A stretch of DNA of 64,000 nucleotides. It comes from Pseudomonadota bacterium. Lineage in GTDB: Bacteria; Pseudomonadota; Gammaproteobacteria; Steroidobacterales; Woeseiaceae. The notes under the pieces are model-generated. The model saw only the letters and a program-made list of their open reading frames with translations, was not told the DNA's origin and searched no databases. The translations under genes and the position numbers were made by a program. Each line of letters begins with the position of its first letter. The first letter of the stretch is position 1. Of the stretch, positions 1-64,000 are shown one piece after another. The DNA lies in NCBI GenBank assembly GCA_027621915.1, contig JAQCAD010000012.1, forward strand, positions 1 through 64,000, written 5' to 3'.

Positions 1-2
1 GA

Positions 3-221
3 GCGAGTCAGCGCATCTCAGTCACCGAGGCGATGCGAATTTGCACCGTTCACGGCGCCTATGCCTCGTTTGAAGAAGATGTCAAAGGTTCCCTGGCGCC
101 CGGCAAACTCGCCGATTTCGTGATCCTCGAAAATGATCCGCACGATGTAGACCCGGATGCGATTAAAGACATCAAGATAATTCGCACAGTAGTGGGTGGT
201 CGCACGGTCTATGAGGCCTGA
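3..221 (+). CDS. Amidohydrolase C-terminus (YtcJ-like), 5' end outside window
   Basis: An open frame runs in from the left edge and stops with TGA at 219-221. The visible 72 residues match the C-terminal part of metal-dependent amidohydrolases of the amidohydrolase_3/YtcJ type. They contain the helix that precedes the return to the small beta-sandwich, then GSLAPGKLADFVIL, which is the family's hallmark for that domain, and end in a VGGRTVYEA-type tail. The metal-binding residues would lie upstream and cannot be seen, so the substrate is unknown. The gene is followed after 17 bp by a palindromic repeat. Family assignment is firm; function within the family is open. Confidence 0.8.
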   Translation, partial: ASQRISVTEAMRICTVHGAYASFEEDVKGSLAPGKLADFVILENDPHDVDPDAIKDIKIIRTVVGGRTVYEA

Positions 222-238
222 AGCGGCGTCGATCCGCG

Positions 239-290
239 AATAAAGGGGTCAGAGCCCAATAAAGGGGTCAGAGCCCGATTCTGACCCCGG
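239..290. repeat. Palindromic GGGGTCAGA repeat, one and a half copies
   Basis: Two head-to-tail copies of a unit beginning AATAAAGGGGTCAGAGCCC start at 239 and 258. The second copy continues into a hairpin: GGGGTCAGA at 264-272 pairs perfectly with TCTGACCCC at 280-288 across a 7-nt loop. A close relative with the same stem and loop core lies at 36690-36753, also just downstream of a gene. This looks like a dispersed REP-like or small non-autonomous element. No transposase is next to it. Confidence 0.75.
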
Positions 291-357
291 CAGCTGTAAC
301 CAACCCCGGTGTGCCTCGCTATAAGCAGCTAAACCACCGCAATCCATAGGAATCAGA

Positions 358-1281
358 ATGACCACAATCCGAAATGCCCTGATGGGCATGCTTGCTGCGC
401 TGCCGCTGGCAGCCGGCGCCGATATTACTGTTGGCGGTCTGCCGAACGAGACCGTCTGGTACGTACATGCCGATCTCGATGTCATGCGAAAATCGGAGTC
501 TGGCAGCCAACTATACAAATGGTTCGAAAGTGAGGTTGTGATCGAGGTTAATGATGAACTCGGAATCGATCTCAACTCCGAGGTGAACTCGATTACCGCA
601 TTCTCCGACGCCGTCAATGGAACCGTCATGATTATCGAAGGACCGATAACCAGGGCGACGCAGCAAAAGATGCTGGACATAGCCCATAAAGAGTCGACGG
701 TAGACACTCGCAAATACAAGGGAATGGAGTACTACTTCATTGGCGACAGGCCCGAAAGCAAGTCACGCAACAGCGACCCGTTCGACGATCTTGAGGACGC
801 GTCATACTCAAGCTTTGCCGTGAATGGAAAAGCGATCATTACCGCAAATGAAGAGCAGCTAAAAGCGCTGCTGGATAACCGTGGAAAAATCGCCGGTAGC
901 AGCAGCCATGATGGCGCGATGTTCGTCATTTCAGCCGACAAGAGTTTTGTGCAGGCCGGCCTGCGAGCTGATGCAATGACGGATAACGATGACGGTTGGG
1001 AGTCGAACATTCTTCGTAATACAAAGCAGGCGGCCCTGCTGATTTCGGACAAGGCGGGCATGATTGCGATTGAGGCGAAGCTTGAGTCAACCGATCCGAA
1101 AATGGCCCAGGCCATCGGCGGAATTATTAACGGCCTGCTCGCGCTTCAAGCGTTCAACTCTGAACTCGGCCCGGAAATCCAGGGTCTGATCCGCAATACA
1201 AAAATCGACGTCAAAGACGCGATCCTGTCTATCAATACAACCATCGACCCGGACGTAGTGGTCTCGGTGCTGAAAAATTAG
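358..1281 (+). CDS. Exported hypothetical protein (307 aa)
   Basis: The protein starts with a clear Sec-type signal peptide (MTTIRNALMGMLAALPLAAG, with cleavage likely around residue 20-22). The start ATG has AGGA a few bases upstream. The mature part is a soluble, mixed alpha/beta protein with no cysteine pairs or metal motif that I recognise. It ends 35 bp before an ECF sigma factor gene on the same strand and may be co-transcribed with it. An exported sensor or substrate of that sigma system is possible but is inference from position only. I do not recognise a family. Confidence 0.7.
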   Translation: MTTIRNALMGMLAALPLAAGADITVGGLPNETVWYVHADLDVMRKSESGSQLYKWFESEVVIEVNDELGIDLNSEVNSITAFSDAVNGTVMIIEGPITRATQQKMLDIAHKESTVDTRKYKGMEYYFIGDRPESKSRNSDPFDDLEDASYSSFAVNGKAIITANEEQLKALLDNRGKIAGSSSHDGAMFVISADKSFVQAGLRADAMTDNDDGWESNILRNTKQAALLISDKAGMIAIEAKLESTDPKMAQAIGGIINGLLALQAFNSELGPEIQGLIRNTKIDVKDAILSINTTIDPDVVVSVLKN

Positions 1282-1316
1282 GGAATCAGGAGTCAACGAG
1301 GAACCCAGGAACGCGA

Positions 1317-1874
1317 GTGTTAAGTGATGAACAACTTGTGGAAGCGTCTTTGCAGGGCACCCCTTCTGCCTTCGATGAACTGGTCCTGCGTTACCGGGAA
1401 AGATTACTTCGTTTTCTGCTCACCCGCTCGTCATGCCGGGCTGATGCCGAGGACGCGATCCAGGACACGTTCATCAATGCCTACCGTTATCTCGCAAGCT
1501 TTGATGACCGCTGGCGTTTCAGCACCTGGATTTATCGAATCGCACTGCGAAATCTTTCCCGGCAACAGCGCCCGCCGTGGCAGGTGTCCGATGAGGAACT
1601 CGTGGATGATGCTGACCCGCTGCAGGACTGTATTGCTCAGTCAGAACGGGAAAACATCTGGCTGCAAGCGAAGCGGCTGCTGTCAGATGAAGCGTATTCG
1701 GCCATGTGGCTGAGGTACGTTGAAGACTTGCCTGTTAAGGAGATTGCACGGGTGCTCGATAAATCGCAGCCCTGGACGAAAGTGACACTCTTACGAAGTC
1801 GACGAAAACTTGCGGCGGCGCTGGCGGTTCAGCCGTCCGGAGTTATACGGAGAGAAAGTTATGGACGAATTTGA
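1317..1874 (+). CDS. ECF-type RNA polymerase sigma factor
   Basis: This is a 185-residue sigma-70 family factor of the extracytoplasmic-function type. Region 2 spans about residues 15-85 and includes the AEDAIQDTFINAYRYL helix and the FSTWIYRIALRN segment. Region 4 lies at about 125-175 with a helix-turn-helix around LPVKEIARVLDKSQP. Start is GTG at 1317 with AGGA six bases upstream. Its 3' end overlaps the following small membrane protein by 14 bp, the usual layout for a sigma factor and its anti-sigma partner. Its regulon cannot be read from the window. Confidence 0.92.
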   Translation: MLSDEQLVEASLQGTPSAFDELVLRYRERLLRFLLTRSSCRADAEDAIQDTFINAYRYLASFDDRWRFSTWIYRIALRNLSRQQRPPWQVSDEELVDDADPLQDCIAQSERENIWLQAKRLLSDEAYSAMWLRYVEDLPVKEIARVLDKSQPWTKVTLLRSRRKLAAALAVQPSGVIRRESYGRI

Positions 1875-2283
1875 AAAAAGATTGAAGCGTGACGCGCAGG
1901 CTATTTCGGCCGACGTTTCACCGGAACTAAAAGCTCGCATCGATGCTTCGTTACGCGGCACTGAGCGCGTAGCGGTGGTTTCGGCAAGGAAAAGTGCCCC
2001 CACGCAAATAGGGTTGGCGAGCAGCCTGACAGGCCTTGCTGCGGTAATCGTTTTAGTGGTGATTGCAAATCTGGGTAAGCAAGGTCCTGACCCGATTCCG
2101 GAAATCTCGGTTGCTGGCCGGACGGAGCCGCTGGCGCCGATTGATTTTCCGCTGATATTGCCGGATCTGAAAATTGACTCTGCGCAGTTTACGAGCCCGC
2201 TCGAAGAGGAGCTGCTGAAGCTCCGTGCAGATATAAAGAAGGCGCGCAACAACGTCAAAGAGGACATCGATTTCACATTCTGA
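1861..2283 (+). CDS. Small membrane protein, putative anti-sigma factor
   Basis: The chosen start is the ATG at 1861, preceded by GGAGAGAAAGTT, which overlaps the end of the sigma gene. The 140-residue product has a charged cytoplasmic N-terminus (about residues 1-50), one transmembrane helix at about 52-72 (GLASSLTGLAAVIVLVVIA), and a polar C-terminal part outside. That topology and the overlap with an ECF sigma gene suggest an anti-sigma factor. No zinc-binding HxxxCxxC motif is visible, so it is not a ZAS-type protein. The assignment is inference from context. Confidence 0.6.
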   Translation: MDEFEKRLKRDAQAISADVSPELKARIDASLRGTERVAVVSARKSAPTQIGLASSLTGLAAVIVLVVIANLGKQGPDPIPEISVAGRTEPLAPIDFPLILPDLKIDSAQFTSPLEEELLKLRADIKKARNNVKEDIDFTF

Positions 2284-2675
2284 ACCGGTCCATCGCCGGC
2301 TTGATCGCTCGTGATTACCGATGAAATGAAAAATTCAGCCGTTCGTTACCAATTTTATTGGTAATCAATACCTTGGCTCCAGCAGCCGGACTGAAAATAG
2401 TCACTCGTCTCTAGTGGAAATCAACCCTCGAATCCACTATCCTGCGCACTGGCCGGGATTGTCGGGATGAGGTGGCCTGTCACCCGCCAGAAAATCAGTT
2501 CGCTGAAACGGAAAAAGCGACAATTTATGCAGTACGGCACGGGTTTGCCGCGGGGGACTCACCTTTTAATAAAACACGGAAAAACACGCGTGCTGATCGA
2601 TTTAGGACCAGCGGTTCGTCTGTAGCCGCAGAACTCATTCGCAAAATTTAAGTAATAAACAAGGATGCAATACGT
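2284..2675 (+). promoter_or_regulatory. 392-bp gene-free leader of the cytochrome oxidase operon
   Basis: No convincing coding frame is present. The stretch must carry the promoter of the cox operon and any terminator of the sigma/anti-sigma pair. The only strong structure is the inverted repeat at 2346-2364, listed separately. Just before coxB, AAGGA sits about nine bases ahead of the ATG. I could not fix a -10/-35 pair with confidence. Confidence 0.5.
2346..2364. promoter_or_regulatory. Inverted repeat TTACCAA-N5-TTGGTAA
   Basis: TTACCAA at 2346-2352 is perfectly mirrored by TTGGTAA at 2358-2364 with a 5-nt T/A spacer. It lies 62 bp after the anti-sigma-like gene and about 310 bp before coxB. 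It could be an operator or a weak hairpin. There is no T-run after it, so a Rho-independent terminator is unlikely. Confidence 0.4.
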
Positions 2676-4028
2676 ATGCCTTTAGCAATTGCACTCATTC
2701 TGCTGGTTATCGGAAGCGTTGTATTTCACTTCCTGAGTCCCTGGTATTTCACGCCGCTCGCGTCAAACTGGGGTCAGATTGACGACACTATCGATATTAC
2801 ATTCGTGGTTTGCGGTATCGTTTTTGTTGCCGTTAACCTGTTCATGGCCTATGCCGTAGTGAAATACCGGGCAAAGGCGGGCTCACGGGCCACCTATGAT
2901 CCGGAAAACAAGAAGCTCGAAACCATTCTGACCGTTGTGACAACGGTTGGTGTTGCGGCAATGCTGACACCTGGCCTGTTCGTCTGGGGTGAGTTTGTCA
3001 ATGTACCGGATGATGCAATTGAGATCGAAGCGGTCGGCCAGCAATGGCACTGGACGTATCGATTGCCGGGTAAGGACGGCCAGTTCGGTAACGTCGATCC
3101 GAGGCATATGACGAACGACAATCCGTTCGGCATGGACCCGGACGATCCGTTGGGGCAGGACGATGTAGTTATTTACAACCCGGAGGTCCATCTTCCGGTC
3201 AACGTGCCGGTCAAAGTGAATCTTCGTTCCAAAGATGTTCTGCACGATTTCGCAGTGGCGCAGTTCCGGGTCAAAATGGATCTCGTACCCGGCATGGAAA
3301 CCTACCTCTGGTTCGAGCCGACCGTGACTGGCACTTATGAAGTATTGTGCGAAGAGCTCTGCGGAATCGCGCATCACACGATGCGTGGCGCGGTGGTTGT
3401 CGATGAGCAGGCGGATTTCGACGCCTGGGTAGCCAAACAGGCGACTTTTGCTGAAACGCAAAACACGGTCGCCGGTAATGCCGCGCTCGGAGCCGCCCAG
3501 TATGCTGTCTGCGCTGCCTGCCATGGTCAGCAAGGCGAAGGCCTGCAGGCGCTGAACGCACCAAAGATTGCCGGTCAGGACCCCTGGTACCTGAAACGCC
3601 AGTTGCAGAATTACAAAACAGGCCTTCGTGGCACGCACGACGACGACATCTTTGGCAAGCAGATGGCGCCTATGGCTGCAACGCTGTTTAACGACGCCGC
3701 GATTGATAACGTGGTCGCGCACATCCAGACGTTCCCGGACAACCCGTCACCCGCGACGATTGATGGCGATGTGGTTAACGGGCAGCGTCTGTACAACACC
3801 TGTGCCTATTGTCACGGCAAGGAAGCGCAGGGTATCCAGGCGATCAACGCGCCCCGCATGGCCGGCATGACCGACTGGTATCTTGCCAGCCAACTGAAAA
3901 ACTTCCGTGCTGGTGTACGTGGTGAGCATCCACAGGACTTCTACGGCAAGCAGATGGGTTTCATGGGAAGAACTGTGCACGACGATCAAAAGGTTAATGA
4001 CCTTGTTGCCTACATCAACACATTGTAG
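2676..4028 (+). CDS. coxB: Cytochrome c oxidase subunit II with two cytochrome c domains
   Basis: This 450-residue subunit II accepts electrons at CuA and passes them to subunit I. Two N-terminal membrane helices (about 1-25 and 45-65) lead into the periplasmic cupredoxin domain. It carries the CuA ligands: a His in VLHDF and the CEELCGIAHH segment at about 225-234, with the closing Met in HTMRG. Two cytochrome c domains follow, with haem motifs CAACH near residue 278 and CAYCH near 375. Each repeats an NAPKIAGQDPWYLKRQL-like stretch, so they look like an internal duplication. Ordinary caa3 subunit II proteins carry one such domain. It is first in the cox operon. Confidence 0.96.
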   Translation: MPLAIALILLVIGSVVFHFLSPWYFTPLASNWGQIDDTIDITFVVCGIVFVAVNLFMAYAVVKYRAKAGSRATYDPENKKLETILTVVTTVGVAAMLTPGLFVWGEFVNVPDDAIEIEAVGQQWHWTYRLPGKDGQFGNVDPRHMTNDNPFGMDPDDPLGQDDVVIYNPEVHLPVNVPVKVNLRSKDVLHDFAVAQFRVKMDLVPGMETYLWFEPTVTGTYEVLCEELCGIAHHTMRGAVVVDEQADFDAWVAKQATFAETQNTVAGNAALGAAQYAVCAACHGQQGEGLQALNAPKIAGQDPWYLKRQLQNYKTGLRGTHDDDIFGKQMAPMAATLFNDAAIDNVVAHIQTFPDNPSPATIDGDVVNGQRLYNTCAYCHGKEAQGIQAINAPRMAGMTDWYLASQLKNFRAGVRGEHPQDFYGKQMGFMGRTVHDDQKVNDLVAYINTL

Positions 4029-4094
4029 GCCCGGGTGATTGACGGTATCCGAATGATGAAATCGAAATTTAAAGACAGTATCTAGGGGATCTTG

Positions 4095-5858
4095 ATGGCA
4101 TACGTCTCAATAGCCGATCGTGACCACGAAATTGAACACCACGATCCGCAAACATTTATTACGAAATACGTCTATAGCCAGGACCACAAGGTCATTGCCA
4201 TTCAATATGGCGGACTTGCCATCCTGATCGGACTGGTCGGCATGATTCTGTCGAGCATTTTCCGGCTGCAACTGGGTTTCCCGGATACTTTCGCTTTCAT
4301 CAACCCCGAGAATTATCTCCAGTTCGTCTCGACGCACGGCATGATCATGGTGATCTACCTGTTAACGGCACTCTTCCTTGGCGGATTCGGTAACTATCTC
4401 ATTCCGCTGCAGCTCGGTTCCCGCGACATGGTGTTCCCGTTCATGAACATGCTGAGTGTCTGGGTATACGCTCTTTCAGTCCTGATCCTTATTGCGAGTT
4501 TCTTTGTTCCTGGCGGTGCGACAGGCGCCGGCTGGACGCTTTATCCGCCACAGGCGATATCGCCCGGGACTCCGGGTGTGGACATGGGCATCATACTGAT
4601 GCTGGTGTCACTCGCCGTTTTCATCGTTGCATTCACGATGGGTGGCCTGAATTACGTCACTACAGTGCTGCAGGCGCGTTGCCGCGGCATGACGCTGATG
4701 CGCATGCCACTGTCGGTCTGGGGAATTTTCATGGCCACGATTCTTGGCCTGCTTGCTTTCCCGGCCTTGCTTGTCAGTGCCATCATGATGCTGCTCGACA
4801 AGACCATCGGTACCAGTTTTTTCATGCCGGCAATGATGGCGGCAGGTGAGGTGACGGACTACGGCGGCGGCAGTCCGGTTCTGTTCCAGCACCTGTTCTG
4901 GTTCTTCGGTCACCCCGAGGTTTACATCGTGGCACTGCCGGCCTTCGGTATCGTGTCTGATCTGCTGTCCGTGCACGCGCGCAAGAATATTTTTGGTTAT
5001 CGCATGATGGTCTGGGCCATTCTCGCGATTGGCGGATTGAGCTTCATCGTGTGGGCTCACCACATGTATGTCAGCGGCATGAACCCGTACTTCGGATTCT
5101 TCTTCGCGACGACGACACTGATCATTGCGGTGCCTACGGCCCTTAAGGTCTACAACTGGGTGTTGACGCTCTGGCAGGGAAACATTCATCTGCGGACACC
5201 GATGCTGTTTGCCATCGGTTTTATTTTTACATTTACGCACGGCGGATTGACGGGCCTGTTTCTTGGCAACGTAACAATCGACTTGCCGCTGTCCGATACT
5301 TATTTTGTTGTTGCCCACTTCCACATGGTGATGGGTGTGTCACCGGTACTCGTCGTGTTCGGCGCGATCTATCACTGGTACCCGAAGATGACCGGCCGCA
5401 TGTACAACGAGACACTCGGCAAATGGCACTTCTGGCTGACATTCCTCGGAACGTATTCTCTGTACCTGCCAATGCACTACATCGGCTTCCTCGGCGTTCC
5501 GCGCCGTTATTTCGCGATGGGCAATACCGACTTCATGCCTGATTCTGCTATTACGCTGAATACGAGCATGACAATTTCGGCATTGATTATCGCGGCGACG
5601 CAGTCGATCTTCCTCTACAACATCATTGTCAGCCTGAAGAAAGGCAAGCCGGCCGGAGGTAATCCCTGGAAGGCGACATCGCTCGAATGGATGACACCGG
5701 ACACGCCGCCGAAACACGGAAACTGGGGACACGAACTGCCGGTTGTGCATCGTTGGGCGTACGACTACGCAGTGCCCGGCGCGGCAGAAGATTACACACC
5801 GCAGACTGTGCCGGCGAGTGAAGTGCCGGTCGGTCGTGACCATGGAGTGGATCACTAG
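4095..5858 (+). CDS. coxA: Cytochrome c oxidase subunit I, A1 type
   Basis: The protein is the catalytic 12-helix subunit holding haem a and the haem a3-CuB centre. Visible signatures are STHGMIM (haem a His), FGHPEVYIVALP (CuB His, the A1-type Glu and the cross-linked Tyr), WAHHMYVSG (two CuB His) and VAHFHMVMG (a3 and a ligands). The D-channel entrance is kept in SRDMVFPFMN. Start is taken as ATG 4095 with AGGGG before it, rather than the in-frame TTG three bases upstream. At 587 residues it is slightly longer than typical. It lies 66 bp after coxB. Confidence 0.97.
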   Translation: MAYVSIADRDHEIEHHDPQTFITKYVYSQDHKVIAIQYGGLAILIGLVGMILSSIFRLQLGFPDTFAFINPENYLQFVSTHGMIMVIYLLTALFLGGFGNYLIPLQLGSRDMVFPFMNMLSVWVYALSVLILIASFFVPGGATGAGWTLYPPQAISPGTPGVDMGIILMLVSLAVFIVAFTMGGLNYVTTVLQARCRGMTLMRMPLSVWGIFMATILGLLAFPALLVSAIMMLLDKTIGTSFFMPAMMAAGEVTDYGGGSPVLFQHLFWFFGHPEVYIVALPAFGIVSDLLSVHARKNIFGYRMMVWAILAIGGLSFIVWAHHMYVSGMNPYFGFFFATTTLIIAVPTALKVYNWVLTLWQGNIHLRTPMLFAIGFIFTFTHGGLTGLFLGNVTIDLPLSDTYFVVAHFHMVMGVSPVLVVFGAIYHWYPKMTGRMYNETLGKWHFWLTFLGTYSLYLPMHYIGFLGVPRRYFAMGNTDFMPDSAITLNTSMTISALIIAATQSIFLYNIIVSLKKGKPAGGNPWKATSLEWMTPDTPPKHGNWGHELPVVHRWAYDYAVPGAAEDYTPQTVPASEVPVGRDHGVDH

Positions 5859-5861
5859 GCA

Positions 5862-6524
5862 ATGTATATCACGCTCATTTTTCTGGGCGTCATCATGGCC
5901 ACCATCATCGGCTGGCTGTTGAGGCAGACGCTGAACTCCCAACCCTGGGTGTCCGAGGCTGCAGATGACGCGGTCAGCGGAACCTCCATGGATACGAGCA
6001 CCAAGGCCGTGGCGTTGATGACGTTCCTGGCTGTGGCGACTTCCGTGTTCGGACTTTTTATCAGTGCTTATACGATTCGCATGGAAGGACCGGATTGGCG
6101 CCCGCTTGCTGAGCCAACCTTGCTATGGGCCAACTCGGCCATGCTGGTGCTTGCGAGTATTGTTTACCACTGGACCCGGAATGCGGCGGTCAAGGGAAAC
6201 ATGGAGCAAGTAAAGCCGGGCCTGACTGTTGCCGGCGCCCTGACAATACTGTTCCTGCTCGGGCAAATCGTCGCCTGGCGGCAGTTGATTGCGGCGGGCT
6301 ACTACGTAGGCCTCAATCCTGCCAATGCGTTTTTCTACCTGCTCACTGCTGTTCATGGTTTACACATGCTTGGCGGTTTGTGGGTCTGGGCGAAATCAAC
6401 TATCAATGTATGGACAGGCGCTGATTCAGACAGCGTCCGGCTAAGCATCGAACTTTGCACGGTTTACTGGCATTTCCTGTTGCTGGTCTGGGTCGTCCTG
6501 TTCGGCATGCTGTTATCTACCTAA
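5862..6524 (+). CDS. Cytochrome c oxidase subunit III, first copy
   Basis: This 220-residue membrane protein belongs to the haem-copper oxidase subunit III family. It has an N-terminal helix, then four more. The typical helix pair is present: FFYLLTAVHGLHMLGG followed by CTVYWHFLLLVWVV. Members of this short five-helix form are common in caa3-type operons. The ATG at 5862 follows the coxA stop by three bases, so translation is probably coupled. A second subunit III gene follows directly, and the two proteins differ considerably, so this is not a recent duplication. Confidence 0.9.
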   Translation: MYITLIFLGVIMATIIGWLLRQTLNSQPWVSEAADDAVSGTSMDTSTKAVALMTFLAVATSVFGLFISAYTIRMEGPDWRPLAEPTLLWANSAMLVLASIVYHWTRNAAVKGNMEQVKPGLTVAGALTILFLLGQIVAWRQLIAAGYYVGLNPANAFFYLLTAVHGLHMLGGLWVWAKSTINVWTGADSDSVRLSIELCTVYWHFLLLVWVVLFGMLLST

Positions 6525-6539
6525 GAAGGAAAGCGACTT

Positions 6540-7229
6540 ATGTCAGAAGCTGCAGTAACTGGCTCCGGAGAAGTGTTAGCGGAAGGCGGGAAGGGATTCG
6601 TCCAGGACTTCTCGGCGGACAGGCAGGCGTTTCACGTTCCCTGGGGCAAGGCCATGATGTGGATCTTCCTCCTTTCGGATACGTTTATTTTCAGTTGCTT
6701 CCTCGTGTCCTATATGAAAGTACGCATGTCCACGACGGATCCATGGCCGAATCCGAGCGAAGTATTCGGTCTGGAAGTTGCCGGCGTAAGTGTGCCGTTG
6801 TTGCTCATTGCAATCATGACCTTCATCTTGATCACGTCTTCGGGAACCATGGCGCTGGCAGTCAACATGGGTTATCGCAAGGACAAGAAGAAGACTTTTT
6901 GGTTAATGGTGGCGACGGCAGCACTGGGTGCTTCGTTTGTCGGCATGCAGGCCTTCGAGTGGACCAAGCTAATAATGGAAGGCGTACGCCCATGGGGCAA
7001 TCCCTTCGGCGCGGCACAGTTCGGTTCGAGTTTCTTTATGATCACCGGTTTTCACGGCATGCACGTATCGGCCGGTGTGATCTACCTTCTGGTCGTTGCC
7101 AACCGGGTGCGTACGGGCTTTTACGAACGCCGTGGTGATAATTACGAAATTGTCGAGATCGCCGGCCTTTACTGGCACTTTGTTGATCTCGTCTGGGTCT
7201 TCATTTTTGCGTTTTTCTATCTTTGGTAA
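6540..7229 (+). CDS. Cytochrome c oxidase subunit III, second copy
   Basis: This 229-residue subunit III family protein has about 35 soluble N-terminal residues, then roughly five transmembrane helices. Signature segments are FFMITGFHGMHVSAGV and IAGLYWHFVDLVWVFIF. GAAGGA-like spacing upstream (GAAGGAAAGCGACTT before the ATG) gives a good ribosome site. Two different subunit III genes in tandem are known from some proteobacterial oxidase operons. Which one occupies the classical position cannot be told from sequence reading alone. Confidence 0.92.
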   Translation: MSEAAVTGSGEVLAEGGKGFVQDFSADRQAFHVPWGKAMMWIFLLSDTFIFSCFLVSYMKVRMSTTDPWPNPSEVFGLEVAGVSVPLLLIAIMTFILITSSGTMALAVNMGYRKDKKKTFWLMVATAALGASFVGMQAFEWTKLIMEGVRPWGNPFGAAQFGSSFFMITGFHGMHVSAGVIYLLVVANRVRTGFYERRGDNYEIVEIAGLYWHFVDLVWVFIFAFFYLW

Positions 7230-7251
7230 TTTAGCTTAGGAGCAGGACAAT

Positions 7252-7602
7252 ATGGCGAGTGCGGAAGGACAACAGCACCCTCTGACAATTTACTGGTATA
7301 TGTGGATTGCACTTTTCGTACTGAGTGGATTCTCGTACGCGACTGACTTCATGGATCAGGGGTATCTGCGCTGGAGTCTCATTGTGACTCTTATGTTGTT
7401 GAAGGCCTGTGGGATTATTTTCATTTTCATGCATATGGGGTGGGAACGCCGGGCACTAAAATTGGCCATTTTGGTTCCGCCGGTGTTCATATGCGTGCTG
7501 ATCTGGCTGATGGCGATAGAAGCGGATCACACCTGGTTAACGCGAATCGAGTTCTTCGGTGAAAGCACGTTCGTGCCGGAGGCAATGCCACATCACGATT
7601 GA
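7252..7602 (+). CDS. Cytochrome c oxidase subunit IV family protein
   Basis: A 116-residue protein with three predicted transmembrane helices matches the prokaryotic subunit IV family. Features are WYMWIALFVLSGFSYATD, then LMLLKACGIIFIFMHMGWE, the family's most conserved stretch, then a third helix. It is the last gene of the oxidase operon, with TAGGAG upstream of the ATG, and a Rho-independent terminator follows 30 bp after its stop. It probably stabilises the oxidase rather than taking part in catalysis. Confidence 0.9.
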   Translation: MASAEGQQHPLTIYWYMWIALFVLSGFSYATDFMDQGYLRWSLIVTLMLLKACGIIFIFMHMGWERRALKLAILVPPVFICVLIWLMAIEADHTWLTRIEFFGESTFVPEAMPHHD

Positions 7603-7630
7603 GCGTCATCGAACAGTAAGTACGACTAAT

Positions 7631-7658
7631 GGAAAGGGCCCGATTGGGCCCTTTTCTG
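7631..7658 (+). terminator. Rho-independent terminator of the cox operon
   Basis: AAAGGGCCC at 7633-7641 pairs perfectly with GGGCCCTTT at 7646-7654 across a GATT loop, followed by a short T-rich tail. It separates the oxidase operon from the nucleoside genes that start at 7680. Confidence 0.85.
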
Positions 7659-7679
7659 TCTGTGCCCAGGGAGAAGCAG

Positions 7680-8903
7680 ATGCAGACTTTAATGAGTATC
7701 GCAGGAATCTTCATCTTGCTCGGCATTGCCTTCGCGATTTCGACGAACAGGTCCGCGATCAATCGCCGGACAGTGATCATGGCCTTCGCGCTGCAGGCTG
7801 GCATCGCCGCCTTGATTCTTTTTGTTCCGCAGGGTAGTGCCTGGCTCGATGTGGTGGTGCGAGGTGTCCAGCACGTCATCAACTACGCGAATGATGGCAT
7901 CGAGTTCGTTTTCGGTGCCGAGACGCGAAACACGCTTGGTTTTACGATCGCGTTAAATGTATTGCCCGTTATCGTCTTTTTCTCGGCGTTGATGTCCGTG
8001 CTCTATTACCTCGGCGTGATGCAGCGCGTGGTTTCTGTCATTGGCGGTTGGATGCACAAACTGCTGCAGTCCAGCGAAACGGAATCAATGTCGGCGGTTT
8101 CCAATATCTTCGTTGGCCATACCGAAGCGCCACTGGTCGTACGGCCGTACCTCGCAAACATGAGTCAGTCAGAGTTGTTTGCGGTGATGACAGGTGGTTG
8201 CGCGACGATTGCTGGTGCAGTCATGGCAGGTTATGCGGCGATGGGAGTTGACCTTAAGTACCTGATTACGGCGAGCTTCATGGCGGCACCGGGCGGTCTT
8301 CTGATGGCAAAAATGATGATGCCGGAGACCGAACGCAGGAACGTAAAATTTGACCCCAACGAGACGGGTGGAGAACCAAAGGCCGTAAACATCTTCGAAG
8401 CGATCGGCAATGGCGCGGCGACCGGTTTAAAACTCGCATTGAATGTCGGCGCGATGCTGCTCGCATTCGTTTCTATGGTTTACCTCTTTAACGGCATGTT
8501 GTCCGGGATTGGCGGATGGTTCGGTATGGAATACCTCACTCTGCAGTGGTTGCTCGGTCAGGCATTCTCTCCTATTGCCTTTTTGCTCGGTGTTCCCTGG
8601 GTTGAGGCGACCCAGGCGGGCAGTCTGATCGGGCAGAAATTTGTCATTAATGAGTTTTATGCTTATGCCAACTATGTCCAGATCAAAGAAACGCTTTCAC
8701 CTCACACGCAGGTAATCGTGACTTTTGCTTTGTGCGGCTTTGCGAACCTGTCGTCAATTGCGATTTTGCTCGGCGGACTGGGGAGCATTGTTCCCAGCCG
8801 TCGTACTGATATCGCGAGGCTTGGCCTCAGGGCCGTGATCGGCGGTACCCTCGCAAACCTGATGAGTGCTACGCTTGCCGGATTATTCTTCTCGCTTCAG
8901 TAG
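7680..8903 (+). CDS. nupC: NupC-type concentrative nucleoside transporter (copy 1)
   Basis: This is a 407-residue inner-membrane protein of the concentrative nucleoside transporter family, which imports nucleosides with protons or sodium. Seen in order: N-terminal helices, the [20 protein letters not shown] motif, [25 protein letters not shown], then [22 protein letters not shown] and a final [17 protein letters not shown]. All are conserved CNT elements. The ATG at 7680 has AGGGAGAA upstream; longer frames would run through the terminator. It lies 22 bp ahead of deoB, so the pair forms a nucleoside-uptake and pentose-phosphate unit. A paralogue sits at 23233. Confidence 0.93.
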
Positions 8904-8925
8904 CACGTTGTATACGGAGTTCGGC

Positions 8926-10128
8926 ATGGGCAGGGCGGTTATCCTGGTAATGGATTCATTCGGCATCGGTGCAACCGACGACGCCGAAAATTTCGGTGAT
9001 GCCGGTTCGAACACGCTTGGCAATATCGCAAGAGTGCGGGCTGAAGGAGATTCAGGGCCATTGCGACTGCCAAATCTGTCAAGCCTTGGTCTCATGCATG
9101 CGGCCAAAGAAAGTGCAGGCGAGTGGCCGGCGGGTTGTGACACGAAATCATCAATTGTCGGCGCCTACGGATTTGCGTCCGAGCTCAGCAGCGGCAAAGA
9201 CACGCCGAGCGGTCACTGGGAAATTGCGGGCGTACCAGTACTCTTCGATTGGGGCTATTTCACCGAGAGAAAAAACACGTTTCCGAAAGAGCTGCTCGAG
9301 AACCTCATCGAGCGAGGGAACCTTCCCGGCGTGCTGGGAAATTGCCATGCATCGGGTACAACCATAATTGAGGAACTGGGCGAGGAGCACATGCGAACGG
9401 GCAAACCGATCGTCTATGCCTCGGCCGACAGCGTTTTCCAGATCGCCTGCCACGAAGAGTCCTTCGGACTGCAACGACTTTACGATATTTGCGAAATTGC
9501 GCGAGAGCTGGTCGATGAATACAAGATCGGCCGTGTTATTGCCCGGCCGTTTGTTGGTAAGCGCAGCAGCGATTTTCTCCGAACCGGCAATCGGCGTGAC
9601 CTGACGACGCCACCACCGGCCCCGACTTTGCTGGATAAACTCGCCGATTCGGGTGGTGAGGTGATCAGCATCGGCAAAATCGCTGATATCTACGCGAACC
9701 AGGGCATCACACAGAAAGTCAAAGCCAACGGTAACGCAGCACTGTTTGACGCAACGCTATCAGCAATGTCGACGGCGCCGGACCGATCGATTGTTTTCAC
9801 GAACTTTGTCGACTTCGATATGCTGTACGGGCATCGACGGGACGTACCCGGTTACGCGGCTGCACTGGAGTATTTCGACGAGCGGCTTCCGGAGTTGTTG
9901 GAAAAACTGAATGAAGATGATCTGCTCGTAATTTGCGCTGACCACGGATGCGACCCAACGAAGGAGGGCTCCGACCACACGCGCGAGCACATTCCCGTGC
10001 TGGTTTACGGAAAACGGGTGGCGGCGGGATCGATTGGCAAGCGCGAGACATTCGCGGACATCGGGCAGAGCCTGGCGGAATTCTTTGACCTGCCGCGAAT
10101 GGATTATGGTGTCAGTTTCCTGAATTAG
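8926..10128 (+). CDS. deoB: Phosphopentomutase
   Basis: This 400-residue enzyme converts (deoxy)ribose 1-phosphate, made by nucleoside phosphorylases, into the 5-phosphate. It is a member of the alkaline-phosphatase superfamily. Visible metal and active-site motifs are [15 protein letters not shown] at the N-terminus, the KDTPSGHWE stretch that contains the phosphorylatable Thr, and [10 protein letters not shown] plus DHTREH near the C-terminus. The start is ATG 8926 with CGGAG six bases upstream. Its length fits the family (E. coli 407). Together with the phosphorylases at 21854 and 44429 it feeds DeoC at 45145. Confidence 0.96.
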
Positions 10129-10139
10129 GCTTGCGTCGG

Positions 10140-10562
10140 TCAGTTATCGCCGTCCGTGTCCCGGCCCCGAAATATGTCGTACGCGTCAGACCCGGGGGGT
10201 CTCCGCGACAACCAGTCTTTGGCGGCTCCGATATCGGAAAAAAAAGCGACCGGGACACCGCGATTAACGGCGACCGTTTCGGCGAACTGACCCATCTCAC
10301 CCATTTTCTCATCTACGTAAGCGATTGCTTCGAACTGTCCGAGTACCTTGAGGCTCCCCTCAGCAATCAGTGAAAAGACTTCCATTAAATCAAATCTCGG
10401 GCCTTCAAGTTTTTCCTCAACAAGCACACTGAAACAATCCTGTGCATGGCACTCGCGCAAAATGTCGTCCCAATATGCAACAAGCACGGCCATACTGTTC
10501 GTTCCGGTAACTGTCGCCGAAATAAACGTAGGAAATTTCTCGAATGTCAGTTCGTAGTCCAC
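10140..10562 (-). CDS. STAS/SpoIIAA-like domain protein
   Basis: This 140-residue soluble protein begins with GTG at 10562. Its arrangement is an N-terminal strand pair, then FSVLVEEKLEGPR, a helix, then FEAIAYVDEKMG and VPVAFFSDIGAAKDWL. That layout resembles the SpoIIAA-like (STAS/SEC14) proteins common in proteobacteria. It is convergent with deoB, with an 11-bp gap. A second protein of the same apparent fold is encoded at 12063. The role is unknown; such proteins are usually thought to bind lipids or act in regulation. Confidence 0.55.
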   Translation of the reverse strand: MDYELTFEKFPTFISATVTGTNSMAVLVAYWDDILRECHAQDCFSVLVEEKLEGPRFDLMEVFSLIAEGSLKVLGQFEAIAYVDEKMGEMGQFAETVAVNRGVPVAFFSDIGAAKDWLSRRPPGSDAYDIFRGRDTDGDN

Positions 10563-10663
10563 AGGTCCAGCCGGAATCGTCAGTAGAATTGATTAAAGCA
10601 AAGAATTTCCGAACATACTATTGCGCCAGGATATATGTTGTGACTAAAAAATTGCTCCAAAAT

Positions 10664-11077
10664 CTACTGACGCATGATGCCCGTCAGAACAACACCCCAA
10701 AAAACTGTCAGCACCAGCATACTTAAGGCGAAGAGGCGAAATCTGACCAGCACTACATTGCTGGTCAGGTGCACGTAGGTGTGAGCCATCCGCAGACCCA
10801 CATAGGCCCACGAAAGGCCAACTATGATATTGCCGGACTGGCCGGTAACGAAGGCGGTTATGGCCATGACATAGAAAAGAACAGGAGTTTCGAAAAGATT
10901 GGCCACATGTCGCGCGTAGGCGGCCAGTTTCTCCGGTTCTTCGTAGCCGCGAAACAGCGTGAAAAATTTCGGGTTAATTTGCCCCTGTTTCACTGCAACA
11001 AAGCGTAAATAGCCCAGTCGTCCAATACAGAAGAGCGTCAGGCTTGTTAACGCGAACACCGGGTACAGGACATTCAT
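10664..11077 (-). CDS. MAPEG family membrane protein
   Basis: This 137-residue protein with four transmembrane helices matches the MAPEG family (membrane-associated proteins in eicosanoid and glutathione metabolism). Supporting features are an N-terminal helix, then NPKFFTLFRGYEEPEKLAAY, the helix LFETPVLFYVMAITAF, and GLRMAHTYVHLTSNVVLVRF, which carries the family's conserved Arg/His/Asn. GGAG lies upstream of the ATG. It is encoded 3 bp after the small membrane protein at 11081 and is probably co-transcribed. The substrate is unknown. Confidence 0.85.
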   Translation of the reverse strand: MNVLYPVFALTSLTLFCIGRLGYLRFVAVKQGQINPKFFTLFRGYEEPEKLAAYARHVANLFETPVLFYVMAITAFVTGQSGNIIVGLSWAYVGLRMAHTYVHLTSNVVLVRFRLFALSMLVLTVFWGVVLTGIMRQ

Positions 11078-11080
11078 GGG

Positions 11081-11287
11081 TTAGCTCCTTTTTCGATCGT
11101 CCATTGACGACTCGCTCTGATTCTTATTTCGGCTCGCGCTCTCACGCTGTTCGATGCGCTTCCGGATCATTTCCAGTTTGCGATCGTGATGACGGCGTTC
11201 AGCAGGCAATACCAGGAAAATCCACACGGCAATAAAAGCACCCAGCGTTGCGATCGCGATCAAAACCAGCTTCATTCGCAGGTCCAC
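11081..11287 (-). CDS. Small single-helix membrane protein
   Basis: A 68-residue product (or 64 from the internal ATG at 11275) has one transmembrane helix, LVLIAIATLGAFIAVWIFLV, followed by a strongly charged C-terminal half rich in Arg, Lys and Glu that probably forms a cytoplasmic helix. It ends three bases before the MAPEG gene on the same strand. No family is recognised. The close spacing makes it a likely real gene rather than a chance frame. Confidence 0.55.
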   Translation of the reverse strand: MDLRMKLVLIAIATLGAFIAVWIFLVLPAERRHHDRKLEMIRKRIEQRESASRNKNQSESSMDDRKRS

Positions 11288-11347
11288 GAATGAAACAGGC
11301 GACCGATCACGTCGATCTGCCGAGCAGAAAATCTCAGAGATCCAAAC

Positions 11348-11638
11348 TTACGAGTCATGATTTCGTCCGCGGGACTGCTCCTGTGATTCATGGCACCCGC
11401 CAGAAACACGCTCAATCGTCCTGACGAGGTCATTCATGGCGGGTATGAGCAATACAAAGAACACAGTGGCCACCAGCAACATCGATGCAGGAATTTCCAT
11501 GCCGCTGAAATACACCATCGTCAGTGCCGCGATCCAGACAGCTCCCAGCGTCGCTGAAATTCGCCAGTCACGCTCACCGTCGGGTTGTCTCGTCCGTTGC
11601 CGCACTTCTCTCGTTCGGAAACCTAAGTATCTGACCAA
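11348..11638 (-). CDS. Small two-helix membrane protein
   Basis: The 96-residue product opens at TTG 11638, overlapping the end of the VOC gene by 16 bp. About 28 polar residues lead into two hydrophobic helices (ISATLGAVWIAALTMVYF and ASMLLVATVFFVLLIPA), then a charged tail. The true start is uncertain because no ATG with a good ribosome site is available. No family is recognised. It sits in a row of minus-strand small genes. Confidence 0.5.
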   Translation of the reverse strand: MVRYLGFRTREVRQRTRQPDGERDWRISATLGAVWIAALTMVYFSGMEIPASMLLVATVFFVLLIPAMNDLVRTIERVSGGCHESQEQSRGRNHDS

Positions 11639-11976
11639 ACGGCCAGCTCATTTCCATTGGGGTCCGCAAACTGAAAACGACGACCGCCGGGAAACGAGAA
11701 GATGTCCTGAATGATCGTTCCACCGCTCCTGATGACCTGGTCCCGTGTGTTTTCAAGATTGTCAGCAAAAATTATAACAAGCGCCGATCCGTTAGCGGTC
11801 GTCGATTTCAATTCAGACTGGCGAAAGCCCCCGGCGATTTTACCGTCGGAAAATGCCCGGTATTCCGGCCCATAGTCTGTGAACTGCCAGTCGAACGCGG
11901 ACTCGTAGAAAGCCTGTATGGCATCGAAATCGGCAGCCGGGAGTTCAACGTAGTCAATCTTCAGGTTCTGTTGCAT
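11623..11976 (-). CDS. VOC (glyoxalase/bleomycin resistance) family protein
   Basis: This 117-residue single-module protein has the vicinal-oxygen-chelate fold. It shows KIDYVELPAADFDAIQAFYES, then FSDGKIAGGFR, a second strand-helix unit, and FPGGRRFQFADPNGNELAVW at the end, the typical closing motif with its metal-ligand Glu. The ATG at 11976 is preceded by GGAGGAAAA and is preferred to a GTG five codons upstream. Substrate is unknown; this subgroup is often annotated as lactoylglutathione lyase-like without proof. Confidence 0.88.
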   Translation of the reverse strand: MQQNLKIDYVELPAADFDAIQAFYESAFDWQFTDYGPEYRAFSDGKIAGGFRQSELKSTTANGSALVIIFADNLENTRDQVIRSGGTIIQDIFSFPGGRRFQFADPNGNELAVWSDT

Positions 11977-12062
11977 CGGGTTTTCCTCCACATAAGCTCT
12001 TGAGAGTCCTGTACACGAAATCGCCAGTCATCGTGGCGACAGCAATGGAAGTGAGCGATTCG

Positions 12063-12434
12063 TCAGGAACTTCGCAGCCATTGTACGGCGTCATCGACTG
12101 TTTCGAACAGTTCGAGGAGTGCGCCGAGGTTGAAAGCCACATCGCGACTGAAACGGTCATCGGACGGCGCCCACTGAGCGGGAGGATTGATATAGGCAAC
12201 TTTCAGCGTTCGCCCGACCGCCTGCGTGTAGTTCGGCGCCGTTCTGTACAATTCCTCCGTGGTGAGGGCTCCCTCTATTGCGCCACAATCAATGATCACT
12301 CCGCCGACCTGCCTGGCTTCGCACGTCTTCCGGAGGAACCTTCCGAGTTCGACCAGGCTTTGTTCACTTATTGGTCCGCTGGCTAAAACAAGCGGAAATC
12401 CCTCAGCAGAATTTTCGGAGAGTAAGAATCGCAT
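12063..12434 (-). CDS. STAS/SpoIIAA-like domain protein
   Basis: The 123-residue product starts at the ATG at 12434; a longer frame to 12515 exists but its extra part looks unrelated. The pattern is an N-terminal beta hairpin, a helix, VGGVIIDCGAIEGALTTEEL, then LKVAYINPP and a C-terminal FETVDDAVQWL helix. This is the layout of STAS-fold SpoIIAA-like proteins. It resembles in fold, not in close sequence, the protein at 10140. Function is unknown. Confidence 0.55.
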   Translation of the reverse strand: MRFLLSENSAEGFPLVLASGPISEQSLVELGRFLRKTCEARQVGGVIIDCGAIEGALTTEELYRTAPNYTQAVGRTLKVAYINPPAQWAPSDDRFSRDVAFNLGALLELFETVDDAVQWLRSS

Positions 12435-12630
12435 ACTGATTTGATACTTGGTTGTGGACCGGGTCAGGGTATCGTACCGGCACCAAAAGTGCACATATGG
12501 CGAGTCAGTAGTCAATCAGCGGCAAAAGCCTCGAATCCTCCAGCGCGGCAGTTCTGCAACTAACGCCGCTCATATCCATGCCTCCATATATGCCAGTCTG
12601 AAAGATGTCGGGTTAACGCCGGAACTGCAC

Positions 12631-12960
12631 CTATTTGGCCGGCAACGAACGCGTATAGACCTCGCAAAGCGCGACCCAGTCGCGAAGCTCCCCGTCTTCG
12701 GCGAAGCCCTCCGGGTCCACGTATACAAAACCTTTCATCGCTTTGCCTGTGAAATCCATTTTCCGCGTGTGGGGACGGGAGAGGGCAGTCTCGTATGCGT
12801 CCGGTCCGACGCGCGCCATCAGGGCGTCGTTGACGATTCCGCAGCACATGTTGCCCCGATGCATGAACGCGATGCCACCAAACATCTTCTTTTCAACGAC
12901 ATCGTTGCGGCTGTCGAACACCTCTCTGAGTCGCTCGGCTACTCCTTCATCGAACGGCAT
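12631..12960 (-). CDS. TfoX/Sxy N-terminal domain protein
   Basis: The 109-residue product matches the stand-alone TfoX N-terminal domain. It shows an N-terminal helix (GVAERLREVFDSR), KKMFGGIAFMHRGNMCCGIV, the MDFTGKAMKGFVYVDPEGF strand pair, and a C-terminal helix. Start ATG 12960 has GGAG eight bases before it. In competent bacteria the full TfoX regulates competence genes. These single-domain versions are widespread and uncharacterised, so a competence role should not be assumed. Confidence 0.85.
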   Translation of the reverse strand: MPFDEGVAERLREVFDSRNDVVEKKMFGGIAFMHRGNMCCGIVNDALMARVGPDAYETALSRPHTRKMDFTGKAMKGFVYVDPEGFAEDGELRDWVALCEVYTRSLPAK

Positions 12961-13096
12961 TCCATGTACTCCAGGTGGATAGTGATGTCCGCCGGAGTTC
13001 CGGCGAGTCGATTCTATGACTTTTGTCTGACTGCATCTCCATCGCCAAGTCATCGTTATCGAGTATCTGGTCAGGCATGGGTGGTCAAGCAATCTG

Positions 13097-13567
13097 TCAG
13101 GTGGCACGCCTGCTAACCCTGCCCTCGATCACCTGCGCCGCCATCCAGAGAAACAAACCAGCGCAAATTGCGTAGGGAATCCTGCGCAGCCAGAAGTTGG
13201 TCTCGATCAGTCGCTCAATCAGCTTAGGCGATATCCCATGTTCGCTCAGTTGAATCTGCATCGGTATTTGTATCGCCAGGGTAGAAATCCAGACAACCGC
13301 CTGCACGGCGATCGCCGCCCATACAGCGCGAACCGGAATCAATGACGGCCGAAACCACAGCAGCAGGACTGTGAATGCTGTGCCGAGAAACGCGGGTGCA
13401 ACCAGGAATATGAGGATGCGCGGCGTAATAAACTGGTGGTACGTGGTGAACTCGTCAGCTCCGATGAGGTGCCAGCTCGAATAATTCACAAAACTCTCTA
13501 TAAACGCTGCGCCATTGCCATAGAGAATAAGCGCGAATGCGGTCAGGAATATCCAACGGGGTGTCAT
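13097..13567 (-). CDS. Four-helix membrane protein of unknown function
   Basis: This 156-residue protein has four predicted transmembrane helices (about 5-25, 48-70, 78-100 and 130-150). A loop carries ESFVNYSSWHLIGADEF and another ERLIETNFWLRR. The spacing resembles DUF1772-like membrane proteins, but I am not sure of the family. GAGGAG upstream of the ATG makes the start secure. The gene overlaps nothing functional on the other strand. Confidence 0.65.
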   Translation of the reverse strand: MTPRWIFLTAFALILYGNGAAFIESFVNYSSWHLIGADEFTTYHQFITPRILIFLVAPAFLGTAFTVLLLWFRPSLIPVRAVWAAIAVQAVVWISTLAIQIPMQIQLSEHGISPKLIERLIETNFWLRRIPYAICAGLFLWMAAQVIEGRVSRRAT

Positions 13568-13682
13568 GTCTGTACTCCTCTTTGCCTAGCGAGAGTCGTC
13601 CGCGGTGCTCGGGCTTCAAACGTCGAAACTTGAAGCGCCAAAAAACGCGCGACTACTCGACCGCGGCCAGTGCTGGGAATTG

Positions 13683-14018
13683 CTACAAGCCGACTTCATC
13701 TTTGAGGATTCTTATGCAGTAACTATTGAGGCTTTCACTCACCTTCATCGATTCAATCGCCAGCCTCTCATGAAGCTCTTCACCGACTCGCAAATTGAAC
13801 TTACCAGAATAGTTTTTCCCCGCTGTCGGACTTGGCAGTGGGGCACCATCTTCACCATATATCTCAATCCATTCGTCAACAAGATCACAAAGTTTCTCAT
13901 ACACTTTCTTCTCGTTTTTCCCATGAATGCCACCCAAAGCCAATCCTGGCACGCGACCAATAAAGCACTGATCCTCCTCAGACCATTCAACTACTTTCAT
14001 ATACTGATTACGCTTCAT
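13683..14018 (-). CDS. hicB: HicB-family antitoxin
   Basis: This 111-residue antitoxin follows a HicA toxin gene and overlaps it by 11 bp. Residues 1-60 form the HicB partial RNase-H-like fold (YMKVVEWSEEDQCFIGRVPG, then KNEKKVYEKLCDLVDEWI). Residues 75-108 form a ribbon-helix-helix DNA-binding segment (KFNLRVGEELHERLAIESMK). In the family the antitoxin neutralises HicA and represses its own promoter, for which the palindrome at 14221 is a good operator candidate. Confidence 0.88.
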   Translation of the reverse strand: MKRNQYMKVVEWSEEDQCFIGRVPGLALGGIHGKNEKKVYEKLCDLVDEWIEIYGEDGAPLPSPTAGKNYSGKFNLRVGEELHERLAIESMKVSESLNSYCIRILKDEVGL

Positions 14019-14211
14019 CTCTAGACACCAATTCGATAGCCCGCTTTACGTCCCGCACCTGATAAGGTTTCGCATCGTCACCTGGTTTGCCACTAATGGT
14101 GATATTGACGCCTTTAACGTGTCGATAATTTCGATGGCTCCCCTTTCCACCTCGATTCTCGAACCCCGCGCATGTCAGGTCACTCATCAATACCTTTATC
14201 TTCGGTGGCAT
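14008..14211 (-). CDS. hicA: HicA-family mRNA interferase toxin
   Basis: This 67-residue protein has the double-stranded RNA-binding-like HicA fold. The sequence runs IKVLMSDLTCAGFENRGGKG, then SHRNYRH, which carries the conserved catalytic His, and ITISGKPGDDAKPYQVRDVK, ending in a C-terminal helix. The toxin is first in the operon and the antitoxin second, the usual hicAB order. It would cleave mRNA in the ribosomal context when HicB is lost. The catalytic His is intact, so the toxin looks functional. Confidence 0.9.
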   Translation of the reverse strand: MPPKIKVLMSDLTCAGFENRGGKGSHRNYRHVKGVNITISGKPGDDAKPYQVRDVKRAIELVSRDEA

Positions 14212-14220
14212 GAATAAATA

Positions 14221-14238
14221 GTACCATCATGGTACCAT
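14221..14238. promoter_or_regulatory. Probable HicB operator: three alternating half-sites
   Basis: GTACCATCATGGTACCAT lies 9 bp upstream of hicA. It reads as a half-site GTACCAT, a one-base spacer, ATGGTAC, and then again ATGGTACCAT, itself a perfect palindrome. It is followed by the AT-rich ATATATAAA. Such overlapping palindromes suit a ribbon-helix-helix repressor such as HicB. The assignment is inferred from position and symmetry. Confidence 0.65.
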
Positions 14239-14406
14239 ATATAAAAGAGTGAACTTGGTGGCGGATCCATGGCCCAGGCCTCACAGGCAAGCAGGGACAA
14301 CTCCAGGACCACACGCTAACTGGCCGCCAGAGCAAGCAAATACATCTTTTTTTGTCGACCTGCCAAGCGGCTAATTATACAAACCACTTCGAATTGTTCG
14401 GCGCCA

Positions 14407-15882
14407 TTATCGATTTCTTTCCGCCAATGCAGACTGAATCCTTGCTGCCAAATCAGTCGCCTCGCGCCTGACTCGCTCAGTATCAATCGTCAGAAACTCC
14501 CCGTCCCGCATGAGCAACCGACCATCCACTGTGACCGAAGCGACATCCTGTTCGTCCGCCACGTAGACCAAGTGTGAGATAACGTCATAGGTTGGCACGA
14601 AATGGACGTCATCAAAGGAAACCTGAATAATATCGGCGCGCATGCCGACTTCCAGTGCGCCGACTCTGTCGCGTAAACCGACCGCTTCTGCTCCACCGCT
14701 CGTTGCCATCCCAAGGACGGTGCTTGCAGGCATGACTTCAGGGTTCATCTTGTCGACCTTCTGAAGGAATGATGCGAGACGCATCTCCTCCCACATATCC
14801 AGGTCATTGTTGCTCGCAGCACCGTCCGTACCGAGTCCGACCAGCACGCCAGCGGCCAGCATGTCGGTTACCGGTGATATCCCGGATGCGATCTTCATAT
14901 TCGAAGTGGGATTGTGTATCACGCCAACCTTTCTCTCTGCCAGAATCCTTATTTCATCTTCCGTCGGCCACACCACGTGTGCGCCGATGGTTGGGCCGTC
15001 GAGAAAGCCAATGGACTCGAAGAGGTCGATGGTCGTTTTGCCGTAAGCCTGTTTGGAATATTCCAGCTCGAAAGGCGATTCAGACATGTGAATGCTGATC
15101 GGCACGCCAGCCTCGTTCGCGGCAGCCCGCGTGGCCGCCAGTTGCTCGGCATTCAGTGTGTAGTCCGCGTGCGGGCCATAGATGGGCATGATGCGGCTGT
15201 TCCGTCCTTTCCAGTTATCGACGAATACTTTTCCCTTAACAAGCGAGTCCGCCGCGCTCTCCGCATCCGGGCTTCTCTGGTCGATGACCGTCGCAGAGAC
15301 GAAAGCACGCAGCCCGCATTGCTCGACGACCTGTGCGACGACATCCGGGTAGTAGTACATGTCGACGAACGTCGTCGTGCCACCGCGAATCATTTCCCAG
15401 CAGGCGAGCTCGGTGCCAATACGGACGAATTCCGCATCGACGAATTCGACCTCCGCCGGAAAGATGTAGTTGTTCAGCCAGTCCATCAGCGCGAGATCAT
15501 CAGCGACACCCCGCAAAAGTGTCATCGCGGCGTGGGAATGACCATTGATCAGACCGGGCATCACGATTCGGTTGTTGCCCTCGAGATTGCCTGTTGCCCT
15601 GAACCGGGCGTTAATTTCATCCGCCGACCCGATTGCGATGATCAGGCCATCGTCAACCGCGACCGCGCCGTCACGAATCACACTGCCGTCCCCGTCCATC
15701 GTGACGACATATTCTCCGGCGATGATCAGATCAATCGCATCGGCGCTGGCGTCATCAACCGGGGGCGAAATTGCAACCGAAGTTGCCGGAGGCGTTGCTG
15801 GCGAGCACGCAACGAACAGTGCCAGCACGCTGCTACAAAAAGCAGGGTGCACAGCGTTCAGGAGGCGATGTGTATTCGTCAT
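14407..15882 (-). CDS. Lipoprotein amidohydrolase, SAH/MTA-deaminase-like
   Basis: This 491-residue amidohydrolase resembles the MtaD/SsnA group (5-methylthioadenosine and S-adenosylhomocysteine deaminases). Visible motifs are VMPGLINGHSHAAMTLLRG (metal His pair), HMSESPFELEYSKQAYG (His/Glu), IGAHVVWPTEDE (His) and GLGTDGAASNNDLDMWEEM (metal Asp). The N-terminus is a lipoprotein signal with lipobox LFVAC at about residue 26, so the mature enzyme should be membrane-anchored outside the cytoplasm. That is unusual for this group. It sits divergently beside adenosine deaminase, consistent with a purine-nucleoside substrate, but the substrate is inference. Confidence 0.85.
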   Translation of the reverse strand: MTNTHRLLNAVHPAFCSSVLALFVACSPATPPATSVAISPPVDDASADAIDLIIAGEYVVTMDGDGSVIRDGAVAVDDGLIIAIGSADEINARFRATGNLEGNNRIVMPGLINGHSHAAMTLLRGVADDLALMDWLNNYIFPAEVEFVDAEFVRIGTELACWEMIRGGTTTFVDMYYYPDVVAQVVEQCGLRAFVSATVIDQRSPDAESAADSLVKGKVFVDNWKGRNSRIMPIYGPHADYTLNAEQLAATRAAANEAGVPISIHMSESPFELEYSKQAYGKTTIDLFESIGFLDGPTIGAHVVWPTEDEIRILAERKVGVIHNPTSNMKIASGISPVTDMLAAGVLVGLGTDGAASNNDLDMWEEMRLASFLQKVDKMNPEVMPASTVLGMATSGGAEAVGLRDRVGALEVGMRADIIQVSFDDVHFVPTYDVISHLVYVADEQDVASVTVDGRLLMRDGEFLTIDTERVRREATDLAARIQSALAERNR

Positions 15883-15988
15883 TATTCTTCACTGGTATTG
15901 TGGTTTCGTCCTCTGCATTCTAACCTGATCCGACGCCAATTGATCGACAGTGCAGAAAACACAGGTTCATTTCAGGTACTGTAACAAT

Positions 15989-17017
15989 ATGAATTATAGA
16001 GAGATTCCGAAGGTTGAACTGCATTGCCACCTCGAGGCCTGCTTCCGGCCGGCGACAGTAATGGAGGTCGGTCGAACCCTGGGTCTGGACGTCCCACAGG
16101 ACCTTGAGCGCTTTCAAAATGAATGGTTGCTGTCGAAGCCACTCGAAAACCTGGAAGTCGCGCTGCAGCGATTCGTCGATATCCAGCGCATCTGGTGCTC
16201 CGAGGCAGTTATCGAGCGCATGACCTTCGAAGCCTGCGAGTATGCGGTGGAGCAGGGCATCAGGATTATGGAGTTTCGGTATGCCCCCGATTTCATCGCG
16301 AAGAATAAACGCCACCTTAGCTTCCAGAGAATTCATGAGGCCGTTCTTCGTGGCCTTAATCGTGCGTCAGGGTTTGATATCGCGATCGGCCTGATCGGAA
16401 TCGTGCAAAAAACCTTATCACTTGCAGAGGCCGAGCGAACCATAAATTTCATCATCGACAATGCAGAAACTTTCATCGCGCTCGACTTCGCAGATAAAGA
16501 TACTCACGAGCTCGCAAGTTATGCGCCGATGGTCGAGAAGGCTCATGACGCGGGCCTGCACGTGACCGTGCATGCTGGCGAAGAGCCGTTACCGACGGCG
16601 CCTGCCGAAGTCCGATCAGCGATTGAAATGCTCGGTGCGGAGCGCATCGGGCATGGCATTCATATCATTAATGATCAGTCGGTCATGGAGCTGACGCGCG
16701 AGCGAGGCGTCGCGCTTGAGGTTTGCCCGACCAGCAACTGGTTGACAAGCTCAGTGCCATCCACCCGCGAGCACCCGATCAGGCGTCTCATCGATGCAGG
16801 TGTCGCCGTAACGATTAACTCCGACGATCCTGGCCTGTTCGGTATCGACCTTTGCCATGAATACGGAATCCTCCATCGCGAACATGGCTTTTCATCCAGT
16901 GACTTTGAGCGCTGCAATGACATTGCGGCAGCCCGGAGTTTTATCCCACTGGCGACACGGCAAAAAGCCTGGCCGCGAAGAATCGAACTCCCGGTTTCAC
17001 CTGTGATCGGTTTCTGA
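15989..17017 (+). CDS. add: Adenosine deaminase
   Basis: The 342-residue enzyme deaminates (deoxy)adenosine to (deoxy)inosine. Zn and catalytic motifs are all visible: VELHCHLEACFRP (two metal His), VTVHAGEE (His and catalytic Glu), RIGHGIHI (His) and TINSDDPGLFG (Asp pair). The ATG at 15989 is chosen because translation from there begins directly with the conserved EIPKVELHCHLE strand. Its stop abuts that of the convergent tryptophanase gene with no gap. Its inosine products would feed purine nucleoside phosphorylase (44429) or the nucleoside hydrolase (24472). Confidence 0.93.
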   Translation: MNYREIPKVELHCHLEACFRPATVMEVGRTLGLDVPQDLERFQNEWLLSKPLENLEVALQRFVDIQRIWCSEAVIERMTFEACEYAVEQGIRIMEFRYAPDFIAKNKRHLSFQRIHEAVLRGLNRASGFDIAIGLIGIVQKTLSLAEAERTINFIIDNAETFIALDFADKDTHELASYAPMVEKAHDAGLHVTVHAGEEPLPTAPAEVRSAIEMLGAERIGHGIHIINDQSVMELTRERGVALEVCPTSNWLTSSVPSTREHPIRRLIDAGVAVTINSDDPGLFGIDLCHEYGILHREHGFSSSDFERCNDIAAARSFIPLATRQKAWPRRIELPVSPVIGF

Positions 17018-18388
17018 TCAGATCCAATTGAACCTGGCAGAAAAATGCCTCAGGAACTTTGGGGCCTGTACGATGACCATGCCGCGGATATCGTCGCGTC
17101 TTTGCCATACGAGATGAATCGCTTCGAGTACATAGTCCATGTGGCTCTGCGTGTAAACACGTCGCGGTATCGCAAGCCTTAACAGATCGAGACGAGCAGG
17201 TCGTTCTTCACCCGTATGCGGGTCGGCACCGAACATCACTGTTCCTATTTCCACGCCGCGAATTCCCGCTTCGATGAACAATTCCACGGCGAGCGCCTGA
17301 CCCGGATACTGCAGTGGTTCAATGTGCGGCAAAAAACGCCGGGCGTCGAGGTAGACGGCATGACCACCTGCGGGCGCTACGACAGGAATATTCAGGTCAC
17401 GCAGGTGGTTGACGACGTAGCGTGTCGATAACAGTCGGTAGTCCAGATAGTTTTCGTCGAGCACTTCATATAGCCCGACGGCGATTGCCTCCAGATCCCG
17501 CCCGGCCAGGCCACCATAGGTCGGAAATCCCTCGGTCAGGATAAGCGCGTTGCGCTCTCGAAGTGCCAGGTCCGCATCGTTGGTGCACAGAAAGCCGCCA
17601 ATATTGGCGAAAGCATCCTTTTTGGCAGACATCGTGCAGCCATCTGCATAACTGAACATTTCCCTGGCAATATCGATCGTTGGCGTATTTTCAAACCCGG
17701 CTTCCCGGCGTTTGATGAAATGAGCGTTTTCGGCGAAGCGGCATGCGTCCAGGTAAAACGGAATACCGGCAGCTCTTGCGATGCGGCTGATTTCACGAAT
17801 GTTCGCCATCGACACGGGTTGACCACCACCTGAATTGTTAGTCACCGTAATCATGATCAGGGGAATGCGTGCTGGTCCCTCAGTTGCGACCAGCGACTCA
17901 AGAGCGGCGATATCCATGTTGCCCTTGAACGGATAATCAGAGTCCAGGTCACCAGCCTCGACACATGGCAAGTCCATTGCGTTGCCGCCGAAAAACTCGA
18001 TGTTCGCCCGGGTCGTGTCAAAGTGCGTGTTGTTGGGGACGATCAGGGCTGGCCGTACCATGACCCCGAACAAGATATGTTCGGCTGCGCGCCCCTGGTG
18101 GGTTGGAATCACCTGTTCGAAACCGAAGATATCTTTCACGGCGTCACGGAAGCGGTACCAGCTCCGGGCGCCGGCATAGGATTCATCGCCGCGCATGATC
18201 GCGGCCCAGGCCTCTGCGGACATCGCGCTCGTTCCTGAGTCAGTCAGGAGATCAATGATGACGTCTTCGGCACGGAGTAAAAACGGGTTGTAGTGTGCGG
18301 CCTCGATCAGCTGTTTGCGTTCTTCACGCGTCGTCAGCTTGATGGGCTCGATCATCTTGATTCTGAAAGGTTCGATGATGGTTTTCAT
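17018..18388 (-). CDS. tnaA: Tryptophanase
   Basis: This 456-residue PLP enzyme of the beta-eliminating lyase family would cleave tryptophan to indole, pyruvate and ammonia. The PLP lysine is in MSAKKDAF at about residues 253-260; LTDSGT and PTHQGRAAE bind cofactor phosphate. Tryptophanase and tyrosine phenol-lyase are close relatives. Here the FDTT Asp (Thr in phenol-lyase) and the RGVEIG Val and Ile (Met and Arg in phenol-lyase) favour tryptophanase, while the C-terminal ARF Phe is phenol-lyase-like. No tnaC-like leader peptide or tryptophan permease is visible next to it. Confidence 0.88.
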   Translation of the reverse strand: MKTIIEPFRIKMIEPIKLTTREERKQLIEAAHYNPFLLRAEDVIIDLLTDSGTSAMSAEAWAAIMRGDESYAGARSWYRFRDAVKDIFGFEQVIPTHQGRAAEHILFGVMVRPALIVPNNTHFDTTRANIEFFGGNAMDLPCVEAGDLDSDYPFKGNMDIAALESLVATEGPARIPLIMITVTNNSGGGQPVSMANIREISRIARAAGIPFYLDACRFAENAHFIKRREAGFENTPTIDIAREMFSYADGCTMSAKKDAFANIGGFLCTNDADLALRERNALILTEGFPTYGGLAGRDLEAIAVGLYEVLDENYLDYRLLSTRYVVNHLRDLNIPVVAPAGGHAVYLDARRFLPHIEPLQYPGQALAVELFIEAGIRGVEIGTVMFGADPHTGEERPARLDLLRLAIPRRVYTQSHMDYVLEAIHLVWQRRDDIRGMVIVQAPKFLRHFSARFNWI

Positions 18389-18553
18389 GTTCGAGGGCGA
18401 GCTCTTAATTAACAGATCAATTGAAGGGCGAACGTTAACTAACCCTACTTCCGCAGGCGATACGTAAAACTACTGCGAAAGTTCTGCTCTCGGATGGATG
18501 GATGGTTCTGTTGTGACCCGGTCATTCGTGAACTGATTGAAAAGCGATTTAGC

Positions 18554-18590
18554 AAAAAAAAACGGGCAACCGAAGTTGCCCGTTTTTGTG
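18554..18590 (-). terminator. Rho-independent terminator after the broken TonB receptor
   Basis: ACGGGCAAC and GTTGCCCGT form a perfect stem around a CGAA tetraloop (about 18562-18583). On the minus strand a long T-run follows (the A-run at 18554-18562), so it best serves the receptor gene whose stop is at 18617. On the plus strand it also has TTTTT, so it may work both ways. Confidence 0.85.
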
Positions 18591-18616
18591 CTTTCTTTCG
18601 CCGATCGATACTGCGA

Positions 18617-20765
18617 TCAGAAATCCTTGATGAATCGAACACCGAACTCGCTGGCATCATTGCTCAGGATCTTGAGAATGTAATCATTAACATTGAGCAG
18701 TGCATTGACGTAGCGTTCGTCAGTTGCGTTACGGCCATAGATTCCCGCTGTCCAGCTTTTGTCCGCCGGCTGGTATGAAATGTCGAAATTGATCAGATCG
18801 CGACTGGGGATTCTCGACTGCCGGCCCGGATCGGAACTGGGCTCGCCCCACATGTCATCCCGAAACGAGTAATCGGCACGGAACGTAACTTCGCCACCAC
18901 TTGCCATATCAACATGGATCTCCGGACTGATCGAAAACGTAAGTTCTGGAGTCAGCGGTGCTACCGGCTTGACGCCACCTTGCTGATCGACATCGACGTC
19001 GATGTAACCCAGGGTTACGTAGAGCAGGAAGTCATCGGTGAGATAGGCTGTGCTTTCCCATTCGAATCCGAACGAATCCTGATCAACAACCAGGGGCACC
19101 GTCAAGAAACCGCCGCCGCTGGTCGAACTGACCTGGTAGGGCAGGTCCGAATACTGTGTGAAGAATATGGCGGCACTCATCTGCAGGCGCTCAAACGGCT
19201 GACCTTTTATACCAACTTCATAGTTGATGGCCGTGACGTTGTCCGACGCGGCAAAGCAAGAGGGCCAGGTTGCGAAGCAAAATGGTCGCGGAGCGAACTG
19301 ACCGGACTGGTATCCGCTCTGGATAGCGCCGTACACATTCATACCGCCCTCCAGTTCGTAACTGGCGGACAGATCCCAACTTAACTCGTTCCAGTCCCGA
19401 CTCATCGGCGTCAAGCCGAAAGCAATGTCGGCAGCGGCATCTTTATCGTCCCTGGAATATCGAAGTCCGCCCGAGATTCTGAGCGCATCGGATACGTTGT
19501 AGCCAACATTGCCGAAGAGACCGAGACTCGTAACCTCTTGTTGCAGGACGAAGCTGAATGGCCCGCCGAGAAAGAAGTAGTCGGTCTGCACATTGCCGCC
19601 GTCTTCCGTGAAGTAGTAAACGCCGCCGACAAAGTCCCAGTCATCATAATTGCCGTTCAGCTGTACTTCGAGTGACGTCTGGTCGGCGTCGCCAACTTCG
19701 GGAAACGTCAAAAGATTGACGGCGAGACTGTCGTCATCCAGGCCCGTTTTGTACTCCGAGCTGCGCGTGCTGGCGATGATTTTTGCGGTGAGTGTATCGT
19801 TGACATCCCAGTTGGCCGTTATCGCGAGACCGGACGCTTCGTTGGATACGCGAACCTGGTCGGCCTGGGTTGTATTGTTGTCATACGGATCGGCGGAGGT
19901 GTCGGCATTGGTCCAACCCAACTGGGACAGAAAACCGTTGGGCAGCTCGTCAATCAACGTCGTGTAAGGGCGAAGTCCACCGTTGTTATTGTTGGCATCG
20001 TACGCAATGGTTACCGAGAGGTCGTCTCGGGGTTTGAGTCGAAGCGCGACGCGCCCGAAGACTTCCTGGAATTCACCTACGCGAACACCGGCATTCGGCA
20101 AATTCAGAAAATCACCGAGGCCGTCACGACTCTTGAATCCACCGGTGATCGAGAGTGCCGCTGTATCGGTGAGTTCTGTGTCGGCATAAAAATCAGCATT
20201 CAGTCGCTCACGGAGCATTCAGTCGCTCACGGCTAGCGATTTCGATGCCAACCCGGGCACCTGGATCCGAGCCGGGTTCCTTCGTGATGATATTGATCGC
20301 GCCACCGATCGAATTCCGACCGTAAAGCGTGCCTTGCGGGCCGCGCAGCACCTCGACACGTTCAATGTTGGTCAGATTCCAGTTTTGTCCAACCTGTCGA
20401 CCCAGATAGACGCCGTCAACATAGACGCCGACGCCCGGATCAGTTGTGATCAGGTGATCCTGGAGGCCGATGCCTCGAATGAATGGATTCGATGACGACA
20501 CGTGACCGGCAGAGAACTGCGTGATATTAAGGTTCGGTACGAACTTGCCAATGTCGACAATATCAACGATGCCCTGTTGCGCCAGTTTGTCGCCTTCAAA
20601 GGCACTCACTGCAACAGGCACTTCATAGATGCTCTGCGAACGTTTGGTCGCCGTGACGATAATTTCCTCAAACAATGGCTCGCTATTTTCCTGGGCGACG
20701 GTAATGTTTGGCAGGCAGATAAATGTTGCTACCAAACCACAGATCGCCAGAAATGTAATCTTCAT
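18617..20765 (-). pseudogene. TonB-dependent receptor split by a 19-bp duplication
   Basis: Two adjacent frames together make one complete outer-membrane receptor of about 710 residues. The first part (20765-20208) has a signal peptide, EEIIVTATKR as the TonB-box region, and a full plug domain with VEVLRGPQGTLYGRNSIGGAINIIT. The second part (to 18617) is the beta-barrel ending in an aromatic residue (KDF). The break is a perfect tandem duplication of 19 bp, which shifts the frame by one. Removing one copy restores IASRERLNA joined to DFYADTEL. Substrate is unknown. It may be a recent mutation, a reversible phase switch or an assembly error. Confidence 0.88.
20195..20232. repeat. 19-bp perfect tandem duplication inside the TonB receptor
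   Basis: AGCATTCAGTCGCTCACGG occurs at 20195-20213 and again immediately at 20214-20232. Because 19 is not a multiple of three, the second copy changes the reading frame of the receptor gene. No other copy of this unit was noticed in the window. Confidence 0.95.
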
Positions 20766-20951
20766 CTTGGAGGACCTCGAAAAAGTAAATTAATTTGTTA
20801 TTTATCAGCGAGTTACGATAACGCTAATCGACACTCGGCAGGTATGCCGGGAATAATGCGCCACCCGTTTGTCATAGTCAACGCAACAGTGAGTTCGGCG
20901 GAGATGGTAGAGTAATATCCTCAAATCCGGTGCCAATTTAGTGAAAAAATA

Positions 20952-21851
20952 ATGCTTGCAGGGTCCCCGAAATCGGCAAAATTGCCGACTTTTTCAGCGC
21001 CGCCTGGCGGTGCGCTGAGCGATGACATGCTTGCGGCTTTTCACGCAAGCGGCGTCCTTGTCCTGGATAGCTTTGTATCCGTTTCGGAGTGCGCCTCGCT
21101 GAAGGCGCGGGCCCTGAAACTTGTTGACGACTTCGATCTGCGCGACGTTAAAAGTGTATTTTCGACAACCGACCAGACGCAGCTCGATGATCGCTACTTT
21201 ATTGAGTCGGGCGACAAGATTTGTTTCTTCCTGGAGAAAGACGCGTTCGACTCAACTGGTAATCTGCGTCAGGCGAAGGAAAATTCACTGAACAAGATGG
21301 GTCATGCGATGCACGATCTTGACCCCGTTTTCGATCGATTTTCACGCACGCCTGCGCTCGCAGAGATCGCCAAACGCATCGGTTTCGATGATCCCGCCAT
21401 CATTCAGTCCATGTATATCTTCAAGCCACCGAGAATCGGCGGAGAAGTGGTCTGCCACCAGGATTCCACTTACATCTACACGGAACCGGAGTCCTGCGTC
21501 GGTTTCTGGTTCGCACTCGAAGATGCAACGATCGACAACGGTTGCATGCACTTCATCCCAGGCGGCCACCGCCTTCCCTTGAAACAACGCAACCGTCGCG
21601 TTAGCGAGACGGAGCTGAGCACCGACGTGCTCGATGCGGAACCGTGGCCCGAGCATTTGAAATTACCCGCTGAAGCAAAGGCCGGAACACTGGTCATATT
21701 CAATGGGCGTGCGCCGCACCTGAGTGGCCCGAATCGCTCTGACAAGTCACGCCATGCCTATACGCTGCATGTGATTGACCGGGCCTGCCACTACCCGCCA
21801 GAGAACTGGCTGCAACGCAGCCCGGATCTTCCGTTGCGCGGGTTCGTCTGA
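20952..21851 (+). CDS. Phytanoyl-CoA dioxygenase family (PhyH) oxygenase
   Basis: This 299-residue Fe(II)/2-oxoglutarate oxygenase of the PhyH family has the facial triad and 2OG-binding residue in place. They are VCHQDSTYIY (His-x-Asp), WFALEDATIDNGCMHFIPGG, and RAPHLSGPNRSDKSRHAYT (distal His and the 2OG Arg). It lies 2 bp before thymidine phosphorylase, at the head of an operon for nucleoside transport and breakdown. That placement suggests a nucleoside- or sugar-directed hydroxylation rather than phytanoyl-CoA, but this is inference. Family assignment is strong. Confidence 0.9.
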   Translation: MLAGSPKSAKLPTFSAPPGGALSDDMLAAFHASGVLVLDSFVSVSECASLKARALKLVDDFDLRDVKSVFSTTDQTQLDDRYFIESGDKICFFLEKDAFDSTGNLRQAKENSLNKMGHAMHDLDPVFDRFSRTPALAEIAKRIGFDDPAIIQSMYIFKPPRIGGEVVCHQDSTYIYTEPESCVGFWFALEDATIDNGCMHFIPGGHRLPLKQRNRRVSETELSTDVLDAEPWPEHLKLPAEAKAGTLVIFNGRAPHLSGPNRSDKSRHAYTLHVIDRACHYPPENWLQRSPDLPLRGFV

Positions 21852-21853
21852 AC

Positions 21854-23179
21854 ATGTTGTTCACGGACATCATTCGAAAGAAGCGTGACGGTGGAGAACT
21901 TTCAGCGGATGAGATTACATTTTTCGTAAACGGTCTCGCGGACGGCAGTATTCCGGCAGAGCAGGCGTCATCCCTTGCCATGGCCATTTTTCTCAATTCG
22001 ATGACGGCCAGTGAGGCCGGCATGTTAACCATGGGCATGGCGGCTTCCGGCACGGTATTGCAGTGGCAGGGCGAAAATCTGGATGGACCGGTTGTCGACA
22101 AACATTCGACCGGCGGTGTCGGTGACAAGGTGAGTTTCCTGCTTGCACCTATTGCTGCTGCCTGCGGCTGTTATGTGCCGATGATTTCGGGCCGGGGACT
22201 CGGCCACACGGGCGGCACGGCCGACAAAGTCGAGTCGATTCCCGGCTACAACGCTACGCCTGACTTCTCGCTGTTTCGAAAAGTGGTGAAAGAAGTCGGT
22301 TGCGCCATCATCGGGCAGACAGCGGATCTGGCTCCGGCCGATCGGCGTTTTTATGCGATCAGGGATGTAACGGCGACGGTTGAATCTGTGCCGTTGATAA
22401 CTGCTTCGATTCTGTCGAAGAAGATTGCTGCCGGCCTTGACGCGCTGGTCATGGACATCAAGGTTGGCACAGGCGCATTCATGCCTTCGATGGATCAGGC
22501 TCAGGAACTCGCCCGCAGCATCATTGATACAGCGGCTGCGGCAAACCTGAAAACACACGCGATCATTACGGACATGAATGAATGTCTTGGCGAGACTGCC
22601 GGCAACGCGCTCGAGATTGCCGAGTCGATGGCCTACCTCCGGGATGACCACCGGGAATCGAGGCTGGACGAAGTCGTCATGGCGCTGACGTCGGAGATGC
22701 TGATTGTCACCGGCCTGGAGACCAGCCGCGACAAAGCCAGGCAGAAAACAAACGATGCAGTCACTTCCGGCGGAGCCGCCGAAGTATTCTCGAAGATGGT
22801 GCACGCACTCGGTGGTCCGGTTAATTTTGTCGACACGTATGAAAAGCATTTGCCGCGAGCGAGGCTCGAAATTCCAGTGTTTTCAGCCAGGGACGGGTTT
22901 CTGTCGGCCGTCGATGCCTTTGCGATAGGAAACGCGATCATTGAACTTGGGGGTGGCAGACGAACACTCGACGCCGCGTTGGATTTATCAGTAGGCCTGA
23001 GTGGTGTGGCGCCAATCGGTAGCCACGTAAGCAAGGAGCGCCCGCTGGCGATCATTCATGCTGCGAATACGGCGAGCGCCGAAATTTCGGCCGCAATGAT
23101 CCGCGCTGCCTGTTCTGTGTCTGATGTGTTACCTGATTCCCGGCCAGTGATTTACGAGAAATTGTCGGGTCACGCCTGA
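21854..23179 (+). CDS. deoA: Thymidine phosphorylase
   Basis: The 441-residue enzyme phosphorolyses thymidine or deoxyuridine to base plus deoxyribose 1-phosphate. The length equals that of E. coli DeoA (440). Conserved segments include DKHSTGGVGDKVS (phosphate-binding loop), GRGLGHTGGTADKVESIPGY, and VMDIKVGTGAFM with the catalytic Lys. It is preceded with only two bases by the PhyH oxygenase and followed by a NupC transporter after 53 bp. The product continues through phosphopentomutase and DeoC, both encoded elsewhere in the window. Confidence 0.96.
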   Translation: MLFTDIIRKKRDGGELSADEITFFVNGLADGSIPAEQASSLAMAIFLNSMTASEAGMLTMGMAASGTVLQWQGENLDGPVVDKHSTGGVGDKVSFLLAPIAAACGCYVPMISGRGLGHTGGTADKVESIPGYNATPDFSLFRKVVKEVGCAIIGQTADLAPADRRFYAIRDVTATVESVPLITASILSKKIAAGLDALVMDIKVGTGAFMPSMDQAQELARSIIDTAAAANLKTHAIITDMNECLGETAGNALEIAESMAYLRDDHRESRLDEVVMALTSEMLIVTGLETSRDKARQKTNDAVTSGGAAEVFSKMVHALGGPVNFVDTYEKHLPRARLEIPVFSARDGFLSAVDAFAIGNAIIELGGGRRTLDAALDLSVGLSGVAPIGSHVSKERPLAIIHAANTASAEISAAMIRAACSVSDVLPDSRPVIYEKLSGHA

Positions 23180-23232
23180 GCTTTACGGTAAGCTAGAGAA
23201 GCCGCTCAAGAATAAAAATAAAGGGGTAGTCC

Positions 23233-24459
23233 ATGTCGGGCAATTTCATTGGCATTGTTGGCATCATCGTCATACTGGGAATAGCGGTCGCGTTTTCGAG
23301 TAACCGCAAGGCGATCAATTACCGCGTAGTCGGCGCGGCCCTGGCGCTGCAAATCGCCATCGCTGCATTCGTTCTTTACTTCGATGCCGGCAGGGCGGCG
23401 ATCGATACACTCAGCACGGGTGTACTTGCTGTCATCGGATTCTCCAAGGCTGGTATCAGCATGGTTTTTGGCCCGCTGGCTGATACTGACGTTGTAGGCT
23501 TCAGTTTCGCGATCAATGTACTGCCGATCATCATCTTTTTCTCGGCGCTGATGTCAGTGATGTATCACCTGCGGATCATGGAATGGGTCGTGAAACTCGT
23601 TGGCGGCGCATTGCACAAAATCATAGGCACCGGAGCCGTTGAGTCCATGAACGCGGCCGCCAACATATTCGTTGGTCAGACGGAAGCGCCATTGGTCGTT
23701 CGGCCGTACTTGAAAAACCTCACCGAGGCGCAGATGTTCGCCGTCATGGTTTCCGGTCTCGCGTCGATCGCCGGAACGGTACTGGCCGGTTATGTACTGA
23801 TGGGTGCCGAACTCAAATATCTGCTCGCCGCGGCTTTCATGGCAGCTCCCGGCGGCTTGCTGATGGCAAAAATAGTTATGCCGGATGACAAGGTTATCCA
23901 CGCTGGTGAACACGACAAGCTCGTGATGGAACCCAGCCAGCACAAGAACGTCATCCTCGCAGCAGCGTCCGGTACGACCGATGGCCTGCGGCTGGCAGCA
24001 AACATTGGCGCCATGCTGATTGCATTCGTCGCGCTGATCGCATTGTTCAACGGACTGGTTGGCGGCTTGTTCAGTCTCGTGGGAATTGACGGAGTCACGC
24101 TGCAGTCCATTCTCGGCAAAATATTTCAGCCGCTGATGTACCTCTTGAGCGTGCCATGGGAAGAAGCAGAAGCAGCCGGCGCCTTGTTCGGCGAGAAGCT
24201 GATACTGAATGAATTCGTCGCATTTTCGAACCTCAACGACTACCTCGCCGGAATGAGTCCGCGCACGGTAGCGGTAGCAACTTTCTCGCTCTGTGGTTTT
24301 GCCAACCTCTCGTCCATCGCGATTTTGCTGGGTGGTCTTGGCGTGCTGGTGCCTGAAAAACGGGACCTGATCGGCCAGCTTGGTTTGAAAGCCGTACTTG
24401 CCGCGTCGCTGTCGAACCTGATGAGTGCAGCGCTCGCAGGGCTATTGCTGACTTTCTAG
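23233..24459 (+). CDS. nupC: NupC-type concentrative nucleoside transporter (copy 2)
   Basis: This 408-residue CNT family transporter is paralogous to the one at 7680, sharing the same landmark segments. They are [62 protein letters not shown] and [26 protein letters not shown] precedes the ATG. Differences around the substrate motif (GQTE here, GHTE in copy 1) may reflect different nucleoside or ion preference; this is inference. It lies in the deoA operon, 12 bp before the nucleoside hydrolase. Confidence 0.94.
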   Translation: MSGNFIGIVGIIVILGIAVAFSSNRKAINYRVVGAALALQIAIAAFVLYFDAGRAAIDTLSTGVLAVIGFSKAGISMVFGPLADTDVVGFSFAINVLPIIIFFSALMSVMYHLRIMEWVVKLVGGALHKIIGTGAVESMNAAANIFVGQTEAPLVVRPYLKNLTEAQMFAVMVSGLASIAGTVLAGYVLMGAELKYLLAAAFMAAPGGLLMAKIVMPDDKVIHAGEHDKLVMEPSQHKNVILAAASGTTDGLRLAANIGAMLIAFVALIALFNGLVGGLFSLVGIDGVTLQSILGKIFQPLMYLLSVPWEEAEAAGALFGEKLILNEFVAFSNLNDYLAGMSPRTVAVATFSLCGFANLSSIAILLGGLGVLVPEKRDLIGQLGLKAVLAASLSNLMSAALAGLLLTF

Positions 24460-24471
24460 CGCAGGATTCGA

Positions 24472-25416
24472 ATGCGTTCAATTATCATTGACTGCGATCC
24501 CGGTCAGGACGACGCGATCGCATTGTTGCTCGCGATGTCCTCGCCGGATGAACTCAAAATTCTTGGCATCACCGCGGTTGCCGGAAATGTGCCGCTCGAG
24601 CTGACCGAGCGAAACGCCCGGCTCATGTGTGATATTGCAGGTCGAACTGACATCCCCGTATTCGCGGGATGCGCGCAACCCCTGCGTCGAAAACTGCGGA
24701 CGGCCGAGAATGTGCATGGCAGGACGGGCATCGATGGCGCGGACATTGTTGAACCGAAACAGCTGCTTGAAGCACAGCATGGCGTTGATTTTATCGTTGA
24801 TGCGTTGCTCGCCGCCGAAGACGACTCAATCACACTGGTGCCAACCGGGCCGTTGACGAACATAGCGATGGCTATTGAGAAAAAACCGTCGATCCTGAGA
24901 AAAATAAATGAGATTGTCCTGATGGGGGGTGCGATGCGAGAAGGCGGGAATTCCACGCCTTCAGCCGAGTTCAACATCCTTGTTGACCCGCAGGCAGCCG
25001 ACATTGTTTTTTGCTGTGGGAGGCCGACAACCGTGATGGGTTTGGACGTGACTCATCAAGTCCTGGCGACGCCGGAACGTCGTGACCGAATTCGGCGAAT
25101 TGATAACAATGCCGGTCGTGCAACAGCCGGTATGCTGGATTTTTTCAACCGCCATGACACGGCGAAGTATGGTTCGCCCGGTGCGCCGTTACATGATCCA
25201 TGCACTGTCGCGTACCTGCTTAAACCTGAGCTCTTCGAGGGCAAACATTGCAACCTGGCGGTCGAAACAGAATCCGAATTGACGATGGGGCATACAGCGG
25301 TGGATTTCTGGCATGTCACGGACCGGCCAAGAAATGTTCTGTGGATGCACGCGGTTGATGCGGACGGATTCTATGCATTGCTGATCGATCGCCTGAGTCG
25401 ATACGAAAATGCCTAG
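24472..25416 (+). CDS. Inosine/uridine-preferring nucleoside hydrolase
   Basis: This 314-residue hydrolase cleaves ribonucleosides to free base and ribose. The Ca-binding signature appears as IIDCDPGQDDAIALLLA at the N-terminus (DCDPG instead of the commoner DTDPG). It is followed by TAVAGNVPLELTERNA, VLMGGAMREGGNSTPSAEFN, and APLHDPCTVAYLL with the active-site His and the metal Asp. AGGA stands five bases ahead of the ATG. Its stop overlaps the ribokinase start by 8 bp, fitting the next step: phosphorylation of the released ribose. Confidence 0.94.
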   Translation: MRSIIIDCDPGQDDAIALLLAMSSPDELKILGITAVAGNVPLELTERNARLMCDIAGRTDIPVFAGCAQPLRRKLRTAENVHGRTGIDGADIVEPKQLLEAQHGVDFIVDALLAAEDDSITLVPTGPLTNIAMAIEKKPSILRKINEIVLMGGAMREGGNSTPSAEFNILVDPQAADIVFCCGRPTTVMGLDVTHQVLATPERRDRIRRIDNNAGRATAGMLDFFNRHDTAKYGSPGAPLHDPCTVAYLLKPELFEGKHCNLAVETESELTMGHTAVDFWHVTDRPRNVLWMHAVDADGFYALLIDRLSRYENA

Positions 25417-26278
25417 TCGGCGTTTCATCGTCGTGGTCGGGTCGGTGAACCTAGATATCGTTGCCTCGGTGGCGAATCTGCCGGTCGCGGGAGAGACGGT
25501 TACTGGCGCAAGCCTCAGCCGCTTTCCGGGCGGCAAGGGTGCGAATCAGGCGCTCGCCGCCAAAAGGCTTGGGGCGAATGTTGCTCTCGTGGCGCGAGTG
25601 GGGAATGACGCGAATGCCGATGAGGCGATTGCGCTGCTCCTGGCGGGTGACGTGGACCTGTCAGCATGTGAAAGGGACGCGTCCGCGCCGACCGGAGTGG
25701 CGCTCATAACGGTTTCATCGTGCGGGGAGAACCAGATTGTCGTAGCGCCGGGCGCGAACCGCGAGTTGCACGCGAACATGATCGTGCTGCCTGAAGCTGA
25801 TGCGATGATTTGCCAGCTGGAAGTGCCGGTCGAAACGCTTTGCCATGCGGTCGAATCTTTTTCGGGTTTTATCAGCGTGAATCTGGCACCGGCACTCGAC
25901 GTTCCGGACACGCTCATCAGCTGCGCGAACCTTGTTGTCGTCAACGAAACGGAAGCGGAGTTTTACGGTCGAAAACTCGAGGTCTGCACGGGTTTGCTGG
26001 CGACGACGTTTGGCGCGGAAGGTGCTGTACTCACGAAGGCGGGTGTAGAGGTCGCGCGTTCGAAACCGGCAGTGATCGTGGCGGTGGATACAACCGGGGC
26101 AGGGGATACTTTTACTGCCGCGCTGACGCTTGGGATCATCGAAGGAATGGAACTACAGCATGCGCTGGATTTCGCCTGTGCCGCAGGAGCGATCGCCGCA
26201 ACGAGGGCGGGCGCGCAACCATCATTGCCCTATCGCCAGGAGGTAGACGCGATGCTGAATTGGAAATACGGTGGCTAA
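25409..26278 (+). CDS. rbsK: Ribokinase
   Basis: This 289-residue PfkB-family sugar kinase converts ribose to ribose 5-phosphate. Visible are GSVNLDIVASV at the N-terminus, FPGGKGANQALAAKRLGA (sugar-binding and first PfkB signature), and DTTGAGDTFTAALTLG (second PfkB signature with the catalytic Asp). It overlaps the nucleoside hydrolase upstream and the HlyIII-like gene downstream by 8 bp each, so it is mid-operon. Its substrate is supported by the hydrolase next to it. Confidence 0.92.
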   Translation: MPSRRFIVVVGSVNLDIVASVANLPVAGETVTGASLSRFPGGKGANQALAAKRLGANVALVARVGNDANADEAIALLLAGDVDLSACERDASAPTGVALITVSSCGENQIVVAPGANRELHANMIVLPEADAMICQLEVPVETLCHAVESFSGFISVNLAPALDVPDTLISCANLVVVNETEAEFYGRKLEVCTGLLATTFGAEGAVLTKAGVEVARSKPAVIVAVDTTGAGDTFTAALTLGIIEGMELQHALDFACAAGAIAATRAGAQPSLPYRQEVDAMLNWKYGG

Positions 26279-26936
26279 CGCCGCGCCTGCGAGGTACTCA
26301 GCGGCAGAGGAAGCTGTGCACGCGGCGAGTCACGCCGTCGGCGCAATCCTGGGAATCGTTGCGCTCGTCTGGATGCTCAACATCTCCATCGATGCGGGTG
26401 ATCCGTGGAGAATTGTCGCGAGCAGTGTGTATGGATTCAGCATGATCGCATTGTTCGGCGCCTCGACGCTGTACCACGGGCTTCACGCTTCGCCGCGAGC
26501 GCATCTGTTCAAGATGATTGATCACTGCGCGATCTATTTGCTCATCGCCGGTACCACGACACCATTCCTGCTGGTGGCGATGCAGACTGAGATCCGCTGG
26601 TGGCTGTTTGTTGCGATATGGTCACTGGCTGCCCTGGGCATTGCCTCCAAGATCTGGCTTGGACACCGCTACCCGAAATTGTCATTGTCCAGCTACCTTT
26701 TGATGGGCTGGCTGATGATTATTGCGGTGCCGCAACTACTGGATGCAATCGGCAGAGACGGCCTGGTCTGGCTGGTGGCGGGCGGCGTCAGTTACACGGT
26801 GGGCGCAGCCTTTTACATGGCGAAACGAATGTACCTGCACCACGCCATCTGGCATCTCTTTGTGCTGGGTGGCGCAGCCTGCCACTTTATGGCTGTGATC
26901 GGGTATGTGCTTCCGGCCCGAAGTCCGGCGTTGTAA
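26271..26936 (+). CDS. Hemolysin III (HlyIII/YqfA) family membrane protein
   Basis: This 221-residue protein with seven predicted helices belongs to the HlyIII branch of the progestin/adipoQ receptor superfamily. It has EEAVHAASHAVGAILG, STLYHG, KMIDHCAIYLLIAGTTTPF and HHAIWHLFVLGGAACHF, which carry the conserved His/Asp/Ser set thought to bind a metal. Start is GTG at 26271, overlapping the ribokinase by 8 bp. A link with nucleoside use is not known; hydrolase activity or membrane homeostasis has been proposed for the family. Confidence 0.9.
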   Translation: MANAAPARYSAAEEAVHAASHAVGAILGIVALVWMLNISIDAGDPWRIVASSVYGFSMIALFGASTLYHGLHASPRAHLFKMIDHCAIYLLIAGTTTPFLLVAMQTEIRWWLFVAIWSLAALGIASKIWLGHRYPKLSLSSYLLMGWLMIIAVPQLLDAIGRDGLVWLVAGGVSYTVGAAFYMAKRMYLHHAIWHLFVLGGAACHFMAVIGYVLPARSPAL

Positions 26937-26942
26937 CGATAG

Positions 26943-27932
26943 TTACTGGCTGCGGTAAGCGGTCGGACCCTGCGTGAGGAATGGTAACTCCTCGTCCGCT
27001 ATACGCAGCAACTCAGTCACAATTTCAGTCCGGTTTGGCTGGATGTGCCGACCGTCGGTGTAACGCAGTCGTTTGGGATCGCGCGCCGCGTCGAACAATA
27101 GTTCTGACTGGCCGGCGGGAGTTCGCTCGTCCTCGCGGGCGCCGATGATCAGCACCGGTCGTGGCGAGATCGAAGCGATATGCTCACCGGCATCGAGAAT
27201 CGGGCCGTACGCTAACCAGTAAAGAACGGTTGCCAACGGAGCGTGCAGGAGCCTGGTGTTCATTCGCCGCGCGATCTGGGTTTCGATCCACAATCGGTTG
27301 TCCGCAGCGCCATGGATAAGCATTACACCTGTAATACGTTCGTCCCGTGCAGCGGCAGCAACGGCAAACGGTACGCCCAGGCTGGCGCCGACAATAATCA
27401 TTCGATTTTCGTCAACCCAGGATTGTTCGAGCGACCAGTCGAGAATCAATGAAACGGCCGGCGTAGTATCCAGGAATGCTTGTCGAGCCAGTGGGATGGT
27501 TCTCGCAATAGCTATCGTACCCTTCGGCCTGTCCGGGCCATCGTATGGATAGTCCACACCGACAACCGCACGATGGCCGACATGACCAAACAGTTCCACC
27601 GCATCGCTTCCGGTACGGTGCCCGCCAAGTATTATCAATACAGGTAGGGTTCCATCCGATGTTTCGTTGCGGATTACGCGCAAAGAAACCCGAAGACCTG
27701 AATCAGATGTCAGCCGGACCGATTCCGATAGTTGCCCGAAATTTGTGCCTGTCCTTTCAGTGGCGACCGTCTGAATCGCACCATGCCGCTCATTGAACCA
27801 AACATTTCTCGGCAGACCGGATTCCCAACGCAACCACACAAGAGAAAGCGAAATTGGCACTACGACAAGGAGTACAAGATATTTCAGTCCCGAGCGTACT
27901 CTTAAGATCAATTTTTTCTCAAGCTCCGACAC
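26943..27932 (-). CDS. Membrane-anchored alpha/beta hydrolase
   Basis: A 329-residue protein with one N-terminal transmembrane helix (about residues 17-34) is followed by an alpha/beta-hydrolase domain. The nucleophile elbow is IIVGASLGVPFA (GASLG), the acid is probably in GAREDERTP, and the closing His is in TDGRHIQPN. The helix probably anchors it on the periplasmic face. It is convergent with the HlyIII-like gene (6-bp gap) and is followed in direction of transcription by nothing on its strand for over 8 kb. Substrate is unknown. Confidence 0.8.
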   Translation of the reverse strand: MSELEKKLILRVRSGLKYLVLLVVVPISLSLVWLRWESGLPRNVWFNERHGAIQTVATERTGTNFGQLSESVRLTSDSGLRVSLRVIRNETSDGTLPVLIILGGHRTGSDAVELFGHVGHRAVVGVDYPYDGPDRPKGTIAIARTIPLARQAFLDTTPAVSLILDWSLEQSWVDENRMIIVGASLGVPFAVAAAARDERITGVMLIHGAADNRLWIETQIARRMNTRLLHAPLATVLYWLAYGPILDAGEHIASISPRPVLIIGAREDERTPAGQSELLFDAARDPKRLRYTDGRHIQPNRTEIVTELLRIADEELPFLTQGPTAYRSQ

Positions 27933-28009
27933 ACAGATACCACTGTCCTGATGAGCACGTCCGGCGCTATCGTTGGATCGCCATTTGCGTGACAGCCGGT
28001 ATCCGGAAA

Positions 28010-28432
28010 CTAGCGGAGCTGAAAACCCGCAGGCAGCAATTCGCTTATCGAGTAGCTAACAGTCTTCAGGTTTTCGCCGATCAAAATGATCCGTGTATTC
28101 TCGTCAGCGAATTCGTGAATGCGTTGCCGGCAACCGCCGCACGGCGTGCACGCTTCAATCTCAGTTGCTCCGCCGATCGCTGCGATGGCAACAATTCTTT
28201 TTCCGCCCGCTGTCACCATCGCTCCGATGGCATTTGCCTCTGCACAAAAACCTTCCGGGAACGCGGCGTTTTCGACGTTGCAACCAATGTGTAATGCGCC
28301 GGTTTCGTCGATGAGCGCGGCGCCGACATGGTAGCCCGAATACGGTGCATAGGCATTCGCACGAACTTTCTTCGCCGCGGCCACGAGCTGTTTCTCAGCG
28401 CCGGGCATTACAGTTAAACCCATTTCAGGCAT
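28010..28432 (-). CDS. cdd: Cytidine deaminase
   Basis: This 140-residue enzyme is the short, homotetrameric type that deaminates cytidine and deoxycytidine to uridine forms. Zinc and catalytic motifs are GCNVENAAFPEGFCAEANAIG-like (split here as GCNVENAAF and CAEANAIG) and CTPCGGCRQRI. The ATG at 28432 overlaps the end of preA by 8 bp, the same overlap size seen at other operon junctions here. A second ATG at 28423 is possible. It is the last gene of the pyrimidine operon. Confidence 0.95.
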   Translation of the reverse strand: MPEMGLTVMPGAEKQLVAAAKKVRANAYAPYSGYHVGAALIDETGALHIGCNVENAAFPEGFCAEANAIGAMVTAGGKRIVAIAAIGGATEIEACTPCGGCRQRIHEFADENTRIILIGENLKTVSYSISELLPAGFQLR

Positions 28433-29726
28433 CCTTTCTCATCGGATTATTCGGGTGCGTCGTCCAGTCGGCATGTCCCTTGTTTATCGCCAGTCCGGTT
28501 CGCGGGTCGATGCCGCTCGATACGGGCAACATCGTAATACAGCTGTCGACAGGACAAACGCTGACGCAAAGATTACAACCAACGCATTCTGCGTCGATCA
28601 CCTCGAAACGTCGCTCGCCATTGACGGTATGGGTTATCGCCTGATGCGACGTGTCCTCACACACCACGTGGCAGCGGCCGCATTTGATGCAGAGATCCTG
28701 ATCGATAACCGCTTTTTCGACGTAATTCAGGTTGAGATATTGCCAGTCCGTTACGCTGGGCACCGCTTTGCCAACCAGTTCGCTTACCGATGACATCCCT
28801 TTGTCATCGAGAAATCTCGACAGGCCATCAGTCAGGTCGTCAATAATCTTGAAACCGTAGACCATCGCCGCAGTGCACACCTGAACGTTTGAGGCACCCA
28901 AAGCGAAAAAATCGACCGCGTCGCGCCAGTCGTGGATGCCGCCGATACCGGAAATCGGCATACCCGAGGTTTCTTTCGTACGCGCGATCTCCGCGACCAT
29001 ATGCAATGCGATGGGTTTCACGGCCTGGCCGCAGTAGCCGCCATGCGAGCCCATGCCGTCAGTGCTGGGATACATCGTGAGTGTGTCGTAGTTGACTCGC
29101 ATGATTGAGTTAACGGTGTTGATCAGCGATACGGCGTCGGCGCCTCCGGCGCGGGCGGCCTTCGCCGGCGGCAGAATGTTGGTGACGTTCGGCGTGAGCT
29201 TGACGATGACTGGAGTCGTCGCGTATTTCTTGCACCACTCCGTCGCCATTTGAATGTACTCAGGCACCTGTCCGACGGCGGCACCCATACCCCTTTCGGA
29301 CATGCCATGCGGGCAGCCGAAATTCAGCTCGAAGCCGTCTGCTCCGGTGTCCTCGATCATCGGTACGTAATTCGCCCAGGTCGCCTCGTTCATCGGCAAC
29401 ATAACCGACACGAAAATCGCGCGATCCGGCCAGTCTTTCTTGATCTGTCGAATTTCGTCGAGGTTGGTCTTAAGCGGCCGGTCGGTAATCAGTTCGATGT
29501 TGTTAAATCCGATTACGCGACGCTCGTTGCTGTGTAGTGCGCTGTAACGAGGACCGCTGACATTGACGATCGGCGGATCCTCCCCGAGCGTTTTCCAGAC
29601 AGCGCCGCCCCAGCCGGCCTCGAAGGCGCGATTGACGTTGTAGGCCTTGTCAGTGGGTGGTGCTGACGCAAGCCAGAACGGGTTGGGTGTTTTTACGCCA
29701 AGAAATTCAGTTGTCAGGTCAGCCAC
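28425..29726 (-). CDS. preA: NAD-dependent dihydropyrimidine dehydrogenase subunit PreA
   Basis: This 433-residue subunit reduces uracil and thymine. An FMN-binding TIM-barrel fills residues 1-330, with NPFWLASAPPTDK near the N-terminus and FELNFGCPHGMSERGMG in the middle. A C-terminal ferredoxin domain carries two 4Fe-4S motifs, CIKCGRCHVVC and CVGCNLCVSVCP. The start is taken as GTG 29726, eight bases after the preT stop with AGG upstream; longer frames would run through preT. PreT and PreA form the heterotetrameric dehydrogenase. Confidence 0.95.
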   Translation of the reverse strand: MADLTTEFLGVKTPNPFWLASAPPTDKAYNVNRAFEAGWGGAVWKTLGEDPPIVNVSGPRYSALHSNERRVIGFNNIELITDRPLKTNLDEIRQIKKDWPDRAIFVSVMLPMNEATWANYVPMIEDTGADGFELNFGCPHGMSERGMGAAVGQVPEYIQMATEWCKKYATTPVIVKLTPNVTNILPPAKAARAGGADAVSLINTVNSIMRVNYDTLTMYPSTDGMGSHGGYCGQAVKPIALHMVAEIARTKETSGMPISGIGGIHDWRDAVDFFALGASNVQVCTAAMVYGFKIIDDLTDGLSRFLDDKGMSSVSELVGKAVPSVTDWQYLNLNYVEKAVIDQDLCIKCGRCHVVCEDTSHQAITHTVNGERRFEVIDAECVGCNLCVSVCPVDSCITMLPVSSGIDPRTGLAINKGHADWTTHPNNPMRKDA

Positions 29727-29733
29727 TGTTGAC

Positions 29734-31077
29734 CTACTTGCCGCGCAGCTGTCGATCGATTGAAAAAGCGGCCAGCTTGCCATCCTGTACCGCAGTCACC
29801 GTGAGGTCGTCGTGTCCGTAAATGCAGTCACCACCCGCCCAGACACCTTCCAGTGAAGTTCGACGCTGCTCGTCGACTACGAGTCTGCCGCTTCGCTGGT
29901 CAATCGATTCGGCGACCAGTCCAAGTGTGTCCTCGTCAATTGCCTGACCAACCGCCTTGAAAACAATGTCGGCGTCGACAATCCATGTCTCGCCAGTCGA
30001 GAGAAGGTCGCCATTCTCGTCGATCTCCGTACTCTCGAAGTGCACCCTGGTTGCGCCGTCGACTTTTTCGAGTTTGACCGGCATTGACCAGTAGCGAATC
30101 CCAACTCCGTTGGTTTGTGCGAACTCGCGCTCGAACTGGCTTGCACCCATTTTCTCCGGGCCGCGACGGTAGACAATCTGCACCTCCTCGCTGCCCAGTC
30201 GCTTGCTCTGCACGGCGACATCAATCGCGGTCATCCCGCCGCCGATAACGACGACCCGACGGCCAGTAGGAAGGCTGCTTTTGTCCTCGGCTTGCCGAAT
30301 GTCCGCGATAAAGTCGACCGCGTTCATAACAACGTCGCTATCCTCGTTGCCCAGTCCAAGGTCATTGACACCGCCCAGGCCAAACCCCAGGAAGACAGCG
30401 TCAAAGCCCTGACGCAATTCATCGAATGTGACGTCGGCGCCCAGAATCGTATTCGCGCGCACCTCGATGCCGCCGATCTTGAGGATCCATTCGACCTCGC
30501 GCTGGGCGAAGTCATTCACGGTCTTATATGCCGCGATGCCATATTCATTGAGCCCGCCCAGTTTGCTGTCACGATTGAAAACCACGACACGATGGCCAAG
30601 CATAGCCAGTCTGTGCGCACACGAGAGTCCGGCGGGTCCGCCACCGACGACCGCGACACTTTTGCCCGTTGACTTTGCTCGCTCAAACATTGGTAACCCG
30701 CGCTCAAAAACCGGATCCGTAGCGTAACGCTGCAATCGGCCGATATTGACTGGCTTGTCTTCATGCGTGTGTCGTACGCAGGCTTCCTCACAGAGCACTT
30801 CTGTCGGGCAGACGCGCGCACACATGCCGCCCATGATGTTTTCACGCAGAATGGTTTGCGCCGAACCGAGCACGTTGTAACTACGGATTTTCTGGATGAA
30901 TCCCGGTATGTCTATACCCGTGGGGCAGGCAGTCGTGCAGGGGGCGTCGTAACAAAAATAGCAGCGGTCGGCTTCAATCAACGCTTCGGACCGCGACAGT
31001 GGCGGATGCATGTCACCAAAATTTCGACTGATCTCCTCAGTTGTCAGTCGACCGGTCCTGATGTCGGGCTTGGACAT
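29734..31077 (-). CDS. preT: NAD-dependent dihydropyrimidine dehydrogenase subunit PreT
   Basis: This 447-residue flavoprotein is of the glutamate-synthase small-subunit type. N-terminal Fe-S cysteines are seen in CYFCYDAPCTTACPTG and MCARVCPTEVLCEEAC. The FAD Rossmann motif is VVGGGPAGLSCAHRLA and the NAD motif VIGGGMTAIDVAVQSK. The C-terminal VWAGGDC segment closes the FAD site. It passes electrons from NADH to PreA for pyrimidine reduction. The gene begins two bases after the hydA stop, in one operon. Confidence 0.95.
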   Translation of the reverse strand: MSKPDIRTGRLTTEEISRNFGDMHPPLSRSEALIEADRCYFCYDAPCTTACPTGIDIPGFIQKIRSYNVLGSAQTILRENIMGGMCARVCPTEVLCEEACVRHTHEDKPVNIGRLQRYATDPVFERGLPMFERAKSTGKSVAVVGGGPAGLSCAHRLAMLGHRVVVFNRDSKLGGLNEYGIAAYKTVNDFAQREVEWILKIGGIEVRANTILGADVTFDELRQGFDAVFLGFGLGGVNDLGLGNEDSDVVMNAVDFIADIRQAEDKSSLPTGRRVVVIGGGMTAIDVAVQSKRLGSEEVQIVYRRGPEKMGASQFEREFAQTNGVGIRYWSMPVKLEKVDGATRVHFESTEIDENGDLLSTGETWIVDADIVFKAVGQAIDEDTLGLVAESIDQRSGRLVVDEQRRTSLEGVWAGGDCIYGHDDLTVTAVQDGKLAAFSIDRQLRGK

Positions 31078-31079
31078 AA

Positions 31080-33978
<2,899 letters not shown>

Positions 33979-33985
33979 TTATTGG

Positions 33986-34858
33986 CTATCCCTCGATCAG
34001 GTCGAGATAGAGCTCGGGCCTGCGGTCACGGAAGAATTGCCAGGTATTCCTGACCTCGCGAATCATGTCGAGATCTATTTCGTGAACCAGCAGCTCATCA
34101 TCGCCGTAGCTTGCCTGCGCTTCGATCGATCCGCGTGGATTGACGATGTAGCTGGAGCCATAAAATTCGCCCATCTTGTCCGCCCAGGGTTGTTCTTTGC
34201 CGATGCGATTGATCGCCCCGATGAAGACGCCGTTAGCCGCGGCCGAAGCGGGCTGCTCAAGTTCCCACAGATATTTGCTGAGGCCGGCAACCGTTGCGGA
34301 TGGATTAACGATGAATTCGGCACCATTAAGCGCCAGTGCCCGCCAGCCTTCGGGAAAATGCCGGTCGTAACAGATGTACACGCCGAGTTTCAGGTAAGCC
34401 GTTTCGAACACCGGGTATCCAAGGTCGCCCGGCTTGAAGAAAAACTTTTCGTAAAAGCCCGGATCAACCTGTGGAATGTGGGTTTTTCGATATTTTCCGA
34501 GATACGTGCCATCGGCATCGATGACGGCGGCGGTGTTGTAATAGACGCCGGGCATTTCCTCTTCGTAGATCGGTACAACGATGACCATGTTGTACTTCTT
34601 TGCGTATTTCTGCATCAGCTGTGTGGTGTGGCCATCGGGGATTGATTCTGCCGCCGCGTACCATTTTCTGTCCTGGCTGGGGCAGAAATACGGCTGCGTG
34701 AAAACCTCCTGGAAGCAAAGTACCTGTACGCCCTGTTTTCCGGCGTCTTCAATATACGGCTTGTGTGCCTCGAGCATTACGTCGCGAATTTCGTCGGGGT
34801 CTTTAGAAGAGTCCCCTTTGAACGCCATCTGTATCAATCCGCATTTTACTTTCGCCAT
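33986..34858 (-). CDS. Beta-ureidopropionase (nitrilase superfamily)
   Basis: This 290-residue amidase is of the carbon-nitrogen hydrolase superfamily. The catalytic triad is visible as Glu in VPIYEEEMP, Lys in GKYRKTHIPQ and Cys in VYICYDRHFPEG. It would hydrolyse N-carbamoyl-beta-alanine to beta-alanine, CO2 and ammonia, the last reductive step. Start ATG 34858 is selected because MAKVKCGLIQ matches the family N-terminus, with GAGG upstream. It is the first gene of the six-gene pyrimidine operon running to cdd. Confidence 0.92.
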   Translation of the reverse strand: MAKVKCGLIQMAFKGDSSKDPDEIRDVMLEAHKPYIEDAGKQGVQVLCFQEVFTQPYFCPSQDRKWYAAAESIPDGHTTQLMQKYAKKYNMVIVVPIYEEEMPGVYYNTAAVIDADGTYLGKYRKTHIPQVDPGFYEKFFFKPGDLGYPVFETAYLKLGVYICYDRHFPEGWRALALNGAEFIVNPSATVAGLSKYLWELEQPASAAANGVFIGAINRIGKEQPWADKMGEFYGSSYIVNPRGSIEAQASYGDDELLVHEIDLDMIREVRNTWQFFRDRRPELYLDLIEG

Positions 34859-35075
34859 CACGGGCCTCGCTTCGTAATTGACGCTGCCGCAGACCACGGC
34901 CAGCGTAGGAAATCTTGACTAGATAGATAACATTCTAGCCATAAGACCGCGATTTTCCTATCGTTTCACCAATATAAGAGATGGCAGCGTGTTTGAAGGG
35001 ACATGCGCGTCCATCTCGGGCATGCACAATCGCAATAGGCCGGGCAAGCAGGCAGAATCGGCGTTCCAGTGTTGA

Positions 35076-36692
35076 ATGGTCGCGAGTTCCGACATGCATG
35101 TGATATGCCGAATTTTTCTTGTTCTTTTTCCTGTGCTGGTTGGTTGTGCGACCGAATCCGTCATCACGGATCCGCTTGCTGACCAGACCCTGACATTCAT
35201 TCATCTGAACGATACCTATCGCGTCGACGCCGTCGAAGAAGGAAAGCGGGGTGGATTCAGTCGCGTGGCAACACTCGTTCGCGAGCTGAAAGCACAAGGC
35301 AGAGACGTACGCATTCTGCATGGTGGTGATTTCCTCTATCCCTCGCTTGAAAGCCAGCTCTGGAATGGAGAGCAGATGGTGGAGGCAATGAATTTTCTGG
35401 ACGACCTGGCACCCATGTACGTTGTGCCCGGCAATCACGAATTCGATCCGCGATCGGCAGATGAAGTCATGCAGAGAATTCGTGAGTCAAGATTCGAATG
35501 GCTTGGGGATAATTTTCACCTGGCGACAGGAGATAAAGACATTGACGATCGTCTCCGAAGTGCGTTTACGTTTAAGTTCGGCGAAAGGAAAATTGGAATT
35601 TTCGCGCTGACTGTGGATGCGAATGATGGTGGAAATGCGCGGGATTACACGCCATTTGAAGAGGGCTACGTTGAACATGCGGAGCGAGTGATTCAGCAAT
35701 TCGAGGCGGAGGGCGCGGATCTGGTATTCGGGCTAACGCACCTCTATTTGTCTGACGACATTGTGCTCGCGAAGCTCAGGGAACATCACCCGAAGTTTCA
35801 GTTCATTGCTGGCGGCCACGAACATGAGCCGGAATTCGTACAGGGCGATACGAAGAACGCCATGATCATGAAAGGCGCTTCGAATGCGAGGACGATCTGG
35901 CAGATTGATGTGCAGTTCGTGAATGGGGTCCCGGATGTTAGGTCGCGGCAAATTGCCGTTGACGAGTCAATAGAACCGGACGACGAGTACCAGGTAATCG
36001 CCACCAAATGGCGGTCGAAATTGCTGGAATTGGTACCGTTCTTGCCAAGCCGCATCGGCGATGCTGCAGAATCCTTTGATGGACGGGAGGTTGCGATCAG
36101 GAGTGGAGATACCAACTGGGGAATGTTCATAGCAGATCAGATGCGAACGGCCTTCGGGACGCCCATTGCGGATTTTGCGCTGGTCAACGGCGGCACATTG
36201 AGGATCGATGACTTCATTGCCGAGGACATAACATTCGAAGACATTGGCCGCACGTTCGGTTTCTCGTCTTACCTTCGATACATGACGATGGATGGTCGTG
36301 ATTTTCGCGAAATGATCGAAGCCGGTTATCGAGGGCTAGGTCCGAGCAAGGGATATTTCCCGCAAATCTCGGGCTTTCGTGTTTGCGTCGATAGAGACCG
36401 CCCGGACGGCGAGCGAATCGTGCAAATGCAAATACCGGTCGACGGCGCCTGGCAGGACATTGACCCCGGCAAGGCATACAAAGTCATCGCGCCCGACTTT
36501 ATTTATCGCGGTGGCGACGGCTACGACTTTTCGAAAGCTCGTGATGTTTCGCGCCCGGGATCGGAACTGAAATATCTTGTGCTGGATGCAGTAATCCGGG
36601 CACAGGCCGACGGGCAAAAGGTTGGTGCCGATCTGGATGCGCCTGGCTCACGTTTCGCTCTGTTGCACGCGGGTGCTGACACCTGTTTCTGA
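35076..36692 (+). CDS. Lipoprotein 5'-nucleotidase (metallophosphatase)
   Basis: This 538-residue UshA-type enzyme has an N-terminal metallophosphatase domain (about 35-300) and a C-terminal 5'-nucleotidase substrate domain (about 330-530). Motifs are FIHLNDTYRVD, LHGGDFLYPS, VPGNHEFD, FGLTHL and AGGHEHE. The first metal motif has Tyr where most members have His. A lipobox (PVLVGC) near residue 24 predicts a membrane-anchored, extracytoplasmic enzyme. ATG 35094 is an alternative start. It would free nucleosides from nucleotides for the transporters in the window. Upstream lies a 217-bp divergent gap shared with the pyrimidine operon. Confidence 0.9.
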   Translation: MVASSDMHVICRIFLVLFPVLVGCATESVITDPLADQTLTFIHLNDTYRVDAVEEGKRGGFSRVATLVRELKAQGRDVRILHGGDFLYPSLESQLWNGEQMVEAMNFLDDLAPMYVVPGNHEFDPRSADEVMQRIRESRFEWLGDNFHLATGDKDIDDRLRSAFTFKFGERKIGIFALTVDANDGGNARDYTPFEEGYVEHAERVIQQFEAEGADLVFGLTHLYLSDDIVLAKLREHHPKFQFIAGGHEHEPEFVQGDTKNAMIMKGASNARTIWQIDVQFVNGVPDVRSRQIAVDESIEPDDEYQVIATKWRSKLLELVPFLPSRIGDAAESFDGREVAIRSGDTNWGMFIADQMRTAFGTPIADFALVNGGTLRIDDFIAEDITFEDIGRTFGFSSYLRYMTMDGRDFREMIEAGYRGLGPSKGYFPQISGFRVCVDRDRPDGERIVQMQIPVDGAWQDIDPGKAYKVIAPDFIYRGGDGYDFSKARDVSRPGSELKYLVLDAVIRAQADGQKVGADLDAPGSRFALLHAGADTCF

Positions 36693-36753
36693 CAAACTGG
36701 GTCAGAGCCCGATTCTACTGACAAACTGGGTCAGAGCCCGATTCTGACCCCGG
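36690..36753. repeat. Palindromic GGGTCAGA repeat, two copies
   Basis: A 27-bp unit beginning TGACAAACTGGGTCAGAGCC is present at 36690-36716 and 36719-36745. The second copy runs into a hairpin: GGGTCAGA at 36728-36735 pairs with TCTGACCC at 36743-36750. Its 7-nt loop GCCCGAT is identical to that of the repeat at 264-288. The first copy overlaps the stop codon of the nucleotidase gene, so the element was inserted or formed exactly at the gene end. Confidence 0.8.
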
Positions 36754-36770
36754 ATCCCAATCGCGTGGGC

Positions 36771-36797
36771 AAAAAAAGGCGGTCCGAAGACCGCCCT
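36771..36797 (-). terminator. Rho-independent terminator after the Oar-like receptor
   Basis: GGCGGTC (36778-36784) pairs with GACCGCC (36789-36795) across a CGAA loop. On the minus strand seven T follow (A-run at 36771-36777). It lies 23 bp beyond the stop of the receptor at 36820. Confidence 0.85.
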
Positions 36798-36819
36798 TTG
36801 ATCGTTGCTACAGTTCCAA

Positions 36820-39800
36820 CTAGAACTGGAATTTCGCTCCAAGCTGGATTTTGTATACCGACTGCCGTCCGAAGAATGAAGACGGATCGGTAGCGTCATC
36901 GAAAGTACTGCCGGTGCTTCCGGACCCGTATACGTACTGGCCGTTAGCGTTCAACGACACTTCATCCACCGCCGTATAGTTGAACGGGAAGGAAACCTGT
37001 TCAACCCGGCCCCAGTCGTCGTTCAGCAAGTTGCCGATGTTCTCGACGTCGAGGAACAGGTGCAGCTTCGTTTCACCAACGCCCGGCATATCAAACAGCC
37101 CGACTTCCTGTTGCAGACGCAGATTGAACCGGGTAGCGCTTGACGTTTCACGGAAGTTACGAGCCAAAATCGTCCCGCGGGCGCCGTCGAGACCAGCCGC
37201 AGTGATAAAAGCGTTGAAGTCCGCCTCGACAACAGGATCGTTGACCAGCGCTCCCGGCGTATTATTGAAAATCACACCCGCGTCGCCCAGTGTCGGAACA
37301 TACATCAGCTGACTGTCGCGTCGTGAGAAGGTTGTATCACCACCCCAGACGGAAGAGTCACCAGAGCCTTCGCGCATAGTATAGCTGTATGGCTTGCCAC
37401 TGCGGTATTCGAAAAACAGGCTTGCTCTCGTGACGTTGTCGCCGAACAGGTCTTTCGACCAATCAAGAGTTCCGTTGATTCGATCCTTGATCTCGAAATC
37501 GGATGTAGAGAGCTGCCGGTTGTTCCGGTCAAACGTGGCCGGGCGTCCGTAGTTAGAGCTGACTGTGGAGCTCTGACCTGGATTGACGTCTTCCGCATCC
37601 ATTCGCGTGTAATGCAAGGTCATTCCGAACAGACCAGCACGTGTGTCCCACGCCTTGTCCAGGCTTAACGAGAAGGTATTCGCAGATCCCTTGTCCGTAT
37701 TGGTCAGCATGACGTCATAAACCGGCGGTCGATCATAAATGGGTCGGCCGTCCGGAGCGGTGTTGATTTGAGTGCGCGCGAGGTCGATCCACTCAACGGC
37801 CTGCGATACGTCCGACAGAACTGCTTCGGCAGTTACGTTCCAACCGTCGCCCAAGGGTCCGAAGTCGAATTCGTGTTCAACCGCCAGGTTGTATTTCCAA
37901 CTTGCCGGGATGTCGAACCCGGGGTCAGTCAGTTCGACATCTCCTGCACCAGAGAACATGCAATCCTGTACCGCCTGGGCCACGTTGCGTGCGTCTACAT
38001 TGGACAACGCCGCTGGCGAGCTGGAAACGCCGGCACAAGCAGCATTAACTGCGCCCGCGTCGTCCGGTACGACGATGGTTACGCCATCATTCGAGTAGGA
38101 ATTCGAAATCCATACACCCGGGTTTCCGCCGGAGAAAAGACCAATGCCACCACGCAGCCTGGTGCCGGAGTCAAAATCGTAGACGAATCCGACTCGCGGC
38201 ATAGCGATATTCCGCCCATCCAGCGACTCCGTGTTGCTAAAGCCGTGTCGCGCCTGGAAGTTGGCATTTTCACGGGGAGTATCATCGGAGGTATACCAGT
38301 CATAGCGCAGACCATACTGGATCGTAAGCTGATCCGTTACGTCCCAGATGTCCTGAATGTAAAAACTGTTGACCTGGTACTCAAATGCAGCGGCCGCATC
38401 GGATTTGACGTTGCTGAACGCATTGGAATAATCAAGTGTTGCAGCCTGGCGCCCTTCGTACGAATTCACACAGTCAATAGTGAATATGCAGTCAAATTCG
38501 TAAAGTCCATTCGAGCCCGGATTGAACACGTTGAAAATATCGAGACTGTCGCGCTCGAGACCCGCCGATATCGTGTGGTCGTTCCACAAGTAGTCTCCCT
38601 TGATCTTCCACTGGAACTGATCATTTCCGAGCTCGTTGGAGTGGCGATATTCGTCCGCTCCAACCCGTACGGCCCCGCCGCCGAGAGTATCGATTGTCAT
38701 TTGCGCCAGATCGGTGCCGGACAAGGAGTTCTGTCCGGTTAACCTTTCCTGAGAGGCGATCTTGATTTCCGTAGAAAAAGCGTCAGTCCAGGTCGAGAAA
38801 AGTTGTGCGGAGACAGATTTGAAATCTTCCGAGCGATCGTACCAGTTCGATGTCAATCCGATCTGGTTGTTATAAGTCGAATTGCCCTGGGGGACGAGAG
38901 TATTACCGATAACATCCTGGTACGTTACGGACAGTGTGTGATCATCAGCCAGCGCCCAGTCGAGTTTGACCAGCAGGGTTTCGCTCTTTATGTCCTTGCC
39001 AGCATTTGGAAGCGCGCCGGCATCGAAACCGTAAACAGAATTTGAAAGAGCAAGGACGTCATCCAGGTCTTGTTGAGTGACCTCTGAGATTTCAATATCC
39101 CGTCCGGATCCGGCAGGCCCAAATCTCAGGGATTGCGTGTCAGTGCCGGTCCATTCTTCGTAGCTGGCAAAAAGCCAGAGTTTATCTTTGATGATCGGAC
39201 CGCCAATGGTTGCCGCAATCGTGTCTTCGTCAAACAATCCGAGGCTAACGGTGTCATTTTCGGTTTTGTCTCCATGCAGGCTGTCGTCCGAATGCAGCAC
39301 AGTGATGGAGCCGTCCCACTCATTGGTTCCGGATCTGGTAACGGCATTGATCGTGCCACCCGTGAATCCGCCAAATGACACATCGAAAGGCGAAGTTTCA
39401 ACAGACATCTGCGCGATTGCATCGATTGAAATTGGCGCCCTCTGGGTCGGGAAGCCGCTGTTGTTTAAACCGAAGTCGTCGTTTTGACGAACGCCATCGA
39501 CCGTGAGGCTGTTCATGCGATTGTTCGTGCCCGCGATTGATATTGCATTTTGGTTCGTATAATCAATGATGACTCGCGGGTCCTGCGTCACAATGTTTTT
39601 GAAGTCACGGTTTGCGTTCGCTTGCCCGTCAATATTTTCCGAATCGAAATTTGACGCGGCGCCAATTCGGAAGAAAGTGTCCTGCTGAGATGCGGACACA
39701 ACGATTTCCTCAATCGCCGTCACTCGTGTGACGAGGTTGAGGACGTAGGGTTCTGATAACGATATGTAGATCTGCTCGATCCGATCTTCGCCATATGACG

Positions 39801-40083
39801 AAGAACGAGCCAGTGTCGCGACATAAGGTCCGCCAACTCGTAGTCCCGTAACTCTATAGGTGCCCGCCGAATTTGTCTGTCTGCTTGCGGTTATTCCTGT
39901 CCCCATATGGGTCACAGTTATCTGAGCGCCGGCGACCGGATTTCCGTTAGGGTCGTTCACAGAACCTTGAATGGAAGACGTCGTCTGTTGTGCGAATCCT
40001 GCAACAGGCAATACGAGCAGCATGATTGCCGTCAGTGCAATCCGGCCAAGGTCGCGGATTGAACGGTTCGAGTTATATTTCAT
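36820..40083 (-). CDS. Oar-like TonB-dependent receptor with carboxypeptidase-regulatory domain
   Basis: This 1087-residue outer-membrane protein has a signal peptide (residues 1-31). It then has a carboxypeptidase-regulatory-like domain (about 35-115, SIQGSVNDPNGNPVAGAQIT), the EEIVVSASQQD box, and a plug domain with TVDGVRQNDDFG and GFTGGTINAVTRSGTN. A long beta-barrel follows, ending in KFQF. This is the Oar/OmpA-related receptor type that usually handles peptides or large polymers. It is flanked by a terminator and by its own 264-bp upstream region. Substrate is unknown; the neighbouring nucleotidase is on the other strand. Confidence 0.93.
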   Translation of the reverse strand: MKYNSNRSIRDLGRIALTAIMLLVLPVAGFAQQTTSSIQGSVNDPNGNPVAGAQITVTHMGTGITASRQTNSAGTYRVTGLRVGGPYVATLARSSSYGEDRIEQIYISLSEPYVLNLVTRVTAIEEIVVSASQQDTFFRIGAASNFDSENIDGQANANRDFKNIVTQDPRVIIDYTNQNAISIAGTNNRMNSLTVDGVRQNDDFGLNNSGFPTQRAPISIDAIAQMSVETSPFDVSFGGFTGGTINAVTRSGTNEWDGSITVLHSDDSLHGDKTENDTVSLGLFDEDTIAATIGGPIIKDKLWLFASYEEWTGTDTQSLRFGPAGSGRDIEISEVTQQDLDDVLALSNSVYGFDAGALPNAGKDIKSETLLVKLDWALADDHTLSVTYQDVIGNTLVPQGNSTYNNQIGLTSNWYDRSEDFKSVSAQLFSTWTDAFSTEIKIASQERLTGQNSLSGTDLAQMTIDTLGGGAVRVGADEYRHSNELGNDQFQWKIKGDYLWNDHTISAGLERDSLDIFNVFNPGSNGLYEFDCIFTIDCVNSYEGRQAATLDYSNAFSNVKSDAAAAFEYQVNSFYIQDIWDVTDQLTIQYGLRYDWYTSDDTPRENANFQARHGFSNTESLDGRNIAMPRVGFVYDFDSGTRLRGGIGLFSGGNPGVWISNSYSNDGVTIVVPDDAGAVNAACAGVSSSPAALSNVDARNVAQAVQDCMFSGAGDVELTDPGFDIPASWKYNLAVEHEFDFGPLGDGWNVTAEAVLSDVSQAVEWIDLARTQINTAPDGRPIYDRPPVYDVMLTNTDKGSANTFSLSLDKAWDTRAGLFGMTLHYTRMDAEDVNPGQSSTVSSNYGRPATFDRNNRQLSTSDFEIKDRINGTLDWSKDLFGDNVTRASLFFEYRSGKPYSYTMREGSGDSSVWGGDTTFSRRDSQLMYVPTLGDAGVIFNNTPGALVNDPVVEADFNAFITAAGLDGARGTILARNFRETSSATRFNLRLQQEVGLFDMPGVGETKLHLFLDVENIGNLLNDDWGRVEQVSFPFNYTAVDEVSLNANGQYVYGSGSTGSTFDDATDPSSFFGRQSVYKIQLGAKFQF

Positions 40084-40347
40084 TATTGGTCCCCGAAGGT
40101 ATAGAAAATGGAGCGTAATTTTTTATGCATTGTGACGATCTGGTCGCGCTCGGACTAACCGTTCGACGCGCCCTGTGTGGCCTGCGGTCGACATCGTCGT
40201 CTGCATTTGGAAGCTAATCTAGCGCAGCAGAAAAGCCCGTGCAATAAGGGTTTCACGATGAATTTCTGGCACTTGCGAGATATTTATTGCCAGATCCCTG
40301 AGGCACTATTCGAAACGAGGTGACGAGGGCGCCCCAAGGTGTTGAAT

Positions 40348-40749
40348 CTATTTCGATTCGATCCTTAAGACGGCAGGCCAGTGGTCTGATACACCTGACC
40401 CTTTGGGCAATTCGAAACGCTTTGGCGTGCCATCGGGGGCGACCTGCCGGACGGTCCGGTTAGCAATCTCAACCGGATTTTCCTGCAAATCCCATGTTGC
40501 ACGCGCGCCACAGCACGGCTTCCACAGGATCATATCGAGGAATGCCCACGTACCGTCGACCGCGTAATACGAGGTGCCGCTGCACGATGGGCAATAATCA
40601 TTGCTCACCGCCCAATGCGGCCTGACATAGTGGTCAAGAAAATCGTTGTCACGATCGTCCGCCGATGTCGTATTGAAGTCGCCGGCCGCGAACACGGCTC
40701 GATCGTCCGGCAACGTCGCCACCAATTCAATGGGACGTGAGGGCGTCAT
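40348..40749 (-). pseudogene. C-terminal fragment of an endonuclease/exonuclease/phosphatase-family protein
   Basis: The 133-residue frame carries only the last half of the EEP fold. AAGDFNTTSADDRDND has the Asp-x-Asn pair, and SDHWPAVLRI the closing Asp-His. The N-terminal half, with the catalytic Glu and the first strands, is missing. Full-length relatives are well over 250 residues. The fragment begins directly at the terminator of the next gene, so its front was probably deleted when that region was rearranged. It could still be transcribed, but a functional nuclease is unlikely. Confidence 0.7.
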
Positions 40750-40757
40750 CGCGCGGA

Positions 40758-40792
40758 ATAAAAAAAGCCCGACGATTTCTCGTCGGGCTTTT
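40758..40792 (-). terminator. Rho-independent terminator after the TonB receptor at 40830
   Basis: AGCCCGACGA (40766-40775) pairs with TCGTCGGGCT (40780-40789) across TTTC. On the minus strand a T-run follows (A-run 40758-40766). It lies 38 bp past the receptor stop and at the exact upstream edge of the EEP fragment. Confidence 0.88.
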
Positions 40793-40829
40793 CATCTTTC
40801 ACATCACCCCAACCCAACCTGGTGTGGGA

Positions 40830-43058
40830 CTAGTCGCTCCAGTTCTTCCTGAACGTGATACCCCAGATCCTCGGCTCGTTATCGAACCCGGTAAGGTTAT
40901 TGAAGTCGATCGCGCCTTTCAGATTCTCTTCATCGGTAATGTTGCGCCCGAAAATCGACAATTCCCAGTCGTTGTCGCCATGGATGTAGCCGGCGCGAAG
41001 ACCGCCTTCGTAATTACCACTCGAGAAAAATTCGGCAGTTTCGTAGAGGAAGAAGTTCGTCTTGCCCTGCCGCGCCCAGTCGGTGAAGAAAAATACTTCG
41101 CCCGAATCAGTCGGCACACTGTAACGTGCGGTGAAGTTAATTGTGTGATCCGGTGCGCCCGGGAAAGGGTTGCCATTGAGAATGGCGTTACCGTTAATAT
41201 CCAGCGGGTCGGTCGTTGAGCACGCCCCGGAGCCGCATGGCGGTACCGTAAGACTCGAATCCTTGATTTCTGTGTCTGCGATGCTAAAGCCTGCCGTGAC
41301 AAGGAAATTCTCGGAAATCAGCAGTTCAAGATCCAGATCCATGCCGGTGCCGGTGCCTTCTTCAGCGTTGATCAGCTGAACGAAGTTGCCGCCGCCGCCA
41401 ATGGCGGTCATTTGCATGTCGTCAATCACATAGTGATAAACCGCACCGTTCAGACGCATGAGGTTGTCAACCAGCGTCATCTTGAAGCCGGCCTCATACG
41501 ACATAATCGTTTCAGCATCGGCCGTCGATGTGCCACCGAAGAACGCGACGTCGCGACCCTGGATCGATGGCGCCCGGAAACCGTTGGCAACGCGAGCGTA
41601 AAAATTGACATCATCGTTCACGTTAAACAGCAGGCTGAGGTCGAAACTTGTCTGCTCACCATCTGCCGAGACAGCAGGAGTAGGTAACGGCGGGTTAGTC
41701 GCCGCCATATCCTTCTCATCGTCCGTATATCGCAGGCCACCAATCAGGGTCAGTCTGTCGCTCAAAGGCAGGCTAACCTGGCCAAAAAGCGCCCAGGCGG
41801 TGTTCTCATGAGTCAGCTTCGACTCTGAAACAAAGAACGGGTTGGTGAAAACCGTGAAGCTGGAATCGAAGAAATAGAAACCACCCTGCCAGAGGAAGCC
41901 GTCGTTACCTTCACCCGACAACCGAATTTCCTGGGTGAATTGCTCGAGATCCTCAAGGCCGTCTGCTGAATGTGACGGGAATGGAATGAAACCCGGACCC
42001 ATGAACGGCAAGAACACGGCACCAAACCCGCCGTCAATATCGCCTTCACTTCGGTTACTGACGGTTTCGACACCGGTAATCGACGTCAGCGTCACACCGT
42101 TGCCAAATTCGAGGTCGACTTTCAGCGAACCACCGTAAGCCTCGGCTTCCTGGGGGTTGTTGTTGCCCTCATCGAATTGCACGACGTCACGATCATAGTT
42201 GGTGTTGAAGGCGTTGCTGCCCGCGTTCAGAACGTTCGCGCGAAAAATCGACGCCGTACCATCGAAATCCCGGCCGTGTACGTTCAAAAGCACGGTCAGA
42301 TCTTCAGAAGGCTCGAGCAGTAACTGGCCACGCCAGGCCAGCTCATTGAAGCCGCCCAATGCGTCAGTCGTTCCGGCGAAGCTGTTATCAATCCAGTCGT
42401 CGCGGTTCTGGCTCAAAACCGAGAATCGGCCCATTAACGTGCCGGCATCGTTTAACGCGCCGCCCAATGCGCCTTCAAAATTCAGCGTTCCAAGCGAACC
42501 GACCGAGGCCAGCGCATAGGCGTTGAAATCTTCCGACGGCTTTCGGCTGTCAAACTTGACGATGCCTGCGGTCGTGTTGCGACCAAACAGGGAGCCTTGC
42601 GGTCCACGCAGTACTTCGACACCCGCCACGTCAAAAATCGGGAAGCTCTTCAGGATGACGTTTTCCTGAACAACCTCGTCGAAGATGACAGAAACGGATT
42701 GCGACGCAGCCAGGTCAAAGTCCGTATTACCGAGGCCGCGCATGTAAAAGCGTGGTGCGAGGCGCCCGTTCGAGGATTCGACATACAGGGCCGGCAAGCG
42801 GTTCGCCATCGCCAGGATCGTCTCGCCGCCTTCGAACATCGAAGTCAGCCGTTCGCCGCTCGTTTGCGTGACCGATATCGGTACGTCCTGCATGTTCTCC
42901 GCACGACGCTGCGCCGTGACGATGATTTCTTCCAGTTGCAGTCCCTGTGCAAGGACCGTGCTGCCCGTGAATGGCAGCACGCTTATTGCGATCGTAGCTA
43001 AAGTTGTCGCCAGGCACTGGCGTGATACGTTGATTGTTGTTGGATTTGAACCACGCAT
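40830..43058 (-). CDS. TonB-dependent receptor
   Basis: This 742-residue outer-membrane receptor has a signal peptide ending near VLAQG, the EEIIVTAQRRAENMQDVPIS box, and a plug with YMRGLGNTD and VEVLRGPQGSLFGRNTTAGI. A 22-strand-type barrel follows, with the end WGITFRKNWSD. The ATG at 43058 has AGGGAG upstream; the longer frame has no support. A cupin gene lies 130 bp upstream on the same strand. Receptors of this form in marine proteobacteria handle varied small substrates; the ligand here is unknown. Confidence 0.93.
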   Translation of the reverse strand: MRGSNPTTINVSRQCLATTLATIAISVLPFTGSTVLAQGLQLEEIIVTAQRRAENMQDVPISVTQTSGERLTSMFEGGETILAMANRLPALYVESSNGRLAPRFYMRGLGNTDFDLAASQSVSVIFDEVVQENVILKSFPIFDVAGVEVLRGPQGSLFGRNTTAGIVKFDSRKPSEDFNAYALASVGSLGTLNFEGALGGALNDAGTLMGRFSVLSQNRDDWIDNSFAGTTDALGGFNELAWRGQLLLEPSEDLTVLLNVHGRDFDGTASIFRANVLNAGSNAFNTNYDRDVVQFDEGNNNPQEAEAYGGSLKVDLEFGNGVTLTSITGVETVSNRSEGDIDGGFGAVFLPFMGPGFIPFPSHSADGLEDLEQFTQEIRLSGEGNDGFLWQGGFYFFDSSFTVFTNPFFVSESKLTHENTAWALFGQVSLPLSDRLTLIGGLRYTDDEKDMAATNPPLPTPAVSADGEQTSFDLSLLFNVNDDVNFYARVANGFRAPSIQGRDVAFFGGTSTADAETIMSYEAGFKMTLVDNLMRLNGAVYHYVIDDMQMTAIGGGGNFVQLINAEEGTGTGMDLDLELLISENFLVTAGFSIADTEIKDSSLTVPPCGSGACSTTDPLDINGNAILNGNPFPGAPDHTINFTARYSVPTDSGEVFFFTDWARQGKTNFFLYETAEFFSSGNYEGGLRAGYIHGDNDWELSIFGRNITDEENLKGAIDFNNLTGFDNEPRIWGITFRKNWSD

Positions 43059-43188
43059 TAGATATCTCCCTAAAGCAGTCGCAGAAGTATAGCGCTGTTT
43101 CTTTTCCTTTTGACCCCCTTTGAGTCGTGCAAAGTGCAACTTTTTTGGCGGTCGTGCTGTGGTAAATCACCCACAAATGTGGGATGAA

Positions 43189-43545
43189 TCAGGCCTCTTC
43201 CATTGCCTCGTAGGCATCGGCGGTAAACCTTGGCAGGCAAATACACTCGATAATAAGGTCCGCGGAACCGGTGTTCTCTATCCGTTGCGGCGTTCCGGCT
43301 GGTATGGCGATGAAATTGCCGGCGGCAACGTCGACCCACGGGCCGCCACCCACTTCCAGGCGGCCGCGGCCGGTCTTGATCAGGTACCACTCATTTACGG
43401 TCAGCCGGTGCAACTCGGTTTTGACGCCGGGGGCAACTCTCGCCTCAGCCAGCGAAAACTCGCGCACCATTGGGTCATTGAGCAGCTCCCGGATATGGCA
43501 GCGCTCGCGAGTCATGTACTCCGTCGTATCGGTCGTTCCTATCAT
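43189..43545 (-). CDS. Single-domain cupin protein
   Basis: The 118-residue product is a small cupin: ELHRLTVNEWYLIKTGRGRLEVGG (first motif, with His and a Glu-to-Glu spacing typical for the fold) and PAGTPQRIENTGSADLIIECICLPRF (second motif) are visible. The first motif lacks the usual His-x-His pair, and the second has Gln where a metal His is common, so metal binding may be weak. GGGGG stands five bases ahead of ATG 43545. It is divergent from the SDR gene and upstream of a TonB receptor. Confidence 0.78.
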   Translation of the reverse strand: MIGTTDTTEYMTRERCHIRELLNDPMVREFSLAEARVAPGVKTELHRLTVNEWYLIKTGRGRLEVGGGPWVDVAAGNFIAIPAGTPQRIENTGSADLIIECICLPRFTADAYEAMEEA

Positions 43546-43633
43546 CGCATCCCCCGTAACTATTTCCGTTCGCCTGGCTTTCGGCAGACAATATCGTCGA
43601 CCCGACCCTGCATGACAACAATAAGGTGAGTTA

Positions 43634-44416
43634 ATGACAAACAAGCGCCCGGCTGTCGCCGACCTGCTAAGCCTCGACGGATCACGTGTACTGGTAACGG
43701 GAGCAAGCGGCAACATCGGACGGGGCATCGCCCATCGGCTGGCGGAGGCTCGCGCCGAAGTCGTCGTCCACTATTGCAATGACTTTGCTGGAGCTGCCAG
43801 AACTGTCGACGAAATCGTTGCCGCTGGCGGCATTGCGAGTTCCGCGCAGGCGGACCTTCGCTCGGAAAAGGACGTGCGCAAACTGCTGGCCAAGGCAGGA
43901 CAGGACATTAGCTGCGTCGTAAACAATGCGGCGGCCCAGCCGGTAAGCGACATCCGGAATATTTCCGGCGACGAGTGGCGCGCGGTATTGGCGGCAAATC
44001 TGGACAGCGCGTTCTTCGTGACACAGGCCGCGGCGCATCATATGCGCGAGAAACAGATTGCGGGAGCAGTCGTCAATATTGCATCGATTGAAGGTTCCGA
44101 TCCGGCGATTGGTCACAGCCATTACGCCACCAGCAAGGCCGGGCTGCTGATGCTGACGCGGGCTTGCGCACTGGAATATGGCAAAGATGGCATTCGATTC
44201 AATGCGGTTTCGCCAGGCCTGATTGATCGGAATGGCCTGGCGGACGCCTGGCCAGATGGCGTACAGCGGTGGTTGAACAATGTGCCGCTCGGGCGCATGG
44301 GAACTTCAACCGACGTCGCCGATGCGGTGCTCTATCTTCTCAGTCCTGCATCTCGCTGGGTGAGTGGTACGAACCTGGTGGTCGACGGCGGCATGTCGTC
44401 CGTTTCCAGATGGTAG
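43634..44416 (+). CDS. Short-chain dehydrogenase/reductase
   Basis: This 260-residue SDR of the classical FabG-like type has a TGASGNIGRGIA nucleotide-binding loop, NNAAAQP, the active-site Ser in NIASIEGSD, and YATSK with catalytic Tyr and Lys. It ends in the typical DGGMSSV. AAGGTGA lies before the ATG. It precedes purine nucleoside phosphorylase by 12 bp, so it likely belongs to the deoxyribose operon. Substrate unknown; a sugar-derived carbonyl is a reasonable guess from context. Confidence 0.9.
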   Translation: MTNKRPAVADLLSLDGSRVLVTGASGNIGRGIAHRLAEARAEVVVHYCNDFAGAARTVDEIVAAGGIASSAQADLRSEKDVRKLLAKAGQDISCVVNNAAAQPVSDIRNISGDEWRAVLAANLDSAFFVTQAAAHHMREKQIAGAVVNIASIEGSDPAIGHSHYATSKAGLLMLTRACALEYGKDGIRFNAVSPGLIDRNGLADAWPDGVQRWLNNVPLGRMGTSTDVADAVLYLLSPASRWVSGTNLVVDGGMSSVSRW

Positions 44417-44428
44417 TATCGCTCCGCT

Positions 44429-45148
44429 ATGGCCACTAAACACATGAATGCAGCGCCCGGTGATTTCGCCGGGACGGTACTGATGCCGGGCGATCCGCTT
44501 CGCGCGGAGTACATTGCCAACCACTTTCTCAACAACGCACGGCGGGTAACTGACGTACGCAACATGTGGGGGTATACGGGCGAGTACAAAGGTATTCCGA
44601 TTTCCGTTATGGCGCACGGCATGGGCATTCCTTCAGTCTCCATTTATGTCACCGAGCTCATTACTGAGTATGACGTCAAGCGGGTAATTCGTGTCGGCAG
44701 TTGTGGAACCTCGCACCCAAACGTGAAACTTCGGGATGTGCTAATCGCGATGGGTGCATGCACCGACTCCAACGTCAATCGCATGCGGTTCGGCGGATAC
44801 GATTTTGCGCCACTGGCAACTTTTTCGCTGGTGCAAAATGCGGTGAAGGCGGCCGAGGAGATGAATGTCAGTTATCACGTTGGCAATCTGTTCTCTGCGG
44901 ATCTTTTCTATACGCCGGATCCCGATATGTTCGAAACGCTGGCCAAATTCAACGTTCTTGGCGTTGAAATGGAAGCCGCCGGCATCTTTCCGATTGCTGC
45001 CGAACACAATGTCGAGGCGCTGGCAATTTGTACGGTTAGCGATGACATTCGAAGCGGTGACGCGCTGACATCAGACGAGCGCGCGACGACGTTCGATGAA
45101 ATGATCAAAGTCGCGCTCGAAACGGTACAGTTGAGTGAGCTGAGATGA
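44429..45148 (+). CDS. deoD: Purine nucleoside phosphorylase, hexameric DeoD type
   Basis: This 239-residue enzyme converts purine (deoxy)nucleosides to base plus (deoxy)ribose 1-phosphate. It matches DeoD throughout: [24 protein letters not shown] (phosphate site), [15 protein letters not shown] (ribose site) and [10 protein letters not shown] with the catalytic Asp. The bases it frees (hypoxanthine, guanine) would continue to xanthine dehydrogenase at 57.9-61.7 kb. It overlaps deoC by 4 bp (ATGA), so translation is coupled. Confidence 0.96.
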
Positions 45149-46071
45149 GCCTGGCTGCCGTTCCTAAAATTCGTCGCATGCCTGATTTGGGCCAGGTTTC
45201 GCTGGTCGATGAAGTAGGCGTAATTGAACGCGTCGCGCGATTTCAGACGCGCAGCATCAAGAACGAATCGAAGACAGAAGCCTTGAAAATGATTTTGTCG
45301 ATGATCGACCTGACGACGCTCGAGGGTCAGGACACTCCCGGCAAAGTCAGGCAGTTGTGCCAGAAAGCGATTCACCTGCACGACGCGATGCCCGGGTTAC
45401 CGCACGTTGCTGCGGTGTGTGTTTATCCGACAATGGTCAGTGTTGCGAAGAAAGCCCTCGGCGAAAACAAAATCAATGTAGCGTCTGTCGCGACCGCGTT
45501 TCCCAGTGGCATGGCTCCACGGCAAATCAAGCTGGAAGAAACGCGCATCGCTGTCGAAGATGGCGCCGACGAAATCGATATGGTGATTTCACGCGGCGCG
45601 TTTTTGCAGGGCGAATACAGTTTCGTTTTTGATGAAATAGCAGCAATAAAAGAAGCTTGCGGTAAGGCGCACCTGAAAGTCATTCTTGAAACCGGTGAGC
45701 TAGGAACGCTCGATCGCGTTCGTCGCGCAAGTGTGCTGGCGATGCACGCCGGTGCCGATTTTATTAAAACGTCAACTGGCAAGATCCAGCCGGCTGCGAC
45801 GCTCCCGGTCACGCTGGTAATGCTTCAGGCGATTCGTGATTTCTATTACGAAACGGGGCGTATGGTCGGAATGAAACCGGCCGGAGGCATCTCAAGCGCG
45901 AAAGTTGCCGTGCACTATCTCGTTATGTTGCGTGAAACTCTAGGCAATGCATGGATGACGCCGGTCTGGTATCGCTTCGGTGCAAGCTCGTTGGCGAACG
46001 ATGTGCTGATGCAGTTACGCAAACAGGCAACAGGCGTTTATCAATCCCTGGAATATTTTTCGAAAGATTAG
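45145..46071 (+). CDS. deoC: Deoxyribose-phosphate aldolase
   Basis: This 308-residue class I aldolase splits deoxyribose 5-phosphate into acetaldehyde and glyceraldehyde 3-phosphate. The Schiff-base Lys is in [12 protein letters not shown] and the second active-site Lys in [10 protein letters not shown]. About 45 N-terminal residues precede the barrel, making it longer than the 259-residue E. coli enzyme; this is seen in other proteobacterial and animal forms. It is followed 12 bp later by an aldehyde dehydrogenase able to remove acetaldehyde. Confidence 0.95.
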
Positions 46072-46083
46072 AATGGGCGAACC

Positions 46084-47556
46084 ATGAGTACAGAACCGAC
46101 CAAACTCGCATTCAACGATGGCTGGCAATACGCGCCGGCGCGGGAGAGCACCGATCATTTCAGCATCGCTGCGCAGCATGAACTCTTTATCAATGGTGAA
46201 TTCATCGCACCTGAAAGCGGTCGGTATTTCGAGACCATCAACCCGGCAACGGAAGAGATAATCAGCAGCGTTGCGCTGGCGTCGGCGGCGGATGTTGACA
46301 GGGCCGTCAAAGCTGCGCGGAAGGCGTACAAAGGCGCATGGTCGAAAATGTCTGGCGCAGACCGGGGCAAGTACATATTTCGCATCGCGCGAATATTGCA
46401 GGAACGCGCCAGGGAGTTCGCGACAATAGAGTCGATGGATGGCGGCAAGCCAATCCGGGAATCACGCGACATCGATATTCCGCTGGCGGCAGCACATTTT
46501 TTTTACAACGCGGGTTGGGCCGACAAGCTCGAATACGCGTTCCCGGGCCGAAGGCCGAAGTCGCTCGGCGTGGCAGGGCAAGTGATACCGTGGAATTTTC
46601 CGCTGCTAATGGCCGCATGGAAAATCGCACCTGCGCTGGCATGCGGCAACACTGTGGTGTTGAAGCCGGCCGAGACGACACCGCTGACGGCTCTGAAGCT
46701 CGCCGAAGTCATTCTCGAAGCAGGGTTACCACCCGGGGTTGTGAACATCGTTACCGGTGCTGGCGAGACCGGCGCGGCCATCGTCAATCACCCGGACGTT
46801 GACAAGGTTGCGTTCACCGGCTCAACGGAAGTCGGGCGAATCATCCAGCGTTCTCTGGCGGGCACCGGCAAGAAATATACGCTGGAGCTCGGCGGCAAGG
46901 CGGCCAATATTATCTTTGCAGATGCTGCGATCGATCAGGCCGTGGAAGGTATCGTCAACGGCATCTTCTTCAATCAGGGTCACGTTTGTTGCGCAGGATC
47001 GCGGCTCTTCGTGCAGGAGTCGGTTGCAGACGAAGTCATTCGTAAACTGAAAGATCGAATGGAAACGTTGATCGTTGGCGATCCACTCGACAAGAACACT
47101 GATATTGGCGCAATTAATTCTGCAGCGCAGCTCGAGACGATCCAGTCGTATCTTAAAATCGGCCAGGAGGAAGGTGCGGAGATGTACCAGAGTTCCTGCA
47201 GACTGCCTGATCGTGGTTACTGGTGTCGCCCGACGATTTTCACCGGCGCATCGCAGTCAAACCGAATTGTACAGGAAGAGATCTTCGGCCCTGTTTTGGC
47301 GATTCAGACATTTCGCACACTGGAGGAGGGTCTGACCAAGGCGAACAACACTCCCTACGGCCTGTCGGGCGGTGTCTGGACGGACAAAGGGTCCAAGATT
47401 TTCAAAATGACGCGAAAAATTCGTGCAGGCGTCATATGGGCAAATACATTCAACAAATTTGATCCGACGTCGCCGTTCGGCGGCTACAAAGAAAGTGGCG
47501 TCGGCAGAGAGGGTGGGCTGCACGGTCTTGATGCCTACCTTAAGCTGGAGGTGTAA
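46084..47556 (+). CDS. Aldehyde dehydrogenase, probably acetaldehyde-oxidising
   Basis: This 490-residue NAD(P)-dependent aldehyde dehydrogenase has all key residues. Present are PWNFPLLMAAWKIAPAL (with the catalytic Asn), VAFTGSTEVG (cofactor), the general-base Glu in LELGGKAANI, the nucleophilic Cys in GHVCCAGSR, and EEIFGPVLAI. Placement just after deoC suggests that it oxidises the acetaldehyde from deoxyribose 5-phosphate cleavage to acetate. It is followed after two bases by a half-length homologue, and the two may form one complex. Confidence 0.93.
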   Translation: MSTEPTKLAFNDGWQYAPARESTDHFSIAAQHELFINGEFIAPESGRYFETINPATEEIISSVALASAADVDRAVKAARKAYKGAWSKMSGADRGKYIFRIARILQERAREFATIESMDGGKPIRESRDIDIPLAAAHFFYNAGWADKLEYAFPGRRPKSLGVAGQVIPWNFPLLMAAWKIAPALACGNTVVLKPAETTPLTALKLAEVILEAGLPPGVVNIVTGAGETGAAIVNHPDVDKVAFTGSTEVGRIIQRSLAGTGKKYTLELGGKAANIIFADAAIDQAVEGIVNGIFFNQGHVCCAGSRLFVQESVADEVIRKLKDRMETLIVGDPLDKNTDIGAINSAAQLETIQSYLKIGQEEGAEMYQSSCRLPDRGYWCRPTIFTGASQSNRIVQEEIFGPVLAIQTFRTLEEGLTKANNTPYGLSGGVWTDKGSKIFKMTRKIRAGVIWANTFNKFDPTSPFGGYKESGVGREGGLHGLDAYLKLEV

Positions 47557-47558
47557 CG

Positions 47559-48431
47559 ATGGCCGGATCAGGAACGAGAGTGCCGGTCATCAAGACCTAC
47601 AAGATCTATATCGACGGAAAGTTTCCGCGCACCGAATCGGGCCGCTCGATTGCCCTCGAGGACTCCGACAACGCCGTAATTGCAAACGTGTGTCGTGGCA
47701 GCCGCAAGGATTTTCGCAACGCTGTAGTCGCCGCCAGGAAAGCGTTCGACCCCTGGTCCGATACGAGTGCGTATTTGCGCGGCCAGATTCTCTATCGCAT
47801 CGCCGAAATGCTTGAAGGAAGAAGGGAGCAGTTTGTCGCTGAATTGACATTGCAGGGTGTATCCAGGCGCATGGCGAAGAAGGAAGTTGACGCGTCCATC
47901 GATCGGCTGATTTATTACGCAGGATGGTCGGACAAATACCAGCAAATATTCAGCGCCGTGAATCCAGTCAGCTCATCGCACTTCAACTTCTCCGTGCTCG
48001 AGCCCACCGGGGTTGTTTCGATACTTGCACCGAATGAGTCGTCCCTCCTGGGACTGGTTTCCAATGTCGCACCCGTGATCGTCGGTGGCAACACCTGCGT
48101 TGTTCTTGCGTCCGAAAAATCGCCGCTCTGCGCCGTGAGTTTCGCTGAAGTTCTCCATGCATCCGATGTGCCGGGAGGTGTTGTCAATATTCTCACCGGT
48201 TACAGGGAAGAATTGACCGGGCAGTTCGCATCTCACATGGACGTCAATGCGATAGTCTATTGTGATGGTGGTTCGGATGTTGCGAAGAGCGTGCAGGAAA
48301 AAGCGGCGGAAAACATCAAGCGGGTCATATCCCGTGTGGACGAAGACTGGTCAGTTGATGCTGCTCAAAGCCCGTACCTGATCAAACAAACTCAGGAAAC
48401 GAAGACAACCTGGCACCCGATCGGCAGTTAA
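47559..48431 (+). CDS. Half-length ALDH homologue without catalytic domain
   Basis: The 290-residue protein matches the N-terminal coenzyme-binding half of aldehyde dehydrogenases: YKIYIDGKFPRTESGR, helices of the Rossmann region, LEPTGVVSILAPNESSLLG where active enzymes have PWNFP, and PGGVVNILTG. The general-base Glu and the catalytic Cys domain are absent, and the frame closes with an unrelated-looking tail, KTTWHPIGS. It directly follows an intact ALDH. A full ALDH plus a partial, inactive second unit is the layout of fused ALDH16 proteins, so this may be a split version. The reading frame looks intact, not decayed. Confidence 0.8.
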   Translation: MAGSGTRVPVIKTYKIYIDGKFPRTESGRSIALEDSDNAVIANVCRGSRKDFRNAVVAARKAFDPWSDTSAYLRGQILYRIAEMLEGRREQFVAELTLQGVSRRMAKKEVDASIDRLIYYAGWSDKYQQIFSAVNPVSSSHFNFSVLEPTGVVSILAPNESSLLGLVSNVAPVIVGGNTCVVLASEKSPLCAVSFAEVLHASDVPGGVVNILTGYREELTGQFASHMDVNAIVYCDGGSDVAKSVQEKAAENIKRVISRVDEDWSVDAAQSPYLIKQTQETKTTWHPIGS

Positions 48432-48444
48432 ACAAGAAACACGT

Positions 48445-49428
48445 CTAGTTGGCGAGGTAGTCATCCATTAACCCGGGTTCAATTCGTCCACCCACTTGCT
48501 GTATCACCCGAGTCGCGCAATAGGTGCCAAGCTTCGCACATTCTTTCAAGGGCATGTTCGCCGTCCAGCCATAGAGGAACCCGGCCGTGTATGCGTCCCC
48601 CGCGCCGGTTGTATCGACGATTTTTTCCACCCTCGTCGCCAACTGCGTAACGATTTCATCGCCATACACAATCACCGATCCTTTCTCCGATCGTGTCATG
48701 GCGAACAGGTTGTCGTAGCCGGCAAGCGCTGCCATCGTTTCCTCGTGTGAGCTGGTTTGTAGCAGCGCCGCAACTTCATCTTCATCAGCAACTACGATAT
48801 CGACACCTCCTTGTACTGCGGCATGAAAAGCATCGCGGTGTCTTTGCACGCAAAACGAATCCGACAACGACAGCGCGACCTTGCTGCCGTTCCTCTTCGC
48901 AATGGCCATCGCCGCTGCGGCAAGCGCGGGTCCCTCGGCAATGTCCCAGACATAACCTTCCAGGAGAATTACTGCTGGTTGCCCAACAGTTTCAGGCGTC
49001 ACATCGGAAACCTTAAGTTCGGTGCATGCGCCCAGGTAGGTTTGCATCGTACGCTGCCCGTCCGGTTCAATGAGAACGTGACAGCGGGCGGTTGGCGACC
49101 CGTCGGTTGCGGGCTGAAGGCGGACGTCGACGCCCAACGAGCGCATGTCGTGGCGAAAAATCTCCCCTAATTGATCGTCTTTAACCCGGCCAATATATGC
49201 AGCCTTGCCGCCGAGGTTCGCAAAGCCCGCGACCGTGTTGGCGACCGACCCCCCCGACATCTCGGTAGCCGGCCCCATCATGTCGTAGATTTCGTGTGCG
49301 CGCGCCTCATCGATAAGCGTCATCGATCCACGTGGGGCGCCGATCTTCGTCAGGAATTCTTCGTCAACTTGCGCGAGGACATCGACGATCGCGTTGCTGA
49401 TGCCAAGAAGTTTTGTTGAGTCAGTCAT
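48445..49428 (-). CDS. Adenosine kinase-like PfkB family kinase
   Basis: This 327-residue PfkB-fold kinase has the N-terminal signature of the adenosine/inosine kinase branch: LLGISNAIVDVLAQVDEEF, MSGGSVANTVAGFANLGGKAA-type sugar loop (MSGGSVANTVAGF), and the catalytic DTTGAGDAYTAGFLYG near the C-terminus. It would salvage adenosine to AMP, competing with the deaminase at 15989. It is convergent with the half-ALDH gene (13-bp gap) and divergent from the DUF4956 gene. A guanosine-inosine or other sugar kinase cannot be excluded. Confidence 0.85.
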   Translation of the reverse strand: MTDSTKLLGISNAIVDVLAQVDEEFLTKIGAPRGSMTLIDEARAHEIYDMMGPATEMSGGSVANTVAGFANLGGKAAYIGRVKDDQLGEIFRHDMRSLGVDVRLQPATDGSPTARCHVLIEPDGQRTMQTYLGACTELKVSDVTPETVGQPAVILLEGYVWDIAEGPALAAAAMAIAKRNGSKVALSLSDSFCVQRHRDAFHAAVQGGVDIVVADEDEVAALLQTSSHEETMAALAGYDNLFAMTRSEKGSVIVYGDEIVTQLATRVEKIVDTTGAGDAYTAGFLYGWTANMPLKECAKLGTYCATRVIQQVGGRIEPGLMDDYLAN

Positions 49429-49567
49429 TTAGTGAGCCCGGTTTCGAATCGCCGCATAGCGTACACGAATTTCCGGATTATGCATTTCCCGGAGTGGATT
49501 ATCTGGCGCGTCAGCCTAAGCAGCGGTATGGTTACGGACGTTTCAGGCATGCATCAGGAATACACCG

Positions 49568-50216
49568 ATGAGGCGAGCAGCGAGTTTTTTAATTCCGGTG
49601 ACGTTGATCACGTTGTATTACGCGTTCTGGGCAGGTTTACTTGCCGTTCCTGTTGGTGAAATTTCCGGCGATTAACGAGTTTTTCCCAATCGGGGGTCTG
49701 GGTGATCTCGCCGTAAGAAACATCGATAATTTCGAACCAATATACTCAAGCGCGGAGGAAACCGTACTTTCTCCGTATGGACCGGTGAAACTGGCCTGCG
49801 CAAGTCTGGGTGCAGCCATCTTGATGGTTCCCATTTCCTGGGTGTACTTCATTACCAGTCGGTCCAAGGAGGTCGATCAGTCCTTCGTGCAAACAATCAT
49901 CGTCATGCCGGTCGTTGTCACCGGTATTTCAACGATCGTTCTCAACAGTATCGCGCTGGCCTTCAGTCTCGCGGGAATCGTTGCCGCGGTACGCTTTCGT
50001 TTCACGCTCGATCAACCATCACATGCAATGTATATTTTCGTCGCGATCAGCATCGGACTGAGCGCCGGCATCGGCGCGCTGGGAGTCACGGCGGTGATTT
50101 CTGCTGTATTCGTATACACCAACCTGATTATCTGGAAGCTGGAGTACGGCAAGATACTTTCCGGTCCATTCTTTTCCATGCTGACCAGGCGCGACAGAAC
50201 TGACGACGAATACTGA
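49568..50216 (+). pseudogene. DUF4956 membrane protein with an apparent frameshift
   Basis: The main frame (in frame from about 49641 to 50216) is a clear DUF4956 protein. It has FPAINEFFPIGG, then VPISWVYFITSR, SFVQTIIVMPVVVTGI, and the hallmark SLAGIVAAVRFRFTLDQPSH. It lacks an ATG and the expected first helix. That helix is encoded just upstream in another frame, from ATG 49568 with AGGA before it (MRRAASFLIPVTLITLYYAF...), which stops at 49675. One extra base near 49645-49665 would explain the break. Alternatively translation starts at TTG 49641. In the family such proteins accompany CotH and VTC-domain genes. Confidence 0.75.
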
Positions 50217-50218
50217 TT

Positions 50219-51052
50219 TTGAGCGATTTACGTATCGCAGCTGCTGTATTTTTCGGACTTTCCGCCGCGGCGTGCCAGTCTGAACAGACCGAATCCGGCG
50301 GGCCGGACGACTTCGTCCAGTGGACTCTCCCCGATAAACTAAGGGAGATTTCGGGCCTCGCGCTGTCACGAGACGAACGTCTGTTTGCGATCACTGACGA
50401 GGAGGCGATCGTCTACGAAATCGATTATCGCAATGGCAGTTTTGTCAAAGCATTCGCGATTGGCGAACCAACCGTTCGCGACGATTTTGAAGGAATAGCC
50501 GTTCTCGGCGACAAAATCTGGCTGATGACAAGCAAAGGTCGACTGTATTCCTTTGATGAGGGCAGAGACGGCGAAAGAGTCGCTTACGAACGAGTAAAAA
50601 CGGGTCTCGGTGACGAATGCGAATTCGAGGGACTGTCCGCCGACCCGCTGACCGGAACGTTGCTGCTCGTTTGTAAGGAATCGCGGAAAAAGTCCAAGGG
50701 ACTGCGAATAATTGAATGGTCTGTGACAAACGCCGATAAGCAAGCTGTGATCGAAATCGACCTCGATACCGAAGCCATGACAAAAGCGATCGGCAAGAAA
50801 CGACTGAATCCCTCGGGCATCACAATTGATCCCGCAACGGGCAATCGCATCGTCGTTGCCGGCAGGCAGCGTGCGGTTTTCGAGCTGTCGCGTGACGGCC
50901 GTTTGCTAGACGTTATAATGCGGCTCGACAGCAAACGACACCGCCAGAGCGAAGGTATTGCAATAACCGCCGACGGGCGTTTGCTGCTGGCTGATGAGGC
51001 AAACAACGGGCCTGCAAGGCTGGCTGTCTACACGCCAAAAAAAGGAAAATAA
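50219..51052 (+). CDS. SdiA-regulated-type beta-propeller lipoprotein
   Basis: This 277-residue protein starts at TTG, two bases after the DUF4956 gene. A lipoprotein signal (lipobox LSAAAC at about residue 19) is followed by a propeller-like domain: REISGLALSRDERLFAITDEE, DFEGIAVLGDKIW, CEFEGLSADPLTG and LNPSGITIDPATGN. Repeated glycine/aspartate strands of this kind match the SdiA-regulated family (PF06977-like). It should be anchored to the membrane on the periplasmic side. Its ligand is unknown. Confidence 0.75.
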   Translation: MSDLRIAAAVFFGLSAAACQSEQTESGGPDDFVQWTLPDKLREISGLALSRDERLFAITDEEAIVYEIDYRNGSFVKAFAIGEPTVRDDFEGIAVLGDKIWLMTSKGRLYSFDEGRDGERVAYERVKTGLGDECEFEGLSADPLTGTLLLVCKESRKKSKGLRIIEWSVTNADKQAVIEIDLDTEAMTKAIGKKRLNPSGITIDPATGNRIVVAGRQRAVFELSRDGRLLDVIMRLDSKRHRQSEGIAITADGRLLLADEANNGPARLAVYTPKKGK

Positions 51053-51055
51053 AGA

Positions 51056-52051
51056 GTGAATGACGTCGGAAATATAAGCGGCAACAGTGGACGCACGCTT
51101 GTGTTCGTGCATGGGCGAGACTTCAAGCCGCGCGCAGAAGAATTTATGGACTTGAGTGTCGCGGCATTGGCAACGGGCATAAGTCGTGACTACCCGCAGT
51201 TGAACGATCAACTACATGCTCTGGACAAGCGCCTGGCATATTACGGTGATTTGACCGACGAATTCCTGGTTGGAAAAGGCCGGCGTTTTGACGAAACGCT
51301 GGATATTGGCGACCGTCGAAATGCGTTGATTCAGCTGAAAGCAATCGAAAAGAAAAAGAACTTTGGCGTGAATCGCTATGACCGTTTGCCGGGCAAGACG
51401 GCAATGGGTGAATTCGCTGCCGACGTGTTCGCTCCGGTGCTGGGTAAACTCGGGTTTTCGAACAAGCTTCTCGCGCATGTTGGCGCAGATCTTGTCGAAT
51501 ACTGGAATAAGAAAAGCGAGTTTCCACACCAGATTCGAGCGCGTGTTCGATCGGCTATTTGTGACGCCCTGGACGGGAATAACCAGGTGCTGCTCATCAG
51601 TCATGGAACCGGATGTATCGTAGCGTACGACGTGCTGTGGCAGCTCTCGCACGTCCCTGAGTTCGCCGACACCTATCAAAGCCGCAAAATCGACCTGTGG
51701 TTGACGCTCGGGGCGCCTTTGGGCGATTCCATGGTTCGCAAGCGAATTCTGGGCGCAAGGAGAAAGGGCGTAACAAAATATCCGTCGAATGTCGTCTCGT
51801 GGCACAACGTCTCAGCCGAAGACGACTTCGTCAGCCATGACAACACGCTGGCCGATGACTACAAAGAAATGCTGAAGCTGAAGCTAGTAAGTTGCATAAG
51901 GGATTATCGTATTTACAACATGGCCGTCCGCTACGGGAAATCAAATCCCCATAGCTCGCTTGGCTATCTGGCACACCCGCGTACCGCGCAGATCATAGCC
52001 GACTGGTTGCAGCAGGCCCCTGTCGAGCAGGTGCCTACGAGCATCTTTTAA
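51056..52051 (+). CDS. Alpha/beta-hydrolase-fold protein lacking the nucleophile
   Basis: The 331-residue cytosolic protein begins at GTG three bases after the preceding gene. TLVFVHGRDFKP resembles the oxyanion-hole strand, and VLLISHGTGCIVAYDVLWQL corresponds to the nucleophile elbow of alpha/beta hydrolases. Where these have Ser (H-S-x-G), Gly is present. The later segments IDLWLTLGAPLGDS and WHNVSAEDDFVSH supply an Asp and a His in the expected places. It may be a binding protein or use another residue. The 3' end is convergent with, and overlaps by 17 bp, the CotH-like gene. Confidence 0.65.
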   Translation: MNDVGNISGNSGRTLVFVHGRDFKPRAEEFMDLSVAALATGISRDYPQLNDQLHALDKRLAYYGDLTDEFLVGKGRRFDETLDIGDRRNALIQLKAIEKKKNFGVNRYDRLPGKTAMGEFAADVFAPVLGKLGFSNKLLAHVGADLVEYWNKKSEFPHQIRARVRSAICDALDGNNQVLLISHGTGCIVAYDVLWQLSHVPEFADTYQSRKIDLWLTLGAPLGDSMVRKRILGARRKGVTKYPSNVVSWHNVSAEDDFVSHDNTLADDYKEMLKLKLVSCIRDYRIYNMAVRYGKSNPHSSLGYLAHPRTAQIIADWLQQAPVEQVPTSIF

Positions 52052-53076
52052 GCAGGTTTTTCTCGGTCAAGTTCTCGTTGGAAACGATCTCGAAGAATTC
52101 GTCCAGATATTTGGTCACTGAATCCCGACTCGATTTGTCGAAGTCCGGAATTTCATCCATCAGGGCGTAGATTTCCGCTTTCTTTGACAAAATATGGGCA
52201 ACAGAATCAGGGAGGTGTTTGCTGTTTTCGCAGCGACCCCGATAAAGCCGCGTACGCACGCTCCGCAATTTTAATTGCGGATTGGGTTCTGCGTAAGGGG
52301 CATCAACCAGGCCGGAAAAATCGAAATCATAGGGTACCGGACTAACGAGGTCACCATTCGAGAACGGAACAGAATTGTGGCAACACTTCTCTCCTTCCGG
52401 ACCCCGGATCATCGAGTAATCTGTGTTTCCGATCAGATATTCGAAGAGGCTAATCAGGTTTGTCTCTTTGCGATCGAGTTGGAAATAACTCAGCTCTATC
52501 GTGTCCAGGGCTGTCAGCCCAAGCCGCTCTCCCACTTTGTCTTCGTCTTCGATGACGAAGCCATACTTGATCATAGGCTCGTCATTTTTCTCGTTGTTAA
52601 CGTAGGTGATTCGCAACAGCTTGGTGCGAAAGCTCTTGTCCGTCAGCGTCCGAAGAATTCGATAGGCCATGTATTCCCGCAAAACGTACTGTTCATTTTT
52701 CGGACTCTTATTTTGACAATGCGTTACAAGCTTGAGCTTGTCTTCGCCCCCGAAAATCGTTCCCTCGATTTGCGCGGTCTTGAAGTTCAAACGAACCGGA
52801 GGAAAATTGCAGGTGCTCTTTTGTCGGCGATACCTTCCGCGCGCGCATCTTCAGGTCGAACGATTGTGCTAATCCCGCCTCATCGGTAAAGCCGAAAGTG
52901 CCGTCGAGGTAGTCAATATCTGACCTAACACGCGAGAAAGTCGTCAATGGCGCCACGATTTGCACGTCGAGAACGTCGTCGCTGTCAAAAAGCGACTGTG
53001 CATTGGAGTTCAGCGTCATTCCGAGGAACACCAGTGGCAGAACTGAGGTCAAATTTACGGTGTGTGGGCGGGTCAT
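52035..53076 (-). pseudogene. CotH-like kinase-fold protein with a frameshift at a CG repeat
   Basis: Two frames combine into one exported protein of about 345 residues. The N-terminal frame starts at ATG 53076 (GGGAG upstream) with a signal peptide cut near NSNAQ and runs to SFDLKMRAR. The second frame continues as GRYRRQKSTCNFPPVRLNF, then FGGEDKLKLVTHC, LIGNTDYS and VPYDFDFSGLVDAPYA. The last three have the CotH/HipA-like kinase pattern (Asp in NTD, Asp in YDFD). The frame changes at the alternating CG run near 52838-52847; two missing bases there would explain it. It is either a real inactivation or a sequence error. Confidence 0.75.
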
Positions 53077-53187
53077 GATCGCGTGAGACTCCCTGTTGTT
53101 ATTTAGTGGCTGCAGTAATATTAGCATGCGAAAATCAAAACATTGCTCGTCTGGACCTGGCGATCGACGCAAATTCGGGAGATTTAC

Positions 53188-55032
53188 ATGAAAAAGATTC
53201 GGCGAATATCACTGCAGGTCTTAGCCTGTCTGCTTCTGCCGGTTCTTTTGTCCGCCTGCGCATTGGCCGAACAATACCGATGGACGGGCGTTGAGCGCGT
53301 CGTCGCGATGAGTGATCCGCACGGGGCATACGACGCGATGGTACGGACACTGACGAACGCAGGAGTCATTGACGAAGAGTTCTCATGGTCTGGTGGTGAG
53401 ACCCACCTTGTGATTACTGGAGACCTCCTGGATAGAGGTGCGGACTCACGCAGAATCATGGACCTCGTGATGAAACTGGAATCAGAAGCGTCCGCGAAAG
53501 GGGGCATGGTTCACCTGACACTCGGTAATCACGAGGTTATGAACCTGGTTGGCGATGTGCGCTATGTGTCGCGCGGCGAGTATGCCGCATTTTCAGACGA
53601 GGAATCGGCAGACGAACGCGAAGCCTGGTTTCAGCGATATCGTGCCGCGATGGCGCTGGAACGTGAGCCGGTGCCTGACGAGGATGCACTTCGCGCTACG
53701 TTTAACGAGGCCCGGCCGCCTGGGTTTTACGGGCATAGACAGGCCTTCGGCAGTGAGGGGAAATACGGTCGCTGGTTGTTGCAAAAACCGCTCGTGGTGG
53801 TGGTGAATGACACCGCCTTTGTGCACGCCGGTTTACCGCCGATGGTCGCAGATTTCACGCTCGAACAGCTCAACAATGAACTGGGCTCGCAAGTTGGTGA
53901 TTACCTGCGACATCTCGAGGTGTTAAACAGGGCGGGACTCATCGACCCGGCAACGGGATTTTACGATCATGTGAATATTGCGGAGCAGCTTGCCGCAGAT
54001 CCTGCGGTGGCGGACGAGATTCGTGTTGCGTCGTTGAAGGTTGTCGAGCTTAACGATGCCGCCGTCCATGATCCGAACGGACCCATCTGGTATCGCGGTA
54101 CGGTGAGCTGCAGCGTTTTGAGTGAAGGAGATGTTCTGGCCGCGTCACTCGCGGCACTTGGTGCGAACCGACTGGTCATCGGCCATACGCCGACTGTCAC
54201 CCGACAGGTATTACAGCGATTCGGTGGACGCGTAATCGAGATCGATACCGGAATGTTGAAGTCCTCGTACAATGGTTCGGGCAACGCACTGGTTATCGAA
54301 GGAGACAGTGTTTCCGTCGTACATGAAAATGGCAGCGGTTCGACATTGCCGATACCGCATCCGCGCCGGGTCGGTCGGCGCTCCGAAAGTCTGAGTGACG
54401 AGAATCTCGAATCGTTACTGTCATCCGGACAGATATCCTCGACCGCGACTGATGCATCCGGGCGCACTATCGTGAAACTCACCAGCGGCAACGACATGGT
54501 GCAGGCAATCTTCACCAAAGGTCCGCGAGGGAAGGGACCCAATACAGAGCTTGCGGCGTATCGACTTGATCGGCTGTTGCAGCTCAACATGATTCCGATA
54601 ACCGTGGTACGCGAGGTGGACGGCAAGCAGGGCACGCTGCAGTTTTTGCCGGACAACATTCAGACGGAAGCGATTCGTGCGGTCAACGGCAGGGGTGGCA
54701 GCGCGAATTGCCCTCTGCCACGGCAATGGAATTCGTTGTATGTCTTTGATGCGCTGGTATACAACGACAGCCGCACTCCAAACAGTATGATCTACGACAC
54801 GGGCGACTGGCAGCTCATGTCGATAGGTCACCCCGATACTTTCGGCACCAGGCGCGGTCGTCCGGCGTACCTGGCGACCATTCCGCTTGAGATCACCGGT
54901 GCCTGGGTGGAAGCGCTCTCGTCGTTGTCGGACGAGGTCCTCGCAGCTAATTTTGCGGACGTACTCGACGAAAAGCGAATCAACGCACTGGCGACAAGGC
55001 GTGATCTGCTGATCGAGCAGGCAGCACAGTAA
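53188..55032 (+). CDS. Lipoprotein PPP-type phosphatase fused to a kinase-like domain
   Basis: The 614-residue product has a lipobox (LLSAC) near residue 23. Residues 40-370 form a PPP-family metallophosphatase with all motifs: MSDPHGAYD, ITGDLLDRG, TLGNHEVMN, FVHAGLPP and VIGHTP. Residues 415-600 resemble the protein-kinase-like domain of CotH/Fam20/HipA proteins: VQAIFTKG (Lys), ELAAYRLDRLL (Glu), ITVVREVDGKQGTLQF, YVFDALVYNDSR and NSMIYDTGDWQLMSIGH. The usual metal Asp before His is Gly here, so kinase activity is doubtful. GGGAG precedes ATG 53188. It is divergent from the CotH-like gene. Confidence 0.8.
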   Translation: MKKIRRISLQVLACLLLPVLLSACALAEQYRWTGVERVVAMSDPHGAYDAMVRTLTNAGVIDEEFSWSGGETHLVITGDLLDRGADSRRIMDLVMKLESEASAKGGMVHLTLGNHEVMNLVGDVRYVSRGEYAAFSDEESADEREAWFQRYRAAMALEREPVPDEDALRATFNEARPPGFYGHRQAFGSEGKYGRWLLQKPLVVVVNDTAFVHAGLPPMVADFTLEQLNNELGSQVGDYLRHLEVLNRAGLIDPATGFYDHVNIAEQLAADPAVADEIRVASLKVVELNDAAVHDPNGPIWYRGTVSCSVLSEGDVLAASLAALGANRLVIGHTPTVTRQVLQRFGGRVIEIDTGMLKSSYNGSGNALVIEGDSVSVVHENGSGSTLPIPHPRRVGRRSESLSDENLESLLSSGQISSTATDASGRTIVKLTSGNDMVQAIFTKGPRGKGPNTELAAYRLDRLLQLNMIPITVVREVDGKQGTLQFLPDNIQTEAIRAVNGRGGSANCPLPRQWNSLYVFDALVYNDSRTPNSMIYDTGDWQLMSIGHPDTFGTRRGRPAYLATIPLEITGAWVEALSSLSDEVLAANFADVLDEKRINALATRRDLLIEQAAQ

Positions 55033-55080
55033 AGCCTGCCGTTTCCGATGATTGTCGGCTAGCGCGTAGCCGACGGCTTT
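55031..55080. terminator. Hairpin between the phosphatase fusion and the GMC gene
   Basis: GTCGGCTA (55054-55061) pairs with TAGCCGAC (55067-55074). An outer arm, AAAGCC at 55031-55036 and GGCTTT at 55075-55080, could extend it. It sits between two convergent genes (stops at 55032 and 55099). T-runs are short, so it is a plausible but not certain bidirectional terminator. Confidence 0.5.
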
Positions 55081-55098
55081 CACGGCGGAAAGACTTCG

Positions 55099-56769
55099 TC
55101 AGATCTTGTTCTGCCTGGCCGCCGCCATTATTTTTTCCGAAGCCCGGAATGCGAGTGCCATGATCGTCATCGTCGGCTGACCTCTGCCTGAAGTCACCAT
55201 GCTCGAGCCATCGCACAAGAACAGGTTTGGGACATCGTGGGAACGGTGGTTCTTGTCGACGACAGACGTCGTCGGATCATCGCCCATGCGACACGTACCG
55301 AGCAGGTGTGAGCCGGAGCTCTGGTACTCAATGGGCTGCTTCCAGACGTGTGTAGCGCCTGCAGCTTCCGCGATTTCGGCCGCTCGTGCCTGCAGGAAAC
55401 CAGCCAGCGCTATATCGTCTTCATGATCGCGATAAGTAATTCTGAGTGATGGTCTGCCCCAATTGTCCTTGTGAGTCGGATCAATCGTCACATTATTGCG
55501 GTCCTGGGCGATGGATGTGCCACTGGCGAACAGGAACATGCTCCGGGTGAAGTCGTTTTCCAGGTTGGCCTTGTATTCCGCGCCCCAGGTTGGGCCTTCC
55601 GGACGGGCACCGGCCAAAGAAAACAACAACGGCGTGGCGGCCATAAACGGCCGTGCATCGATGCCGCCACCGCCATAGAAACCGCGTGCCGGATCTGATT
55701 CGTAGAAATCATGGACAATTCGCGATACCTGCACACCCTTGTAATCATTGAGCTGCTCCGCAAAAAGACTGCGCACGACTCCGTGGCTGTTGTACATCAG
55801 GTTCCGGCCAACAAAGCCACTGCTGTTCGCCAGGCCATCCGGGTGCTGTGCACTTTCCGAAAGCAGGAGCAGGCGCGATGTTTCAGCGCCGTTAGCGGAC
55901 ACAATGACGGTTTTGGCCTTTTGTGATCGCTCGTTGCCGTCCGGGTCGATATAAAACACTTCGTCAGCGCGGCCCTGATCGTTGGTGCCAATCCTGAATA
56001 CTGCACATTCCGCCCGAACCTCGCATTTGCCGCTCGCGATCGCATCCGGAATCATGGCAGCGAGTGTGGACGACTTGGCGTTGACTTCGCAACCAAAGCC
56101 CATGCAGAAACCGCAATTAATGCATGCCGGCCGGCCGTTCAGCGGTTTGGACAGTATGGCGTGCGGCTCGGCCTGGGCATTAAGACCCAGTTTTTTCGCG
56201 CCGCGCTCCATCAGGACGCCTGACGATTTGATCGGGAACGGTGGCGCGGGGAAAGGCCTGGAGCGAAAAGAATCGTTAGGGCCCGGTGCGCCTGAAACGC
56301 CGATTTCCCAGTCGACACGGGTGTAGTAGGGCTCCAGATCGGCGTAGCTGATCGGCCAGTCCGCGAAATTTGTGCCACTGATCGGGCCGAGCAAGCTGCG
56401 TTCCTTGAAATCCACTTCGCGAAGGCGCCAGAAGTTGCCCGTGAAGTGAACGCTGCTGCCACCTACTGTCTGCGCATAAGAAGCCGGAGCGCGACCGTCG
56501 GCCACCTCGGCCACCTCGGTTTCATCGTGCCTGAATGTTTGCTGGTGTTTCCGGTTGCCGCCGCCGCCCAGTTCGTCAAAAACGAAAACCGACAAATCAT
56601 CGTGAGTAAAATCTTCTGCCGTACGAAACGGGCCCTGTTCAAGTACGACGACCTGAAATCCGTTGACGGATAATTCCTTGGCCAGGATGCCACCCGCTGA
56701 ACCCGATCCGACGATGACGAAATCCACGGCTTCGTCGAGCGGATAGGTAACGCGATTCTCAATTGCCAT
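55099..56769 (-). CDS. GMC family oxidoreductase
   Basis: This 556-residue FAD-dependent glucose-methanol-choline oxidoreductase has DFVIVGSGSAGGILAKEL (FAD fold) at the N-terminus, VGGSSVHFTGNFWRL, CINCGFCMGFGC (a cysteine-rich stretch typical of the gluconate-dehydrogenase-like subgroup), SGSHLLGTCRMG with the active-site His, and FLCDGSSMVTSGRGQPTMT at the end. Gln occurs in the last motif where Asn is usual. ATG 56769 overlaps the subunit-3 gene by 11 bp. It probably acts on a sugar or alcohol in the periplasm with that partner, donating electrons to the respiratory chain. Substrate unknown. Confidence 0.9.
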   Translation of the reverse strand: MAIENRVTYPLDEAVDFVIVGSGSAGGILAKELSVNGFQVVVLEQGPFRTAEDFTHDDLSVFVFDELGGGGNRKHQQTFRHDETEVAEVADGRAPASYAQTVGGSSVHFTGNFWRLREVDFKERSLLGPISGTNFADWPISYADLEPYYTRVDWEIGVSGAPGPNDSFRSRPFPAPPFPIKSSGVLMERGAKKLGLNAQAEPHAILSKPLNGRPACINCGFCMGFGCEVNAKSSTLAAMIPDAIASGKCEVRAECAVFRIGTNDQGRADEVFYIDPDGNERSQKAKTVIVSANGAETSRLLLLSESAQHPDGLANSSGFVGRNLMYNSHGVVRSLFAEQLNDYKGVQVSRIVHDFYESDPARGFYGGGGIDARPFMAATPLLFSLAGARPEGPTWGAEYKANLENDFTRSMFLFASGTSIAQDRNNVTIDPTHKDNWGRPSLRITYRDHEDDIALAGFLQARAAEIAEAAGATHVWKQPIEYQSSGSHLLGTCRMGDDPTTSVVDKNHRSHDVPNLFLCDGSSMVTSGRGQPTMTIMALAFRASEKIMAAARQNKI

Positions 56770-57367
56770 TTGGCTGCTCTCCCTGCTGCGCCGCCATGTA
56801 CTCGGTGTCGTAGTGGCCGAAGGGTGGCAGCCAGGCATGCGGTGGCCCGTCCATGCCGACCAGCTTCCAGCCGATGTTGTCGCGGTTGCCGCCGTACATG
56901 GACATGCCGAAAACGCCGGCCAGCGTCAGGAAGCGAGCACCACCGAAAAATGGCGTGTTCTCCACGCTTTTCAGGTACTTATCCTGATCGTCCTCGCCAA
57001 GATCCGAAAATACCTGTGCGCCCGGAAATGCGGCAGCGACCCCGGCCTGGAAGCCTGCCAACATGCCGCGAGCAGGTCCTGCCAACCCCGAGAAGAAAGT
57101 CCCGAATGCCTTGTCGAAAAAGTACACCGCGCCGGCTTCTGTTGCGCCCGGGGATTGCGTGGTCGGAATAATTCGCGCGGCAATCGCGATGATTTCGCGC
57201 GCTTCTGCGCTCGTAATGTTCTCGTATGCTGCCGCCTCTTTTTTTGCCGTGCACGCCGCCTGAGACACCGCAATAAATGCCGGAATGCCGGCTCGCATCA
57301 TCACGCTGCCAACTAATGTGCCGGATCCCTGCATAAACATACGGCGAGTCAGTCCATCACTGCCCAT
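56759..57367 (-). CDS. Gluconate 2-dehydrogenase subunit 3 family protein, Tat-exported
   Basis: This 202-residue small subunit partners the GMC oxidoreductase encoded directly after it. A twin-arginine signal is visible (LTRRMFMQGSG, then a hydrophobic stretch to about residue 38), so the folded flavin complex is presumably exported on this signal. The middle contains EAREIIAIAARIIPTTQSPGATEAGAVYFFD (quoted in parts: IAARIIPTTQSPGATEAG), the family hallmark. GGGAG precedes the ATG. Divergent from uraH across 171 bp. Confidence 0.9.
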   Translation of the reverse strand: MGSDGLTRRMFMQGSGTLVGSVMMRAGIPAFIAVSQAACTAKKEAAAYENITSAEAREIIAIAARIIPTTQSPGATEAGAVYFFDKAFGTFFSGLAGPARGMLAGFQAGVAAAFPGAQVFSDLGEDDQDKYLKSVENTPFFGGARFLTLAGVFGMSMYGGNRDNIGWKLVGMDGPPHAWLPPFGHYDTEYMAAQQGEQPNGN

Positions 57368-57538
57368 GGTGTAATACTCCCTGTTTGATCAGTCGATGAT
57401 TTTTCGAGGCGCAAAAATAGCACAGTAAGGCCGTACTCGCTCGATCGCCTGGCTATGAGGCCTGTTCGGAACACTATTCCGGGGATCCGGACGATGTAAT
57501 TTGCTGATATTATTTGAGTTTGCGGAGCGAAACAGCAA

Positions 57539-57886
57539 ATGGGAAAACTGACCACACACGTGCTGAATACGGCGCAGGGCAAGCCCGGCTCGGGCATCAG
57601 TGTGAAGCTCTTCTCAATGGAGAACGGGCGCCATCTTGTTGCATCCGCGGTAACCAATAACGATGGCAGGACAGACGAGCCGTTGCTGGACGACGAAACC
57701 TTCAGGGCAGGTACGTACGAGCTCGAGTTTTCTGTGGGCCGGTACTTTCTTGAAAGCGGTGCCTGCGACACGGACCCGCCGTTTCTCGATGACGTGGTAA
57801 TCCGCGTGACGCTGGCGGGCGACGATCCCTACCACGTTCCGCTGCTCGTATCGCCGTGGAGCTATTCGACGTATCGCGGCAGTTGA
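57539..57886 (+). CDS. uraH: 5-hydroxyisourate hydrolase
   Basis: This 115-residue transthyretin-like enzyme hydrolyses 5-hydroxyisourate to OHCU, the step after urate oxidation. Diagnostic features are LTTHVLNTAQGKPGSGI at the N-terminus (active-site His), the central Arg in NDGRTDEPL, HVPLLVSPWSYSTYRGS, and the C-terminal YRGS tetrapeptide that separates the hydrolase from true transthyretin. It starts the purine operon with xdhA one base behind its stop. Confidence 0.95.
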   Translation: MGKLTTHVLNTAQGKPGSGISVKLFSMENGRHLVASAVTNNDGRTDEPLLDDETFRAGTYELEFSVGRYFLESGACDTDPPFLDDVVIRVTLAGDDPYHVPLLVSPWSYSTYRGS

Positions 57887-57887
57887 A

Positions 57888-59402
57888 ATGAGCGCCCGCG
57901 ATTTGGATGTCCCTGTCCAAAGACGATCGATGCGTTTCATTCTTGATGGTGAAGTTGTCGAGATTGAAAACGTCGATCCGAATCGAACGGTCCTGCAGTA
58001 TCTTCGCGAGGACCTGAGGCGGTGTGGCACCAAGGAAGGATGTGCGGAAGGCGATTGTGGGGCTTGTACGGTCGTCGTTGTTGACAGGGATGTGTCCGGC
58101 AAGCGCCTCAGGGTTAGGGCAGTCAACTCCTGCATCCAGTTTTTACCAACACTGGACGGCAAGGAGCTGCTGACAGTCGAGAGCCTGTCAACGGATGGTG
58201 AGTTGCACCCGACGCAAAAAGCGTTGGTCGATTGCCACGGATCGCAGTGCGGATTCTGTACGCCCGGCTTCGTCATGTCGCTTTTTGCGCTGCACAAAAA
58301 CAATGCTGATCCAACTCGAAGGGAAATTGACGAGGCACTTGCAGGAAATCTTTGTCGCTGTACCGGCTATAGTCCGATTGTTGAAGCTGCACGTGTGATG
58401 TACGCGGATGAGCTGCAATCCAAATGTTGGCTCGGCCAGTCGAGAAGCTCTACTGTCGGCGCTGACGAACAGAGCCGGATCGTAGCGCTTAACTCGATCG
58501 ATACCGATGTGCCGCTGTGCATCGAAGGGCATGGAAGAAAATTTTTCGCGCCAAGGGAGCTTGACCATTTCGCCGATCTTGTCGCCCTGCATCCGGACGC
58601 GACAATCCTGTCAGGTGGTACTGACGTGGGCCTCTGGGTGACCAAGCAGCAGCGCGACCTGCCCATCATCATTTACACGGGAAATGTCGCCGGACTGAAT
58701 GAATGCTTGGTCGACGATGGTTATCTGGATATCGGAGCGGCTGTTTCGCTGACCGACGCGATGCCACTGATCATCGAGAATTATCCAACGCTTGAGGAAT
58801 TATTCGTTCGCTTTGCTTCGCCACCCATTCGCAATGCAGGAACGCTCGGCGGCAATATTGCGAATGGATCGCCGATAGGCGATTCGATGCCGGCTCTGAT
58901 CGTTCTGGAGACTGAGGTGGTCCTGCGCACCGGCGGAAGTACGCGATCTGTCGCGTTGAACGATTTCTACCTGGCGTATCAACGGACTGCACTTCGGCCT
59001 GGCGAATTCATCGAGAGAATCCGGATACCGTTGCCCGTCGAAGGTGAGCAGGTTCAGAGCTACAAGATTTCCAAGCGTTTCGATCAGGATATTTCTGCCG
59101 TGTGCGGCGCCTATCGCCTGCAGCTTGCGGATGGGAAGGTCGAAAAGATTGGTGTGGCTTACGGCGGCATGGCTGCCATCCCGTCACGTGCATCGTTGTG
59201 TGAGCAATCGCTGATGGGTCAGGAGTGGAGCGAGGCGTCCGTCAGCCGCGCAATGCAGGCACTGGATAAGGATTTCTCGCCAATATCGGATATGCGCTCA
59301 TCCAGTCAGTATCGCCGCAACGTTTGCAGGAATTTACTGAGGCGCTTCTATCTCGAGACCAGTGCTTCGGTAATTGAGAGGGTGTATTCCATTGGGCGCT
59401 GA
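57888..59402 (+). CDS. xdhA: Xanthine dehydrogenase small subunit (XdhA)
   Basis: This 504-residue Fe-S/FAD subunit accepts electrons from the molybdenum subunit and reduces NAD. Two 2Fe-2S domains are visible: GCAEGDCGACTVV (residues about 45-58), CGFCTPGFVMSLF (about 120) and CRCTGYSPIVEAA (about 155). The FAD-binding domain follows from about 200, with SGGTDVGLWV and NAGTLGGNIANGSPIGDS. Its end overlaps xdhB by 11 bp. Confidence 0.96.
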   Translation: MSARDLDVPVQRRSMRFILDGEVVEIENVDPNRTVLQYLREDLRRCGTKEGCAEGDCGACTVVVVDRDVSGKRLRVRAVNSCIQFLPTLDGKELLTVESLSTDGELHPTQKALVDCHGSQCGFCTPGFVMSLFALHKNNADPTRREIDEALAGNLCRCTGYSPIVEAARVMYADELQSKCWLGQSRSSTVGADEQSRIVALNSIDTDVPLCIEGHGRKFFAPRELDHFADLVALHPDATILSGGTDVGLWVTKQQRDLPIIIYTGNVAGLNECLVDDGYLDIGAAVSLTDAMPLIIENYPTLEELFVRFASPPIRNAGTLGGNIANGSPIGDSMPALIVLETEVVLRTGGSTRSVALNDFYLAYQRTALRPGEFIERIRIPLPVEGEQVQSYKISKRFDQDISAVCGAYRLQLADGKVEKIGVAYGGMAAIPSRASLCEQSLMGQEWSEASVSRAMQALDKDFSPISDMRSSSQYRRNVCRNLLRRFYLETSASVIERVYSIGR

Positions 59403-61725
59403 CGCAATTACATCCAGGGCCAATAGCAAGATTGCCGGCGCCGTCGGTACTGCGGTTCCGCACGACAGTGCTCGGCTGCACGCCACGGGACGAGCAGCAT
59501 ACACCGATGACATTCCAGAGCCGCGTGATGTACTCCATCTGGCCGTAGGAATGAGCGCAAAACCGCATGCGCGCATTCGCCGCATTGATCTTGCTGCTGT
59601 TATTTCAGCGCCGGGCGTTGTGGCAGTCATGACGGCAGCAGACATACCCGGTGAAAATAATTGTGGCCCGGTCGTACACGACGACCCGATTCTTGCGCCA
59701 GGCCTGGTCCAGTATGTCGGGCAGGCCGTGTTTTCCGTCGCCGCCGGATCTGTCGACCAGGCGCGAAGGGCAGTGCGACTGGCAAAGATTGAATACGAGG
59801 CCCTGGACCCGATTCTCGACATTCGCAAGGCGATCGCAGCGAAGTCATTCGTGCTGCCTACTCAAAAAATCGAACGAGGCGACAGCAAATCAGCGATTGC
59901 AAACGCAGCCCACCGCCTCAATGGCAGCGCAACACTGGGAGGCCAGGATCAGTTTTACCTGGAAGGCCAGATAGCAATGGCGCTGCCAGCCGAAGACGGC
60001 GACCTGTTTGTCTACAGCTCGACACAACACCCGGGAGAGATTCAGCTCCTTGTTGCGGAAGCGACTGGCAAGACATTGAAGGATGTCATCGTCGAATGTC
60101 GTCGCATGGGGGGCGCATTTGGCGGTAAGGAAAGTCAACCGGCGCTGATCGCGTGCATAGCCGCATTGATGGCGCAAAAGACTGGCAGGGCATGCAAGCT
60201 TCGACTCGATCGCGATACCGATATGATCATGACCGGCAAGCGCCACGATTTCGTCGTCGACTACGAAGTCGGATTCAACGAACGCGGCAGAATTGAGGGT
60301 ATCGAGTTCATGTTCGCATCGCGTTGCGGCATGTCAGTCGATTTGTCCGGCGCGATTAATGATCGCGCGATGTTTCATTGCGACAACGCTTATTTTCTCG
60401 ACAACGTTACGATCGTGTCGCACAGGTGCAAGACGAACACCGTGTCCAACACGGCATTTCGTGGTTTCGGCGGCCCACAGGGCATGTTCGGAATAGAGCT
60501 GGTCGTGGATGATATCGCCAGGCACCTGGGTGTTGATCCGCTCGAAGTTCGGCGCGAGAACTTTTACGGGATCGGTGAACGAGACACAACGCAGTACAGG
60601 CAAAAAGTCGAGGACAACATTATTCATGAGATCGTTGACGAGCTTGTGCGCACTTCGGATTATCGAAAACGTGTTGCGAAAGTCAGAGAATTCAACCAGG
60701 CGAGCCCGGTTTTAAAACGTGGCATCGCACTGACACCAGTCAAATTCGGCATTTCATTTACTGCCACGCATCTCAACCAGGCGGGGGCGTTGCTGCACGT
60801 ATATACCGATGGCACAGTTCACCTGAATCACGGCGGCACGGAAATGGGCCAGGGGCTGTTCACCAAGGTCGCCCAGGTTGTCGCGAACGAACTGCAGATC
60901 GACATTGACAGAATCAAGATCACGGCATCCGACACGAGCAAAGTGCCGAATGCATCGGCGACAGCGGCCTCGAGCGGGTCCGATATGAATGGCAAGGCGG
61001 CACAGATTGCGGCGAAAAAAATTAAAGACCGGCTAACAGAATTCGCCGCCAATCATTTCTCGGTCACGGAACTGGATGTTGTATTCGGCAACAACGAAGT
61101 TCGCGCTGGCAACAACACGGTTTCATTTGCCGAGCTTGTTCGTCTGGCCTGGTTTTCCCGAATCTCTCTATCGGCGACGGGGTTCTATCGCACGCCAAAG
61201 ATCAATTACGATCGAGCTACCTTTAGTGGCAGACCGTTTTTCTACTTCGCGTACGGTGCAGCAGTCTCGGAAGTAATCATCGATACGCTGACCGGCGAAC
61301 ATCGTCTGACGCGAGTCGATATTTTGCACGATTGCGGAGCATCGCTGAATCCGGCGATTGATATGGGTCAGATCCAGGGTGGTTTCATTCAGGGCGTTGG
61401 ATGGCTGACCTCCGAGGAGCTGTGGTGGAATGCGGAAGGTGAGTTAAAAACGCATGCGCCCTCGACCTACAAGATTCCAGCCTGCTCCGACGTGCCGGAA
61501 GATTTTCGCGTGCGGATGCTGGAGTCATCGCCGAACCGCGAAGAGACGATCTACCGCTCAAAGGCAGTCGGCGAGCCGCCGCTGATGCTCAGCCTGTCCG
61601 TTTTCCACGCCATACGCGATGCGGTGGCCAGCGTCAGCAATAATACGAGGCGACCTCGGCTTGATTCGCCGGCAACACCGGAAGCCGTGTTGAACGCAGT
61701 TACTGAGCAGCAAGTCAGTGAATAA
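59392..61725 (+). CDS. xdhB: Xanthine dehydrogenase large, molybdopterin-binding subunit (XdhB)
   Basis: This 777-residue catalytic subunit hydroxylates hypoxanthine to xanthine and urate. Molybdopterin and substrate motifs are visible: GGAFGGKESQP near residue 240, NTAFRGFGGPQG near 355 (substrate Arg), EMGQGLFTKVAQV near 485, and KAVGEPPLMLS near 723 with the catalytic Glu. Start is taken as TTG 59392, with AGAGGG nine bases upstream; another TTG at 59374 is in frame. It overlaps xdhC by 8 bp. Confidence 0.96.
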   Translation: MGADAITSRANSKIAGAVGTAVPHDSARLHATGRAAYTDDIPEPRDVLHLAVGMSAKPHARIRRIDLAAVISAPGVVAVMTAADIPGENNCGPVVHDDPILAPGLVQYVGQAVFSVAAGSVDQARRAVRLAKIEYEALDPILDIRKAIAAKSFVLPTQKIERGDSKSAIANAAHRLNGSATLGGQDQFYLEGQIAMALPAEDGDLFVYSSTQHPGEIQLLVAEATGKTLKDVIVECRRMGGAFGGKESQPALIACIAALMAQKTGRACKLRLDRDTDMIMTGKRHDFVVDYEVGFNERGRIEGIEFMFASRCGMSVDLSGAINDRAMFHCDNAYFLDNVTIVSHRCKTNTVSNTAFRGFGGPQGMFGIELVVDDIARHLGVDPLEVRRENFYGIGERDTTQYRQKVEDNIIHEIVDELVRTSDYRKRVAKVREFNQASPVLKRGIALTPVKFGISFTATHLNQAGALLHVYTDGTVHLNHGGTEMGQGLFTKVAQVVANELQIDIDRIKITASDTSKVPNASATAASSGSDMNGKAAQIAAKKIKDRLTEFAANHFSVTELDVVFGNNEVRAGNNTVSFAELVRLAWFSRISLSATGFYRTPKINYDRATFSGRPFFYFAYGAAVSEVIIDTLTGEHRLTRVDILHDCGASLNPAIDMGQIQGGFIQGVGWLTSEELWWNAEGELKTHAPSTYKIPACSDVPEDFRVRMLESSPNREETIYRSKAVGEPPLMLSLSVFHAIRDAVASVSNNTRRPRLDSPATPEAVLNAVTEQQVSE

Positions 61726-62782
61726 GTGGATCACCGATCTCTCGGACCTGTTCAACCGGGGTGAGCCATCTGTTCTCGTGACCGTCGCATCGGTTCGGGG
61801 TTCGGCACCGCGCGAGGTGGGCGCAAAGATGATCGTCACGTCGAAAGAAACGATCGGCACGATCGGCGGTGGGCAGCTCGAATACCAGTGCACCAGAATC
61901 GCGTGTGAGCAGCTCAAAAGCGGCAGCGACAGCGATGCCGGCAAGCTGACAAGGCGATTCGCGCTGGGCGCAAACTGCGGCCAGTGTTGTGGCGGCGTGG
62001 TTGAGGTGTTGTTTGAAAAAGTCACTGCTTCATCTTCGGGATGGTTGCCGGCTCTTGATGCGCTTTATAACGAGCAAGTGTCCCTGACAGTCGCAACATC
62101 CACTGCAATGCCGCCTCGCAAATACCTTATAACGACCGAATCCTGCGCCTCGTTCGGCGGCGACTCACCTTGTCCAGATGAAATTCTGGAGGCCGGACGG
62201 TCAATGTTGGCCGACGAATCCGAAGCTCGAAGTTTAGACGGTTATCTGCTGGAGCCCGTCAGGCCAACAACATTCAATATCGCGATTTTCGGCGCCGGGC
62301 ATGTTGGTGCTGCATCTGTCGATGTGCTTTCCCGACTCGATTGCACAATTCGCTGGATAGACAGTCGCAGAAATATTTTTCCGGTATCAACGCCGGATAA
62401 CGTGCTCGCGGTCTCGTCGGCCGATCCTGTCCGCGAAATACCGGCGATGCCGAGCGGTTCCTTCTTCATCGTGATGACTCACAATCACTCCCTCGATCAG
62501 GAAATCTGCACAGAGGTGTTACAACGCGAGGACTTCGCTTATTGTGGATTAATTGGATCTCTGTCGAAGCGGCGACAATTCGAACGCCGGATGAAGAAGC
62601 TGGGCATGCGTGACGAACTGCTCGAGCGCCTGGTATGCCCGATCGGTGTGTCCGGCGTTCTCGGCAGGAAGCCAGCGGAAATCGCGATTTCTTTGGCCGC
62701 GGAGATTCTCAAAGTTCGCGATGTGTCGATCAGGAGTAAGACCGCAACCGACCGGATACAGGATTACCTTCGGGCTTTGTGA
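61718..62782 (+). CDS. xdhC: Xanthine dehydrogenase accessory protein XdhC
   Basis: This 354-residue protein delivers and sulfurates the molybdenum cofactor for xanthine dehydrogenase. Seen in order: VLVTVASVRGSAPREVGAKM, TIGGGQLEYQ, GANCGQCCGGVVEVLFE with the conserved Cys, then a Rossmann domain IAIFGAGHVG-like (FNIAIFGAGHVGAASV), and the end ICPIGVSG-type VCPIGVSGVLGRKPAEIAIS. Start is GTG 61718, overlapping xdhB by 8 bp. PuuD follows after 14 bp. Confidence 0.95.
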   Translation: MNKWITDLSDLFNRGEPSVLVTVASVRGSAPREVGAKMIVTSKETIGTIGGGQLEYQCTRIACEQLKSGSDSDAGKLTRRFALGANCGQCCGGVVEVLFEKVTASSSGWLPALDALYNEQVSLTVATSTAMPPRKYLITTESCASFGGDSPCPDEILEAGRSMLADESEARSLDGYLLEPVRPTTFNIAIFGAGHVGAASVDVLSRLDCTIRWIDSRRNIFPVSTPDNVLAVSSADPVREIPAMPSGSFFIVMTHNHSLDQEICTEVLQREDFAYCGLIGSLSKRRQFERRMKKLGMRDELLERLVCPIGVSGVLGRKPAEIAISLAAEILKVRDVSIRSKTATDRIQDYLRAL

Positions 62783-62796
62783 AAAAGAACTATTGA

Positions 62797-63981
62797 ATGG
62801 ACGCATATATCGTTGAATGGCTGAATATCCTCGCACGCTGGGCGCACTTCGTAACCGGCATTGCCTGGATCGGTTCATCGTTCTACTTCATCTGGCTCGA
62901 CAATCATCTCGAGGCGCCGAAAGATAAAGACGACGATACCAGGGGCGTCGGTGGCGAACTCTGGTCCGTGCACGGGGGCGGCTTTTATCACTCGCAGAAA
63001 TACCTTGTTGCGCCGAAGGTTCTTCCGGAAACCCTGCATTGGTTTAAGTGGGAGGCTTACACGACCTGGATTTCGGGCATGTTTCTCCTGGCGCTCGTGT
63101 ACTGGTACGGCGCGGAGGTCTACCTGATCGATCGTACTGTCGCGGATCTAAGTCCGGCGGCGGCGGTTGGTTTTGCTGTCGGAATTCTTGCGGGCGGATG
63201 GTTCGTCTATGACCTGATGTGCAGATCTGCACTGGGTCGAAATGACGGCATCTTCGCCGTCGTTCTTTTCTCCATGACGGCAGTGCTGGCATGGGGGCTT
63301 TGCCAGCTTTACAGCGGACGCGGTGCCTATATTCACTTCGGCGCAGTGCTTGGGACGATCATGGTCGCGAACGTTTTCTTCGTTATCATCCCGGGGCAGC
63401 GGCGGATGGTCGACGCATTTGCACGAAATGAGGACCCGGACCCGGCTGATGGCATTCGCGCCAAGCAGCGCTCAGTGCACAACACCTATTTCACTTTGCC
63501 GGTGTTGTTCGTGATGACCAGCAACCACTATGCGCTGACATACGGTCACGAATACAACTGGCTGATACTGATGGGCATTACGTTGGCAGGTGCACTGATT
63601 CGTGTTTATTTTGTTGCCCGCCACAAAGGCCGGACGTCGCCGCTGCCCGCAATAATCGCGATGCTGATCATAATTGCCGTTGCTGCCGCTATTGCACCGA
63701 AATCACGGGCAGCGACTGTGCAAAGCGTCAGTATGGAGACGGTTCGATCCGTCATTGATAGTCGCTGTACGATGTGCCACTCGTCCACACCAACACACGA
63801 TGCTTTTCCTGCCGCGCCGGGTGGTGTGATGTTTGACACAGAAGATCAGGTCCTGGCGGAGGCAACGCGCATACATCAGCAAACCGTGGTGCTTAAAGTG
63901 ATGCCGATAGGAAATTTGACAGAGATGAATGATCAGGAGCGCGCGCTCATTGACTCCTGGTATCTTTCTCGCAATGACTGA
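62797..63981 (+). CDS. puuD: Membrane urate oxidase PuuD with cytochrome c domain
   Basis: This 394-residue protein has eight or so transmembrane helices (WLNILARWAHFVTGIAWIG is the first), conserved polar residues such as LWSVHGGGFYHSQKYLV, and a C-terminal cytochrome c domain (residues about 305-394) with haem motif CTMCH. It is the urate oxidase type that passes electrons to the respiratory chain instead of oxygen directly. It completes urate to 5-hydroxyisourate between XDH and UraH. Its stop overlaps the next start by 8 bp. Confidence 0.94.
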   Translation: MDAYIVEWLNILARWAHFVTGIAWIGSSFYFIWLDNHLEAPKDKDDDTRGVGGELWSVHGGGFYHSQKYLVAPKVLPETLHWFKWEAYTTWISGMFLLALVYWYGAEVYLIDRTVADLSPAAAVGFAVGILAGGWFVYDLMCRSALGRNDGIFAVVLFSMTAVLAWGLCQLYSGRGAYIHFGAVLGTIMVANVFFVIIPGQRRMVDAFARNEDPDPADGIRAKQRSVHNTYFTLPVLFVMTSNHYALTYGHEYNWLILMGITLAGALIRVYFVARHKGRTSPLPAIIAMLIIIAVAAAIAPKSRAATVQSVSMETVRSVIDSRCTMCHSSTPTHDAFPAAPGGVMFDTEDQVLAEATRIHQQTVVLKVMPIGNLTEMNDQERALIDSWYLSRND

Positions 63982-64000
63982 ACGCGAATACACAGTTGAG
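63974..64000 (+). CDS. Start of a downstream purine-operon gene, cut by window end
   Basis: An ATG at 63974 overlaps the puuD stop by 8 bp in the ATGNNTGA pattern used at other junctions here. It opens a frame MTEREYTVE that runs off the window. Nine codons are too few to name it; a further purine-ring degradation step would fit the context. Confidence 0.5.

Follow-up and report, generated by a model that had tools for sequence, protein, structure and literature searches.

Linked genes for a CotH-like kinase, a phosphatase–pseudokinase fusion and a DUF4956 membrane protein: a candidate envelope module for reversible phosphorylation in Proteobacteria

In Gram-positive bacteria, genes for CotH, a polyphosphate polymerase and DUF4956 adjoin Pel operons (PMC7112168), and Pel-dependent aggregation of Streptococcus intermedius is reduced when the CotH gene or a membrane neighbour is mutated (PMC12345266). 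Here we describe a Gram-negative cluster with a related theme, found in a 64,000-nucleotide stretch of DNA (the window). The genome that it comes from is a metagenome-derived draft of 3.56 Mb in 101 contigs, and its nearest named relatives are Woeseiaceae, which are marine-sediment Gammaproteobacteria. We propose, with a probability of about 0.5, that this cluster encodes a cell-envelope module in which phosphorylation is reversible and a membrane protein helps to supply the donor. Outside the inner membrane ordinary energy molecules are scarce, and to our knowledge the source of the phosphoryl donor for bacterial kinases located there is unsettled.

Gene map and frameshifts

The five adjacent genes named in a preliminary description of this DNA, which was made from the sequence, are all present at about the coordinates that it gave (window positions 49568-55032). 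The gene for the DUF4956 membrane protein (PF16316; 49568..50216, forward strand) comes first and is followed on the same strand by the gene for an SdiA-regulated-type beta-propeller lipoprotein of the phytase-like superfamily (50219..51052; PF06977, PF13449) and by the gene for an alpha/beta-hydrolase-like protein (51056..52051). The gene for the CotH-like kinase, for which export is predicted, lies on the reverse strand (52035..53076); it is convergent with the hydrolase gene, and the two overlap (52035-52051). The last gene (53188..55032, forward strand) encodes a Shelph-type PPP phosphatase, predicted to be exported, with a kinase-like (pseudokinase) domain fused to it, based on Metallophos and SCO1664 matches and on the model. 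The intergenic stretch between the start codons of the divergent CotH-like and phosphatase genes (53076, reverse, and 53188, forward) covers 53077..53187 and is presumed to be the site of two promoters. The phosphatase fusion could also start at a TTG at 53143.

A search of Pfam and NCBIfam gave nothing significant for the hydrolase or for the window's CotH-like fragments. The hydrolase had been called nucleophile-less, and comparison of the motif with relatives agrees. The Ser nucleophile of the lipase/esterase-type G-x-S-x-G is absent from the window hydrolase (SHGTG); the position is occupied by Gly in 30 cluster members (window and relatives), by Cys in four, and by Ser in all five non-cluster paralogues. 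All five products had also been assigned to the membrane or to the space outside the cytoplasm. This is indeed predicted for four of them, but the hydrolase has no predicted signal peptide or membrane segment. The lack of an export signal on the hydrolase had escaped the preliminary description, as had two frameshifts.

Both frameshifts were located by aligning the DNA to that of two relatives. The CotH-like gene is split over two frames by a two-base deletion near 52836, and a one-base insertion near 49643 changes the frame of the DUF4956 gene, whose open frame after the insertion is 49641-50216. In a frameshift screen of 48 window genes against the relative G007 (38 against G004), the CotH-like gene alone was flagged; the DUF4956 frameshift sits too close to the gene start to be within reach of that screen. 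The DUF4956 orthologues are intact, and within the genus one CotH-like orthologue has a stop codon while all others are open. The chances are evenly balanced that the cluster in this genome is a pseudogene remnant, with the CotH-like and DUF4956 genes inactivated and no cognate kinase left for the phosphatase. That two genes of the cluster are frameshifted, with no other shift flagged among the 48, points in this direction, and the genome has further CotH-like paralogues, which are intact. However, the assembly is metagenome-derived, so both shifts could be sequencing errors, and the remaining three genes, for the propeller, the hydrolase and the phosphatase fusion, are fully open. If the frameshifts are not assembly errors, this copy of the cluster is probably in decay. 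This reading is limited to this genome and is compatible with an envelope kinase/phosphatase pair as the main explanation.

The CotH-like kinase and its membrane partner

The model of a close orthologue of the CotH-like protein (64 sequences) has a mean pLDDT of 94.2. Alignment of this model with VIA-align to the CotH kinase of Bacillus cereus (5JD9) gave a Z of 20.1 with an rmsd of 3.2 over 266 residues, compared to 12.9 for the next entry outside CotH and 12.2 for lipid kinases. Foldseek did not have CotH among the 50 best matches listed (best E 7e-3); the CotH match emerged when VIA-align re-aligned Foldseek's candidates. According to this confident model, the protein has the CotH fold. The CotH-like profile found no match among PDB sequences, and the assignment therefore rests on structure and on the Pfam matches of some members: PF08757 is matched by 8 of the 64 (best 1.2e-6), and not by the window fragments or the first orthologue. 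The kinase residues are near-invariant in the 64 members (Lys 63, Glu 64, Asp 63, Asn 64, Asp 64; by motif, N-x-D 63/64, Asn 64/64, DFD 64/64), and the catalytic Asp, Asn and second Asp are also present in the fragment of the window. Cysteines 94, 125, 286 and 349 are kept in at least 63 of the 64 members, and two further cysteines are common. Signal-peptide-like segments are predicted on both the kinase and the phosphatase, and from these segments and the cysteines we infer that the proteins act outside the cytoplasm.

The open fragment of the DUF4956 gene matches PF16316 with 32.7 bits (cut-off 30.6), and the intact orthologue in G007 has about five hydrophobic segments. We know of no demonstrated transport function for DUF4956. 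A clue to the donor comes from two loci in Gemmatimonadota, the only group where such a fusion was seen. There, DUF4956 is the N-terminal part of a protein of 912-938 residues, the remainder of which is a complete polyphosphate kinase (PPK1). The two fusion genes, whose products are 63% identical, come directly after a CotH-like match. The propeller protein matches PF06977 (SdiA-regulated) with 44 bits (E 2e-11, cut-off 21) and PF13449 with an E of 1.3e-6, and it has a weak candidate lipobox, AAAC, read by eye.

It is possible, though we think it doubtful, that the cluster serves phosphate or polyphosphate handling, with exported enzymes that act on phosphorylated polymers, sugars or lipids instead of forming a protein switch. 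The CotH-like protein would then have a surface polysaccharide or lipid as its substrate, and recycling of the phosphate would fall to the phosphatase and propeller. This would fit with the DUF4956-PPK fusions, the phytase-like propeller and the alkaline phosphatase gene that adjoins CotH in one Bacteroidales locus (L144), and the CotH fold is also near lipid and sugar kinases. However, the protein kinase is by far the best fold match (Z 20.1 versus 12.2 for the lipid kinases), and the closest phosphatase of known structure carries a protein-phosphatase annotation.

The phosphatase–pseudokinase fusion and its relatives

The fusion protein matches Metallophos (PF00149) with an E of 1.3e-9, and the model of the window copy (17 sequences) has a mean pLDDT of 90.6. 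The phosphatase half (53290..54354) aligns with the Shewanella phosphatase 1V73 with a Z of 33.5, and its metal ligands (D-x-H, GD-x2-DRG, GNHE, H, GH), all present in the window, are conserved in 44 of 44 CotH-adjacent copies. The other half (54355..55029) is SCO1664/HipA-like. The PDB comparison of the whole fusion model was filled by phosphatases, and the kinship of the kinase half comes from sequence profiles. The match to SCO1664 (TIGR03843, NCBIfam) reaches 23.8 bits (E 2.5e-5) for the window copy and up to 49.4 bits (E 4e-13) for intact relatives, in both cases below the cut-off of 172.4; the intact relatives also show weak matches to PI3/PI4 kinase and HipA_2. In the window copy, the catalytic Lys, Asp, Asn and Asp are replaced by Thr, Ser, Ser and Gly, respectively, and the glycine-rich loop is lost too. 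None of the 44 CotH-adjacent fusions keeps the catalytic set. To judge by these residues, the C-terminal half is a catalytically dead pseudokinase within the cluster, where it is, with the hydrolase, one of two domains that have lost catalytic residues. A second active kinase in the fusion was considered for the cluster and rejected, as the catalytic residues are lost.

Away from CotH, all four residues are intact in 16 of 16 fusions. A further 13 fusions have a dead kinase half though they are not recorded as CotH-adjacent; ten of these group as a single clade of paralogues in the window's family, and a short contig carries at least one of the 13 beside DUF4956. In a tree of the phosphatase half, CotH adjacency and residue loss are clustered and reflect only a few independent events, so that the correlation is a lineage-level one and weaker than 44 versus 16 suggests. 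We consider it rather unlikely, but conceivable, that the pseudokinase half is a remnant or a phosphatase-regulating sensor and that the CotH kinase replaced the catalysis of an ancestral kinase-phosphatase fusion. The contrast between intact fusions away from CotH (16/16) and dead ones beside it (44/44) is in line with this, as is the complete absence of the kinase-like half in Alphaproteobacteria. The nucleotide-binding Lys and the glycine-rich loop are also lost, which argues against nucleotide sensing, and the tree is not rooted as to the direction of evolution.

A gene of the TLC (ATP/ADP translocase) family adjoins phosphatase–kinase fusions, most of them intact, in three families (f4, f7 and f11), with the two genes tail to tail. 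These TLC-like neighbours match PF03219 with 29.7 and 23.1 bits (cut-off 21) and have a C-terminal He_PIG domain. The order has 27 strong TLC-like matches; eight have a phosphatase fusion within 2.5 kb (0.04 expected) and three have a CotH-like gene within 8 kb. The loci used to build the transporter profile are part of these numbers. A single open frame in G556, the only case seen, joins a TLC-like transporter to a CotH-like domain through a hydrophobic segment; the lysine of this CotH-like domain is replaced.

Orthologous clusters with the same gene order are found in about 20 relatives. The members of the Woeseiaceae-like family share the flanks too (deoC, aldehyde dehydrogenases and a sugar kinase; GMC oxidoreductase and xanthine dehydrogenase), so clustering inside this family is plain inheritance. 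Other families (f8, f16, f14, f5 and f6) have other flanks and keep the core of CotH-like, DUF4956 and phosphatase genes, some of them with the hydrolase and propeller. The Alphaproteobacteria Qipengyuania, Marinicaulis and Kordiimonas have CotH-like and DUF4956 genes, a stand-alone Shelph phosphatase that lacks the kinase-like half and, in some, a propeller gene. Their gene orders all differ from that of the window, and that of Kordiimonas differs again from those of the other two, in which the kinase and phosphatase genes overlap. Taken together, the order shared by about 20 relatives and the membership that persists between other flanks in further families and classes indicate more than chance.

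In a set of 196 genomes from the order, a CotH-like gene is found within 8 kb of 48 of 66 DUF4956 genes (about 0.7 expected), 39 of 73 phosphatase fusions (about 0.5 expected) and 30 of 33 strong cluster-type hydrolase matches; the expected counts come from a simple model of uniform random placement, and many of the genomes are metagenome-derived. Conversely, 41 of 94 CotH-like copies are near a phosphatase, and more than half are not. The recurrent non-flank neighbours at 80 named loci are DUF4956 (35, by profile match), the phosphatase (29), the hydrolase (14) and the propeller (9), and neighbour clustering showed no polyphosphate polymerase among the recurrent neighbours at Proteobacterial loci. 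A phylum-wide sample of 398 genomes gave one CotH-like match beyond the window's genome, too sparse for an analysis of co-occurrence. That the genes are together by common descent in one lineage and have no functional link, as the conserved flanks in the Woeseiaceae-like family might suggest, is very improbable and largely contradicted, as elsewhere flanks and order change across families and classes with the gene set still together, and fusions involving DUF4956 and CotH exist.

Proposed function and comparison with described systems

In the envelope module that we propose, an exported CotH-family kinase with conserved cysteines would phosphorylate a target outside the cytoplasm, and the neighbouring exported Shelph phosphatase would remove the phosphate. 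The fused pseudokinase half may act as a docking or regulatory domain. DUF4956 would help with donor supply, most likely by passing polyphosphate, or a different phosphoryl donor, through the inner membrane or by presenting it there. The hydrolase that lacks its nucleophile and the phytase-like propeller lipoprotein may be binding or scaffold subunits, the hydrolase on the cytoplasmic side. The linkage of the genes, the folds, and the keeping or loss of catalytic residues are direct observations, and from them we infer the common substrate, the donor and all the activities. Support for the module comes from co-location, the CotH fold, the near-invariant kinase residues, the phosphatase ligands (44/44), the DUF4956-PPK1 fusions and the Pel loci. 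Against it, more than half of the CotH-like copies are not near a phosphatase, and some paralogue fusions not adjacent to CotH are also dead. More tentatively, exported CotH-type kinases in general might obtain their donor via membrane partners, either polyphosphate by DUF4956 or nucleotide by a TLC-type translocase, and the phosphatase with the dead kinase domain might reverse the reaction.

A periplasmic system of phosphorylation and dephosphorylation had already been put forward in the preliminary description, which would have been given up if the families did not cluster elsewhere or if the kinase-like segments were not kinase folds. The clustering recurs in about 20 relatives, in other families and classes and in the 196-genome counts. 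The kinase fold is found in the CotH-like model (pLDDT 94, Z 20.1), and the fusion half is related to SCO1664/HipA-like proteins but is catalytically dead. As a prediction of function, the idea is thus strengthened. The company of DUF4956 with CotH and polyphosphate polymerase is documented in the literature (PMC7112168, PMC12345266) and is extended by the DUF4956-PPK fusions.

The linkage between CotH and DUF4956 is already known in Gram-positives; the version with the phosphatase and the other genes appears to be undescribed. In the literature on CotH, DUF4956, Shelph and SCO1664 we found no description of the cluster, with most subscription journals and preprints outside the scope of this search. 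In both Gammaproteobacteria and Alphaproteobacteria, the gene set combines a kinase and a phosphatase that are each predicted to be exported. The fusions seen in relatives, where the kinase or its partner is joined to a polyphosphate kinase or to an ATP/ADP-translocase-like transporter, bring the question of the donor within reach of direct tests in isolates that can be cultured (Qipengyuania). Moreover, the same phosphatase–kinase fusion with a kinase half that is live or dead, by its residues, offers a natural series.

Compared to Bacillus CotH (PF08757, 5JD9/5JDA), the kinase of the cluster is alike in fold, in the catalytic Asp/Asn/Asp and in its kinship with secretory-pathway kinases. It differs in being Gram-negative, with only about 12% identity, a signal peptide, conserved cysteines and a phosphatase as partner, and most members are under Pfam detection (8/64 match). 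The phosphatase resembles the Shewanella-like (Shelph/SLP) PPP phosphatases (1V73) in fold (Z 33.5), with about 31% identity and the full set of metal ligands, and differs by its fused kinase-like domain and its genetic tie to a CotH-like kinase. The C-terminal half is homologous to the SCO1664 (TIGR03843)/HipA_2 kinases, and in its intact relatives the residues Lys, Asp, Asn and Asp are all present, whereas the cluster copies are below the family cut-off and have lost the catalytic residues. The likeness to systems with TLC ATP/ADP translocases (PF03219) lies in the neighbourhood of the intact phosphatase-kinase fusions; the TLC-like gene, for a putative transporter, is outside the window's own cluster and carries the C-terminal He_PIG domain. 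The accessory genes of the Gram-positive Pel loci (PMC7112168, PMC12345266) share with our cluster a secreted CotH-like kinase beside DUF4956 and the phosphate theme. Where those loci have a polyphosphate polymerase, the Proteobacteria have an exported phosphatase, a propeller lipoprotein and a dead hydrolase instead, and the Gemmatimonadota have DUF4956 fused to PPK1.

Frameshifts and CotH-like paralogues

In the window, the DUF4956 gene carries a frameshift near position 49643 and the CotH-like gene carries another near position 52836. The Woeseiaceae-like family to which this genome belongs is rich in CotH-like paralogues (for example, in the compared genomes G611, G593, and G034), with a maximum of eight matches in a single genome, and many of these paralogues are solitary or have DUF4956 as their sole partner.

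Hydrolase variants

The cluster hydrolases of four loci in other genomes (L048, L064, L066, and L128) have Cys rather than Gly at the nucleophile position. They could be active cysteine hydrolases.

DUF4956 and transporter fusions

Two Gemmatimonadota genomes encode DUF4956 and a complete polyphosphate kinase (PPK1) in one protein (L110, 10960-13773, and L111, 4777-7512), and a CotH-like gene adjoins each of them. At L237 (601-3210), a TLC/MFS-like transporter and a CotH-like kinase domain share a single open frame with a hydrophobic segment between them, and the kinase lysine is substituted. A TLC ATP/ADP-translocase-like gene that carries a He_PIG domain lies tail to tail with the Shelph-kinase fusion gene at seven loci (L227, L230, L231, L233, L234, L243, and L244), and the kinase half of these fusions is intact in most cases.

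Probably mislabelled records and an alkaline phosphatase neighbour

Two metagenome-assembled records, one under the name Klebsiella pneumoniae (L125) and the other under Bifidobacterium breve (L140), also contain CotH-like loci similar to the Proteobacterial ones. Both records are probably mislabelled or mis-binned. In a Bacteroidales genome, an alkaline phosphatase gene (L144, 11112-12200) adjoins stand-alone Shelph and CotH-like genes.
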